From contig CP136066.1 of NCBI GenBank assembly GCA_032622095.1, positions 94,447,319 through 94,511,318 on the forward strand: DNA of 64,000 nucleotides, in the 5' to 3' direction. The position numbers were made by a program, and so were the translations under genes. The stretch is from Siphonodentalium dalli. Its lineage: Eukaryota; Mollusca; Scaphopoda; Gadilida; Siphonodentaliidae. Below, one piece after another: positions 1 to 64,000 of this stretch. Position 1 is the first letter of the stretch. Every line of letters begins with the position of its first letter. The notes beneath the pieces are model-generated. The model saw only the letters and a program-made list of their open reading frames with translations. It had not been told where the DNA came from and made no database searches.

Positions 1-798
1 ATGTGTTATCACCATACCAAAGCACAACCAATTCCGATGATCTATGCCCGAGTTACACGCTGAAAAGATCCCACAGAGACAAAATTCACAAATTCACAAA
101 CAAGGACGAATTCCGTAGTGTGTGGATATCCTTTCCCCCCAAGCTGTTTTAACACCATGCCAAAGGTCAACGACATCCGATAATTAAACTCCAAGTAACT
201 AGGTGATATGTTCGTATACGGACATACGGTCGCACTGACTGACGGACGGACGGAGCCCTCCACTATATATATATATATATGGCCGGAACCACCTTTGGGG
301 TCGGGGCATAATAACACTATTCCATTAAATACACTCAAATTAATGCATTAATTTCATATTTTCTGGAGGGATAAGGACCGACAACAAGTGGTTGGCATTG
401 GGTACAACGCCACCCCTCCCATTCTGGATAAAATCAGGCACACGAAATCGATGACAATAAAATAAGAATCGTCAGTCAAATGGAAATGGATCGGTATGCG
501 GTCAGCGCTGTCTTGCAATCTGACCAATATTGGATCGAATTGGAAATCTATCTGCCGAGAATGTCAAGCAAATAGTACGTATTTGTATTGGAAGACTGGT
601 CAGATGTATACGCCAACGATCCCGCTCTGACAGTTTGATTTCGGACAGAGAATTGATGGAAACAGATGGCGTCACCTATTCACATTTGGCGCTTAAACGG
701 GAATCTGTCCGTAAAATGAATGGACGGAACTGTTCAGTTGATCGCTGCGCTGTAATGGTCGGACCACACTCTGACAAATTTGCCTGTATGGTAATTTT
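1..798. other. no supportable gene
   Basis: Contains an (AT) run at 264-281 and unique-looking sequence. Frames at 42-338 (minus) and 530-988 (plus) are open for up to about 150 codons, but the latter runs through the palindrome at 799-901 and has no recognisable protein, so neither is called. Confidence 0.5.
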
Positions 799-901
799 CA
801 CAGGTCCCTGGCACAATAGACCCCAACCACCCAAAGACATATATATAAGACTTATATATATGTTTTTGAGTGGTTGGGTTCTATTGTGCCAGGGACCTGT
901 G
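799..901. mobile_element. hAT-like palindromic MITE with 8-bp TSD
   Basis: The arms at 799-847 and 853-901 are near-perfect inverted complements, beginning CACAGGTCCCTGG and ending with its complement. The 8-mer GTAATTTT lies directly outside both ends (791-798 and 902-909), which is a target-site duplication. An 8-bp TSD with a terminus containing CAGG is typical of hAT-superfamily elements. The whole unit is about 103 bp with no coding capacity, so it must have been moved in trans. The boundaries are seen directly; the superfamily is inferred from TSD length and terminus. Confidence 0.75.
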
Positions 902-1106
902 GTAATTTTACTAATACTTCGACCACAAAACCAAGGGCTTCCACTTGAACCACACCTATATATATTATGCATATCATCTATCATCTAACATGTACATAAT
1001 GCGACTCATATCATAAAGATATATATGATAAAGATATAATAATATCTTGTTAATTTGACAATAAAGATACTTTCCAGAGAAGATGAGGCTTATAATCAGA
1101 ATGATC

Positions 1107-1184
1107 GAGGTCCCAAGAAGGTGAATTTAGTTATGTTTGCCCTCTGTGCGGGTAGCGTCACTAAATTCACCTTTTGGGCACCTC
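1107..1184. repeat. short inverted repeat
   Basis: A 24-base arm at 1107-1130 (starting GAGGTCCCAAGAAGG) is matched in inverted orientation at 1161-1184, with a 30-base loop. I see no target duplication and no second copy in the window. It could be a small degraded MITE or a chance-retained hairpin. Confidence 0.4.
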
Positions 1185-1281
1185 ATTCCGCAAATTTCCG
1201 GCCAATATTTTCAAGCATGAACTTTACATAATGTTCTGAGTAGAGATGCACAATATCTATGTTGTAACTGGGATTAAAATG

Positions 1282-1590
1282 TTATAATGGTCCAAGGCTG
1301 TAGAATATAACGTGAGCGCTGATCGCGCTTTGACAGGAACAAGTTACACAATGCACTAACAGTTGGCACTTGTGTGCTCTGTAAAGAATGAATTGCTGCT
1401 GAATGCTTGTATGAACAGGTGGTTCATAAATTGTTGACTGCCGATTAATGTAATTACGTGCAGGAATGCACCAAGCATGCAGAGGTCCGGGATACATATC
1501 AAAGGCCGCGTCTGCTTTTGTTTCAGCAGATAGACACATCAGTCCAATCATGATGAAATTATCCAACTTAGCGAGAACATGACATAACAT
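1282..1590 (-). CDS. hypothetical small ORF, possibly secreted; unsupported
   Basis: This 102-codon frame opens with a true ATG. Residues about 10-22 (NFIMIGLMCLS) are hydrophobic and could be a signal peptide followed by a short charged stretch. The rest has five further cysteines, four of them clustered near residues 74-86 (HKC, HCVTCSC). I recognise no family and see no promoter, splice site or polyA signal that supports it. The neighbouring sequence is repeat-derived. It may be a lone exon or simply a chance open frame, and the second is more likely. Confidence 0.15.
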   Translation of the reverse strand: MLCHVLAKLDNFIMIGLMCLSAETKADAAFDMYPGPLHAWCIPARNYINRQSTIYEPPVHTSIQQQFILYRAHKCQLLVHCVTCSCQSAISAHVIFYSLGPL

Positions 1591-2790
1591 AAGAACACAT
1601 ATTCGCGAACAACAGCGGAATAATTAAGAATTTTTTGGGGAAGGTAAACCATTCCCATGGCACGGACTATCACCCTTGAAAATTAGGAGAAATTCCTCAA
1701 CGTCAACAACTCGCAACAACTGTATCGTCTGCTTTCGGCTGATAGGAACTCTATGCAGGTTGGTGCCGAAGGAGATGTTGCTTGGCTTCTCGTGAGAAAC
1801 AATCAGCCGAATTCGATCCCTGGATCTACAGAACCGTGTTCGTTTTCTTCCAGGTCTGAAGAAAATCCTTGATACGGTGCAACACCCTGTACAACGGAAT
1901 TGGTTCCTAAGGGGAACATTGAAAATAAACAGACGAAATCGATGATAATAATATTAAATTAAATTAAATTAAAATATTAAATAAAAAAAAATAAAAAAAA
2001 ATAAAAATATCTATTATATATTTTGGAAGATCTGTCTGTCTGTGTGTGTGTTCGCGATGAACTCGAAAACGGCCGACCCGATTTCGATGAAACTTCGTAT
2101 GTGAGGGTACTATCGGTCGGGAAGTGGCATAGGCATATTAATTTTCAGATCCGAGGTCAACTTTTCACGTGCCGAGGTCAAATCTGTTTTTACGCTGTGT
2201 TACGGGACTTTCATTTGAGTTCGGTGCTTACAAATCGATTCGAAACAGCGCGAATAATAAAATGACACTGTGAGAATCTTTCGTGTTTCCTCTTTCCAAC
2301 GATATATAATGCGTATGTATCCGTTTTAGTTATCTGCCTCAATTATCAAGAAGAAGTGGTACTATCTTCCATCAGGATAAAAACAATGCGTAACTTCTAT
2401 GACGTCGTTAGAGGTCATAACGTTAGATCACGTTAACGCTTAACCGGCCGATGCATTTGACTGTTTCAGACGTCTTGGCGATATCTCGGGCACCGATGGT
2501 AATTTATCTTTACGTTGAAACTTGATAATTAATGAGCGTGTGTATATGAGGCGCGTTTATATACTTGAGTGGAAATCAAATCGGGTTAAACTGGCGGATT
2601 TTTACGGACGAAATTTGATGCATAGGGTATCTCGGTATCCGTTGGGCCGATTTCCCGGTATCCACTGGGCCGATTTCCACCATTTTTGGGGTGTTGGTGT
2701 CTGACCCCACCTGGCCTTGACCTTCAAAATGGTCAATTCAAGGTCAAAGCCCGGACGAAGTCGGGTCACCTTCTAGTATATATATATAGA
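1591..2790. other. no supportable gene
   Basis: 1940-2020 is an A/T-only low-complexity tract (TTAAAT and AAAAAT runs). 2023-2770 is moderately GC-rich and has CGATTTCGATGAAACTTCGT and GGTCAAGGTCA-like words, perhaps an old repeat. A nearby GGTATC-GTTGGGCCGATTTCC duplication occurs at 2634-2676. Confidence 0.5.
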
Positions 2791-2946
2791 GGATATCCAC
2801 ACTTTTCAGTGGATATGGGTTATATCTCATGAGTTATGACAAAACATTGAATTTCCACGAGTGGCTTTAGCCACGAGTGGAAATTCAAATGTTTTGTCAT
2901 CACGAATGAGATTTAACCCATATCTACTGAAAAAGTGTGGATATTC
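2791..2946. mobile_element. foldback element, ~156 bp palindrome
   Basis: The sequence is a nearly complete palindrome centred near 2869 (GTGGCTTTAGCCAC), with arms of about 75 bases that begin GGATATCCACAC and end with the complement. A few substitutions separate the arms. The flanks are TA-rich, so no clear target duplication can be read. There is only one copy in the window and no coding content. Confidence 0.65.
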
Positions 2947-3878
2947 TGTTTATTATATACTTTAGTTACTTGCCTATGGCCCCCCAATGAATGTCAATAC
3001 ATCATAAATTTCAAGCTGATATAACTCACTAGTGGGATATCACTATACAGTGGGATATCACTTATATCTCACTGCTAAAACCTTATAATTCATGGGCAAG
3101 TATATAATAAATATATATATCCATACATATGTATAAAATAAATTACAAATCCGGTGCGCAGAAGGTGTCGAGTACTAATATAAACTTAATTTAATAGTGT
3201 ATCAGAGTTATTGTATATCAGCAGACCAGGCAAACCATGCATGCGAACAGTATGAAACATATGAAAATTGGCGAGTTATTGTCAGAGTATATATAAGGTC
3301 TGTATAGGTGGGTATTTCGGTTATTTATAAACATAATAATTCTGCTCATTCCAGTATAACGGGAAATGTGGAATACGTGAAAAGTGGCGTTCAATAAAGT
3401 ACACGAGTTCGTTGATATCACACCACACTGACCCATTAACACACATCAGGATATGATTAGCCATGCAGGGCCCTTGAATAGCCCAGTTGTGAGGCCTCAG
3501 CATGATAGTTGAATCTCATTGACATCTTCGCTGCCATGGCAACCTTCACAATTTCCGGTATTCTCACATTATTTGACTTCCCGGGTAATATATAGGGTAT
3601 TTTTTATTCCCGCGATGATAAATTGGACTGGAATCCTTGAATTACAAATCTGGATCACGGGCGGTCAGTATGTCATAAAAAATATGGCACGTTTGTCTTG
3701 AAAATAGTTTAAACAGTATTTTCGTTATTCCATGAAAAATGTCAGTATGTGAAATACATCAGATGAATACAATAATTGCCATGGAACGGATTCTACATAA
3801 AATATTGTTCTTATGCTATAGTTGTTTCCGAAACCACTATGTAACATCCCACCCAGCGAGAGTGTGATATATGTGTAC

Positions 3879-4852
3879 TTAACGGTACTAAATCCGATCA
3901 AACAACAACAACAACAACAACAACAACATTTCTTCAAAATACGCTTTTTTTATTATCAGAATCGATTAATTACAACAAAATAATGCTAACCACTGTCATT
4001 AATGCATGGTATCAAATTTCCCAAAACGTGTTATTTATCAACATTTTGTTCAACGGAATATGGCCGTATTATCACTTGAGTATTCACGAAATTTGGCTAT
4101 ATTACCACTTGTTGAAGACTTATCCATATTTATCGCAATTTAGACCGAGACTATCCTTTTGGCGGCGTGTTTCTGGGCCACAAACAATTGAAATAACAAA
4201 CTTCAAAAATCGATATCTGATCACTCTGAGCTTTGATGGGTACATTCCTCGACTCGAATCAAATACCGACCAGAAGCGTTCGATGCCAAAATGCGACGTA
4301 TATGTTTCAAGTAGACTTGTAAATAGCAGCTAATATAGTTGTCCCTGTGGGGGGGGGGGGGGGGGGTTAAGAAATCACCGGTGTCCGTACGTCCAACCGT
4401 CCGCGTGTGCGTCCATGCTTCAGCCCATGGAGATGATTTCCGGATGATAAATTTATTCTATTTATCAGATTGTTTAAAATTGTGTGTGGATTACCCATAC
4501 GAAAATACATGTGCATGAAGTTCGAATTTAGGTTCGGTCAGCCCATTTTTACCGGAGTTATCAGGCTGGAGCGGTCTCGGACAAATTTGCGGATGAAGAT
4601 GGATAACTCTAAAATCAAGTGGTAATACGGCCAAATTTCGTGATACTCAAAGTGATAGTACGGCAATATTTCATTGAACATAATGTTGATAAATAACATG
4701 TTTTGGGAAATTTTATACCACAGTTGACAGTGGTTTGCATTATTTTGTTGCATTTAATCGATACCTGATAACTAAAGCATATTTTGAAGAAATGTTGTTT
4801 TTGTTGTATCTTGATGATATGGGGACCGTCTGATCGGATTGAGTACCTTTAA
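3879..4852. mobile_element. family A repeats in head-to-head inverted pair
   Basis: A minus-oriented copy of family A (3879-4335) faces a plus-oriented partial copy (4540-4852). The unit is bounded by TTAACGGTAC on the left and GTACCTTTAA on the right. Landmarks shared with the other copies at 35.7, 37.4, 39.6, 58.2 and 58.9 kb include the GATTCGAGTCGAGGA segment, GATGAAGATGGATAACTC, GTTGATAAATAACA and the TTGTTG/CAACAA run. The spacer carries an 18-base poly-G tract (from 4349) at the place where the 37.4 kb copy also has poly-G. There is no coding capacity; the several short open frames here belong to the repeat. Confidence 0.7.
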
Positions 4853-5133
4853 ATACGGGAGGGGAGATATAGAGTGCGTTTGGAGATTGAACACATCTTT
4901 CTCAATTCTTCTTCAAATATTCCACGTTTATATGTTTGCTGTTTAATCGTGTGTGCAAGATTAACGCCGAGGAACAATACATAAGCGAAAACTTTTTCGG
5001 TATTATCGATAGAAGAAAATAATGGCATCCCCCCCCCCCGTGTCCGAATATATATTTCGCAGACACTGTTCTCATAACGACACGGGACCTGAGCTCCATT
5101 CTCTCGATATGGCTCTATATGACTGAATATCCG

Positions 5134-6903
5134 CGGTCAGATGCTCGTAGCCCGTTTATATATAACCATGGGTATATGCCAGATATAACCGAACAAACAC
5201 AAAACTACCGTTCTTTTGACCGTGTATTTATCCACGGTGTGTGTGCCTGTGGTTGTCCGTAACCTGGTGCCCGGTGTTATTGCTTTATAAAGGTAATAAT
5301 GTTCGACTGCATGGTGTTGTTAGATTGGTAATAGAGATTAGCGGTTTCTATGTCTTGTCTTGTCATATTTACTGTTTGAACTTTGTCTGAACTTAGACGC
5401 ACTTTTTATACTAGTATTTGCGGAGCGCAGGGAAATCGCACGTCGAGTTGGTTTAAGGGTTTTTAGAAAAAGTATTCATATGATATGGAGAGGTCAACAG
5501 AACGATACCATATATATACAATATGCGACTGCATCCAATTTGGGTTTATTAGGATGTCTTCTCCTTTAAAATATTTATATGATTTCAAACAGGGGTGGCC
5601 CCAGGATATCCCCGACGCAGGGGCTATAAGATTCCCCGACAGGGGGTCCGGCTTTAGCTACCGGGTGACCATTGCAGATCTCGCCGAAGTGGTGGCTATC
5701 TCTCCCCGACATGAGTGGGGATGTAGCACCTTGACCCCTCCCACCCAACATAATTTAGTATCGATGATTTCTCGTCTTCAGTGAATGCAAGACCGCGCTC
5801 TTAGCATGGGGTGCCATGCAGGGACGTCCCGACAGTGGTGGTTATGCTGGGGTCTTACCCCCAAACTGTAGTCAAACATATATAATGCAACAATAGTTGG
5901 AAAATTCACACCAAAATTAGGTTGAAATTGTTCTCGTGGTTTGATTTTCCAACAATTTCTTAGTGACTGATTTGTTGTTTTTAGACCAACATTTGCATAT
6001 TTCCCTTTCTTTTGCCAAAATTTGGACTGAAATGGCCATCAGTTGGCAATTTTCAAACCTAAGGGTGAGTGTCAGGTTAAAAATTTCCCCGAATTTGAAA
6101 GCTTGAGGCCAGCCTAGATGCTAGGATTGTCAAATTTTCATGTTCATATTTACAACATGTTCTCACATCGGGCCTAACCATCGGCCGATCCGTGTGTTCT
6201 GTGCCCTTGCCAGTAATTACTTGCTAATTAATTTAAGACAAAATAGATCGGGGTGTAAATTTGTCTGGCATTATACCACTAGATGTTAGGATTTTTTAAT
6301 CTCATACTGGGCCGAACCATCCTTTTCATCCCCTTCATGGCCAGTGGCCACAAGACTACTGGTCAATTTAGAATAGGCTACTATGATACTATCTATAGTA
6401 GACTGTGATGGAACATTTGGGAAAAATCAAAGCACCGGGGGTGTGTGCAAATTGAATTACGCAAAACTTGTGAGTTTGATGTGGTTCAATGGGGTGGGCT
6501 GCAGTTGGAAATTCCAAGGTGGAGACCACCCCAACGAAAACCATCTAGCCAAGTCCCGAGTGCCAAATATGCCAGACTCAACCAGGGGTGCCCCTCGCGA
6601 CTTAGTTTCTGCTTTCGTCATAGACCTATTTGTTTTCTATCCGAGAATACACTGCACCAGCGGCAATTTTGTTTACCATACTCTGAATGAAAACGCTTCC
6701 GTGGCGATCACACGGTAACGTCGTGCTGCAAGTAAGACGACAATTGTGTTGTATAAATGACACGGAAGACCTATTGTAAAAAAAACGCAATATCAAAATA
6801 CACAGGGCAAGGCTTAGCGATCAAAAATGTGGAGTGTGTTTTCATTGTGTATTTCTCGCATATACCCATGGTTATATATAAACGGGCTACGAGCATCTGA
6901 CCG
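5134..6903. repeat. 46-bp perfect inverted repeats 1.7 kb apart
   Basis: Positions 5134-5179 (CGGTCAGATGCTCGTAGCCC and onward) recur exactly inverted at 6858-6903. They enclose 1.68 kb of non-repetitive-looking DNA with GC-richer patches at 5600-5780 and 6480-6620. This may be a transposon with short terminal repeats, but the homology stops abruptly on both sides and no target duplication is visible. The interior includes a 165-bp diverged direct duplication (near 6115 and 6280, sharing CTAGATG-TAGGATT). Confidence 0.5.
6383..6718 (+). CDS. hypothetical ORF, 111 codons; unsupported
   Basis: This is an ATG-initiated frame with mixed composition and four cysteines, inside the 5134-6903 inverted-repeat pair. 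I do not recognise the protein. No start context, splice signal or neighbouring exon supports it. It is listed because it is one of the few frames over 100 codons here that is ATG-started and not in a simple repeat. It could be a remnant of whatever the inverted repeats once flanked, or chance. Confidence 0.12.
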   Translation: MILSIVDCDGTFGKNQSTGGVCKLNYAKLVSLMWFNGVGCSWKFQGGDHPNENHLAKSRVPNMPDSTRGAPRDLVSAFVIDLFVFYPRIHCTSGNFVYHTLNENASVAITR

Positions 6904-7225
6904 TAAGTCTGCTTGATGACGTAAAGAAATAATAGAATTACTTTGAAATTTTGATCAATACGCCCCATTTTGTTATAACATTCGGCAGCGGAGAAAAAAT
7001 GCACACCGGGTATAGCTATACTGAGAACGGGATGCGGCACCGAACCGCATTCAAGTGATTGTACAGCTTGTAATAGTGTTCGATTGAAGATAAAAGGTGC
7101 CTAGCTATTTTTCGAAAACAACACCGAGAACGCTCATAAGGCTATTGGTAGGTAGATCTCTGGACTTCCCCGGTCGCCTTTGTATATATGCACGTTTGGA
7201 AAAAATATAATAAGCTATGTAATAA

Positions 7226-8754
7226 GGGTACGTTCATACGCTGGCAATATTGCACCGCAAACTGCAAAAATGCCAGCTGAAAAATTGCCAAAACGGATTA
7301 ATTTCTGCCTGTTGTCAACAAATCAGCGTTAGTAGTGATAATCTGCGACAGCGCTTTTTTGCTTGATTGCTGATGTCGCTGAGCTGTTTACGACACAGAC
7401 TTTCACGGCGTGTGTTTGGTATTCTTATGCCAGTCAAAATAATGTCTCTTGATATATCGGAATATGAGATCGCCACGGCCAGCTCCATCGAATTGATGCT
7501 GCTGATATATAAGTACCATAAACGTCACATAGAGAGGTGATGGTGCGTGCACCCTTGGCTCTCGAGAAATTCCATTGGTACCTATCCGCCGTGTATTGGT
7601 ATTTTTCGACTGGTACCACAAGCTTTCAAACTGTCGGTGGAAAATTTCTAACCTAACATTCATGACTGGCAATTCACTCCAAATATTAAAACTGCATGCC
7701 TGCAACGTCCCCCTTGTAACATACATTCATTATTTAATCTGAATCTGTATTATCAAACGTTCCAACTATTGTAAATTCCCATCGTAACACCCCCTCTATG
7801 GCTGATAATTCTCAACTGATTGATACATTTCAGTCCAAAAAAAAACCCTTTCGGTCTAAAAACAACAAATATTATACTCAATACTGTTTGGTATATCAAA
7901 TTATAAGCACAAAATTCTAACTATTTTGGTCGGAAATTTCCAACTAATTATGTGTCAGGCATGAAATGTCCATCTGATGTGACACACATCCCTGGTGGTA
8001 AAGTATTGCTTTGATTGAAATAGGTTTATGACAATACTTGAGAATGTTCATTAATATTAACTAACTGAGCTATCCGGCGTTGTCCAGGCGAGTTAGAATG
8101 TATTTGTATATGCTTTATGTCAGTATTAAATTTACATAATAATAGTCTATACATGTATACCTAATAATCGACTAGACGATGTTGACACGGGTACCAACCC
8201 CGACATGGGCGAAAATCGGGACCTCACAATGTGCCATTCCGATCGATACGTGGCAATTTCGATAATAATTGAGAAATTGTGTAAGCGCATTGAATTAAAC
8301 ACATTTGAGACAACGAATATACTCATATCGAGTCCGTGCCTCCATAAATTATTATATACGTTTGGTGAAGTTGGCGTCACTGTGTCCATTTTGCTAGCCC
8401 CCTTCCCCTAGCTCCCACATTTCTGACATGAGAAGTACCACTTTCGGGACTCTTTGTACCACGTCATGAGATTCCTAGCGTAAAACGGAGAAGCATATAC
8501 ATTAAGTGTGTATATGACAAACGTTGAGAACAAATCGTTCGATAAATGGCCCTCCCCGATAAACAATTCGTATCAAGGAAAACAGCAAGGAAACAAGCAA
8601 TTATTGTTAGTGGCCTCTTTGTGTGGTCACCGATAAAGGGGTACACGTCGTTGTCAGCCAGCCACGACGGAGTACGGGCTGGAAAACTAAACGACCATCG
8701 GGCATGGCATTTTTGCAGTTTGCAGTACAATTTTGCCAGCGTATGAACGCACCC
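7226..8754 (+). mobile_element. degenerate PIF/Harbinger-like transposon
   Basis: The terminal inverted repeats are 7226-7274 and 8705-8754, starting GGGTACGTTCATACGC and ending in the complement of GGGTGCGTTCATACGC. The bases just outside are TAA (7223-7225) and CAA (8755-8757), one mismatch from the 3-bp TWA duplication of PIF/Harbinger elements. The interior holds a recognisable transposase N-terminal fragment at 7442-7651. No intact DDE region or Myb-like second gene is readable, so the copy is dead. Much of 7730-8500 is AT-rich and unassigned. Confidence 0.65.
7442..7651 (+). pseudogene. PIF/Harbinger transposase N-terminal fragment
   Basis: Reading from ATG 7442 gives 32 codons with the pattern ASSIELMLLIYKYHKRH, then a TGA (7538-7540), then WCVHPWLSRN and 25 more codons to a TAA at 7649. 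W-V-H-P-W-L-S-R just after a basic run is a hallmark of the region upstream of the DDE domain in PIF/Harbinger transposases (DDE_Tnp_4 family). The following FRLVPQAFKLSVENF fits the usual 'FRM...F..L' helix. The stop probably replaced a codon in the basic run. The frame is too short and broken to work. The match is from memory of the family and was not searched. Confidence 0.6.
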
Positions 8755-11318
8755 CAAATGTCCACCCGTCCAGCCACAACAATACAAACTAGCGCTAACG
8801 TTATTGGTAGAAACAAAATTGTTGTCGATACTGGTGTTCTTCGTCGTCTTATTGTCATCCCCATTTCAATTAAATTTTAAATTTATTAATATTATGATCA
8901 TAGGTATGACAGAAACATATTGCAATCAGTGGCATATAAATGCAAGTGAAGCATACTCTGAAAATCTTGTTGATTAAAATGTCTACTCAACAAGTTGAGT
9001 GATAATGTGCTGAGCGAAATGTATTCAGCGGTCGTGTGACGAGTCAGGATATCTGTTTCGGATTTAATCAACACGGTAATTAAAACGGTCTAAGAACAAC
9101 AACTCAATTTACAACATCTTTAACGGTAGTCATTTCGAGATGCTTAATCTATGTTACCCCATCAATTTTGGATATAGAACTGCAACATTAAGATGGGAGG
9201 AGATGGCCGATACGTATATCAGAACTTCATAAGTTCATGACCTCATTAAAGAGTACATTTCGAAGACGAGGTTCTAATTTCATGGACACCACAGACAATC
9301 CAGAGATGAACCAAATCACAGAATAATTTCAAATCTTTCAACAAACCATTAAAGGCCCCACTTAAAATTTGAACCCAATATAATTTAAAATTAAAAAAAT
9401 ATATATATGCCATAATTTATTATACACCATTTGAAAGAGGAATCTCCAAAAGATTGCATTATTAACTTATCTTAAAATATAGAGTTATTTCCCTTCCATT
9501 TCAACTACATTATTAGTTTGTATTATGTTGCATTCTGGGAGCCAGAACGGTGGAAATCTTTCTATGATTTCAGCTATTTTCTATTTCTCTATGGGCATCT
9601 TCTGATACACAGACGTTTCAAATGGTGATAAATTATAGTATTTTAATAATATTTTATGGCATAGATTGTTATTAAAACCGTATATCAAGGCATTATAAAA
9701 AAAATAATCGCTGACTCGAACATTGAATGGGCCTTTAATGTCGGATACTATATCATGAATCTCATTAATTTCCCGATATTTCCAATTCGGTCGCTGATTA
9801 GGATATATTATCCAATTCAGTTTCGAGAATACTTCCAACAAATGTTCCCAGCCAACGTACAGTAATGCCCTAAGTAATCGACTCCTTAACCACAGCAGAA
9901 TTATGGGTAACTTTTCAGGATTTAGTCAGAAAAATGGCTTGTTACCATTCATCGGAAAGCTTACTAAATCCTGAAAAGTTACCCATAATTCTGCTGTGGT
10001 TAAGGAGTCGATTACTTAGGGCATTAGTGTATCTCGTGCAACTTTTCTTGACAATATGAAAACTGATTGCTCACCGTTAGGTACAATTTTCAGTCAACGT
10101 TTATCAAGATTTATACAACTTTTGTGAATAGTCATTCGGTTCTTGATCGATTTTGCGTTCAACGTTGAGTAGAAAGTTTACTCAACTCGTTCAGTAGAAC
10201 TATAGTTTACTCAACAAATTAGTTAAGGTTGCTTTGAGCTACATGCATAATTACACCGGCGTTGAGTAATTGTTGAGTAAATTTTAATCAACGAGATTTT
10301 CAGTGTGGATGCGCCGGAATCAGGGGCCTGGACCGTTGGCGCTCGGGAATCATATACACCATGCAGGTTAATTCATTAGTAAATTCAGCTAATGGAGAGA
10401 CGGGCAGTGTATTTTGTCCAGGAAATTAGCGGTATCTATTTAATGAGATCCCGCACGGGGAGTCCAGAGGTTGTGTTTACCGAGTGTCGGGCTTGTATTG
10501 GATTCCATCGGGGAATGTTGATACAGACCTTATACTAAACATGGGTGTAGAAATCTAACGAAAATCAACAGGGAAGCTTCGCGATCACAGTCGAGTCCAT
10601 CACGAAGAAACAAGTGTAATTTTCGGAATTGGAATCTGAAACGGATCAGAGTAATTAAACGTATCGGGAGGGGAGACCACTCCGTGCTTAATATCGCGAT
10701 GCTCGTACAAATTTGTTCACGAGCAACGGGAATGGTATATATTCTGAGATGTAATTCTTAGCGAACACTTCCTCTCTGGGTAATACGAGGAAAAATTAGA
10801 TAATTATTGCTGAGTAGTAATTCAGCGATAATCGTTGATCGTGATTTATTTTCGTGGTGCTGCTGGCGTGACCTGTTGCACTCTCACACAGAAATTCACA
10901 GTTCATCACAGCTGGAAACAATAAATACTTTCAACTGCGTTGCAGACCGTTCCAGGTAATATCTGGAACATATTCGAGCTCAAATAACATTTAAAATGAA
11001 GGTCAGGGTTGACTGACAAGTAAAACGTAAATGGATTTATAAAAGCATATGTCATAAGAATAAATGTTTGGAGCCTTAGAAATTCATACTGTCCGAAGTA
11101 ACGCGCTGTCCAAAGTCACCCCATTTTACGGTACAGCAAAGTTACTTGAACATTATATTATGCATTGTATTCTCGTAATAAACTCTTCAAGAGTCGACCA
11201 GCGATTTTTCACACTAAAATATCGAAAGCAAGTATGCTGTCATAAAATTTACATATACTGCAACAATGAGACATCCGCGAAGATATATCAGCGAATACAT
11301 ACATCCTGCAAAAGTCTA
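8755..11318. other. mostly unassigned AT-rich sequence
   Basis: Apart from MITE B (9860-10029) I see no gene. Several TTGAGTAA-A/CTCAAC words (8985-9000, 10160-10290) suggest an old element with ends like CTCAACAAGTTGAGTG, but its borders cannot be drawn. Confidence 0.4.
9860..10029. mobile_element. palindromic MITE family B, copy 1
   Basis: The arms of about 65 bases are almost perfect, from TAATGCCCTAAGTAATCG to its complement at 10026, around a ~38-base loop. A second copy lies at 34846-35016. The arms are extremely well conserved, which suggests recent spread or gene conversion between arms. No coding content. Confidence 0.75.
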
Positions 11319-11849
11319 ACCGGTACAGGGGGGGGGGGGGTGGAAAAAATAATTCCGGCACGTATGCCGGGGTGGGTGGGTGGTCAAAGCCACCAACAAG
11401 CAGTTTTTTAGTGTTTTGGCAATGAGGTGGGCTTCAAAACCACTTTGAATGAGAGAAATAATGTAATTCTAACTGTAAATTGACTGCAGGCAGTTATCGT
11501 GTTGTATTTTGTTGCAAATTTTGAAATCCAAGATGGCCGCTAGCAGTCATGTTTTTTTGGCCGAATGACCTCAAAATGACTCATTCCTATTTACATGTCC
11601 ATGTTAACATCCATGATAAATAATATGCACAGAAATTCATATACAGCTGTTTACAGTGAATTTCCCCCCGAAAATCTCTATTTTAGTGTTAAAAGGGGGG
11701 TGGGTGTCAAAAAAATGGTCGGAAAAAACTGCCGAAAACGGAAAATAATTTGGCGGTGGGGGTGGGTGGGTACAAAAAATGATCGTAAGGGAACAAATGC
11801 CATACGTGCCTGAATTTTTTTTCCGACCCCCCCCCCCCCCTGACCGGTA
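11319..11849. mobile_element. TIR element with poly-G ends (family K)
   Basis: The left end reads ACCGGTACAGGGGG followed by a long G run and GGAAAAAAT. The right end is its complement (AAAAAAATTCCGACCCCCC... TGACCGGT). The match continues for about 45 bases, including GGCACGTATG near 11357 and its complement near 11799. The interior carries GGGTGGGTGGGT-type tracts. Related pieces are at about 22330-22400, 23836-24050 and 63918-63980. No coding capacity. The G runs are guanine-quadruplex prone. Confidence 0.6.
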
Positions 11850-12041
11850 TGGAAATTGCTAGTTCCTTTTAAATAACATTTCTATGGGTTACAGTCATTT
11901 CGTATCCTGGTTCACTACGCGATTTCTATATATCGAGTCAACACGTACCATGTCGCCGATGTTATTGCAAAGTGTTCATTGACATAGTCAACTCGTGTAG
12001 TAATGTCATATACACAGTCATTTCACTGACTTTGATATACT

Positions 12042-12252
12042 GAGTCATCTCGTACCCTCCACTCTTGATGTGCTTGGAAGGTCTCATACCAATCTGAGGT
12101 GGAAATATGGGTCTGTATCCTAAATAATATAAGAGGGTACGAAATGACTTAGGAGCCTAGGAGGGTACGAGTTGACTCAGCTGGAGGGTACGAGTTGATT
12201 CATAATTGGGTACGAGTTGACTTTTTTCGGAGGGTACGAAATGACTTGTTCC
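12042..12252. repeat. short tandem array of GAGGGTACGAGTTGACT units
   Basis: One inverted unit (GAGTCATCTCGTACCCTCC, 12042-12060) faces five direct units between 12132 and 12250, each a variant of GGGTACGA(A/G)(A/T)TGACT spaced 20-30 bases. Degenerate forms continue upstream (GTCATTTCGTATCC at 11893, GTCAACTCGTG near 11987). It looks like a subterminal repeat cluster of a lost element or a minisatellite. Confidence 0.6.
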
Positions 12253-12979
12253 CCATTTCTATACATATAACCTCCATGTTTCCACTGACATCCCCAGAAC
12301 ACGATCGCAGAAAATACCATAGATGGCGCAATAAAACGGACTCGATGCATATAGGAATCATAGAGCTAAATGTGTTCCAGAGTCGGGGAACGAGTGCACC
12401 CTGGAATGCTAGAGGCGAAGGCCTTCACCTGATACATGTGATATTATTAAAGGATGACATCTTGTTTATTTGATTTGTTCTGCGGCATAGCCCTGTCGTA
12501 CACTTGGGGATTTATTTTAAAAAGTAAACACATGACCTATGATTTTTCTTGATCAGCTGGTGTCAATCTAGCTGGGTTGCCTGCAGGCTTCATTTCGGTG
12601 AAGTTGGCTGAAACGTTAACAATGTCGTCTATGGGAAACCATTTAGTTAAGAGATTCCATTAAACTGCACTCGTAGTAAACTAGCCATCGTCTCTGATAC
12701 ACAGGTATACTGTTGAAATCTAAGGGAGATAATTCACGAGTCAGAAATACAGATATTGGTGACATGTTTTGAGCCGAAAAAATATTTTAAAATATATATT
12801 AAATTGAACTTGAGAGCTCAATTCTTATGAAGATGACAAAATACTGAAAGCTAATACTCTTTTGTGGAGCTGATTAACAATTTGAAATTATGGAATTCCA
12901 TAACATCCTATTTAACATATTGTTATTAATAGGTTGACAAATAAGTAAGTCTCTGTCGTCACTATACGCCCTGTCACTA

Positions 12980-13184
12980 ACTCGCGGCCATATTGGATCA
13001 AACCAAGCCCGGTTCCGTGGTTTTAGTGCTACAGGTCAAAGTTCTGGAGTAGCATTCCATATATGGATATTTGAAATTCATGAATATTCATAAGCTCCAT
13101 ATATGGAATGCTACTCCAGAACTTTGACCTGTAGCACTGGATGTGCGGGACGGGGTAGGATGGATCCAATATGGTAGCGACTCA
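12980..13184. mobile_element. palindromic MITE family D, copy 1
   Basis: The inner arms (from GTGCTACAGGTCAAAGTTCT, 13027 onward, to the complement ending near 13137) are almost perfect. The outer arms, which contain CCATATTGGATC and its complement GGATCCAATATGG, are more diverged. Copies or fragments are at 13408-13482 and 32882-33068. No open frame. Confidence 0.7.
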
Positions 13185-13407
13185 ATGATTTCGCTTATTC
13201 GTGCAGGGCCAAAACGTCGGACAGGACGTTTAAGTTTTCTTTACACATTAACGACGAATATTAACACTTTCTATATTAAATGCATTCTTCCACTCAGTTA
13301 TAAATGTATGCATTGGAATGGCCTATTATTACCCTGGATGGGATTTCAGTAAAACTAAGCAGACGACAAATATACAAGTACAGAAGGAGCCATGTGTATG
13401 ATATAAG

Positions 13408-13482
13408 TTCTGGAATATAGTATTTTCATATATGGAGTTTTGAATTATTCATGAATTCCATATATGGAAATGCTACATTATG
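13408..13482. mobile_element. fragment of MITE family D
   Basis: The segment from GTTCTGGAATATAG through CCATATATGGAAATGCTAC keeps the central palindrome of family D (TTTTGAAT-ATTCATGAATTCCATATATGG), but the outer arms are missing. It lies 220 bases from copy 1. Confidence 0.55.
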
Positions 13483-14011
13483 TTGGGAGTTAATGTTGAA
13501 CAATATGACAATTATTCTAGTTTGTTTAGTATGCACTTGTTTCTAGTAATGTGATTCTGATTATTATAACTGAATCTTATAAAGTAGAACAAATAACGCG
13601 GGTATATATTTATTAGTTATTATCTGTTCCTTTTATAATGTACTACTGTAATGTTCACGATTTGAGTGAATTTGTGAGCGATTTTGCTTGGGACATTCAC
13701 CTACAGTGAAGTACATTATCAAGGAAGAGATAACAACTGAAAAATATATTTCCCGCGTAATATTGTCGACTTTATAATGTCCCCTGTCAACACTTCAAAA
13801 TGTTCCAAGGTTTTGTACTGGTGGACTATGATACCTACGGGCATTAGCCATGGTAGAGATTCATGGAATGATCTAGCTAGTCCAATGACTTTGTGGAAGT
13901 CTTCCACTGCCAGTGATAGCAGTGGTAGTTCTAGTAACACCACATCGATTCCTACGAGTTTACATCTTGAGGCTGCAACTACAATGTAACCTTTGAATAG
14001 CATGGGAGAAA

Positions 14012-14102
14012 ACCAATGTCAGAGGCCGAGCCTTCTTATAATCAGAGTGCAGACTGTGATTAGGCACAGAGTGTACCAATGTCAGAGGCCGAGCCTTCTC
14101 AT
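14012..14102. repeat. 63-bp direct duplication
   Basis: ACCAATGTCAGAGGCCGAGC occurs at about 14013 and again at about 14076, each followed by CTTCT. The intervening bases are diverged. It is a local tandem duplication with no assigned role. It lies downstream of the segment 13807-13880, which has a paralogue near 30378-30450. Confidence 0.5.
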
Positions 14103-14667
14103 GCTCAGAGTCAAGATGCATCCATATGTAACCCTTTCTACCATTTTCTTCGAATGTCCTTACTTTATTTATGAAAGACTAAAACTCCTCGATAGTATAT
14201 CTAGACTGGGCATACTACATCTGACCATTGGAAATATACTATATTCGGCTCCACTCATGATACTGAGCAAATAAATTACAAGTTATTCATTGCTGCTCTA
14301 AAGTATATTATAGAAACACACCGATGTAATGATTAATAATATATCAAACCGAGCGAATAATAATACATAAATTTGGAAAACAAATATCACATCAATCGAT
14401 CGACGGTTCACATCTCACACCCGCCCATTTTGACGTAAGCAACACACACATATCCTTTGACATCTTAATGTGTATCCCCAATTTATCTTCATTTATAAAT
14501 CATACAAGTTTCTTTGTATACCGTTATATTATATGTATTGTAGGCAGGAAGCCCAACTCTTTTTGTTAATTGTCAATTGTTTGTTGGAAAGGGGCGTCAA
14601 TAAGTTAGCAATAACTTGTGACCCAATCCAATTAGCTACTTTTGCTAATAAAATATGTTTAAACTAA

Positions 14668-14892
14668 CCCTTTCTATACTAAGGCATCATTGACGAGTAG
14701 TTATCCCATAGAAAATTTTCAGATAATAAGTTTGTTGAACTTATTGTCTAAACATTTTTCTCAGTAAGTAGGTGCACTTTTATTTATCTGTCATCTGATT
14801 AACATTACATGCACATCCATGCAAATCAACAATAGACCATTCCTATGTACACTTTTTAACTGACTGTGAGAATTCATTTAGTATAGAAAGGG
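14668..14892. mobile_element. piggyBac-type MITE family E, copy 1
   Basis: The termini are CCCTTTCTATACTAA and its complement TTTAGTATAGAAAGGG. TTAA follows the right end (14893-14896) and CTAA, one mismatch, precedes the left. TTAA targets with CCC(T) termini are characteristic of the piggyBac superfamily. An internal hairpin (AATAAGTTTGTTGAACTTATT) is shared by all copies. No coding capacity. Confidence 0.75.
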
Positions 14893-14975
14893 TTAAATGA
14901 CTCGGATGTTGCTACGGTTCCACACAGGAGTCTTTGGTGTGAAATTAATACATATTCAATACTGAATATAATTAA

Positions 14976-15190
14976 CCCTTTCTATACTAAAACATCATTG
15001 ATGTTCAGATAATAAGTTCAACAATTGTTGAACTTATTGTCTAAACATTTCGCTCAATAAATAGGACTCCTTCTATACTTTAGTTATCTGTCGTCTGCTT
15101 ATATCACCTGTACATCCCTGCAAATCAATAATAGATCATTCCGATGTACACTTTTTAACTCACTTGGAGAATCCATTTGGTAAGAAAGGG
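14976..15190. mobile_element. piggyBac-type MITE family E, copy 2
   Basis: It has the same termini as copy 1, with a perfect TTAA duplication (14972-14975 and 15191-15194). It starts only 83 bases after copy 1 ends and has the same orientation. Internal landmarks ATAAGTTCAACAATTGTTGA and CTTATTGTCTAAACATTT match the other copies. Confidence 0.8.
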
Positions 15191-15194
15191 TTAA

Positions 15195-16380
15195 AACATC
15201 TGCAAACCTGGTTCCAAACCTAGACGAAGCTAATATGTTTTTCCTAGATATATCATTGCCAATATGACGGATGCTCTATAGCTCTGGTTGGACGTTCCAA
15301 TCTCCACCGACCGAATTAATGTTTCTCTTGTATCACTTCCCTAATTATAACGTGTACCAGTATGTAAGACGGGAATGATATTGGGAAGACAGCAAGGGAC
15401 ATCCAGGACATCTAAAGTCAAAAGTAACCACGTCATGCACAAGGAGGTGGTCGGACCTCGCTCAGAACCTCGGGTTCCCGCAAGTGGACTCTAAAATACA
15501 TGCGAATAGGGGCACATGAACTAACTGGGAAGGTGAGCATCACTCTTACATGTAAATATACTGAATTGTCTGCTGGCATTATGAGAAAATGTATAAGTAA
15601 CTGGAAAGATCTTTTTATGAGACGAAACCATCATAAAAATGGTTCAATGTTGTAATATAGATCACATACAGGGAGTCAACCCAATTCGCCACTCTTCCTC
15701 ATCATGACATTGCTCTCCCGACGAACTTAAAGTTGTTGAAAATGAGATAACACATATAGTTGATGTGGGTGTGCTGATTGACGTTGCACATCATCCCTAT
15801 GAATATTTATCTCCCATTTGTGAGGAAGAAAAACTTTTCTCAGAATCATATTGAATCTCAAAGATTTTAATACCAATATCAGCTATCAACATTTTAAGAT
15901 GGGAACTTTCAACACTGTTCTTCCATTGATTACTGAACATTGTCAAATAGCCAGTATTGACTTACGTCATGTATATTATCGAGAAATGTATTAGTACATT
16001 GTATTAACAAATGGATTATTTAGGTTTCTCCCCGTTTGTTGCCAGTATTGGCACACATTTCACAGTTTGGTCATAAAATTAGTGGCTATTTGGATGATAA
16101 TATTCTCATCTCCAATTATTTTACAAAGTGTGAAAACAGTGTTCGCAAACCGCAGATTATTTTGATGTTTCTGGGGATCATTCCCCATTCCGTCGATATG
16201 AATGTGAACCGTACGCCAAAACTTGGTTAAAGAGTGCAGTTGTTTGATGCCCAAAATCGAAATTCTCTGGAAAACAAGGCTTTGTTTACTTATAAATCTC
16301 GTTGCTTTGACATTTAACGGAACTCTGATATACGCATGTTTGACGTTATCAACCCACGATATGAATAAATCATTCAAACC
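15195..16380. other. no supportable gene
   Basis: Mixed composition sequence without repeats that I can match inside the window. Short frames (16036-16230 plus, 16060-16398 minus) overlap on opposite strands and have no recognisable protein. Confidence 0.5.
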
Positions 16381-16850
16381 ATATATGTGACCCGCCATAT
16401 CAAATCCAGTCGTAAGTCGGGATTTGTTTTACCCCGTGCCAATGCATTCTCTTATATATGCGAGTCGACCATAGGTCGCCTCGCATATATAAGAGAATGC
16501 ATTGGCCTAACAATTTTTTACAATTTTAATAATTTTTTCTTGTATTCTTTAACAATTTTATAATTTCACCCATACAGAGCCCCAGACAAACATGAGCAGA
16601 CGACACTCTTATATATGCTTCTATATATGTGTGGGGCTCCCTGCAGGGTAATGGATGTTTTTTTATTTTATGTCCTAAAAATTGTAATAAACATTTATTT
16701 AAAAAAAAATAAAAAAAATTGTTAGGCCAATGCATTCTCTTATATATGCGAGGCGACCTATGGTCGACTCGCATATATAAGAGAATGCATTGGCACAAGG
16801 TAAAAAAATCCCGACTTACGACTGGATTTGATATGGCGGGTCACATATAT
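16381..16850. mobile_element. hairpin-of-hairpins MITE family C, copy 1
   Basis: The outer arms (ATATATGTGACCCGCCATAT from 16381 and its complement ending at 16850) enclose two smaller hairpins at 16435-16505 and 16722-16795. Each inner hairpin is built on CCAATGCATTCTCTTATATA and its complement, and the two inner hairpins are inverted copies of each other. Further copies are at 34348-34689 and 44231-44462. The central AT-rich loop has no coding content. Confidence 0.75.
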
Positions 16851-17089
16851 TTAAAAATATTTAAATAATGACACTTTTGGTTGTTGCAAACAGACCGTAA
16901 TCGGAATGGCTATTCCTTTCATTTCTCAAACACATGGACAGCTATATCATTAAATTATATTGAAATATATGCAGATTCAAAATTTTTCCCAAATCGCTCG
17001 TATTAGCAAAACACCGCAAAATGACAGCTTTAGAAAATATTAAAATTTCTCGAAAGCATCAGTTTACCCTACCAGCATCACATAGGAAA

Positions 17090-18622
17090 TTAACATGACT
17101 AGTTAATCAGAGGTTATATTCGCGACATGTATGTCTACTGCACGATCGCTATTCTTTGTCGGTAAATTTGGACCGGACGACCTCATCGGTCGCTTCCTTG
17201 TGAGTAGATGAATTGCCGTTTGGGGACAACATGGCGACTGCAGACCAAATAATTTATTGGCCATACAGTTTCAGACGATGTTATCTGACAGAACTGTGTC
17301 TCGCGAGATTTCCGGAGACATACGACGTGAATCCCTGACAGCAAAACTGTAAACAGTATGGCGAGAAGTTTACACTTTCTGACCAAACTCCAGGCAGAGT
17401 TATCTCCCATTGCTCCGCTGAGATACCACAGCCATAATGACATTAATTGGTAAGGAATTCTTACGTGTTTTTAGTTCTTATGTTTTAGGATTAAAATTGT
17501 CTATGTCTGGCTCAGTTCATATTGTTCTTATCAATACCGAAAGAATTACCATTATTGCAAACTTTAAAAAACAATTTGGTGGTCAAAACAAGATAATAGG
17601 TGACTAAATAGTAGTAAATACAGTTCCGCGACGATATGTAAAAATAGATTTACCGTCTGCAAAGTACACTCATTGTGGCAGTGATATATCGCAGCGATAG
17701 CGTAGAGGGCGCTGTATGGAGTTTGCTTTCTGACCAGCCACACACTGCTCTCCGTTCGAAAACTACATGCAGGGTTTATCTCCCTTGATGACTCGATAAA
17801 AGCGCTGATACCGGCGATATTTCCCTCACATTTGGTGGACTTCCGCGATATTAATATATATACTAACGAACAGAGCAACATGTTGCCTTTAATACGCACA
17901 CGCCATATTGTACAAGAAAACCAATGTCAGAAATGGTAACGCGCTCAAGATCATATATTATAAACCCAAGATTGTAATTGTAGAATATAAAATATATTGG
18001 TTTTGCGAATGACCAACTCAGAATTCCGTTAAAATAACAATAGCAACCAGCACCTAATTAACGAACCGGCGGCCGACTCGACCGTATCCGACCACAACCC
18101 CCAGTGGGCTGCTGAAATTTCTTTTATTTGTAATTGACATATAGTTTATCACAAACCAAAAATCAACATTAATCAACGTTGATTAACGACAATAAACGAA
18201 ATTGAAATTCCCCAACTATACACCTTTTACTGGACTCGGCCACCAGCTCGCAGTTTGAATTTTAATCATCCCAAAAATTCCCATTCTATAAATAAATCAC
18301 CCATTGATAATGTCAGCGCCCACAGGTTACGAGACTATCGCCACCAGTTATACACGCGACGCGCGTAATAATCACGTACCTTACGTTTGGAAAGTCCCTC
18401 CAGAACCAAAGAACTATATTGTGAAACGGTGTGATTTGGTTCTCCGATTATTTTATCAACACAAACGTCTGACGCACATGGACGACAACATTGCATGGCA
18501 AGTCAAACACAAGAGTTCTAATTTGGTCGGTGACAGACAGGAAGTATGGCTGATCACGGGTGCGCTCTGCAGGTAGAGATTGTGCGAGAAGCTTATACTT
18601 TCTGACCACCCACAACCAAAAC
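17090..18622. repeat. long dispersed repeat (family F), locus 1
   Basis: Segments 17385-17740, 17755-17900, 18370-18450 and 18525-18600 have strong matches at 41815-43300. The first matches in inverted orientation (42340-42670) and the second and third match directly (41835-41960, 42010-42095). Motifs such as CTTTCTGACCA and TTATCTCCC recur within the unit. The continuation past 18622 is interrupted by the 18623-22156 element and resumes at about 22157. I recognise no protein in it. It is probably an old transposon broken by rearrangement. Confidence 0.6.
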
Positions 18623-21600
18623 GGGTGTGTCTTTTTACCGGATTCCGGATTTCGACCCGGATTTTTACCCGGATTTATGTGTCTTTTTACCGGATTTCGA
18701 CCCGGATTCGGGTATGAATTTCATGCTTGTTTTATCACATTTAACCCATTAAAAGCCGTTTCTGACACGCGGAAACTGGTTAGGAGGTGAGATTAAACCA
18801 ATATCGGGATGCCGTGCTCATTCAACCCGATTAATCGTATTTAAAGGTACATATCGTGCCCGGATCAGCATACTTCTTATTTTTTCATATAGACACGGCG
18901 GTTGATATGATTTTACGTGATCATGATGGCATTTAAGGGAACACACCATGTCCGGATCCGAATTAATTATCTCGTAATTATTGATCATATTTAAAGGTAG
19001 ATATCATGTCCGGATCCGGTTTTTTTCTCTCTCTTTTTTTCCATATAAATTATCGTCTTTTTGATATATTAAATGTCACGTGGAACAAAGCTATAAGTTG
19101 ATTTTGAGACGTTATACTAGGCTGTTGGATTGATTTCACGGAATGATTATCGCATTTAAAGGTACACACCATGTGCGGAACCGAATTAATTTCCACGTAT
19201 TTACTGATAATATTTAAAGGTACAGATTATGCCCGGATCCGGATTTTACTTCTTATAAAGTAATGCTTATTTAATACAATAAATGTAAACTGAGTCGCGT
19301 GGAACTAGGTTATATATGTTGATGTTTAGATCAGATCATTCCCGGATTCTGATACGAATAGTTCTTTTCTATTTCATATAAATAGTCAAGTATTTAATAC
19401 ATTAAATGGCAGCTGAGCCACGCGGAACTCAGTTTATTTGGAAACGGTGAACATGGCGCTTGGATTGATTTCACGCGAGAATGAGCCCATTTACAGATAA
19501 ACTTTATGCCCGGGTCTGGATCCGGATTTTATGTGTCTTTTTCTAATTTCGACCCGAACCCTGATCTCAATTTTATGTTTATTATAACCCATGTTTAACA
19601 CATTAAAAGACATTTCAGACAGTCTTTAAACGGACTAATTCTAAAACCAGGTTCCACGTGATTCCGCTGGCATTTAATGTATTAAATAGGAGTTAATTTA
19701 TAAGTGAAAGGAGAACAATCGGGATCCGGGCATAATCTGTACCTTTAAAAATGATTAATAAATACGCGATAATTAATTCGGATCCGTGCATGGCATGCAC
19801 CTTTAAACCAGATAATCACTGTATTATAAACTGTAGCTGGCTGCAACGGGATGAATATGCTATCTGTGTTTTTATAACGATTCGGGCGTCGTGACATAAA
19901 ACGCTTAATACAAGTCGTACATCTATCTCACTTAGGGTGCATTTACACTGATATATATAGAACTGTATACAGATCTGTATGAAGTCACGTGTCGCGCATT
20001 ACTGTGATCACAATATGATTACTAATAGTGAACGCGCGCTGATCAGTACTCTGGTAATTGACAATTCACTACGAGTCGTTTCAGTTTAGGCCAGACATAA
20101 AAATGGATCTACCATCAGCAGACAACAGCGATTTGGTATGTGCCGCATGTATTTAAAGTGTATCCTTATACAATATACCACTTGATAATGGTTCGAAGAA
20201 AGAATGAAAATCCCATAGGAATACACAATAAACAACAGTATACACAAATAGAGGCTAGAGAGCACACAAATAGCTTTAGATGGAGATTCCACCAATATTT
20301 AGGATTTCAGGTGATCAACTATATATATATATAGGTCTCCTGTTTGACACCATCTGGGCGGTGGCCGTTTTGGAACTGTATGGAATGGGTATCCACCCTA
20401 CAACACCCTTTATTTGACCAAATGTAGTAACATTTCCAACTGATGACAATTCCAATGACAATGTTGACCACATGTAGGACAATATTGTTTTATTAAATTA
20501 ACTAGCTGTTTTTGACTGGCCACGGGGAGGGATCAGGACACAATCTTTCCAAGTGTCTGAAATTTCCAACCTGACACCCGCCCCCATGATAAGGTTGAAA
20601 ATTTCCAGCTGATGGCCATTCCAGCCCAAAATTTTGATAAAAAGTAGGAGATTATGCAAATATTGGTCCGAAAACAATACCCCCCCCCCCAATAAAATGT
20701 TTGAAAATCAAACTACAAGTTCATTTTCAACCTATTGTTGGCTTGAAATTACAGCTAATGTCGTGTCAGGTATGAAATTTCCAACTGTTGAAAAGATTGA
20801 CCAAAGTTGCCACGTCCCTGTCCTTGTTCAATATTCGAAATACACGGGTTGAAATGACAACGAAAACTAAAACACATTCGCCAAGCCCGAGTAACAATAA
20901 ATCAAAACAGATTTGCCTGTCGCAGTGCTTCGGCGTTGACCGTGACGTATAGCGGACACGATTTTTGCTCACACGAACTAATACCGTTTTCTTTCTGTGT
21001 GCATTTCTATATCAACCCGTGTACACTAGTCTGCGTGTAGATCTGTGTGCAGTTCTATAGCAATGTAAATGCACCCTTAAACCGGCTTAGATATCGAATT
21101 TACAATAGTAATACTACTAGTATCACAAATATAATCGTTTATAATCGAACTAAAACAATAAACCATTTAAACTGCACCAGGTTTTTTTGTGGGCTGGAGA
21201 ACAAAAAATCTTCACAAAAGCAAGTCAATTTATTTCAATCCCAATGATATTACTGTTAAACGCAACCTGTGCCATGTTTTCGCGGGTCTGAACTGTCTTT
21301 TAATGTGTTAAACATAGGTTATAATAAACATAAAATTGAGATCAGGGTTCGGGTCGAAATTAGAAAAAGACACATAAAATCCGGATCCAAATCCGGGCAT
21401 AAAGTTTGTCTGTAAATGGGCTCATTCTCGCGTGAAATCAATCCAAGCGCCATGTTCACCGTTTCCAAATAAACTGAGTTCCGCGTGGCTCAGCTGCCAT
21501 TTAATGTATTAAATACTTGACTATTTATATGAAATAGAAAAGAACTATTCGTATCCGAATCCGGGAATGATCTGATCTAAACATCAACATCTATAACCTA

Positions 21601-22156
21601 GTTCCACGCGACTCAGTTTACATTTATTGTATTAAATAAGCATTACTTTATAAGAAGTAAAATCCGGATCCGGGCATAATCTGTACCTTTAAATATTATC
21701 AGTAAATACGTGGAAATTAATTCGGTTCCGCACATGGTGTGTACCTTTAAATGCGATAATCATTCTGTGAAATCAATCCAACAGCCTAGTATAACGTCTC
21801 AAAATCAACTTATAGCTTTGTTCCACGTGACATTTAATAAACCGGATCCGGACATGATATCTACCTTTAAATATGATCAATAATTACGAGATAATTAATT
21901 CGGATCCGGACATGGTGTGTTCCCTTAAATGCCATCATGATCACGTAAAATCAATCCAACCGCCGTGTCTATATGAAAAAATAATCTCACCTCCTAAACA
22001 GTTTCCGCGTGTCAGAAACGGCTTTTAATGGGTTAAATGTGTGATAAAACAAGCATGAAATTCATACCCGAATCCGGGTCGAAATCCGAAAAAAAGACAC
22101 CTAAATCCAGGTCTAAATCCTGGATCCGGAATCCGGAATCCGGTAAAAAGACACCC
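18623..22156. mobile_element. 3.5 kb transposon with ~0.9-1.0 kb inverted arms
   Basis: The left arm (18623 to about 19623) and right arm (about 21287 to 22156) are highly similar inverted copies beginning GGGTGT-TCTTTTTACCGG. The arms are internally repetitive, with several units combining CCGGATCCGGACATGGTG and TACCTTTAAATG separated by ATTAAT-rich spacers. The left arm is longer and a third partial unit lies at 19630-19850. The flanks (CCACCCACAA on the left, CCACAAACTGCTCC on the right) join into a sequence like the paralogous, uninterrupted site at 17725-17760, so insertion into family F is visible. I see no transposase; the core mainly holds the nested element 19935-21076. Confidence 0.8.
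19935..21076. mobile_element. nested TIR element with TTA target duplication
   Basis: The terminal repeats GGGTGCATTTACA (19935) and TGTAAATGCACCC (ending 21076) are flanked on both sides by TTA (19932-19934 and 21077-21079). GGG/GGC termini with a 3-bp TTA duplication fit PIF/Harbinger. The match extends about 40 bases with AGAACTG and AGATCT in common. The 1.14 kb interior has no transposase that I can read. Part of it (20400-20800) is related to 5900-6070 and 7920-7990 through a TCCAACTGATGGCCATTCC-like segment. Confidence 0.75.
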
Positions 22157-22229
22157 CCCCACAAACTGCTCCTCGTTTGGTCACAAATTAAAGCGGCTCA
22201 TAATATCCATGTCACATACTCGTGATAAT

Positions 22230-22923
22230 TGTTCGTGGATACCATCATCTTAGTATCGGCCAGACGAGGAGGTTGTTGTTTCGAACACCGAGTGGAGAAT
22301 TCTGATTGTAACTTTTTCCCATACAGTAGACCGGGATGGGTGGGTGGTTCAGCCGCGAAAAAGGTCACTTTTTTTCCAAGTGGTCACAGTTTTTTCCTCT
22401 TACAACATTTCTGCAATATAATTGCCTCAAAGTGTTCAGCATCATTGTTATAGTATGTATGACACTTAGGTCAGGGCTTAATGGGGTAGTTAGTGTGGAT
22501 ATAGGCATAATGCTTCTCAGAAATCTCGGTTACAAACCAACACTCACAATTTCGTCTTTTGCATCAGATCACATCTCATCATGCTAGAAAGTATTGAATG
22601 CAATTTAAAGCCACATCCAGATTTTTGTTGGATTTTTTAGTTTAATTTATTGTTTTTTTTTGTTGGACACAATTTCACATCAAAGCCATATGAATGCTGA
22701 TCAATCTGTTAAACGCCATGTTGTCAGATGGTATAAGATCGTGTGGGTCATTACTATTTAGCATAAATGTTTTGCCTAAATTTTTATTTTATATTTTCGA
22801 TACAGTTGTATTTGAAGTGATTACAGACAAGCATTGGAAATATGGTAAAATGTTCATATAACTTGTTTACAAGTCATGGGTCAATTGATAAACAAAAACA
22901 AACAGGATAACAATGGGTGCTGC

Positions 22924-22982
<59 letters not shown>

Positions 22983-23835
22983 CCTCCATATATGGAGATT
23001 CATATATAAATGTTTACATTATAAGAACAAACACAAATTTGGTACATAACACAGTGTATTAGAAATTTAAGATTACAATCATATCTACAACACATGTCTC
23101 AATATGTATGACGAACCAACTACACATATACACACATTCATGCACTACATAAAATAGACATTCCATTCTACATCCAAATCGTACATACAGACAGAGAAAT
23201 AGCATACCCTGCATGAAATTGGAACAAAAATTCCGTCAAATAAGGCAGGCTTTCCACTAGGTTTTGGGGAACGGGTCCTGTATCCGCCGAGGGGAAAATG
23301 CAGTCAATGTTTTCAATGTCGTCGAAACACTAGTGGACCTACTTTTGTTTTATCGGCCAATAGAAGAAACAGAGAGTAGATTCGCTTATCGTTTTGCATC
23401 CATTTTCTACCTAAGTTACTATGCTATCAACCGCAATAACTTTAAAACATAGAAAAGTTATTAGAGATACAAATTAATTGCTGTATACGGAAACACGCCC
23501 GTTGAAGTTAAACGGCCACTATTCAAGACTCGGCAGAAAGTTAGGATGCATATTGTACCGAAACATGACTAAATTACCGGCGGTAATTTTTTATAACCTA
23601 ACCACAGCAATATAACTAGCGGACTCCAAAGCATGTGTTCTATCGATGTCGGTTTTATCACTTCCCCAGTTCGTGTTAGATCGGTCTGAGTGTATTCTCG
23701 CTAGAAATCAAATAAGTTGCCAACTATTTAAATTTCTTAGTTCTGTCCCAACGAAATTGAGAAGTAAACATCTTTATACCTGTAGACATTATCATATGGA
23801 ATATGTCCTGGGGTATGACAGAAGGGGAAAATTGG
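22230..23835. other. no supportable gene
   Basis: Contains a family K-like stretch (22330-22400, GGGATGGGTGGGTGG and TTTTTCC runs) and the (TA)n at 22927. Otherwise unassigned. Confidence 0.5.
22927..22979. repeat. (TA)n microsatellite
   Basis: About 26 uninterrupted TA dinucleotides, followed by TATCCTCCATATATGGAG. Other TA/AT runs in the window are at 264-281, 28881-28907, 28954-28976, 30229-30246 and 46661-46718. Confidence 0.9.
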
Positions 23836-24060
23836 CTGGGGGGGGGGGGGTGGGGCCCAAAAAGGGATCCCGTGCCGCTATAGCGGAAACCCTGAATAAG
23901 GGGTGATTTGGCTGGATTTGGAGGTAAAAAGGGGTGGGTACCCCGCATGAAATTGGAAAACATATTTTTTCCTTCAAATAGGGGGGTGGTGGGTACCCAA
24001 GAGGCGAAAAAAAAAAATTCAGCCTACTGTCATGGCACTTTTTTCCGACCCCCTGGTAAC
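23836..24060. repeat. poly-G/GGGTGGGTACC repeat related to family K
   Basis: A 13-base G run at 23839, several GGGGTGGGTACC and GGGTGGTGGGTACC tracts, and a terminal TTTTTTCCGACCCCCTGGTAAC resemble the interior and right end of 11319-11849. The open frames on both strands here are rich in Pro/Gly because of these tracts and are not credible genes. Confidence 0.5.
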
Positions 24061-24171
24061 ATGGCCATTTAACCAATGAAATATAATTTACGAAGAAAAG
24101 GACACATACTATACTGAACCAGTTGCTCCAGCGTCAGTCAAAACGACGATAAACCCCATATTTATTTAAAC

Positions 24172-24400
24172 ATACGGTAGGTGTTGGCGGTGAGTAATGC
24201 TGTCAAAATAGTCCCATCCGATAAAATCACCATAAACAGAACGAATATTATGTTATAAACAAACATGGTTCTTATACCAATCATAAATATCGCGTAAATG
24301 GCTTATTATTGTCATGTTAATACTCTGTGTTATGTAAACACATACAATATTATGTAAACAAACAGTACGTAAAGAGTATGCGATAAGCAAAGCACTCAAC
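24172..24400 (-). repeat. family M repeat, diverged copy
   Basis: On the minus strand the order TGCTTTGCTTATCGCATACT, TGTTTACATAA, CATTTACGCGATATTT, ATTGGTATAAGAAC, GATTTTATCGG and CACCGCCAACACC parallels the copies at 57843-58127 and 60131-60425. A 17-base poly-C run (24402-24418) adjoins it. No coding content. Confidence 0.6.
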
Positions 24401-24696
24401 ACCCCCCCCCCCCCCCCGGGAGAACACACTAAGTGAACTTGGGTTAAAAATGCCACCACGTTCTTTACAGCATACGGGTGGAGCGATCGGTAATCTTCGC
24501 CTCTCAAAATTTCGGGTCACCGTGAATCACTCTCCCAAAAACATCACATGCAGGCCAAGAGTAATTCAGAAAAACACACCGCACGGCTATACGTGAGTTT
24601 GAAGTGAGGCAATGCTATGACCTGGAACATTACGCATAACGTAACCAACCACAATTCTGGCGGAAACTCAATTGCAGATCAAATTCCCGGAATGAC

Positions 24697-25278
24697 TTGT
24701 GTCCGGCAATGGAGTTCTGTGGTACCGTTTCTCGCGATGCTGACTCGATTCTTTCTGGCTGGCGCTCATACTTCTCTACATTGTATTCACCCGAACAACA
24801 CAGCGATTCAGAATTTGACAATGCTGTAACCAGCAGTGTGGAACGGTATATTTCTGATGTTAGTGACCACATCTCTCTATTGCATTAACCAACATCAGCA
24901 ATGGAGGTAACAGATGCCAACAATACAACGAAAACAAATAAGGCACCAGGACATGACTCGATTGTCAATGTACATTTGAAAAATGGTTCAGAAGTCTTAT
25001 TGGAATGTTTACGTGTCCTGTTCAACGCTATTATGCAAATCGATTATATTCCTCAAGAAATGAAATTAGGTGTCGTTATTCCATTGTATAAGGGACACCC
25101 AAAGTAAGCAATATTACCAGACAGTTACCGAGCAATTACCCTGCTACGGGTTATCTACAAACTTTTCGAGGCGATCACCCTGAAACGAATACTTTCTAGC
25201 AACTACCTCAAACATTTTCCGAGTACACTACAAAACTGTTTTCAAAAAGGTGTAGGCTGCAACATGACGTCGTTCTGA
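24697..25278 (+). pseudogene. non-LTR retrotransposon (LINE) reverse transcriptase fragment
   Basis: The region encodes the front part of a reverse transcriptase domain. ILSGWRSYFSTLYSPEQ (linker before RT) is followed, after a stop near 24886, by NKAPGHDSI, then GVVIPLYKG, then after a TAA at 25105-25107 by YRAITLLRVIYKLFEAITLKR. These match RT blocks 0-2 of non-LTR elements (RVT_1). The frame ends at a TGA near 25276, before the catalytic YxDD block, which is absent here. At least two stops and a 3' truncation make it dead. It encodes only part of a LINE endonuclease/RT protein, and no 3' end can be linked to it. Confidence 0.8.
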
Positions 25279-25675
25279 TCTGATTTAAGTGACCAAGCTA
25301 TGAAACATGTTAAACACTTTTACTAAATGGAATGACCAGCTGTTTGCTTCATACATCAGCCACATGTTGCGATCCTAACATGGGTATTGCATCTGGGCAT
25401 AGTAAAAACATGTTGTAATCAGATGAGAGATGACCATATATACCTGTATATATTTCAGAAGTAATCAATTCTTCCAAAATGACACCTCATCTCACAAAAA
25501 GTTTTAGGAAATTAGGAAATTTAGGAATTAGTTTTGATTGGCCATGATAGTTGCAGCACTAGCAGGTTGGAGAAGATGAGGGTCTATAATTTCACTAACA
25601 TAATTCTTCATAATAGGTAATAGCCCTCATAACTTACCATTTAAAAGATATTTTCATTTTCAATACCACCCCAGG

Positions 25676-25850
25676 TTAAGTGGTCCTGCTAATTTTATAT
25701 TATGCTGATGGGTACTGCTGGATTTCTATGATGTTTTTAGGTCAAAGCGATTCTGTTAAGTACCATCATTTTACCTAAAGTTGGTTATTTTTGCATTGTT
25801 TGGCTAATCCGAGCAATTTGTGCAAAAGTCAGTGTATGTATGAAACATTC
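25676..25850. repeat. diverged relative of family H
   Basis: The order AAGTGGTCCTGCT, GCTAATCCGAGC, AATTTGTGCAAAAGTCAGTGT and TATGAAAC follows that of 43328-43475 at moderate similarity. The inverted right end of the 43331-43677 element is not evident here. A further short piece (CGGTCCTGCTATAGTCTGCT) is at 60846. Confidence 0.45.
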
Positions 25851-28742
25851 AAGAACATATATACTTCAAAATATTTAATGCGTACGCTGATGTTTGGTAA
25901 ACAACAGGAATAGTCATCTCAATTATGGCCAGTTTGTAATAACCAGCACCCATTATTGAAATATTTCAAAATATACATGTTTTTTAATGTTTTCTACACA
26001 TAGTGGCTTATCCTCGATTTGTTCAGATCGCTTTGCTCTACCTGAATATCATACCAAATTTATTGGCATCACTACTAAACTTGGGATGAATACTGCCAAA
26101 TGAATATATTGTGATATATAGGGCAGTGGAAAAATAATGGTTGAGTCTTTTCTAAATATAATTCTAGTAAAACCTACACCATACCGTCTTGGTCTGATAA
26201 GACTCAGAGTCATGTTTATTTAGGAGTATAGACATGAAGTCCACCAGTCTCATGAAAATTAAATGGGCTCTGCACTAGTAACATCTGGGCTCCTGGGACC
26301 CATTACTATTGACATATGCAACACAAATGAAAAATACATAGTAACTTTCCTCAAACATAGATTATAACCTGACAATCATTGTGTTAGAATCAGTGTACAT
26401 ACGTATACGTAGGCATGGCCATAGCATGTTTTTGAAATACTGCAGAGTGCAGACCACAAATTTCACTAAAATATACATGTAGTTACTGTATGTACATCAC
26501 ACACATAAGGCGACTGACACACATATACGTACCTGCATGGTTCACAATATTTGACATGTAAAGTATATATATATCTCCTGTGCCTATAACATCAAAACAA
26601 ACGGTTTACAGTACTTTTACTGACATTTTGGAGTGGCACATATACATACATAAAAAATAAAAGTCAATTTAAAGGGACGAAATGAAAAATCTGCATATCA
26701 ACTGATGCCTGTATTTTTCTTCTAACTCTCTCTGAGCTCACAACGCAACAGGATTGCATTCGGAATTTCAAGCCCATAAAGCTAGACACTTTAGAATCAA
26801 GCTTGCCAAATACATTTCCATGAACCTCACATGAACTCACTCAGTTGAACACAAGGAACGATTGTCAAGTTGGAAAATATTCTGTATTTATGGAAGCCCT
26901 ATATTTTTAATGTGTGGATTTATTATAACTGGACATGTATTTGTTAGTTTTTAACAGGACAATATATTTTAATATTACTGCAACTGCATCGTTCTTATGA
27001 CTTATTTTCTTACAAACTCCCAAATTTTAACCAGAAACAATTTAGGGCAAATATACATCTACGTGTACGTATACATATATCAGGATATAAATATAGTCAA
27101 TCATGCCAGGCTAGCCATTATTTGTTCTAAAATAATGTACGTGTTAAGGAAATTGTAGAACCTTTATATAAAATGGTGATGCAGCCAATCAAAATTGATG
27201 TGAGACTGATAAAGACACAACCTGCTCGACTACCGAATCATACTGATTGATCAAATTGTAGTAACTCAACATTTACTTGTGGGCTGAGTATAATTCAATT
27301 CAACATTAGAATACCATAAAAACACCCTGTTCTCCCATAAGTTTAAAGAAAATAACACATTTAACTCATTTACAAGTATATTGCTAATGTGATATATGTC
27401 ATTCCATTTATAACCATTATGGCAGCCATCTCACATCAAAGGCCGTGAAATCTAGATAACAAAAGATGAACTACATTCAAATTATATCACCAGGTAACCT
27501 TTTTTGTAGGAGTTTTAGGTTACTGATCAAATACCCCATAATTGATGATTTCCTCAACATCTTTGTTATTGGGAAAATGTCTGTTTTTCATTCTACGACC
27601 AATATATTCCACCCAAAAACCTTATTTTCAGGATCAAGAGCTCCTTGAAGGTCAATCCCATCCGATAATGGTACAGAAAATATCAGAAATGATACCTGTA
27701 TGTGGCACCGATGGATATATGTCAATAAAATTCTAATTGGGGGCTCAGCTTTGAGATAAAAGTGCTGAACCCCAAAATTGGGCCCTTAAAAATGGATTGT
27801 TTTTGGTTTTTGGCAATTATCTTAAAAACCATTAACTTTTGGATATGAAAATGTATTACGGACCCCCCATAATGTGGCCATTCCGCACATTTTGAGTGGT
27901 CACTCGACACCCTATGTCCAACGGTTCTGGAGATATAGTCACCGCGGGTGGTAGTACTTCGCGCAAAAAGGGGCGTGGCCATTTGACCCATTTCGCCCTC
28001 AATGGGAAATGTGTCACCAACCAAATATTGTTCGTGTACCTTCAATTAGTGGATTCGTGAAGAGTTTTGATCTGGACATAAAAGTGCATTCAAAACCACC
28101 CTCAGCTACTAGAGTATATATTCTTGCACTTCCTTGTTTATTCTTTCTCTGAGAAATCACTTATGGGACACAATAATCAACCACCATGGAATTTCCGTCA
28201 CTATTTATCTCGACAGCCTCCCAAGATGTGATTTTTATGCTATGCTCCTTGGTTCCGATGATCCACGCATCACATGGCAGATTGACCACTGCCGCGAGCA
28301 GATTATAAATACATCTGCATCATTCCTCATGGCAATGACTAGGTCGATGAGAGGATCTGCTAGAAGATGATCTACAAAACTTACTTACGACCATACGGAT
28401 GTGAGATATCGAAATAATAGCATTATTTACTTATATTGTATCTTCCTTTAAGCTCAGAATGTCTCGCATTTTTATCACACTGTAAATAATGTAAAACTTG
28501 GAATCTTGCTTACTACATATATTCAAGGCATATCAACATTGATTCAACTTGCGCCTCCTACAACATTTTATTTTGTCACGCACGAGATTTTATTACTTAC
28601 TGAAGTTTATAACCTACTTCGTCCAACAAATGCCAGTCGGTCGCATGTATCGTGAGTATTTCATTATACACTCTGACCCATAGGCAAGCATTCTGATCTG
28701 AAATACCTCAAATACCTTAAATATTCATGTTCTTTCTCTAAG
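25851..28742. other. long unassigned AT-rich stretch
   Basis: Nearly 3 kb with no repeat that I can match elsewhere in the window and no convincing frame. 27722-28045 has a 107-codon minus-strand frame in GC-richer sequence, and 28134-28370 a 78-codon plus frame. Neither matches a protein that I recognise. If the window holds host regulatory DNA, this is one of the better candidates, but nothing shows it. Confidence 0.4.
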
Positions 28743-28800
28743 ATTGATTGATTGGGGTTTAACGTCGTTTTTAGCAACAAAGCCATATCACGACGAGCTT
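28743..28800 (+). repeat. possible mollusc SINE fragment
   Basis: GATTGATTGGGGTTTAACG followed by TCGTTTTTAGCAAC resembles a short motif that is very abundant in mollusc genomes and known from SINEs there (typically GATTGGTGTTTAACGCCG). Only the ~55-base core is present, with no RNA polymerase III A/B boxes and no tail. The match is from memory and supports, but does not prove, a molluscan origin. Confidence 0.4.
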
Positions 28801-28945
28801 TCTCTAAGAAACCATATTACTATATATACTGTCTTCTGTACATATTATTGTAATATTCAATATATCCATAGAAGGAGGCAAATAAAGATATATATATATA
28901 TATATATAGTAGAAATGAATAGTTCATGGTTTGAACAGATTGTTT

Positions 28946-28976
<31 letters not shown>

Positions 28977-28977
<1 letters not shown>

Positions 28978-29182
28978 GGTGTTTTGCTTATCGCTCATTA
29001 TTTACGTGCTTTATATAAACAACCGCTCGACCCAAACAAAGTGTATTCTGGGGATATACTATCGCATTCGTACTATCATTATACTATACTATTAGTAGAT
29101 TATTGAGGAAATGTTCATAACTTGGTAACTGTTAATTCTAAATTATAACCTATAACGAATGCCATCCGTGCCTTTAAACCAA
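28977..29182 (+). repeat. family M repeat, relic
   Basis: GTGTTTTGCTTATCGC, TTTACGTGCTTTATATAAAC and the end AACG-ATGCCATCCGTGCCTTTAAA parallel the minus-strand copy at 24172-24400 and the plus copy at 57843-58127. The middle is too diverged to align by eye. Confidence 0.4.
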
Positions 29183-31894
29183 ATTAAACCGGAAGCTCGT
29201 GATATTCGCAATCATGTTGACCAATATAGCCTTGGGCTGGCGACGACAGCTGTCATATACCCAAACTGTGGGATATCTCGGTTAAGCATGCACACGGAAT
29301 ATAAACGAACCACCAATTTCCTGTGTAGCAGAAGAAAACACTAATAGATATAATTGTCCCCGCTCGACACGAGGTCCTCGAAGCGTTGTGACCAAATCAC
29401 ACAACGCTCTCCTGTCAATGCAATCGTAGACCGGTTCGGGATTGGCCTAATTCAATCATCTCTATTGACGCCTCGCTCGCCTCCTTGCGGAAGTAACCCA
29501 TGGATATTTCGGTCACTGGGACATTGCTCGTGATAACCGGAAGGGACGGTGCTGGCTTGTAGAGCACGAACATCCCACAAATAAGTCAAATCATGTGCAA
29601 CGCCAAGCGTGCGAAATCATAAGCGCGATCCCTTATGATGTGACGTTGGAGCAGAAGCACTGATAGATTCCCAACCAGTGTTTAATCTCACACAACAACA
29701 GATTATCCACACTCGATCAAAATCACATATACAGCCAGCAAGATTTATCATCATCTCTCTCACTTCTCATTTCCCGCCCATCGTGCATTGTATGCGACAA
29801 CCACCTTAATCCCTTAAACTATCCTCACATAACCCAAATCATTCCATATAAAACGACTTTATTTTCATCGATAACCAGCAAAGGTATCTTCCAACCTACT
29901 CCCACATAACCCAAATAATTTCATATGAAACTACTTTATTTTGAAACACCTATCAAATCGGCCCACCAAGTATAATATAAGTATATGCGTTAAAAAATCT
30001 TAAACCTGAAGTTCCCATACATGTATATTTGAAACATCTTGAAGTGTCTTTAATCACGGAATGGGAATTGTCACAAGTCAACCAGGAACGACTCCCAAAA
30101 CAGTAAAGCTTGTTGTCTAATCCATTTCATATCATTAATGTTATTTCTGGTTTTGTTATATCACGGCGAGGAATCACGTGGTTTCGAAGTTGGTGAGTAT
30201 CACGCATTCAGCAAAGCAAACAAATAAAATAATATATATATATATATGAGGAACTGACGCAAAACATAGAATCTTGACTGTTACGAGCATAGTTGATAGC
30301 TTATTTGTTCCTAAATACTCAGTAGTTTTCTATAACATTCTGTCATATCCTATAGTTTATTACCATTTTCTGTAATATGTACTGGTGGAATATGATCTCT
30401 ACAGGCGTCAGACAGAGTAGAGATTCGTGGCATGATCTATCCCCATACATGAATTGAACGACTACGTAAAGCTGAACGAATTCGTAACTCTATCCGTGAG
30501 TTGCAAAACATCCCTGTACTGACGACTGTACAGCACACAAACAGCTGGATATAGTTGCACATATAGTTGAACATAGTCTAGCTGTCTATTTACGATTTAC
30601 TGGATAATATTGTCCCGCCGCAGGCATAGAGTGTAATAGTCTGTGTGTGCTTGATGGGAGAGTTAAAAGTTTATCAATCAAAACCCCCGCAATTATTCAT
30701 TACTGCATTTTGTTATCTGTTCTACTTATGTTTCAGCTAATGGGTACCGCTGACGGAAAGACAATCGCGAGTCGATCCAAATTCATGCCAAGCACCAATC
30801 GTGATCATTTCGTCACAGATCATTCGAACATAGAAGCACGGTCTTTTAACAATTAGGATAGTTTGCATTGTCATTATTTACTAATCGGCATGTCCGACAC
30901 AGTACTTGCGGCCAAATTTGTCATCTAGTAACAAAAGAAGTCCCCAATTGACAAACAATGCGTACTAACAAGGATAGAATTCCTCGGTCAAGACGCTTGT
31001 AAGTGACTCCCCATTGTCTACATCAAAATCTGTATGAACAATCAGACATACTTCCATCGCAACCAATGGACGGCGAACCCTTTGACCATCGATCGCGTGA
31101 GACGTGTTACTCCGATCCAATATTAATCGCTATATATATATATCTAACCATGACCCCCGATTACATATCACTCGCTATTCAATCGTGTGCTTATTAGGTA
31201 CACGCATACACACTATACAATCCACAAACTGCAAGCGGAATCTCTCTATTATAATATACACATATGCTTACATACCCACATATATGCATAACCCTATACC
31301 AACAAGAGCGTGCGGGGTGACGTGTGTCATCAACGGTATTCGGAAATTGAAGAAAACCAATGAATAATCACCGAAGTGGCGCTTTGATTATTCTGGATTC
31401 CGGGTGTCATAGGTTAAGCTCTGAAATGATCAATGTGTTATCTCGTGCTCCTAAATAGCAATTTGGTTAATTGCGGTCATATTTTCGTTACAGCGTGAAT
31501 TAGTTTGAGCCATCACCATCACGTCTTGGGACCCGACGTTTCTTGGTTTATTGGTCGTCGTGATATTTCCCTATTGGATACTGAGGTCGATCACTTATGA
31601 TTCATAGTAAGCGAAAATTACATTTCATGGCTCTGTGCTTTTGATTCCTATCAATGACAGAAGACAGACAACACCAGATATTTTTGAGCGCACCGCGATC
31701 ACGCGTGAATCCGCGTTGATATCGTTTGGCGAGATCTCCTGGGACAACTGGTATCTGGTTGCTGTATCACCGCGGTTTTACAGTTCCGGATCCGACGACG
31801 TTGTTTTGTTGTTTTATGAGTGTTTTACTAGAGGAATCACGCTTTAGAGCTTCACACAAGAATTGGACGACGATGCTACAACAGAAACAAAAAC
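29183..31894. other. unassigned, includes a GC-richer island
   Basis: 29350-29680 is GC-richer with several CG dinucleotides and no long frame. 30138-30195 has an ATG followed by a hydrophobic stretch and then GTTGGTGAGTAT, a good 5' splice-site match. 30724-30742 has a pyrimidine-rich TTTCAG acceptor-like site. The reading phases do not join, so no gene is called. Confidence 0.35.
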
Positions 31895-32305
31895 AGCAGC
31901 TACAACACCACCACCACCATCACCACCACCACCACCACCAACAACAACATCAACATCAACAACAACAAAAATGACAATAACATTAACAACAACAACAGCA
32001 ACAACGACGACAAGAATAAGAACAACACCAAAACCACAACCACCACAACCACAACAACAACAAGAACAACAAAAATAACAAGAATAACAACTACGACGAC
32101 GACGACAACAACAACAACAACACAACCACCACCACCATTACCACCATAACAACAACAACAACAAAAACAACACCACCACAACCACCACAACAACAAAAAC
32201 AACACCACAACCACCACCACCACTACAACAGCAACAACAACAACAAAAACAACAACAATACCATCACAACCACCACCACTACAACAACAACAACAACAAC
32301 AACGA
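31895..32305. repeat. (CAA)n/(CCA)n compound microsatellite
   Basis: About 400 bases consist almost only of CAA, CCA, ACG and AAC triplets on the plus strand. Long open frames occur on both strands as a trivial result (Thr/Gln/Pro/His on plus, Val/Cys/Leu on minus). They show no start context or non-repetitive part and are not annotated as genes. Confidence 0.9.
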
Positions 32306-32881
32306 AGACGACGACCAGCGCCGAAATATAAAAAATAACATAAAAATAAAATACAACAGCAAAATTAAAAACAATACAATTACATCATATCGCCAAAAGG
32401 GAGATAATTAATCGTATACATCATTAACAATGCCATACCAGATAGAGCAACATGCTGAACGACGACCACAACGATAGCGATGATTATGATAACAAACAGC
32501 AACATACAAAAGACCGTCAAATGACCACTACATGTAGCAAACATACTCTTCATTGTCTCCAATTGTTTCACAAATCAAGCATATTATTTACGTGAACGAT
32601 TTGTGCAACGCCCCGTAAAATTGTGTACCCTTTGCATATACACATAACAAATAGAGCACATTGGGTATGACCTTCCTCACAGGTATATATGTACATCAAC
32701 TAATCCTACACAGATATATTAAATTCTGTTGGTATGAGAATTTTCCATTATTCCACAGAAATATTACTCCCCTGCCATTCCAAAAGGAATTTCTACATTT
32801 TCTTACCTCTTCAAATGTCTCACTATACAAAAAGACTAATTATAATGGACATTTAGTAAGCCCCCATTCGCTTGCCGACGT
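32306..32881. other. no supportable gene
   Basis: AT-rich sequence between two simple-repeat blocks. A (−) frame at 32380-32571 is short and hydrophobic with no other support. Confidence 0.5.
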
Positions 32882-33068
32882 GAGTCGCTACCATATCGGA
32901 TCCATCCAACCCCCATTCCGCGGTTTAAGTGCTACAGGTCAAACTTCTGGAGTAGCATTCAATATATGGAGTTTTGAATATTCGTGAATTCCATATATGG
33001 AATTCATGAATATTCAAACGCTCCATATATGGAATGCTACTCCAGAACTTTGACCTGCAGCACTACAC
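32882..33068. mobile_element. MITE family D, copy 2, right arm lost
   Basis: It begins GAGTCGCTACCATATCGG, like the outer end of copy 1, keeps both inner arms (GTGCTACAGGTCAAA... and its complement ending 33066), and has an extra central palindrome (CCATATATGG repeated). The right outer arm is replaced by the trinucleotide array starting at 33069. Confidence 0.65.
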
Positions 33069-34169
33069 ATCATTATCATCGCTGTCGTCGTGGTCATCAC
33101 TATCATCGCTGTCGTTTTAGTCATTATCATTATGATCGCAGTCGTCGTAGTAATCACCCTCATCGCTGTCGCCGTCGTAGTAATCACCATCATCTTTGTT
33201 GTCGTCGTCGTAGTCATCATCATCATAATCATCATCGATGTCGTCGTTGTCATAATTATCATCGCTGTCGTCGTGGTCATCATCATCATTGCTGTCGTCG
33301 TCGAAGTTGACGATAACGACGAAAACGAAGATGGCTTTAATGCGGAAGGTGAAGATGATGGCGATGATGGTGACGACGACAATAACTATATATACGACAA
33401 CTTCATGCAATGATGATGACGGTGATCGTGAGTCGACGACGACGACGATAATGATGATTATAATGATGACGATGTCGACATCGATGGCTAATAGTATAAG
33501 GATATTGACCATACTGCTACACGACGACGGTGATGCTGGTAACAAATAGGAATTTATGCTGCCAATAGCGGAGATGATTATGATTACAACGATGACGATG
33601 ATTATGACGACAACGACGACAGCGATAATGATGATGATGATAACGAAAAACGATTATGATGACTAGGACGACAATATTAATGATGATGATGACTACGACG
33701 ACAACCTCGATGATTATGATGATGACTACGACGACAACAACGATGGCGACAGCGATGATGATGGTAACTTCGACGACACGACAGCAATGAAGATGATCAA
33801 TGCGACGACGACAGCGATGATGATGATGACTACGACGACAGCGATGATGATGATGACTACGACGACAGCTATGATGTTGATTACTACGACGACAACGGCT
33901 ATTATGATAACTACGACGACAGCGATGATGATGATGATGATGATGATGACGAAGACGACAGCGATGATGATAATGACTACGACGACGGTGATGACAGTGA
34001 CTACGACGAAGATATCAATTGTGATGGTGATGATGATGATTACGACGACGACGGCGATGATGACGACGACGACGACGTGGACGATGACGATTACGATGAA
34101 GATGCTTACGATGATTACGATGACGACGATGATAATGACGACGTGGAAAACGACGACGATGATTGTAAA
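33069..34169. repeat. ATC/GTC then GAT/GAC trinucleotide array
   Basis: From 33069 to about 33308 the plus strand is made of ATC, GTC and GTT triplets. From about 33309 to 34169 it switches to GAT, GAC and AAC. The two parts are inverse complements in composition, so the junction near 33308 could form a long imperfect stem. A higher-order unit near GATGATGACTACGACGACAG recurs many times at 33800-33990. In the frame ending with a TAA at 34170 (open from 33768) it would read Asp/Tyr/Ser-rich, but with no start codon. I treat all frames here as simple repeat. Confidence 0.85.
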
Positions 34170-34347
34170 TAATCCGTCTGTCCACTTTTGGTTCATCAAT
34201 TCTCAAGAACCAAAACAGCAGTAATTGTACGTAATTCTGGTTCTACAACTTTGTTTGAAGCTCGAAGGACCAACTACTGGTTCTTCAGCTTGGTTCCTGT
34301 GCCTCTTTTCTAACGGTGTATGCAATACAATCCGACTGCTAACATCG

Positions 34348-34689
34348 CGAAAACCCTGTGCCAATGCATTCTCTTATATATGCGAGCCTCCCATAGGGAG
34401 CCTCGCATATATAAGAGAATGCTTTGGCCTAACGATATTTACCATTACCGTGTAATTGTGCATTCTCTTATATATGCGAGGCTCCCTATACAACCGCAAA
34501 AACTCTGTGACAACGCATTCTCTGATATATGCGAGCCTCCCATATGGAGCCTCGCATATATATATAAGAGAATGCATTGGCCTAACAATATTTACCATGA
34601 CCTTGTAATTGTGCATTCTCTTATATATGCGAGGCTCCCTATTGGAGACTTTGCGTCTATAACAAAATGTATTGGCACAGGGTTTTCGG
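34348..34689. mobile_element. MITE family C, copy 2 with extra hairpins
   Basis: Outer ends CGAAAACCCTGTGCCAATGC and its complement enclose two complete inner hairpins (near 34360-34430 and 34512-34582) plus two half-hairpins (34453-34489 and 34612-34645), all based on GCATTCTCTTATATATGCGA. Each repeats the inverted-within-inverted pattern of the copy at 16381. Confidence 0.7.
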
Positions 34690-34845
34690 AAACATATTCA
34701 GGAAGCTCCAATCATGGAAGGGTCAGGACAGTCTATCAAGACAGGTTCCACAGTTGTATAGCACAACTACAACCCTAACATCCAGTAAATCCACACCATA
34801 CTGCTGACGGGGTATATCCCAACCCAGACAAAATGTGAAGACATA

Positions 34846-35016
34846 TACAGTAATGCTCTAATTAATCGACTCCTTAACCACAGCAGAATTATGGGTAACT
34901 TTTCAGGATTTAGTGAGAGCTTTCCGATGAATGGCAACAAGCCATATTTCCGACTAAATCCTGAAAAGTTACCCATAATTCTGCTGTTGTTAAGGAGACG
35001 ATTAATGTATTAGTGT
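34846..35016. mobile_element. MITE family B, copy 2 (loop inverted)
   Basis: It has the same arms as 9860-10029 (CGACTCCTTAACCACAGCAG and onward). The loop, GAGAGCTTTCCGATGAATGG and on, is the reverse complement of the loop in copy 1. This is what a nearly symmetrical element inserted in the opposite direction would show. The terminal bases are slightly more diverged than in copy 1. Confidence 0.75.
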
Positions 35017-35435
35017 AGTGTAATGGTTTATTATTGTAAGGTCCGTACAGGTAATAGATTTATTGCTCTAAATATTGAAGAAACAGGTCCAGCAGAAATT
35101 GCACTATGGTGAACATCATATCCAGATAGTAATGCTTTCAGGAAAAGTGTACTGATAACACACTGTGTGCAACAGTGCAATAACATCCAACACAAGACAT
35201 ACTATACGTAGTTCGGACACTGTCGTTTCTGGAATGGTAAGATTGTCGTGGTTGATAATTTCGGCAATAATTGTTGAATTGTACATTCTTTTAGTGCGCA
35301 TATAGCGTATGGGTATTCACTTTTTAGGTTTTATTCATTGAAATTAGCACAATATGAATATTTACATAGCCAGTCTGTGTTACACTAACTCCCGTATGGT
35401 GATTGTTCAACTGCCAATTGGGTCAACCTGTTGAC

Positions 35436-35596
35436 ATAAGGATTAACTGTCATGTGGACTGTTTTTATGGAGATGTAACCGTGAGGTAAGTGGACATAAC
35501 TTGTGTAAAACCCGAAGGATTTTACATACAAGTTATGACCACTTACCTCACGGTTACATCTCCATAAAAATAGTCCACATGACAGTTAATCCTTAT
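35436..35596. mobile_element. foldback element, ~161 bp
   Basis: A nearly perfect palindrome with ~75-base arms running from ATAAGGATTAACTGTCATG to its complement at 35596. The centre is GTAAAACCCGAAGGATTTTAC. There is one copy in the window, no coding content and no clear target duplication. Confidence 0.7.
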
Positions 35597-35702
35597 ATTT
35601 ATATACATTTAGCGAAAAAGCCACTTTTGTAAATGTATTTAAATCGAAAAGTGTATCGTGACAAAAACAGCCCAAAATACCCAATAGCACCCTTGGCAAA
35701 AG

Positions 35703-36179
35703 TTAAAGGTACTCAACCCGATAAAACTCCTCTCAATTACTATTTCAATGGCTTCGGGGGTCAAAAATATTTGATTCGAGTCGAGGAAGTCACCCATCAA
35801 AGCTCAGATTTGTTAGATATCGATTTTAGAAATCTATTATTTTTCTTTATCGGGAATACTATCTGGCCCAGAACTCAGTCAAAATTGCGTTAAAATTACC
35901 ACTTGATTTTAGAGTTATTCATCCTTATCTGTTTGAATAGATTTGGAGTACACATCCAGAGCAGATTACGGCAGTTATTAGTACTCATCTCGAGAACATA
36001 ACAAATTTGAAAAATCAATATCTAATAACTTTGAGCTTTGTTTGATGGGTTCCTCGACTCGAATCAAATATTTTTTACCCCCAAAGCCAAAGAAATAGTA
36101 ATATAGGACCCTCTGATCGGATTGTTGTTGTTGGAATCTGTTGAGATGGGGACCCTCTTTACGGGTTGAGTACCTTTAA
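35703..36179. mobile_element. family A, foldback form
   Basis: It begins TTAAAGGTACTCAACCCG and ends CGGGTTGAGTACCTTTAA, so the ends are inverted copies. The segment with GATTCGAGTCGAGGA at 35774 reappears inverted near 36052. The form looks like two family A pieces joined tail to tail with loss of most of one body. It contains TTGTTGTTG and GATATGGGGACC-like blocks of the family. Confidence 0.65.
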
Positions 36180-36866
36180 TAGGAACAATTTCTCTTCATA
36201 TTGAAACCCGATGATGTATTAAGTCAATCCTGCGCGAGTCCAAATGCGCCCAAAACATTACGCGTTCGTCTTTCCAAACCCAATGACGTATCGATGGTGT
36301 TATGAGCTTGGTGTTATAAGGCGTTGCGCATTCACCGAGAAATAACTGCAACTAGCCACGTGGGCGCCGACCAATCAGAATGCTGGATTTAGTGATGACA
36401 ACACTTAGTGTGTAAATATATCGTAATAATGCAAAGATCTCGAGTGTAACACGAATAGGAAGTTACAAATTGGTGACCTAATCATACCTAATCACCAAAA
36501 GCGGTCAGCAGACTAATTGGGCGTGCTTTTCAAAGTTCAGCCGAATTGCATCTGAAGCCAGTTATTTATATCGATCACGTTATCGTAGCTGATAGTTTGG
36601 AAATCCTATATCGGTCTGACATAATGTCGTTATGAGCACATTTAGAGTAACCCGTTTCGAGATTTACACATAATGTACCCCAAAGACCACAGCACCGTAT
36701 CATCCAATAACACCCACTACATTCATTTCTTCAATGTTTTTTTTATTTCTTGTATGATGCGACCAATGAATATACTGTCTAGCACACTTCTAAATGTACT
36801 TTTTATTTTGTTAAACTTCCCTATTGTAAACTATAATCGGTGACTAAATTTGGCCAAGCATTTGAA

Positions 36867-37100
36867 CCCTTTCTATATTAAATACTCACTAACGAGTAGT
36901 TCCCATATAGGACATGCTTATGTCGTTTGTTGAACTTATTATCTAAACGTTTCCTTCCAATAAATACTTCTGCACTTGTATTATCTTTTTGTCAAACTGT
37001 CGTCTGCTCATTTTACTTGAACATCCCACCAAATATATAATAGACTATTCCAATGAATACTTTTAAACTGAATGGGAGAATTCATTTAGTATAGAAAGGG
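36867..37100. mobile_element. piggyBac-type MITE family E, copy 3
   Basis: Termini CCCTTTCTATATTAA and TTTAGTATAGAAAGGG, with TTAA directly after the right end (37101-37104) and TGAA before the left. The internal order (GTTGAACTTATTATCTAAAC, TCAAACTGTCGTCTGCTC, AATAGACTATTCCAATG) matches copies 1 and 2 at 14.7 and 15.0 kb. Confidence 0.75.
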
Positions 37101-37422
37101 TTAAGTTCCCCCGTGAACTCGTAGCAATCAGCAACAGACGAGAAACGATGCATATTATCCTCTGGCCTATAATGAATAAATGAATAATTTCTCCTCATTG
37201 TGTGTAATTAAAATGCCTTGTATGGACGTTCCTTGTAGATTAATCACTGGCGGCCATTGACCAGAGAGGCGAAAACCTGTTAATTAATCGGAATATACCA
37301 GGACCCTCGCACTCTGCTTCAAGAGATATACCACCTGGTTTCAAGTTTTTCTAATATAAAACAATGCTACTACGATAATCGTGGTTTTATACATCTCTAA
37401 TATCCTCCATAATTAAGAGTTG

Positions 37423-37882
37423 TTTAAAGGTGCATAATCCGAACTAACGCTCCCAAATTACTATTACTTTGTCTTGGGGGGGGGGGGGGTAACAGATATT
37501 TGATTCGAGTCGAGGAACCCACCCATCAAAGGTCAGAGTGTTCGATTTTTGAAATCTATTATTTTTCAGCATTGGGTACTTTTTGGCGGCCTGGAAAAAA
37601 GTCGACAATCCGACGGTCTCGGACCAAATTGCCGATGAAGATAGATAACTCTAATATCAAGTGGCTTTGGATGTTACATATTTGACAATCCGGCCAAATT
37701 TCGTTGAACAAAATGTTGATAAATAACAGGTTTTGTGAAATTTTACACTATAGTTGACTGTGGTTAGCATTATTTTTGGGCAATTAATCGATTCTGATAA
37801 CAGAAGCGGCATTTCAAAACAATGTTGCTGTTGATGGTATCTGATGATATGGGGAACATCGAATAGGATTGAGTACCTTTAA
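37423..37882 (+). mobile_element. family A repeat, full length
   Basis: It runs from TTAAAGGTGCATAATCC to GAGTACCTTTAA. It contains a 13-base G run at 37477, GATTCGAGTCGAGGAACCC, GATGAAGATAGATAACTC, GTTGATAAATAACAGG and a TGTTGCTGTTG run. At about 460 bp without coding potential it is non-autonomous. The TTAA at each end could be a target duplication. Confidence 0.7.
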
Positions 37883-38285
37883 TACAAAACATATATACAT
37901 AGGATCATAGACACAGGACGGTCAACATATTTACAAGATGTTGTGCCAACAATCTACCATATATCTATGGTGATATATAGTTCGCAAATGTCCGTGATGC
38001 ATGGCGCGAAGCACTACGGTGTCAACTAATTACATGGCAATATTTTTCAGAAACTTTATCTTATAGAATTGAAGATGAATCGTCAAACATTTTGATTCAT
38101 TGAAAGCAAGAGCACTAATCTAGTTAAAATATTGGTGTATTTTGCGGCAAACAATACTACAAAGAGCAATAATTTCAAAAGAATATCCATTTCTTCACCA
38201 ACGTGAATTTAAATACACCAGTGAGTGCAAATAATATTAGTTTTCTGTTTCGTGATTTTCACGAGGTTTCAACTACGGGTTGATT

Positions 38286-38588
38286 TAAATGGGTACTGTA
38301 CACCAAATCCGACCATTTATAGGACCATCTACTTTTTTACTCAACATAATATATGCAACAAATGAATGAATTTTAGCCATGGATTAGTGCAGAATATACG
38401 CATATGCTCTATGGACGATATGTAAACAACATGGTACATGCATGTAATTATGAATCCAGTCATAAATTTATTTTCATTATAATTACCGTGTTGTTTGCAT
38501 CATTCATATATGGAGCATATGAGTGTATTTTGCACTTGAGGAGATGGCCCCGTAAATGTCCGGATTTAGCGTATACAGTACCCCTTTA
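38286..38588. mobile_element. MITE family I, copy 2
   Basis: The inverted termini GGGTACTGTACACCAAATCC and its complement near GGATTTAGCGTATACAGTACCCC bound a ~300 bp element. A second, interrupted copy is at 43903-44649. Shared internal blocks include TTTTCATTATAATTACC, TGTTGTTT, GAGCA-ATGAGTGTATTTT and GAGATGG-CCC-TAAA. No coding capacity. Confidence 0.65.
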
Positions 38589-38629
38589 ATTTAGTTTTTA
38601 GAAATATTACTTTTATGTTCAGATCATGT

Positions 38630-38921
38630 CACCTTAATCTGATGATAGGCCGCAGTAGCAGAGACCGAAGAAAGTACTTTTTCACCCAGAGAATCCGACC
38701 TGTGGAATGCCCGTTCTGGCCAAATATTTAACGCCGAATCCTTGGACCAATTTAAGGAATTGGTGGACTATCATTTCACCAATATAAAGTATCAAACAGA
38801 CTTCACATGAACATGTTAATCAATTGTTATTGTAAAATATGTAAGCAGCGAAACAAAAAGTCGGTCAGACTCGTTCCGTGAAATATATGATATGATGATA
38901 TGATATATGATATATAATCTC
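38630..38921 (+). pseudogene. LINE ORF2 C-terminus and 3' tail
   Basis: The frame at 38648 reads RSSRDRRKYFFTQRI. After a one-base shift near 38696 it continues DLWNARSGQIFNAESLDQF to a TGA at 38808-38810. R-K-x-F-F-x-x-R-[IV] then D-L-W-N and a Phe-containing helix is the usual C-terminus of CR1/L2/Jockey-type LINE ORF2 proteins. The 3' sequence ends in a (TGATA)n-like microsatellite at about 38885-38918, as is common for such LINEs. Only the tail survives, as usual for a 5'-truncated insertion. The clade is not resolved. Confidence 0.7.
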
Positions 38922-38967
38922 CCTTAGTATTTCAACAGTACTCATGGTTCAGAAAAGATGTTTAGTT

Positions 38968-38970
38968 TAT

Positions 38971-39003
<33 letters not shown>

Positions 39004-39445
39004 GTATTGACAGATTCGCCTACTCGAGGCCGATGTCAAAACAATTACACAAATAAAATAAAATGTGATTATGACATTGTGTTCTTCGGTTGCTATCTCT
39101 ATTCCACACTTTTTGCAATTTCTTCACCAGCGGGTACATTATGTTGTTTATGTCTGCCTTTTTCTCAATTTCTAAACTATGGTAGTACGGTTACCTATCC
39201 GAAGCTTTGTGGAAGATAGCATAACGGCAAAATGTTTACCGAGGTTCAAATAAGGTTCTATCTGGTATTTTATTTTTGCTCTTCTATAAGTTCGCAACTT
39301 GTTTGTTCCTCATATTTCTCGTTTTTTAATATATCTCGTCTGAAACAGCATACATGCATATGATAATTTTTTAAGTTATCACAAATTTTTCGAATTGATT
39401 TCAAGGCTTTATTATCACTTTGGAAAATGTCTTTATATTTAGGGA
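38968..39445 (-). pseudogene. LINE 3' end with (TATC)n tail
   Basis: On the minus strand the segment carries the last part of a LINE ORF2 and its 3' UTR. It ends TTTTGACATCGGCCTCGAG, then TGTCAATACATC and an (ATCT)n run (38970-39004 on plus). It matches the minus-strand copy at 49514-50253 and the plus-strand copy at 40880-41542 (TTTTGACATCGGTCTCGTG and TATCTATC tail). Several frame breaks. This is the same LINE family in three places within 11 kb. Confidence 0.7.
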
Positions 39446-39557
39446 CCAAGCCATATGTTTTATATTATGAATGCAGTTGAGTGGTATAAAATATTTGAAA
39501 AAAATGAGAAACAGAGATGTCTGTTAGGGCGGACAAATGTGTCCAATCAACGCCATC

Positions 39558-40024
39558 TTAAAGATGCTTTATCCGAAATAACGCTCCCAAATTACTATTT
39601 ATTTGCCTGCGATTGTAAAAAATATTTGATTCGAGTTGAGGAACCCACCCATAAAAGCTCAGAGTGATCAGATATAGATTTTTGAAGTTTATTATTTCTC
39701 GAGATGTGCAATTATTTGTGGCCCAGAAAAACGTCGTCAAAAGGACGGTCTCGGACAAAATATCGGATGAAGATGGATAACTCTACAATCAAGTGACAAT
39801 ACGGCCAAATTTCGTGATACTCAAGTGATAATACGGCCATATTTCGTTGAACAAAATGTTGATAAATAACACGTTTTGAGAAATTTGATACCATAGTTGA
39901 CAGTGGTTAGCATTATTTTGTTGCAATTAATCGATTCTGATAACTAAAGCGTATTTTGAAGAAATGGTGTTGTTGTTGTATCTTGATGATATGGGGACAG
40001 TCTGATCGGATTGAGTACCTTTAA
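39558..40024 (+). mobile_element. family A repeat, full length
   Basis: It runs from TTAAAGATGCTTTATCCG to GAGTACCTTTAA. It has the standard internal blocks GATTCGAGTTGAGGAACCC, GATGAAGATGGATAACTC, GTTGATAAATAACACG and GTTGTTGTTGTATCTTG. Of the copies it is the closest to 4540-4852 in the 3' half (GATGATATGGGGAC-GTCTGATCGG). Confidence 0.7.
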
Positions 40025-40508
40025 CCACATTGACATCTACAATGTCACCAGCGGCTCACCGGGCGAAGAAGATGATGGGTATCCTATTTGTCTGTTCACG
40101 ACTGCGTGAAACGGAAAGACGATAATGGCTGCTGGGTTGTGGGTGCTTGACCAAGTTGACCCACATCAATGCTGTTCAGAAGGCACCTATATATGCGTCG
40201 GTGATAAATGTGATAGCAGATACCAATCACCTTTGATTGGTGGGAAATTCGATCGAATGGAACCTTAACCACGGATACTCTTCAATCTATGCACGTGTGA
40301 CATTAGTCACCCTATTCCATCTGAATGGGACTTAATAGCTAGGCGGATGGACAGTAGTAATTTGCCGGCAGCCATGTGCGGATAGGTAATTATTCCGCAC
40401 TGAAAAATGGCTTCCGTCATAAAGTTAATTATGAAACAAGATTCTGGAAAGGGGAATTCCATTAAAGTGTTGCTAATTTCGATCTCTGTTTACAGCTTCT
40501 CGAGTGTC

Positions 40509-40785
40509 ACAGACAACACACAGGTGGCTTCTTACTGATGACGTGACGTCATATATCTCCGTCAAGTCCCATTTTAGAATCGACCAGTGGCAATATGATT
40601 TTGACGTCGAAGAAATTAAAAGGGCAGACCTGTCACCTGGGAAGACCACACAGACAACACACAGGTGGCTTCTTACTGATGACGTGACGTCATATATCTC
40701 CATCAATTTCCATTTTAGAATCGACCAGTGGCAATATGATTTTTACGTCGAAGAAATTAAAAAGCCTGGGAAGACCACACATAGG
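40509..40785 (+). repeat. two tandem ~140-bp units
   Basis: Unit 1 (from about 40509) and unit 2 (from about 40649) share GACAACACACAGGTGGCTTC, GATGACGTGACGTCATATAT, TTTTAGAATCGACCAGTGGC and GAAGAAATTAAAA. A third unit lies at 41543-41680. A frame open across both units (40504-40797) gives a duplicated peptide but no recognisable domain. TGACGTCA inside each unit is a CRE-type palindrome; whether it acts is unknown. Confidence 0.75.
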
Positions 40786-40879
40786 CTACATTTCTGAATC
40801 AGATCCACATTCCTCATCTGTACCGCTATGTCCAGCGATGAATTTGTCATCCTTGAACATGAATCAGTGAGACTCGGCA

Positions 40880-41542
40880 TTCCAAAATTAAATGAAATTG
40901 TTCCCAATGCCATAAATAAATGACATTAAATCAAATTGAAAGAAAGCGACATAGAGAATTATAAAACAGATATTTTCAACGATGACAAATGTTCGGGTGC
41001 GAATAAGTTAAGGACGTACCGTGTAGTCAAACAACATTACACACAAGAACCTTATCTTAATATTGTCCAGAATATCGACACAAAGATTATGTTTTGTAAA
41101 CTAACAATTAGTAATCATAACTTGGAAATTGAAAATGGTCGCCATAAACAGCCAAACGTGTCACTTGATGACAGAATTTGTAGGAATGTAACATGGAGGT
41201 TGAGAATGAAGAACACTTCCTTATGCGCTGCAACACATATGATAAGATGCGTAAACACTGCTATTGTGAGATAGGGATGACGAGTGATAATTTTATTGGT
41301 TTGAATGATAGCCAAAAATTGCAATACATAATGCAAAACAACGAGCCTCAAACATGCAACATAATCTGCAACATGGTCCGGACATTTTTCAAATAAAGGT
41401 CAAATCTACTGATATAATAATGAAATAGTTACTATAGTATATATGTTATGTTGAATCATTGTTGACATTGTTATATATATTTGTTATTTTGACATCGGTC
41501 TCGTGTGGACGTTTTATGTCATTAAACTATATATCTATCTAT
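40880..41542 (+). pseudogene. LINE ORF2 C-terminus, truncated copy
   Basis: The frame beginning near 40936 gives DIFNDDKCSGANKLRTYRVV, then LTISNHNLEIENGRHKQP and DDRICRN. After a shift near 41190 a second frame gives EVENEEHFLMRCNTYDKMR and ends at TAA 41396. The C-x2-C-x7-H-x4-C arrangement is the zinc-binding tail found at the end of many LINE ORF2 proteins. The 3' UTR ends with TTTTGACATCGG... and (TATC)n at about 41520-41542. The copy seems to have landed between members of the 140-bp tandem repeat. Confidence 0.8.
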
Positions 41543-41680
41543 CAACACACATGTGGCTTCTTACTGATGGCTTGACGTCATATATCTCCATCAATTCCAA
41601 TTTTAGAATCTACCAGTGGCAATATGGTTTTGACGGCGAAGAAATTAAAAGGGCAGACCTGTCACCAAGGAAGGGTAAAA
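41543..41680 (+). repeat. third ~140-bp unit, separated by LINE
   Basis: It starts CAACACACATGTGGCTTCTT and contains GCTTGACGTCATATATCTCC, TTTTAGAATCTACCAGTGGC and GAAGAAATTAAAAGGGCAGA, matching the units at 40509-40785. It is more diverged than units 1 and 2 are from each other. Confidence 0.7.
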
Positions 41681-41814
41681 TATTATTATTATCAGACAGG
41701 TACTGAGATACTTAAATTCCGTCACAACATTCTGAAACCATGCATGATGTAACTGTATATTGTCTCGATATCCGTAGACGTTATGGTGTCTGCTATACGT
41801 TTTGAAGTATAAAC

Positions 41815-42684
41815 AACAGACTCGCACACAGACGCAGCATTTTACCAAACTCCATGCAGGGTTTACCTCCCTTGATGATTCGGTAATACCGCTGCTACCG
41901 GCGACATTTTACCCACATTTGGTGGACTTCCGCGATATAAATATATATACTAAGCGATCAGAGCAACATATTGGCCTTATTAAGTACACAAAATATCGAA
42001 CAAAATTTGTGTTATTTCGTACTTTAAGTTTGGAAAGTCCCTCTGGAACTAAAAAACTATATTGCGAAACGGTGTGATTTGGTTCTCCGATTATTTTTAG
42101 CAACAAACAATTCTAAACGCACATTCATTGCATGTCAAATACAAGAGTTCTAATTTGCTGCCATTTTGCTAATGGGCGTGCGAAATTGTCAACAAAACTA
42201 CCGCTCTAATTCTCCATTCTGTCACTTAGTTTTTAGTGCGGGAATTGTTCTCAAACCACATAGGAAATTTGACTTTTGTCGATCGAGGTTTCGCCATTTT
42301 GTCTGGAAAAACCTGTGCTAAATATAGAAAACCACAGACTAGTACCCAAACTCCATACAGCGCCCTCTACGATATCACTGCGATATAGCACTGCCACAAA
42401 GATGGTACTTTGCAGACGATAAATCTATTTTTACATATCGTCGCGGAACAATATTTAGTCACCTATTATCTTGTTTTGACCACCAAATTTTTTTAAAGTT
42501 TGCAATAATGGTAATTCTTTCGGTATTGATAAGAACAATATGAACTGAGCCAGACATAGACAATTTTAATCCTAAAACATGAGAACTAAAAACACGTAAG
42601 AAATCCTTACCAATTAATGTCATTATGGCAGTGGTATCTCAGCGGAGCGATGGGAGATAACTCTGCCTGGAGTTTGACTAGTAC
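41815..42684. repeat. family F, locus 2 (rearranged)
   Basis: 41835-41960 and 42010-42095 match 17760-17900 and 18375-18455 directly. 42340-42680 matches 17385-17740 in inverted orientation. The order therefore differs between loci, showing an inversion in one of them. The right end is cut by the element at 42685-43212 and family F-like sequence (GTCGGTGACAGAGTCAGACAGG) resumes at 43213. Confidence 0.6.
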
Positions 42685-43212
42685 CTACACTCTTAGAACA
42701 AATGTGTATAAATACTACACAATATGTGTTACATTTGATCTTAAACAAAATTGTGTAGAAATGCAACATGACATAAAGTGTCGGTGGAATTTTCTCAACG
42801 TTGAATATGAGTGAATATGTGAGTCTATTATATTTAATATATGAGATATTTTCTATTTGAGACATAAACCTCGTAAAAGCTGCCATAATAAAATATTGGC
42901 AGCTGCTTTAAAACTTTGTGCTACACAATTATGTGTTGTTCAGTTTTTACACAAACATAGTGTATAACAAAGTTTAAACCTGCTGCCAATTGTCTGTTAT
43001 GTGGTAGCCTTTACGAGTTCTGTGTATCCAATAGAACACATTTCATCTAATAACTATGATACACTCACATATTCAATCATATTCAACGTTGATGATATTC
43101 CACCGACATATTTAATAATTATATGTCATGTGTCATTTCTACACAATTTTGTTTAAGATCAAATGTAACACAATTGGTGTAGTATTTATACACATTTGTT
43201 CTAAGAGTGTAG
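42685..43212. mobile_element. TIR element family G, ~140-bp inverted ends
   Basis: The arms 42685-42820 and 43070-43212 are inverted copies starting CTACACTCTTAGAACAAATG. They share AATACTACAC, ACATTTGATCTTAAACAAAA and CAACGTTGA. The ~250-bp middle has a smaller inverted pair (CTTTAAAACTTTGTG... and AACAAAGTTTAAACC). It interrupts family F. No coding capacity and no clear target duplication. Confidence 0.75.
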
Positions 43213-43330
43213 TCGGTGACAGAGTCAGACAGGAAGTATGACTGGTGCCCTCTAGTAGAGATTGGCATTTCACAAGAGCCGGGCTGTCGCCTGGTGCATA
43301 CACCATGTGACATACCCACCCCCGATCAAG

Positions 43331-43677
43331 TGGTCCTGCTGAATTGCTATGATGTCGGTAGTGCATACTGATGCCGTGACAAAAAAGTACCGGTGTTTTG
43401 TCTAAAGATGTCATTTTAGCGGTGTATGCTAATCCGAGCGATTTTAGGAAAAACCAGTGTCTGTACGACAAATTAATTAATATATATATTTAAAAAAAAT
43501 AAAATAATGGCTGCGAATAGCCATCTTGAATATAGCCGATTTTCAACAACTAATACCACCAGCATTAAAATATTTCGCAATATATATGTGTTTGAATGCT
43601 TGACACACATACACAAAATAACAGTACTGCATCAGTTTGCCATAACAATTTTACATCATAGCAATTCAGCAGGACCA
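43331..43677. mobile_element. MITE family H
   Basis: The ends TGGTCCTGCTGAATTGCTAT and its complement (ATAGCAATTCAGCAGGACCA, ending 43677) bound about 347 bp. Related, diverged pieces are at 25676-25850 and 60846-60890, and a short end-like piece is at 43858-43876. No open frame of interest. Confidence 0.65.
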
Positions 43678-44088
43678 GCCGCCATCATAGCACATCGGTA
43701 GGACAAATAGGTGATACCACCTTGCGTGGGCATAACCATTTAGAGGAAGAAGAAATAACTCTGAATTGATAATGCAGAAAACAACAATATAAACTCTCCG
43801 CCCAACTTTCCGGGTAACTTTGCAAGGAGAATAAAATAACAACTGCACACGTCACAGAATTCAGCAGGACCCACCAACATATAATAGCAAATAAGCACCA
43901 CGTAAAGGGGACTATACACTAAATCCGGCCGTTTATGGGACCATCTGCTATTATACTCAACATAATGTATGAAACAAAATTACAAATGGACCGTGCATGG
44001 ACCCGTGCATGAGAGCAAAATACACTCATGTACTTTATGAACGACATAGTAATTATAATGAAAATAAGTTTATGGCTCGAGTCATTAA

Positions 44089-44481
44089 CCCATTACCCAA
44101 CAAACCGGCCAAAACCGGCCAAATAAAGCTTCAACAGCCTAAAATATCTTCGGTCTGTCTCAATAGAACCATACAAATATGGATATCATTGGAACCGGCT
44201 CCTTGACCACATTCTGATAGTTACAGTTATGCCCTGTGCCAATGCATTCTCTTATATATGCGAGTCGACCATAGGTCGCCTCGCATATATAAGAGAATGC
44301 ATTGGCCTAAAAAAAAATCTTTTTTTAACACTTTTTACCATTTTTTCTTACATTCTTTAACAATTTTATAATTTTTAATGTGTTAAGCCAATGCATTCTC
44401 TTATATATGCGAGGCGACCTATGGTCGACTCGCATATATAAGAGAATGCATTGGCACAGGGCCCTTCTGTTGGGTAAAGGG
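44089..44481. mobile_element. TTAA-flanked piggyBac-like MITE nested in family I
   Basis: The termini CCCATTACCCAACA (44089) and TGTTGGGTAAAGGG (ending 44481) are inverted copies with one mismatch. TTAA lies directly outside both (44085-44088 and 44482-44485). This pattern fits a piggyBac-type element. It differs from family E in the terminal sequence beyond CCC. Confidence 0.7.
44231..44462. mobile_element. MITE family C, copy 3 (innermost)
   Basis: GCCCTGTGCCAATGCATTCT at 44231 and its complement ending at 44462 enclose two inner hairpins (44236-44308 and 44391-44455) separated by an AT-rich loop. The arrangement is the same as at 16435-16795. The hairpins differ at very few positions between loci, so this is a young family. 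Confidence 0.75.
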
Positions 44482-44649
44482 TTAACCCATTTTTCATTAT
44501 AATTACCATGTTGTTTACAGTTCATAGAGCACATGAGTGTATTTTTCACTCATCCATGGCTCAAATTCATTCATTTTTACATATATTCTGTTTTAGAATA
44601 AAATGAGATGGTCCCATAAAGGGCCAGATTTAGTGCACAGTACCCCTTA

Positions 44650-45534
44650 ACACCCGAGTTACAAGGTTACAGGACCCCAGACATTGCTGATGAAATTAGC
44701 ATCATGACCTCAGCGAACGTGGCGTGTTTCGTCCTCATTTGGCCATCAAACGTTCTAATCCAAAGAGTGGATTCGGCATCCTGGAAGCAAAGGCGGCCCA
44801 ATCAGCGCTCTCATCCGGAAATTTTATCGCTAAAGAATGGAGATTTCCCATCACTAAAGAACCACGGCTCGTAAAGCCCGTCTAGTTTCGGCCATTAGTC
44901 GGGATCACCAGTCATTTCTTAGGAGATCCAAATGGTCAAATCTGCTTTCTTTGTTCAATATATCAAATCATGGTCGCACGACCCTTTCTGTTTTATTTTC
45001 GTCCCGAGACTCTGGAGGCAGTAATTTGGATAATTTCGATTCGGATTGAATTGCTCTATCGGCGCTGACCGAGATATTAGAAATAAAATAAAATCATCGT
45101 TAAGCACCGGAAGTCAGTATGCAAATATTGGACGATGTAGCATGCGCGAATCATAAATCACCGCAATGAATTGTGACAACGACTTCGTTTTCGGAATGTC
45201 GTTATATGGTTGATTGTGTTATCGGGCTTCGTTTGCATTAGGAATCATCGGTTTACATTGGTACACCCGGGTCATGAGAATAACCCCAGCATTGAGCGAC
45301 AGTCATATACGATGTAAAATTTCCGTGTCAAATTCTGGCTATTTTTGTCCCATGACGTTTTTGTTACACATGTACATTTGTCCGGTTCCGTATATCTATA
45401 TACATGTACTAATAAAACTCAATTATATTTGTTCGTTTGTTTTCGTTTGTCCGCTTATATAGGCGACCAAACGGCTAGATCATCGGAGCTGAAATGTGTA
45501 TATAATATAGGAGTAATTTTACCCGGGGAGCGTT
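44650..45534. other. no supportable gene
   Basis: GC-richer (44690-45060) than its surroundings, with no long frame. An ~82-codon plus frame at 45214-45462 is hydrophobic and unrecognised. Confidence 0.45.
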
Positions 45535-46000
45535 ATTAGATAGATCCCGTTCACCTCAGATGTCTTAAAAGGGCACTGATAATTAAATTATTTAATTAAG
45601 TAATTAATTATATAATAAAAATGTTTGCAATATGCATGGTCGGTGAAAATTTGAAACGGGTATAAATTTACCCGCAGCGTGTCATGAGATAGATGCCGTT
45701 GACCTCAGACGTCTTAAAGGGGGGGGGGAATGTGAGCAATAAAGATGGTTCCTGATCAGCTTAGAATATATGTAGAACAATTAGTACAGATGGATCACCT
45801 GGCCAGGGGATTGTCATGAGATATATGCGCTGTTGACCTGAGTTGACTTAAATGGGGACTAATAAATTATACGACCACTAAAAGCGTTTATCATCAGCCC
45901 AGACGATATGTGGGAATAATTGGTGCACAAAAGTAAAATGTCGCGGGGAATGTCACGGGATAGATGCTGTTGACCTCAAATGACTTAAAGAAGCACTAAC
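45535..46000 (+). repeat. tandem array, ~140-bp period, four units
   Basis: The core AGATAGATGCCGTTGACCTC followed by A-GTCTTAAAGGG recurs at about 45538, 45689, 45818 and 45958, giving spacings of roughly 150, 130 and 140 bases. Spacer sequences are diverged but share GCAATAAAGA and AATTA blocks. A minisatellite with no coding capacity. A G run (45720-45728) lies in the second unit. Confidence 0.65.
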
Positions 46001-46656
46001 AATTAGCAATAAAGAACGTTTAATATCAACTTAAAAGATATATTTATCCGGAGAGAAATGCAATAGGCATGTGATAATCCCTACTGTCCAGATTGTACCT
46101 AACCAGCTGACACGCCCTATGCGTATGTGTATATGTCTCGAAGCCTAATCAACGTGTCTGGTGTCAAGCGGGATCCGACATGTCGCTTTAAGTTTAAGGG
46201 GTCGTGCCGGATTTCGACTGTCAAAATTGTGAGCCTCAAATATCCATCATGTACAACATTCAAACAATAATTCATGTCGACAACCACGTCCATAGAAAAC
46301 TTTATATTATAACCACTTCATATTATAACCACTTCATTCTATAACCATCGTTCTTATAAAATTCAATTCGGTTAAGCGGGTGCCTGCATCTCTCGATATA
46401 TATTATTAGGTATATATAATATAATTGTCGGCGGTTCCAAACAACTTAACATGACACGTCTGATCCAAAAAGATAATTATCAGGAGTCGGCAGTTAAATA
46501 TATCAATAAATATATCAATTTTCGCACACCATAAGACATACATTAATAATCTATGCACAATACCAGCGACATGCTTATCGGCAAGACACACATACATACT
46601 ATTCGTTGAAGGGTTGACAGGAAGACGGCCTTAAACAAAGGCCATGTCAATCCTGG

Positions 46657-46720
<64 letters not shown>

Positions 46721-48669
46721 ATGTTTGTAACATTATTTAATCTGTATAGAATTCTGACCAATAAACTATCTATCTAGGTGCTGTTTACCCAAGTTGAATA
46801 ATAATTATTTAAAATGACTTGAAGGGCCACCGACAAATTACGCATTTTACACACGAGAAACGCTGGGTATACCCCAGATAGTATTTAATATAAATCCATA
46901 TAGATATACGTTATATACTATTATATGGACTTTATGTGTCGCCCAAATTTAATTCATAGAGTCGGGACCCGACTTTTAGCTCTTCGGCATGGCAAAATAA
47001 AAAGCGTTCCTTATTAGTCTATTCCTTATGTGGAAAAATAAAGAGCGCTTGTCTCACTTCTGAGCGAAACTGCATGTCAGTACATGTATTTCGTGTATTT
47101 TATTACCCTTTTTTTTTAACTCTTATAACATAGATATAGTTTATGGCATTGGTTCAAATGAGCCATGTCCGAGCTATGGTCTGCCGCGAGTTAGTTCTTG
47201 GTTGCTTTTACGGAAAATGTCAAATAGGCTATATACAACAATGAAAAACAACGAACATGTTGGAAATCTATATATATATATGTAAAACATCCCCAAATAT
47301 TACTGGGTTCGAGCACCCTATATAACAGAAATAAATTTCATTGTTTATTGTCAATTGAAAATTAGAGCCTTCATAAAAGGGTAAGCCCATTTATAAAAAC
47401 TATCTTTAAAAAGTATACCGCACATATAGATGTTACATTGCATTACAATATAATTTTTATGTGTATTGTAATTGATATATATGTTATGGCTTTCTTGTGT
47501 ATATTATGTTTATATGTTCTTGCATGTTCCAACTTAAAGTGATGCGAAACACTCCGGTAGAGCGATAAATAGAAATAGAGAATAATCTTGCATAAAATTA
47601 AGAACACACCCTCCTTCGATAGTTGCGTCCCGAATCGAGAAGTAAATATTTACAATTCAGAGCAGTTCAGATATTTTCCATGGAGTTCTACGGTCGATTT
47701 GCTTTAAATTTTCGTAGAATGCTGCATTTCCATCAGGTGGCACAGTAACTGATCAGTTTCACGCACAGAACAAGTCCATAATATATCTGGGCTTTTCTAA
47801 CAACCAAAACAAACAAACAATGAGCTTAAAGATGCGCGAACGCGTCTGAGCCGACAAACGAAAAAAATAAAAATAATTTTTTTTTTTTTTTACCCAAAGC
47901 AAGGTTCAAAACAGAACAACATTGAATGAGTCATTCGATGTCAATACAGTAGATGTATAATGTGACGCAAATTATGGGGGTTAACGAACGCATCAAATTC
48001 AAGTACATCAGAGTATTTTGTTGGTCGAATATGAACATCAGAGTATATAGGTCAACATGAAAACGCAGATACGGCCAGATGTGGAGGCTATATAGAGGGC
48101 CCGATAGATAATGCTGGACACGGGCCCATTGATCAAGTCTATTGACAATGCCATTATTTCTTGATATTTAAGTGGACACTGCGTCCATTGTGTTATCGCC
48201 ATAATGGAGTTCTTTGATTTTAATCGAATACGAGCGGGGTCCAGATTTTGAACGATCCACTTGTCCAAGGAGCGTTGGAGCGCTTATGTTTAATTCATCG
48301 TCAGCACTCGATGTCACTCGAATAAAAGTCTCTCTGATTATCTACTCGCATCCTGATTGGCTGCCAACACCCTCTCCGAACCACAATGCTCGTGTCCGTG
48401 TAGTTCCAGATTTTTTACCTATACTCCCGCCGAGGCCCCATTGTATTGGCACATGCAGATGGTAAGGTTCATGATACATTAGACAAACATATAAAGCACA
48501 CGCCAGTCGACATATAAGACGGAATCTCATCACAATAGCACAATCTTACACCATAACTATCACCATACACTTGTTCTTTCCATTTACATATATATGTTTG
48601 TGTAGTTATGACCGTTCATGAAGAATCACGAAGTTTCTAACGTGTGACTTCCATTATACCAGTCGAAGT
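46001..48669. other. mostly unassigned AT-rich sequence
   Basis: Has a three-unit 16-base tandem (TATTATAACCACTTCA, 46304-46348), the (TA)n at 46661, an A/T-run cluster at 47860-47892, and AATAAAGAGCGCTT at 47037 (a relative of the family M 12-mer). No gene is supported. Confidence 0.45.
46661..46718. repeat. (TA)n microsatellite
   Basis: About 29 consecutive AT dinucleotides, followed by CTATGTTTGTAACATTATTTAATC and, at about 46762, AATAAACTATCTATCTA. The latter resembles the (TATC) tail of the LINE family seen at 41542 and could be a separate 3' end relic. Confidence 0.85.
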
Positions 48670-49160
48670 TGGCCGTTGGAATGGAATATATAGCGCGCAA
48701 AGATCGCATCTACCCATTATGTAACAGGAACCAAATAGGTGACGAATACCATTACTGATTAATTTGCACAATATTCGATAATGAGAGAATACGATTCATA
48801 CACAGTGCATATAGGAACCCATACAACTTATCAAAATTCCGCATATAACTTTCGAACGCTAACACATACACGCTGAGGCAGTTGACAAAATTTACAAGCC
48901 ATGTATAGTCGAGAAACTTAATGGGACCCATGCACTCATGAACAACATGCTCATTCACGCACATGACAAAGTATACACATTATTATTACTATTATTATTA
49001 TGGATCTATATTGAATATGACATGATATAAAACTTAATAATTTAACAATCTAGTTTTGTTCTGTTCACTATGTTAACCTTGTATTTGTATTTGTATTACT
49101 ATTATGTTCTCTGTACCATTGACTGGTGGAATGAGAATTAAAGATTTATATGTTGTTTTC
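48670..49160 (+). pseudogene. LINE ORF2 zinc-tail fragment and 3' UTR
   Basis: One frame reads LCNRNQIGDEYHY, stop, LICTIFDNERIRFIHSAYRN, and later YTLRQLTKFTS. [IV]-C-x-L-C-x(4)-I-G-D-E-[YF]-H-Y-[LF] ... C-x-x-[FL] is a familiar LINE ORF2 C-terminal zinc motif. Three stops (near 48756, 48847 and 48904) disable it and the first cysteine is lost. A (TTA)n tract follows at 48976-49000. The 3' part ends near CTGGTGGAATGAGAATTAAA, with an AATTAAA polyA-like signal. This is a different LINE lineage from the one at 38968, 40880 and 49514. Confidence 0.7.
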
Positions 49161-49513
49161 ATGTTTTGTATATATATATCTGAGATTCCAAAAACTATTC
49201 CCACCAGCTCCGAAACACTGTATGTTATACAGCTGCGCAAAGTCTAATTACTGGGTGCCAACGTTGAAATGTCAAACGCCATTTCCTATTCTTTAACCAC
49301 GATGACCAACCCATGACGTCAATACTCATATCGAACCACCGACAAAAATAGCAGTAAAGAACAGCCATTGGATATTTAACTTGTGCCCAATCCACTTTGT
49401 ATTATTAAAAATAAAATATGTGTAAAGGCACGGGTGGTGTTCATTGCAGAAATATTCACATTTGTTCAAATCTCCATCAACAGAAGGAATATTAAAATAT
49501 ATATAGTTTTGTT

Positions 49514-50253
49514 CATAAGATAAGATAAGATAAGATAAATTTATTGACAGATACGCCCATTCGAGGCCAATGCCAAAAGAGTTACATAAATAAAATGTTA
49601 TTATAAGTATAGTAACATAAATATATTAATGTTCAATGTTTGGTGATTCACACCGTTTATGTAGAAAGAGTTGGACCATGTTGCAGATGATATTACATGT
49701 TTTGGGTTCATCATTTCTCAAGATGATTAAAAATTTCTGTTGGTCATGCAGCCATATTATTAAAGGTCTGAATATTGTCGCTTATTTCCGAAAATAAACG
49801 TTTTCTTAGATTTTTTATAAATGGGGCATCTCATAATGAAGTGTTCTTCAGTTTCTACCTCCATTCCACACTTTTTGCAAATTCTCTCATCAGTGCATGG
49901 CTACTTTAGGTCGTGTGTGTCTCTCTTTCTCAATTTCCAAAGTATGGTTGCTGATCCGAAGCTTTGTGAAAGATAATCTGACGGAGAAATTTTTAACAAG
50001 GTTCAAATATGCATGGTTCTATCTGGTATTTTATTTTCGCCATTCTATAGGTTCGCAACTTGTTTTTACCTGATGGTTTTTCGTCGTTGAATATATCTCG
50101 TCTCAAACAGAACACATGATCAATTTTTAAGTTATCACAAATTTTTCTAATTGATTTCAAGGCTTTATCACCACTAATAAAATTAATAATTTGCCAAACA
50201 TAATCAGCGCGTAAATAGTATTTTGTCGCCAAGACGTACGATGGTGTACGCAA
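49514..50253 (-). pseudogene. LINE ORF2 C-terminal half and 3' tail
   Basis: On the minus strand the segment 50253-49993 encodes ADYVWQIINFISGDKALKSI, RRDIFNDEKPSGKNKLRTYR and ends at a stop. Further frames continue to the zinc-tail region (CNK-like, with HFIMRCP-type residues in a shifted frame near 49830-49870). The 3' end is TCTGTCAATAAATTTATC with a (TTATC)n run at 49514-49540. It is colinear with 40880-41542 and 38968-39445, so all three are one LINE family. Frameshifts and 5' truncation make it dead. Confidence 0.75.
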
Positions 50254-50363
50254 ATAAGAGCCTGCTCGTTTACAGAAGTTTGCTTCTGTTTACATAACAC
50301 AACGCAATTCTATTGGTTAATTAATCACACACAAATGAAATAAGGTCCATTCTCAGCAAAACC

Positions 50364-50696
50364 GTGCATGCGTGTCGCCGGTGGTTTTCCGTTAGAATAC
50401 CGACGACAGAGATACACAAATGCCGTGTGCGGGAAGACCTTATCTCCGCACAACTGGAACACTACACACGTAAACAGGTTGTAGATTATTTCTGCGGGAG
50501 CTGCTCCTATGTATGCGCCGAGCCAATATTCTATGAAGAATCGTTCACAAAAGGTATAATGTCGGACGACCGAGGCCAGTATTCCTGTTGGAGCTGGGCG
50601 AGTGTTTGTTGTCTTCGTTGTACGTCATTAAGACCATTTGCGATCATGACCAAGAAAAATATAGCACCAGAAGCAGCTGTCGCCAGATCCGTGTAA
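50364..50696 (+). CDS. hypothetical Cys-rich ORF; unsupported
   Basis: The 110-codon frame opens at GTG, not ATG; its first ATG is at about residue 65. The segment has higher GC than its surroundings and eight cysteines, including CGSCSYVC and CCLRC. I recognise no family. It could be an exon of an unseen gene or an internal part of a transposon. A GTAACACACGTTACC motif sits directly at its 3' end (about 50693-50707). Low support. Confidence 0.15.
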   Translation: MHACRRWFSVRIPTTEIHKCRVREDLISAQLEHYTRKQVVDYFCGSCSYVCAEPIFYEESFTKGIMSDDRGQYSCWSWASVCCLRCTSLRPFAIMTKKNIAPEAAVARSV

Positions 50697-52184
50697 CACA
50701 CGTTACCGAATATAAAAATGATTCCACACGAATACTATTTGGTTTATAACATGCATAAAACGCACTAATTGTTAGTCCATCGACTTTATACGAACGATAT
50801 CTGAGTTTCTCGAAATGCATAAGCGTGGATGCACTGGAACGTCTGAATGTCGCCGAATATGATGGTTTGTTTTAAGCATGTAACATACGTTACCATATGT
50901 TTTGAATATCTCACTGAGGTCGAGTGAGATTAGTTATTTGTTATAGATGGCTCTTCTATCTGATCGGAAAAATATCAAAATTTCGTTCTAAAACAGTATG
51001 TGACTGTTACCGTTACCGGCTAAAATATTTATTTTTAAAAAACCAAGATATCTCACTGTATGGCAATAATAACGCGAGTTTAGGACACCGGTGATCCAAA
51101 TATGTGAGTAACTGTCTGCTAGTATGATAATTAATGAGGTTATGATTAATCGTGTGCGATACACGTGATTCTTTGAAAATATCCCCTTTGATTATCGCGA
51201 TGTGTAGGGATCTTGACATTTCCGTGAACTTATTGAGCCGCTCTTACAGGAAAATACGAATGGGATATATTGGCTGTTTTGTAATGTCTGCAAAGCAAAA
51301 TAGCAGTTTGCTAACCAATAATGGTTTCCGGGGGACGTACGATTAAAGTTAAACAATATATTCCATAATTATGTTGCATTTTAAACTCCACTGAGAATGC
51401 GCCAGGTGACCATGCGATTTGAGTAATCACCCTTGTTCAACTATAACTTTGACTTCCATTATTATGACTATTACCCCCTATATAACTGTCTTCAATATAT
51501 AACGGTTCTGATAATTTAAAGCCGATAATTATATATGTCTGCAGTAAATACACGGACCACTCACTGACACTAACTGAAATTATATGCATGACTCATGTCA
51601 TGATCGAAGTTGACGGGCATAACTTGGAGATGCATACATGTAAGACACCAGGCTGGGAATAATATATATGGAAGGGCAAATTGGCCATGGGCATTTGTGG
51701 TAACCATCAATATGTTACCAGTGACTTAACTCAATCGAAAATATATGTTTTGACATTTAAGTTTGGTATAATATTTAAAAATATATCAGCTGAAATATGT
51801 TTGGTTTGCATACTGTATATAATATTCGCAAACATCGAAATGGATGGATGTCTAGATTTCTAATTGCTTACTGTAGATATAATTAAGGCAACAACAAAAA
51901 TGTCTGCTCGCCATTCTTCTCTACATGTATATAACTAATGTGATATCCCACCGCAGATATCATATACCTGGAAACCCGACAGCCACCGTCGAAAACGAAA
52001 CCATTGAAAACGTTACTTTAATCATTGACAAGCACATCATTATTCCGCTGTACTGTCGGTCATAGCTAGGCATAACTATACATTGGCAGTATTCGTAAGC
52101 CATGCACGTGTTTAAAACACGAGGCCGTGTAACTGTATGCATGCAGGTCCAGCAATGGGTAGCACTCAATTCGCACTCAATATA
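50697..52184. other. unassigned flank of the 52-57 kb element
   Basis: Contains GTAACATACGTTACCAT at 50880 and GTAACACACGTTACCG at 50693, matched on the far side of the element at 57286 and (inverted) 57677. Otherwise no repeats or genes recognised. Confidence 0.45.
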
Positions 52185-52825
52185 CCAGTGCAATCATTCT
52201 CGATAGGAATATTAGTGTGGTCGTGGGAGAGTTGAACCCGGAAGAAATTGGATACAAGCTGATTTTGGTGTCATTCGAAGCGGAAAAACACCAGGAACAA
52301 CATATCCAAAATCCGCAAAAATCCGCTCATGGGAAAATTCAGGATCCAAGATGGCGTCCAATATGGCTAACACAATACGTAAATTTCCCATTTGTGCCCA
52401 ATAACACATGAAACCTCAGTAATTGTGGAAAATTACGCACCAAAACATATTCCACATTGAAAGTAACACATGTCAGAAAACGCATACTGTCAAGCTTGTT
52501 GTCTTTGGGGGCAGATGGCTATCAATATGGCCGCTGAATTCGGGAAAATTATAATTTTTAAGTGTATACAAATATTCTTCTAATAAAAATGTCTATTATT
52601 AGCATATCCTACATTTCAATAAAAGCAGTTTTGGTACATTTTGACGCAGAAAGGAACCGAGACCAACATATAAATTTATTTTAAAAATAGCACAAGCAGT
52701 CAGGATACAAGATGGCGTCCAATATGGCGGTCAAATGATGATATTTCGAGTCAGTGCCCATTAGCACGCAAACTCCGGGTTATATGGAAACTATTTAACC
52801 AAAACGGAAGCTACATTGACTTAGT
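52185..52825. repeat. left inverted arm, two tandem monomers
   Basis: Monomer 1 starts around 52230 and monomer 2 around 52590. Shared landmarks are TTTGGT-TCATT (52266, 52630), CAAGATGGCGTCCAATATGG (52347 and 52708, spacing 361), GTGCCCAATAACAC / GTGCCCATTAGCAC (52396, 52755) and ACCAAAAC-GAAGCTACATT (52440, 52799). The pseudogene ends inside or just at the inner edge of this arm. Confidence 0.75.
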
Positions 52826-55800
52826 CATGATACAGATGATACATAAATGTCCTTCTCGCGTTGTGCAATTGCTATACATCGTGAGAATAGCACAGTCGGG
52901 TTGAATTGCATTCGATCATTCTCGACTCTGATCCCAGGATATAAATGGTCAAGAGATTTTATTTGATCCTTCCGCTTGATCGAGGCATCTGTGATACTCA
53001 TGCCGTTAAGGTTTTTGTGAATCTCGAAACCGACACGTTCAGAGTCAATACAGTTAACACTGTCCCCATCACTAGATGTTAACCCAGACGACAGGGAGCG
53101 TAGTTTACCTTCACTCAAATCAAAAGGTTCATGTTCGTCAAACCAACGTTGTATGATTATCAAATCATCAGAGTCACGTTTGCTCCTACTTGCCCCGAAC
53201 TCCGCGTGCTGTTCACTGGTGGTATGTCTAAGTTTGGTTAATTCGGTCATGGCATCATGAATCTCGGCACACCTATGCATGCTATATATCCATTGCATTC
53301 GGACATATTCGGTCATTCCCCTACCTCTTGTCATACCTCCTCTGCTTTTGATAGAACGCATAAGGACTTGTTCTATTTATGAGATCTGTTGATAATCCTG
53401 CCCATAATCTATTGCTTCTACGTACAGCATGAAACCCATTTTCGGCGAAACATTTGTACAGCCAAGGGTGTTTATTAGGTAGTTCCAACATTTGCTGTAG
53501 ATAGAGTCGACAGTTCTTGGCATAGTTGGCGTGACCGATAGCGGCAAATAGATTGAGCATTTTCCCCATAGTAGCGATATGCAGACTCCAATTTCCTGTC
53601 CTCTCTGCTCTAATGAAATTCTTCAACGTTTGCACATATTCCAAATACTGAACCCACAACTTTGCTGTCGGAGATTTCTCAATAAGCAACGATTTATACT
53701 TGTTCAAACATTCCTCGAGTTTCATCAATGGTTGAGACCCAGAAACAGCACTTGCAGGAATTACTCTACTTTCAATAGATTTGTAAAAATCACTTATTGC
53801 GTTCATCTCATCCTTCTCGATTCTAGGTATTGTTTTTTCTTCAGACTGATTTATAGCTACTGTGGAATCAGGCGAAGCATCGAGCACCTTCTCATTCTGC
53901 ACTGTTCGGCCACCACATGGGCTTGTCGGACTTGTACTTGTTTCTGTAGATGGCACAATGTCTGAGATCAGCTTATTTGTAAGAGCAGCATCAATTAAGA
54001 AATGTCCACGCACTGCCCTTGATATTGCCTTCCCAGAAGTCATATGCGTAACTGCGTTAGGGCGATAGACATTCTCCAGAGCCTCTTCCAAACCCGAACC
54101 CTTCATTAGTGAACCAATACTACCCATGGAACTCATAATGGTATGAAAGCCACCCAGCCTGCAGACTATATTCAGGGACTTTGTCATTATAATATTCGTG
54201 GCCTTTATCCACAATGGCTGATCAAATGTGGTACATGGTGTCAGGATGTTTAGTTTGGTCGCTTGACCCTGAACATAAAGGAGAGTTGAATATATACAAT
54301 CCTCATCGGACGGATTCAAATCTATAATCGGCAAAAACAGAACATCAGACTTCGTTGGGCACTTCTGGTCATCAGTCGTAATATATTGCATGAAGCCCGA
54401 CCAATTTGTCCGAGGCTTTGTAGATTGGTTCACAAACCACCCTGAATGCCACAGTAGATCAGTGTTGAGCTCTGTTGGGGGCAATGGGTGTGGAGTAATC
54501 AGTTGAAGCAAAGGTTTGTAAGACAACGATGAAAGGCCTTTACCGGGAGAATCAACATAATGGCATATCTGGACCCCTTTACCTCGAACTAGCTCATCAA
54601 CCTTCGAACGCTGGCACCTGTTAATGGTGTGTGGCCTGAGTAGAGATTGCTATCATACACATACCATGGAATGTTCCCTGACCATCTAAAGTTGCTATGT
54701 TATGGTCTACATTGTCGGCAACCCACTGTGTACATGTTCCGGAGAAATAGTCGGTTAGAATATCGTCAGGACGTTCGGTTTGGATGACAGACTGTTTGTA
54801 TCTTTCTACTTCGTCGTGTGTAATGGAGAACCCCAACCTAGATAACTCATTCACCAACCATTTTGAACCGAACATGTGATCCATCTCCACACCGAAACAA
54901 AAGAGCGTTGGTGTTATAACAGATCGGGGTCGAGCAGATTTAATTATGGAGTCCCCAATGCTATTTATCTTCAAATCGGATAGAATCAGAACACTTAACA
55001 TCGTGTGCAAATAATGCGGAACCCACTGTCGACCCCGTTCAATGGAAGATATATCTTCACTGGTTGAATTAGTGTCATACAGTCTCTCTTATTTCTGCTC
55101 GTAATGTCCTTGCTGCTGTCAACATTATCCTTTCAGTTTCCTCTTCAATACTATCTCTCTTATCACAGTACCATTTTTCGTTTATGATAAACTTTGCCAT
55201 GTTCCGAAAACACACTATATTGTTCCGTCCCTCAACTTCGGCGAAAAATATAAACTCCCCGTAGTGGTCCTGCAGTTTCTCTTTGAGCCATTTCATACTA
55301 TACACATGACAATCACCCGCAAACTCAATCATTTTGTCATGCAACTCCCCAGAGTATATAATTCTGCACCAGCTTCGAGCCAACTACAAACCATCTCAAA
55401 CCATTGCTGCATTCCCTGGTCCGATCTCCTTCCACTTTTCGCCTTATCGACCAATATTGGATTTTCTTTACCCTACTGGAAATCAGTATAACAGCGTGAG
55501 TGGTAGACAGATTATGCTGCTACCAAGTCTATACAACCATACAAACGATCCTGCACATCGGATGCCCATTTGGTCCCACTTTTATCACAATTTTAGGATA
55601 TTGTCCCGAATTGGGAGGGTTGTTACTTGCCTCACCCCTGATTTGTCGGGATGTCGAGGATCTATAGTGGAAGGCGTACCACAAAACATACAGTCTGTCT
55701 TGAAATCAAACGGTGACACACCAGATCTCAGTTGTTTATTTGGAGGTACTTCGGTAGTTATTTCGACAGAACGGTGTCGCCTTTTTGGATCTGTGAAATC

Positions 55801-56031
55801 TCTACGACAATTCGAATGGACAAGAACTTTACCGACTGGTGTCATCTGATAGCGCTCATTCAGATAATCTTTCAGGTCGTGCCTCCCACATTTATCACAG
55901 AAATTGATCAATGTCAAAATGCCTTTCTTAGACACGATGACGGGAGGTTTGTCATCAAAACCCGATGGGCACAAAACACACATGTCATCCCGAAATTGCG
56001 TAATTTCTTGCGCCTCGCAAAATTCTGCCAT
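52825..56031 (-). pseudogene. large two-zinc-module protein of unknown function, broken
   Basis: Starting at ATG 56031, about 1,070 codons follow in one direction through five successive frames. Shifts lie near 55588, 55350, 55078, 54628 and 53370, with stops at 55512-55514 and 55473-55475. Residues 18-75 hold C-x2-C ... H-x2-C (CVLC, HSNC). A second module starts at residue 114 (CMFC) and its H-x2-C lies past the first shift. Later conserved blocks are FFAEVEGRNNIVCFRNMA, SKWLVNELSRLGFSI, WVADNVDHN, FDQPLWIKA, NIVCRLGGFH, GSGLEEAL, SGKAISRAVRGHFL and MRSIKSRGGMTRGRGMTE. I recall this series from many uncharacterised mollusc and cnidarian proteins. Function is unknown. The C-terminus stops abruptly at the left arm, where family members continue in my recollection. 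The frame-by-frame decay means it is not expressed as a whole protein. Confidence 0.75.
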
Positions 56032-56314
56032 AACTATATATTCAATACAAGACCAACTGATATATGGACTGACACTACATTTAAATGATAGAAATATAGA
56101 ATATGTATAGTAACAGGTCTCCTGTGTGCCTTGGCACCGTTAGGTTTCAACAGGAGAAAAGTTATAAGCCTTCAATCCAGTGGTTTGCAAATCAAAGTAT
56201 TACTACTTGGACATACACAGCCGGAATGATACAATACAAGCAACGAAGCTATATGCGAAAAAGCAGCCGATAGGCGAGACCTTTTATGTGCATCTGTGAG
56301 AACAAGCATATAGT

Positions 56315-56437
56315 ACGTGTTCTGTTATAAACGCTCTTTATATTCTGTTCTGTTCTGTTATATACACGCTCTTTATGACATTTCCTGGAAGGGTATAGCA
56401 AAACACGTGTTCTGTAGCAAACGCTCTTTATTGTTGA
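56315..56437 (+). repeat. short tandem block with AACGCTCTTTAT motifs
   Basis: The units GTGTTCTGTTATAAACGCTC-TTTAT (56318), GTTATATACACGCTCTTTAT (56356) and GTGTTCTGTAGCAAACGCTC-TTTAT (56407) repeat upstream of the pseudogene start, between it and the right arm. The same 12-mer occurs twice in each family M copy at 57843-58127 and 60131-60425. It may be a promoter-proximal element or just repeat debris. Confidence 0.55.
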
Positions 56438-56624
56438 ACGAACCGACATTGCCAGCCAGCTAATATATATATCAGTGATACACATAAACTTGGTTTATTC
56501 GCTGTATGGACTTACAAATCGCAGTTATAGTAAATTATATAGACACATTAAGCACATAAATTCGTCAATGTTCATAACTGGTTGAATAAATTGATAAAAA
56601 CGGCATTTGAGAGTCAAACATGTG

Positions 56625-57182
56625 TTGTATTTCAAAGTGCTCTGAAATCCCTGTCCATGTGCGGATTTTGGCAAATTGTGGATATGTTGTTTCTGTGGCT
56701 TTATCGGTTAGATTGATACCAAATTTAACATGTATTCCAGAAAATATGACATCCCAATATAATTGACTGTTGTCTTAGACAAATATATACTTGAAAATTA
56801 TAATTTTCTCGAATTTGGCTGTTATATTAACAGAAGTATGTCCCAATTGACAACAAAATTGTTTATATATTTTTTATAATGTTCTAACATATGTTACTAT
56901 CAATGTGGAATCCGTTTTGGTGAGATTTTTCCATATTCACTGAGGGTTTGTGTGTCAATGTGCGTTGACTGGAAAATTATTCATTTGGCGGCCATCTTTT
57001 ACGCCATCTTGGATCCTGAATTTTCCCATGAGCGGATTTTTGGATATGTTGTTCCTGAAGCTTTTCCCCGTCGAATGACACCAAAATCAGCTTGTATCCA
57101 ATTTCTTCCGGGTTGACCCCCAAATTCAGCTTCAACGACCATACTATATATACAGGACTTCCTATAGAGATATGATACAGTG
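56625..57182. repeat. right inverted arm, two tandem monomers
   Basis: Read on the minus strand, monomer 1 starts near 57115 (CCCGGAAGAAATTGGATACA) and monomer 2 near 56740 (AATTTGGTATCAATC ... AACAACATATCCACAA). Their offset of about 365 matches the left arm. Blocks GAAAATTATAATTTT-AAGT (56795) and ATTCCACATTGA-AGTAACA (56895) are shared with 52543 and 52450. Confidence 0.75.
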
Positions 57183-57842
57183 CTAATCTTAATGCAAATG
57201 AATTTATATGCTGCATTTGTCGACGTTGGCCATAAAACTGAATATGTTATTTGCTTCTGGTATTGTATTATAGTGATGTTTCAGTTTGTAACATACGTTA
57301 CCATGGTATGTGTGTGACGGCAGCTTAATTTTGGAAGAAGAATCCGCGAATAAATCGATTTCTCATTGTTACTTGAAAGAATGAATCTTCGAATATACCG
57401 TGGAAGAAAACATTTGGCACAAAACATACATATGACCAAATGAAAGGAAACGAATTATGAAGAAATAAAATAGGCTACGTAATTATTAGAAAATGTATGC
57501 AATTATTACTTTGTATAGCGTTTTGATCCTAACCATGTGTAACCGTGTATGCTTGTCACTTAATTATGTTTTGATTTTCTGGCTGCTGCCCATCTTACAG
57601 AATTCATATGAGGGAAATGTGATACCATTAAATGGTTCAATATCGATGTAAACCACCCCCTACCGATGTGTTTCACTGGTAACGTATGTTACAATAGGGA
57701 AAACACGATTTTTCATCATACTTACCAGGTACCATAGTAATGTACTCGAAAGAGCAATGATGACAATATTACACATTTAGTTTCAGCATAACTCTTGTTT
57801 GCATACACGAACAATATTGAACGATACTGTTGATTGAGAATG

Positions 57843-58127
57843 AACGCTCTTTATTATTTCCATATCAGGAAAACAGTAACAAAAAACGCTCTTTATGTTT
57901 ACCATATCCGGATCTAAACAAAAGCCAGGTTCTGTAACGTTTTTTGCTTTTGTTTACATAACAAAGGAAAATCATTTGACAATATATACTGTTTATGCCA
58001 TATTTCTGATTGGTATAAGAACAAATTCTGTCTATATTTTACTATTATTTCAGTTTATGACGGTTTTTGACGGAGGTGAACTATTTTAACAGCATACACA
58101 CCGCCAACGCCGTCCGTATCTTTAAAT
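57843..58127 (+). mobile_element. family M repeat, plus copy
   Basis: It contains AACGCTCTTTAT twice (57843, 57886), TTTGCTTTTGTTTACATAAC, ATACTGTTTATGC-ATATTTCT, TCTGTCTATATTTT, GACGGTTTTTGACGG and CACCGCCAACGCCGTCCGTA, ending TCTTTAAAT. An inverted partner is at 60131-60425, and diverged copies are at 24172-24400 and 28977-29182. About 285 bp, non-coding. Confidence 0.75.
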
Positions 58128-58224
58128 TAAGACTAACATATATTGCTGAATTTATTGTTAAATATATACATGTACTATAATATGCATGCAAATATTATAT
58201 ACTAATCACAATATTAATCACAGT

Positions 58225-58665
58225 ATTAAAGATGCATAATCGGATTAAGCGCCCCTCACTTACTATTTATTCGGATGCGGGGGCAAAATATATTTGATTC
58301 GAGTCGAGGAACCCACCTATCAAATCTCAAAGTTATTAGATATAAATTTTTGAAATCTATTATTTTTCACGATCGATGCTTATTAGGACCAGTAAAAAGT
58401 CGATGAGCGGACGGTCTCGGACCAACTTGCGGATGAAGATGGATAAATCTAAAATCAAGAGGCTTTGTGTTGATCATAAGGCCAAATTTCGTCGAACAAC
58501 GTGTTGATAAATAACACGTTTCGGGCAATTTTATACTATAGATTACAGTGGTTAGCATTATTTTGGGCAATTAATCGATTCTGATAACCGAAGCGGCATT
58601 TCTAAAAATGTTGTTATTGGAATCTGATTATATGGGGACCATCGAATTGGATTGGGTACCTTTAA
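58225..58665 (+). mobile_element. family A repeat, full length
   Basis: It runs from TTAAAGATGCATAATCGG to GGGTACCTTTAA with all standard blocks (GATTCGAGTCGAGGAACCC, GATGAAGATGGATAAATC, GTTGATAAATAACACG). It is followed 200 bp later by another copy in the same orientation. Confidence 0.75.
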
Positions 58666-58864
58666 TGTTACAGTATTGACGCCATATGTCACACGCATAC
58701 GGCCATGTTCTGCCGGGGAAGGTAACCTGCTTCGTGTATCTGGTCAAGTTTTTCAGTTGATTACATGCTTTTTAATACTAAATTTGCTTTTTGTGAAATA
58801 ACGTTGTTATGGTTGTTGTCACCGAAATGTTATATGTTAAACTGTTATAACAGTTTCATAACAG

Positions 58865-59334
58865 TTTAAAGATGCATAATCTGAATAAACGCTCACAAAT
58901 TACTATTTCTTTGGCTTCGGTGGTAAAATATATATGATTCTAGTCGAGGAACCCACCCATCAAAGCTCAGAGTGATTAGATATAAATTTTTTAAATCTAT
59001 TATTTTCCACCACGGGTACTTTTAGTGGCCTAGATAATAGTCGACGAGAAGACGGCCTCGGACCAAATTGCGGATGAAGATGGATAACTCTAAAATCAAG
59101 TGGTAATACGGCCAATTCTCTTGATAATTAAGTGATAATACTGTCACATTTCGTTGAACAACATGTTGATAAATAACACGTTTTGGGAAATTGTATACCA
59201 TAGTTGACAGTAACTGTTGTTATCATTATTTTGTTTAATTAATCGATTCTGATAACTAAAGCGTATTTTGAAGAAATGTTGTTGTTGTAACTTGATGATA
59301 TGGGAACCGTCTGACCAGGACTAAGTACCTTTAA
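58865..59334 (+). mobile_element. family A repeat, full length
   Basis: It runs from TTTAAAGATGCATAATCTG to AAGTACCTTTAA. Compared with 58225 it keeps the longer middle (TGATAATTAAGTGATAATACTG). The pair and the flanking inverted family M copies make 57.8-60.4 kb a composite block. Confidence 0.75.
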
Positions 59335-60130
59335 CTAATATGCTATAATATGCAGTTTATTATAAACTTATAACATTTTAGCATATTACAATTCGATGAC
59401 GCTAATACACAGCTGTATGTGTTCCAATTCATTTTAAATGCTATGTTTTTTATTTTATACTTCTGTATCAATATATATTTCAGGGGATAGATCTCGCTAC
59501 AACATCTGTAGGTTACTGTGAAGTAATTCGATTGGCTGCGCCCTCCAACGGATATTGGGCCAAGATACAGGAGAGAATTAGACAATTCTGGGCTCTGGTT
59601 GGTTAATAGTAGTTTTGATATTTAAACATATAATCACTCACTCTTGAATTTGCAGACGCCAAACAAAACATAGGAATAATAATCATTGTAAAGCACGTGG
59701 TTCCTTGTTTGAATTTGTTCGGTGTGAGGTAAACAATATTTTTTCATGCAATTCTGATTATAAATTATTATAAATCCGAAATGTAAAGGTTTTTGATTTT
59801 TTTTTTCATGCAGAAACTTTGCGCAGATGCTAATCCTGGTGATCATGTACTCATTTATCACAATTCGTGGATGCCCAGGGCTGAAGGCCATTATATGTTA
59901 ACACTGAGGCCTTTGGGAAATATTTACTTCACTGTAACCTATAATGTAATGATCTAAGAACATGTTGAATATCTGAGCAGCACAGATACTCCGTCAGAAG
60001 AAACTAAATAAGTAGAATTACGCCCCTTACATCAGCATAATCCGTTAAAAGGAGATATGGAGATGAGGCTCGATCATATATTTTACTGACAACGCGGAAC
60101 TACTCTATAACTTTTACAGGACCAATTTTG

Positions 60131-60425
60131 TTTTAAAGGTACGGTTGGCCTTGGCGGTGGGTATCCTGTGAAAATATTTCCAACCGTCAAAAACCGCCAC
60201 AAACAGAAAGAACATCAAAATATAGACAGACTGTGTCCGTATACAAATAAGAAATATCGCATAAACAGTATGTTATTGTCATATTGTTGACCATTGTTAT
60301 GTAAACAAAAGCATAAAAAGTTACTTTTCTGGTGTTTGTTTATATTATGATGGTAAACATAAAGAGCGTTCTTTGTGGGTGATTCCTGATATGGAACTAA
60401 TAAAGAGCGTTTATGCCATTTGTGT
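60131..60425 (-). mobile_element. family M repeat, minus copy
   Basis: The reverse complement carries AACGCTCTTTAT and GAACGCTCTTTAT, GCTTTTGTTTACATAACAAT, ATACTGTTTATGCGATATTTCT, TCTGTCTATATTTTGATG, GGCGGTTTTTGACGG and CCGTACCTTTAA. It aligns along its length with 57843-58127. Confidence 0.75.
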
Positions 60426-62965
60426 GTGATTAGCCAGTAGCATTGTGCTGTCTTCTGCAACACAATCAGGCTCTTGCTTAGGTAAAATATAGTAGGTCTT
60501 TATGATAACATGCTGTTTACGCGATGGTCATGGTATATATGAACGAAACTGTATGCGTTTTGCTGTTTTTTCTGTTTACGGTGATTGGAACAAATATGTA
60601 TATTTTCGACAACTAAGGCCTCACGTGCCTTTAAACAGAAATTTGGAATACCCCCCCCCCTCCCCCGCGAGCGAGAAAGGATGAGAACGTCAACTAAGCG
60701 GCGCAGATGAGTTGAGAAAACAGACATTTAAAAAAAAACATTGGTTGAAATTAGCATCTTTTAGCCACGAACTACGTGGTAAGTGTGACTTGTATCGCAT
60801 GTTGTAATTGCAAAACGAATCACTCATAACAACAATCCTGATGAAGCGGTCCTGCTATAGTCTGCTATGATGTTGGGAGGGTGAGGTGGGGGTGTTTCTG
60901 CTGAATTGTCATGCATGCAATGGAATAGTAGTGTCAAGTGGCTTTAATTGATGTGAACCATCGTTAATTCAATTGAGATCCACACTTATATAATAAAAGT
61001 CAACAAAGTTGTTCTTCTCTGCAACACGACTCAATTTGGTTTTTATTTCTAAAACATTCTATTTAGAACATGATTGGCTCGATTGAAAGATGAATTCATT
61101 GTGAAAGTCATTCTATTCGCGTAGTAAGTTAATATATTTTAGTCTACATATGATTTTCAGAATAGTGTTGAATGACTTGACCTTTTCCAATGTTTACCAT
61201 AATAGTCCAGGATATCGGGAGGTAGTGTTGCTCATATTGACGGACAAGCTGCGACCATGTTATTTTTAATGTTTTAGGTAAGGTAATGAAGAAAAATCAT
61301 GATAGCAAGAACAAATTTGTAGCCTTCTTTGTTTTTTTTCGATATTTTGGGCATTTTTCTACATTTTAAGCCCAAAATTTTCATTTATTTTTTCAATGTG
61401 TAAAGATTTCATTTTAGTATGATTTTGGTAATTAAGTTGAATAGTAATTGTGTTAATAATGTTAAATAACTAATTGTGCTAAAAAAATTGAAGAATTTCA
61501 ATGTGTTTTTTTTTTATTTGTTACCATTTTTTTTTTTACTTTTTTACGCAAAATCGTCAAAATTGCAACCATTTCATCTTAGTATGATATTTTAAGGTTA
61601 AATTCACCATAATTATTTTAATATTGTTAAATAATTTACAACTTGGCTTCTACAATGTTTTTAAATGGATTTAAGAAGGTTTCTACTTGTTTTCAAAGTT
61701 GAGGGGTGGTCTAATTCAAATCCAATTAAACATTGTACTGTTCAAAATTAGATAAATTCCTTAAGGCGTATGGTAGATATACGTAACTAGTTTTCAAAAC
61801 GTATACATATGCATTTCTATCCTGTGCGTTATGCACGCGAGTCGGATTTTACAAATTAAATTATGATGAAAAACCCTGAATTTTGGGTGTGGTCACATTT
61901 GTGGTAATAATATTCCGATTAGAGAGTGGATGGACATGGGCCATGCGACACTGTGCAGTATATATGTATATAACAAGCATGACATGAGACAATAGTATCT
62001 TTCTACTAAACTGTGCTTCCAGAGTTATCTGGAATCGAGTATCGGTTTTTTTTCTTACCCCAAAAAAATGGTCAATTTTAAAATGGGGTATGTGTGTCAA
62101 AGGACCACTGGGAGATAATAGGATGTCCAATGACTCCTATATTTCTATCGTATCACAGTAAAGCTTTTCTTGTAAAATTGGCGCGGTTTACACGATCAAA
62201 GTTCGATTTTCTTTACAATTATATGTTACAAGCAACTAATTATATAGAGTTACGCTTCTTGAAACTCGAGTCAGCATATCAAAAAAATCTGGCTGCTGAT
62301 TGGTTGATTATCATTGAGGGAAATATCCCTAATCGGGAACAGAAATCATAGCCTACGTAAATATGGCGATTGTTTATGTTTAGATGTCCAGGAAGAGTCT
62401 GGTGGTGTCCAGAAGTTACGGAAGTGGTCTGGATATGTTTATGCTGCTGATTTTTGTGCAGTAAATGGGGTAGTTGTGGAAATGCAACATTATCGTTTGA
62501 AAAAAATACCGAAAAGGGCACGTTTGTTGTAACACACTTGTGCAGCGGATGACGTTCTAAGGGAAAATTGACCACTTGAAGTTCAAATAGGCTTAACCCA
62601 TAGCCGGTGAGACTTTTAGTTAACACTGTCGCCTATGGAAAATAATTATGTGTTAGTAACCTATAGATACGAAGCTTAGGTACATTAATTAGAGTTCATA
62701 TATTACTATATTTAAATCATATTTATGCATACAGTCGGCGTCGAAACAAAAACATGAATATCCCGATTATTCGTGACATTCAAGTTAAATGTTCAATAAT
62801 AGAAAATTATACTGTGACCGGTTCATTCAACATGAAGTTAATCAAGGTGTATCTTTATTAATAACAGTATACAGTACTATCAAAATCAGAAGAAACATGT
62901 GGCCCTGGGTACTTATCTCCCAGCGCTGTGGCAAAAAACAAATTGACAATGCATTCTTAAACCCA
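60426..62965. other. unassigned AT-rich sequence
   Basis: Includes a C run (60650-60664), a family H-like end at 60846, and the AT-rich duplication at 61407-61645. 62314-62532 (plus) is a 72-codon ORF that I do not recognise. Confidence 0.45.
61407..61645 (+). repeat. diverged ~165-bp tandem duplication, AT-rich
   Basis: TTTCATTTTAGTATGATTTT (61410) and TTTCATCTTAGTATGATATT (61574) are each followed by AATTGTGTTAATAATGTTAA-like / TTTTAATATTGTTAAATAA blocks. T-runs of 9-12 bases separate them. Matrix-attachment-like base composition, but no function is shown. Confidence 0.45.
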
Positions 62966-63905
62966 AACCTGTGGCGGTTTTTCATCCAATGCACCGAAGC
63001 TTCATGCCATGTACCAAAGCTTAGTGACGTGTCAGAACTCCAGGAATATACCACCATAGGACATCATATGGTACATTGAATGGTCACCAGAAACCCGGAT
63101 ATTAATAATTTCAGATCATAATTAGCATCGCATTATATATTAACCCATCGAGGAATATGTCATAATGACACACTATATTACACCTACTATATAACTGCTC
63201 CCTCCCTGACACAGGGCTACATATAAGAAGTTTATCGATGTCTACTTAATGAGAGTATATATACAGTTCCGTAAAAATCTGACCTCGCATCGTTAGTCCC
63301 AAATCTGTGGCGATTTTTCATCCAATTTACCGAAGGTCACCATAAACTTCGATATCAATCATTTCAGACCGTAACTATCATGGAATTATATATTAACCCA
63401 TGGTGTAATTATGTCAAAATGACACACTATATTACATCAACCCTATATGTTAAACTGCTTCCTCCCTGACACAGTGATACATACAAGAAGTTTATCCATG
63501 TCTACTTAATGAGAGCATATACTTCTGTCGAAATCTGGCGAAAAATGTGACCTTGCATCATTAACCCCAAATCTGTGGCGGTTTTTCATCCTATGTACCG
63601 AAGCTTCGTGACATGTACCGAAGCTTGGTGACGTGTCAGAACTTCTAAAATATACCCCATCGGGACATCAAATGGTATCAAACGTTGAATGGTCACCATA
63701 AATCTCGATATTAGTCATTTCAGACCATAATTAGCATAGCATTATATATTAACCCATCGAGAAATATGTCATAATGACACACTATATTACACCCACCCCT
63801 ATATAACTGCGTCCTCTCTGACAGACTGCATAAAAAAAGTTTATCCATGTCTACTTAATGAGAGTATACAGTTCTGTGAAAATCGGGCGAACAATTTGGT
63901 CTATA
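62966..63905 (+). repeat. satellite-like tandem array, three units of ~270-335 bp
   Basis: CTGTGGCGGTTTTTCATCC starts units at about 62969, 63304 and 63573. Each unit continues with ACCGAAG, TGGTCACCA-AAA, GATAT-A-T-ATTTCAGA, CATTATATATTAACCCAT, TATGTCA-AATGACACACTA, TCCCTGACA, AGAAGTTTAT and CATGTCTACTTAATGAGAG. The middle unit lacks an ~65-base block near its start. The array stops at about 63905 before a G run. Confidence 0.8.
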
Positions 63906-63914
63906 AATCCCGTA

Positions 63915-63990
63915 GTGTGCAGGGGGGGGGGGGGGTCGCGCACAAAAATTCCATATATGAGGCGGGGGTGGGTGGGTCATTTCACCCGGA
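63915..63990. repeat. poly-G/GGGTGGGTGGGT fragment of family K type
   Basis: A 14-base G run (63920) followed by CGCGCACAAAAATTCC and GGCGGGGGTGGGTGGGTC resembles the 11319-11849 element's left end and interior. It is cut by the window edge. Confidence 0.4.
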
Positions 63991-64000
63991 AAAAATGCGT

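What the first reader, a model, noticed from the sequence alone, without database searches (positions are those of the whole stretch)
52185..57182. Possible undescribed transposon: long tandem-monomer TIRs around an orphan zinc-module gene
The sequence shows ~560-640 bp inverted arms, each made of two ~361-365 bp monomers, on both sides of one large gene. The gene belongs to a multicopy family with no known function that I recall from molluscs and cnidarians. Being enclosed by long TIRs would explain its high copy number and suggests it is the element's own transposase or a cargo gene. Subterminal tandem repeats inside TIRs are the usual place for transposase binding.
Basis: partly seen in the sequence, partly recalled or inferred. 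Interest (0 to 1): 0.9.

Follow-up and report, generated by a model that had tools for sequence, protein, structure and literature searches.

The report
Truncated Academ-type DNA transposon copy
The stretch is one broken copy of a cut-and-paste DNA transposon found in hundreds of places in this animal-like genome; the puzzling gene inside it is most likely the transposon's own transposase, and the whole thing probably belongs to an already named transposon superfamily.

Summary
The element is real and is a transposon copy: 52213-57146 (4934 bp), not 52185-57182, termini TAGTRTGGTCG, 3-bp target duplication (TAT). 11 of 11 distinct insertions with both ends readable carry 3-bp duplications. The joined flanks match 40 of 40 scored places without the element, i.e. 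empty sites. Arm-gene-arm layout recurs. The inverted arms are real; the tandem-monomer claim holds partly. Longer copies encode about 1500 residues: Cys/His modules, an invariant D/D/E candidate triad, motifs in the order of XPG/FEN nucleases, and a Cys-rich tail. The window copy lacks 1505 bp coding the nuclease-like part and tail; the same junction occurs in 14 of 30 gene loci, so a non-autonomous form spread. The 3-bp duplication plus a nuclease fits AcademX of the Academ superfamily (PMC10045372, passages read). No Academ sequence was at hand; profile searches and the one structure job gave no support, so the placement is probable, not proven. Verdict: probably a new family of a known kind, modest interest.

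The parts
52210..52212 (.). left copy of 3-bp target site duplication (TAT)
   Evidence: flanks GAATAT|element|TATATA; six of six fetched empty sites carry the triplet once
57147..57149 (.). right copy of 3-bp target site duplication (TAT)
52213..57146 (-). transposon copy, 4934 bp, internally deleted (gene on minus strand)
52213..52568 (+). left terminal inverted repeat (outer unit L1), terminus TAGTGTGGTCG
56784..57146 (-). right terminal inverted repeat (outer unit R1), terminus TAGTATGGTCG
52574..52848 (+). degenerate inner unit L2 of the left arm (recognisable chiefly at 52700-52819)
56655..56735 (-). recognisable part of degenerate inner unit R2 of the right arm
52847..52848 (.). deletion junction: 1505 bp present in the L049/L011/L050 copy are missing here (coding for the XPG-like part and Cys tail, plus 3' end)
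55585..56031 (-). gene fragment 1: start (ATG 56031-56029) and Cys/His modules
55075..55383 (-). gene fragment 2
54621..55088 (-). gene fragment 3, carries candidate first catalytic Asp (NVDHN)
53321..54649 (-). gene fragment 4 (442 codons), carries candidate second Asp (TFDQPLW) and Glu (RAERTGNW)
52825..53376 (-). gene fragment 5, ends early just after the deletion junction

Best explanation
A non-autonomous, internally deleted copy of a DDE-type cut-and-paste DNA transposon, most likely of the AcademX lineage of the Academ superfamily. Longer relatives (about 6.1-6.5 kb) carry a frame of about 1500 codons without introns: two Cys/His modules, a putative RNase H-like transposase core (D/D/E), an XPG/FEN-like nuclease part and a Cys-rich tail. 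Inferred working: the protein binds subterminal motifs in the arms (a stretch like AACATATCCAAAATCCGC starting 87-97 bp from the window's ends, recognisable in the L047 and L048 copies too), excises the element and joins it to a new site with a 3-bp stagger; the nuclease may process flanking or intermediate DNA. The window copy and its sisters lost the nuclease-like part in one deletion and were then moved in trans by full-length copies. Shown: element boundaries, 3-bp duplication, empty sites, recurring layout, shared deletion junction. Inferred: catalytic roles, binding site, trans-mobilisation, superfamily.
For: 3-bp duplications in 11 of 11 distinct insertions with both ends readable (window, L002/L043, L005/L042, L004/L045, L008/L046, L032/L041, the L011 copy, the L047 copy, L053, L054, L055; L006/L044 is a segmental duplicate and not counted; the L048 copy was dropped because its right end could not be defined). 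Joined window flanks match 40 of 40 scored places (123 candidates) across the junction at 91-97% identity; 6 of 6 fetched ones show the site without element and with one TAT. Left terminus in 466 and right terminus in 291 places at up to 3 mismatches, reversed-pattern control 0. The divergent L047 copy (58% protein identity) has the same termini and a 3-bp duplication. Codon positions 1/2/3 differ at 142/88/254 of 417 codons between L011 and L047 copies, i.e. past selection on the protein. Candidate D, D, E each present in 33 of 33 loci. Acidic motifs of the C-terminal part invariant in three subfamilies with steps of 39, 70, 2, 22, 2 and 59 residues, against 52, 72, 2, 19, 2 and 52 in FEN1 (FEN1 positions recalled); across 11-12 loci most of these acids are kept, three of the seven with one exception each. 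PMC10045372 (passages read): AcademX makes 3 or 4 bp duplications and encodes a nuclease. PMC10294476 (passages read): curated bivalve Academ elements average 5565 bp.
Against: No Academ sequence was available, so homology to Academ transposases is untested. Pfam gives no match above a curated cut-off to any part, XPG included; the best sub-threshold match of the C-terminal part is to an isomerase family (LacAB_rpiB, E 0.0021, 18.5 bits against a cut-off of 24.7), with a PIN-like NYN family at E 0.066. PDB sequence searches give nothing. Profile comparison with XPG/EXO1/FEN1 segments has probability 0.3%, although the GCD motif falls in register. Structure prediction failed. The paper that defines AcademX is not held. 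Another passage read ascribes a RecQ helicase to Academ (PMC3627910), so accessory enzymes vary within the superfamily.
Confidence: 0.8

Rival explanations
1. A DDE transposon of a superfamily not yet described, which combines a transposase with a PIN/XPG-like nuclease independently of Academ.
For: No match above cut-off in Pfam, none in PDB, only a chance-level one in NCBIfam; no Academ sequence could be compared.
Against: The combination of 3-bp duplication and nuclease is what is reported for AcademX, and the length fits Academ. Pfam lacks an Academ model as far as I recall, so a blank there is expected.
Confidence: 0.12
2. A member of another superfamily with about 3-bp duplications (Harbinger, EnSpm/CACTA, Zator).
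For: 3-bp duplications in 11 of 11 insertions.
Against: Termini are TAGTRTGG, not CACT(A/G); duplications include TGA, ATG and TTC, not TWA only; no transposase Pfam model matches. The signatures of these superfamilies are recalled. Zator was not tested separately.
Confidence: 0.05
3. A host gene family that happens to be flanked by an unrelated foldback repeat, or a captured cargo gene.
Against: The same gene at the same place in the other copies; the two gene-less pairs opened (L053, L055) are degraded versions of the same element with gene remnants; termini and gene recur together in the L047 copy at 58% protein identity.
Confidence: 0.03

Closest known systems
AcademX lineage of the Academ DNA transposon superfamily (Kapitonov and Jurka 2010; Kojima 2020, Mob DNA 11:15; neither read, known through passages of PMC10045372 and PMC4455052)
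   Same: 3-bp target duplication; an additional nuclease(-like) part; total length in the Academ range; multicopy
AcademH
   Same: Same superfamily, accessory enzyme beside the transposase
   Different: 9 or 10 bp duplications and a helicase (PMC10045372 passage); here 3 bp and nuclease-like motifs
KolobokP (PMC9587614, passages read)
   Same: Animal DNA transposon with transposase plus a nuclease, unusual terminal repeats, and short duplications (3-4 or 4-5 bp in the passage)
   Different: Long terminal direct repeats with 11-18 bp TIRs, termini 5'-RR, a His-Me finger nuclease; here long inverted repeats, termini 5'-TA and XPG-like motifs

Membership tests
Academ / AcademX | 3- or 4-bp target site duplication | tested here: met
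   11 of 11 distinct insertions 3 bp; feature taken from PMC10045372 passage
Academ / AcademX | nuclease encoded by the element | tested here: inconclusive
   XPG-like motif order invariant in 3 subfamilies but no profile support; absent from the window copy by deletion. That AcademX's nuclease is of XPG type is recalled; the passage says 'nuclease'
Academ / AcademX | DDE transposase core | tested here: inconclusive
   Candidate D/D/E in 33 of 33 loci; usable fold not obtained
Academ / AcademX | sequence homology to Academ transposases | not testable with these tools
   No Repbase sequences at hand; Pfam and NCBIfam without match above cut-off
AcademH | 9-10 bp duplication and helicase | tested here: not met
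   3 bp in 11 of 11; no helicase Pfam match
EnSpm/CACTA | CACTA/G-type termini (recalled) | tested here: not met
   Termini TAGTRTGG
PIF/Harbinger | TWA target preference and DDE_Tnp_4-type transposase (recalled) | tested here: not met
   Duplications include TGA, ATG and TTC; no such Pfam match
Kolobok / KolobokP | termini 5'-RR and YY-3' (PMC9587614 passage) | tested here: not met
   Termini 5'-TA

The most novel reading that the evidence does not exclude
A separate, undescribed transposon superfamily in which one protein fuses a transposase with an XPG/FEN-like nuclease, and whose nuclease-less deletion form, arising once, became a main spreading form, implying that the nuclease can be supplied in trans or is dispensable for joining.
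Probability: 0.12. Interest if true: 0.65.

Novelty: new member of a known kind. Interest (0 to 1): 0.3.

Why it matters
It turns a recurring 'uncharacterised, multicopy, zinc-module' gene into a probable transposase annotation, so such genes should be masked rather than counted as host genes. It also gives a natural data set (longer copies, one recurrent deletion of the nuclease-like part, empty sites) for asking what the accessory nuclease of such elements does.

Tried and rejected
Host gene beside a chance foldback: rejected by recurrence of arm-gene-arm and by remnants in the two gene-less pairs opened. Relatives in viral contigs: two scans gave 1 and 22 pattern matches, none confirmed as a relative. 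Profile search of the nuclease-like part against Pfam, PDB, PHROGs and XPG/EXO1/FEN1 segments: no usable support. Conserved tandem units as a trait of the whole group: not supported, self-comparison of the L047 copy shows one 108-bp inverted match and no such units. Selection within the subfamily: median dN/dS 0.91 among nuclease-less copies, 0.87 among longer copies, 0.75 between the two, 1.46 among six young nuclease-less copies that I picked (that script stopped with an error after these lines, and the between-subfamily part was redone as codon-position counts). Structure of the central part: mean pLDDT 35.5, so no fold search was made. Genome-wide count of the AACGCTCTTTAT motif: five requests unanswered.

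Known weaknesses: the genome search scores only the best 40 (DNA) or 99 (protein) candidates, so counts are lower bounds and lean towards copies like the window's. The gene list holds 59 of the 102 matches (divergent matches and second pieces dropped), that holds 75. Terminus searches printed 100 of 466 left places; the printed right places were used likewise out of 291. Sizes are 1 bp short and two right ends serve two left ends each. In one search the printed GENE column for right arms is empty through a strand slip; the final tally line uses the right test. Some of the 30 gene loci are duplicates of one insertion (L016 and L017 share their flank), and several cover only part of the deletable stretch.
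Full report
Setting. The window lies in a 2.23-Gb genome held as 9 contigs (G000:C6:94447319-94511318). The source was not named and I did not identify it.

Observation. Inverted arms flank a minus-strand gene. The outer units match strongly (261 of 322 aligned bases; score 279, shuffle maximum 32). Inner units about 361-371 bp further in are degenerate: four of five comparisons involving them exceed the shuffle maxima, one (L2-R2) does not. The first-stage ends lie 28 and 36 bp too far out.

Boundaries. Searches with each arm show that most scored copies stop at or within a few bases of window 52213 and 57146. Immediately outside lies a 3-bp repeat: TAT (window), ATA, TGA, ATG, ATA, TTC, and in longer, shortened or divergent copies TTA, TAT, TAA, ATA, TAA: 11 of 11 distinct insertions. 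The window copy sits inside another repeat family: its joined flanks match 40 of 40 scored places across the junction, and six fetched ones align without any element and with one copy of the duplicated triplet. This is direct evidence of insertion.

Copy number and layout. The left terminus occurs in 466 places and the right in 291 (up to 3 mismatches; reversed-pattern control 0). Of 40 scored left arms 32 have the gene within 4 kb in the expected orientation and 22 a scored right arm; of 40 right arms 32 have the gene; of 59 same-subfamily gene matches 46 have at least one scored arm and 18 both. Of 100 printed left ends 41 have a listed gene match within 4.5 kb; 54 pair with a printed right end within 12 kb, 34 of these with a listed gene match between; 21 pairs measure 4.88-4.97 kb, 8 measure 6.2-6.7 kb and 4 measure 3.82-3.86 kb.

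The gene. In the window it is broken into five frames. The L011 copy carries it in two frames (351 and 1212 codons); the L047 and L048 copies carry single open frames of 1510 and 1575 codons, 58% and 56% identical to the window piece searched; the last few residues of the L047 frame depart from the others. Order of parts: two Cys/His modules, a central region with Asp in NVDHN, Asp in TFDQPLW and Glu in RAERTG[ND]W, each present in 33 of 33 loci examined, then [VI][VI]DGG, V[FS]DGY, KDHEH, [GS]DADT, ADDTD, GCDTT and, in the L011 and L048 copies, a full Cys-rich tail. In the L048 protein the triad lies at 455, 625 and 854 and the nuclease-like motifs at 1157-1351. Among 11-12 loci that keep the nuclease-like part, most of the seven acids are unchanged; three have one exception each. 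The motif order and spacing follow FEN1/XPG nucleases (FEN1 positions recalled), and the GCD motif aligned in register with EXO1 in a profile comparison that was otherwise not significant (probability 0.3%). No Pfam match reached its cut-off, and NCBIfam and PDB gave nothing of note; a sub-threshold match to an isomerase family over part of the nuclease-like stretch (E 0.0021) speaks neither for nor clearly against. Between the L011 and L047 copies third codon positions change most (254 of 417 against 88 at second positions), so the frame was under selection.

The deletion. The window copy is 96% identical to the L011 copy except for one missing stretch of 1505 bp (L011-copy positions 798-2302) that codes the nuclease-like part and Cys tail. 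Exactly this junction occurs in 14 of 30 gene loci L009-L038; 6 more share its inner side with a changed outer side, 9 keep most of the part of the stretch that the locus covers, 1 has another deletion. One deletion followed by spread is the simplest account. Six close copies of this form that I picked have median dS 0.007 and show no constraint. So these copies most likely moved with proteins made elsewhere.

Mechanism. Best supported: cut-and-paste transposition by a D/D/E transposase with a 3-bp staggered strand transfer. A stretch like AACATATCCAAAATCCGC starts 87 and 97 bp from the window's two ends and is recognisable, with small changes, in the L047 and L048 copies; I infer it to be a binding site. 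The role of the nuclease-like part is inferred only.

Placement. PMC10045372 (passages read) states that AcademX makes 3 or 4 bp duplications and AcademH 9 or 10 bp, and relates this to the nuclease and helicase they encode. PMC10294476 (passages read) reports Academ elements of mean 5565 bp and an expansion in bivalves. The element fits AcademX on duplication length, size and, by motif, nuclease. The defining papers are not held. Searches for AcademX, or for Academ with XPG or nuclease, gave listings in which only PMC10045372 holds the word AcademX; the other listed papers were read in passages or not at all. Without Academ sequences the placement stays probable.

Verdict. A well-supported transposon, a probable new family of a known superfamily, with an instructive nuclease-less derivative. 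Interest 0.3.

Noticed in passing
46009-46020, 46997-47049, 56330-56431, 57843-57896, 60359-60411: A 12-base motif AACGCTCTTTAT occurs 10 times (up to 1 mismatch) in the window against 0.44 expected, largest of 100 shuffles 2. It lies upstream of this transposon's gene, is found in 15 of 67 loci (many do not cover that place), the divergent L047 copy among them, and in both arms of a neighbouring element; it may be a cis-regulatory motif shared by unrelated mobile elements.
   Followed up: partly
57840-60414: A second inverted-repeat element of about 2.57 kb (arms 57840-58073 and 60184-60414) with internal direct repeats 640-668 bp apart at 58226-59311.
   Followed up: no
52013-52212 and 57150-57349: The transposon is nested in another repeat family with at least 40 copies at 91-97% identity; that family was not identified.
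   Followed up: partly
L048 and further matches on C3 and C8: Three matches of a divergent subfamily have the same score and an uninterrupted 1575-codon frame, which suggests recent movement.
   Followed up: no
L049/L050 outer ends: The longer L011 copy is inserted in a GATATCACAAAAT-type minisatellite present on both sides.
   Followed up: no
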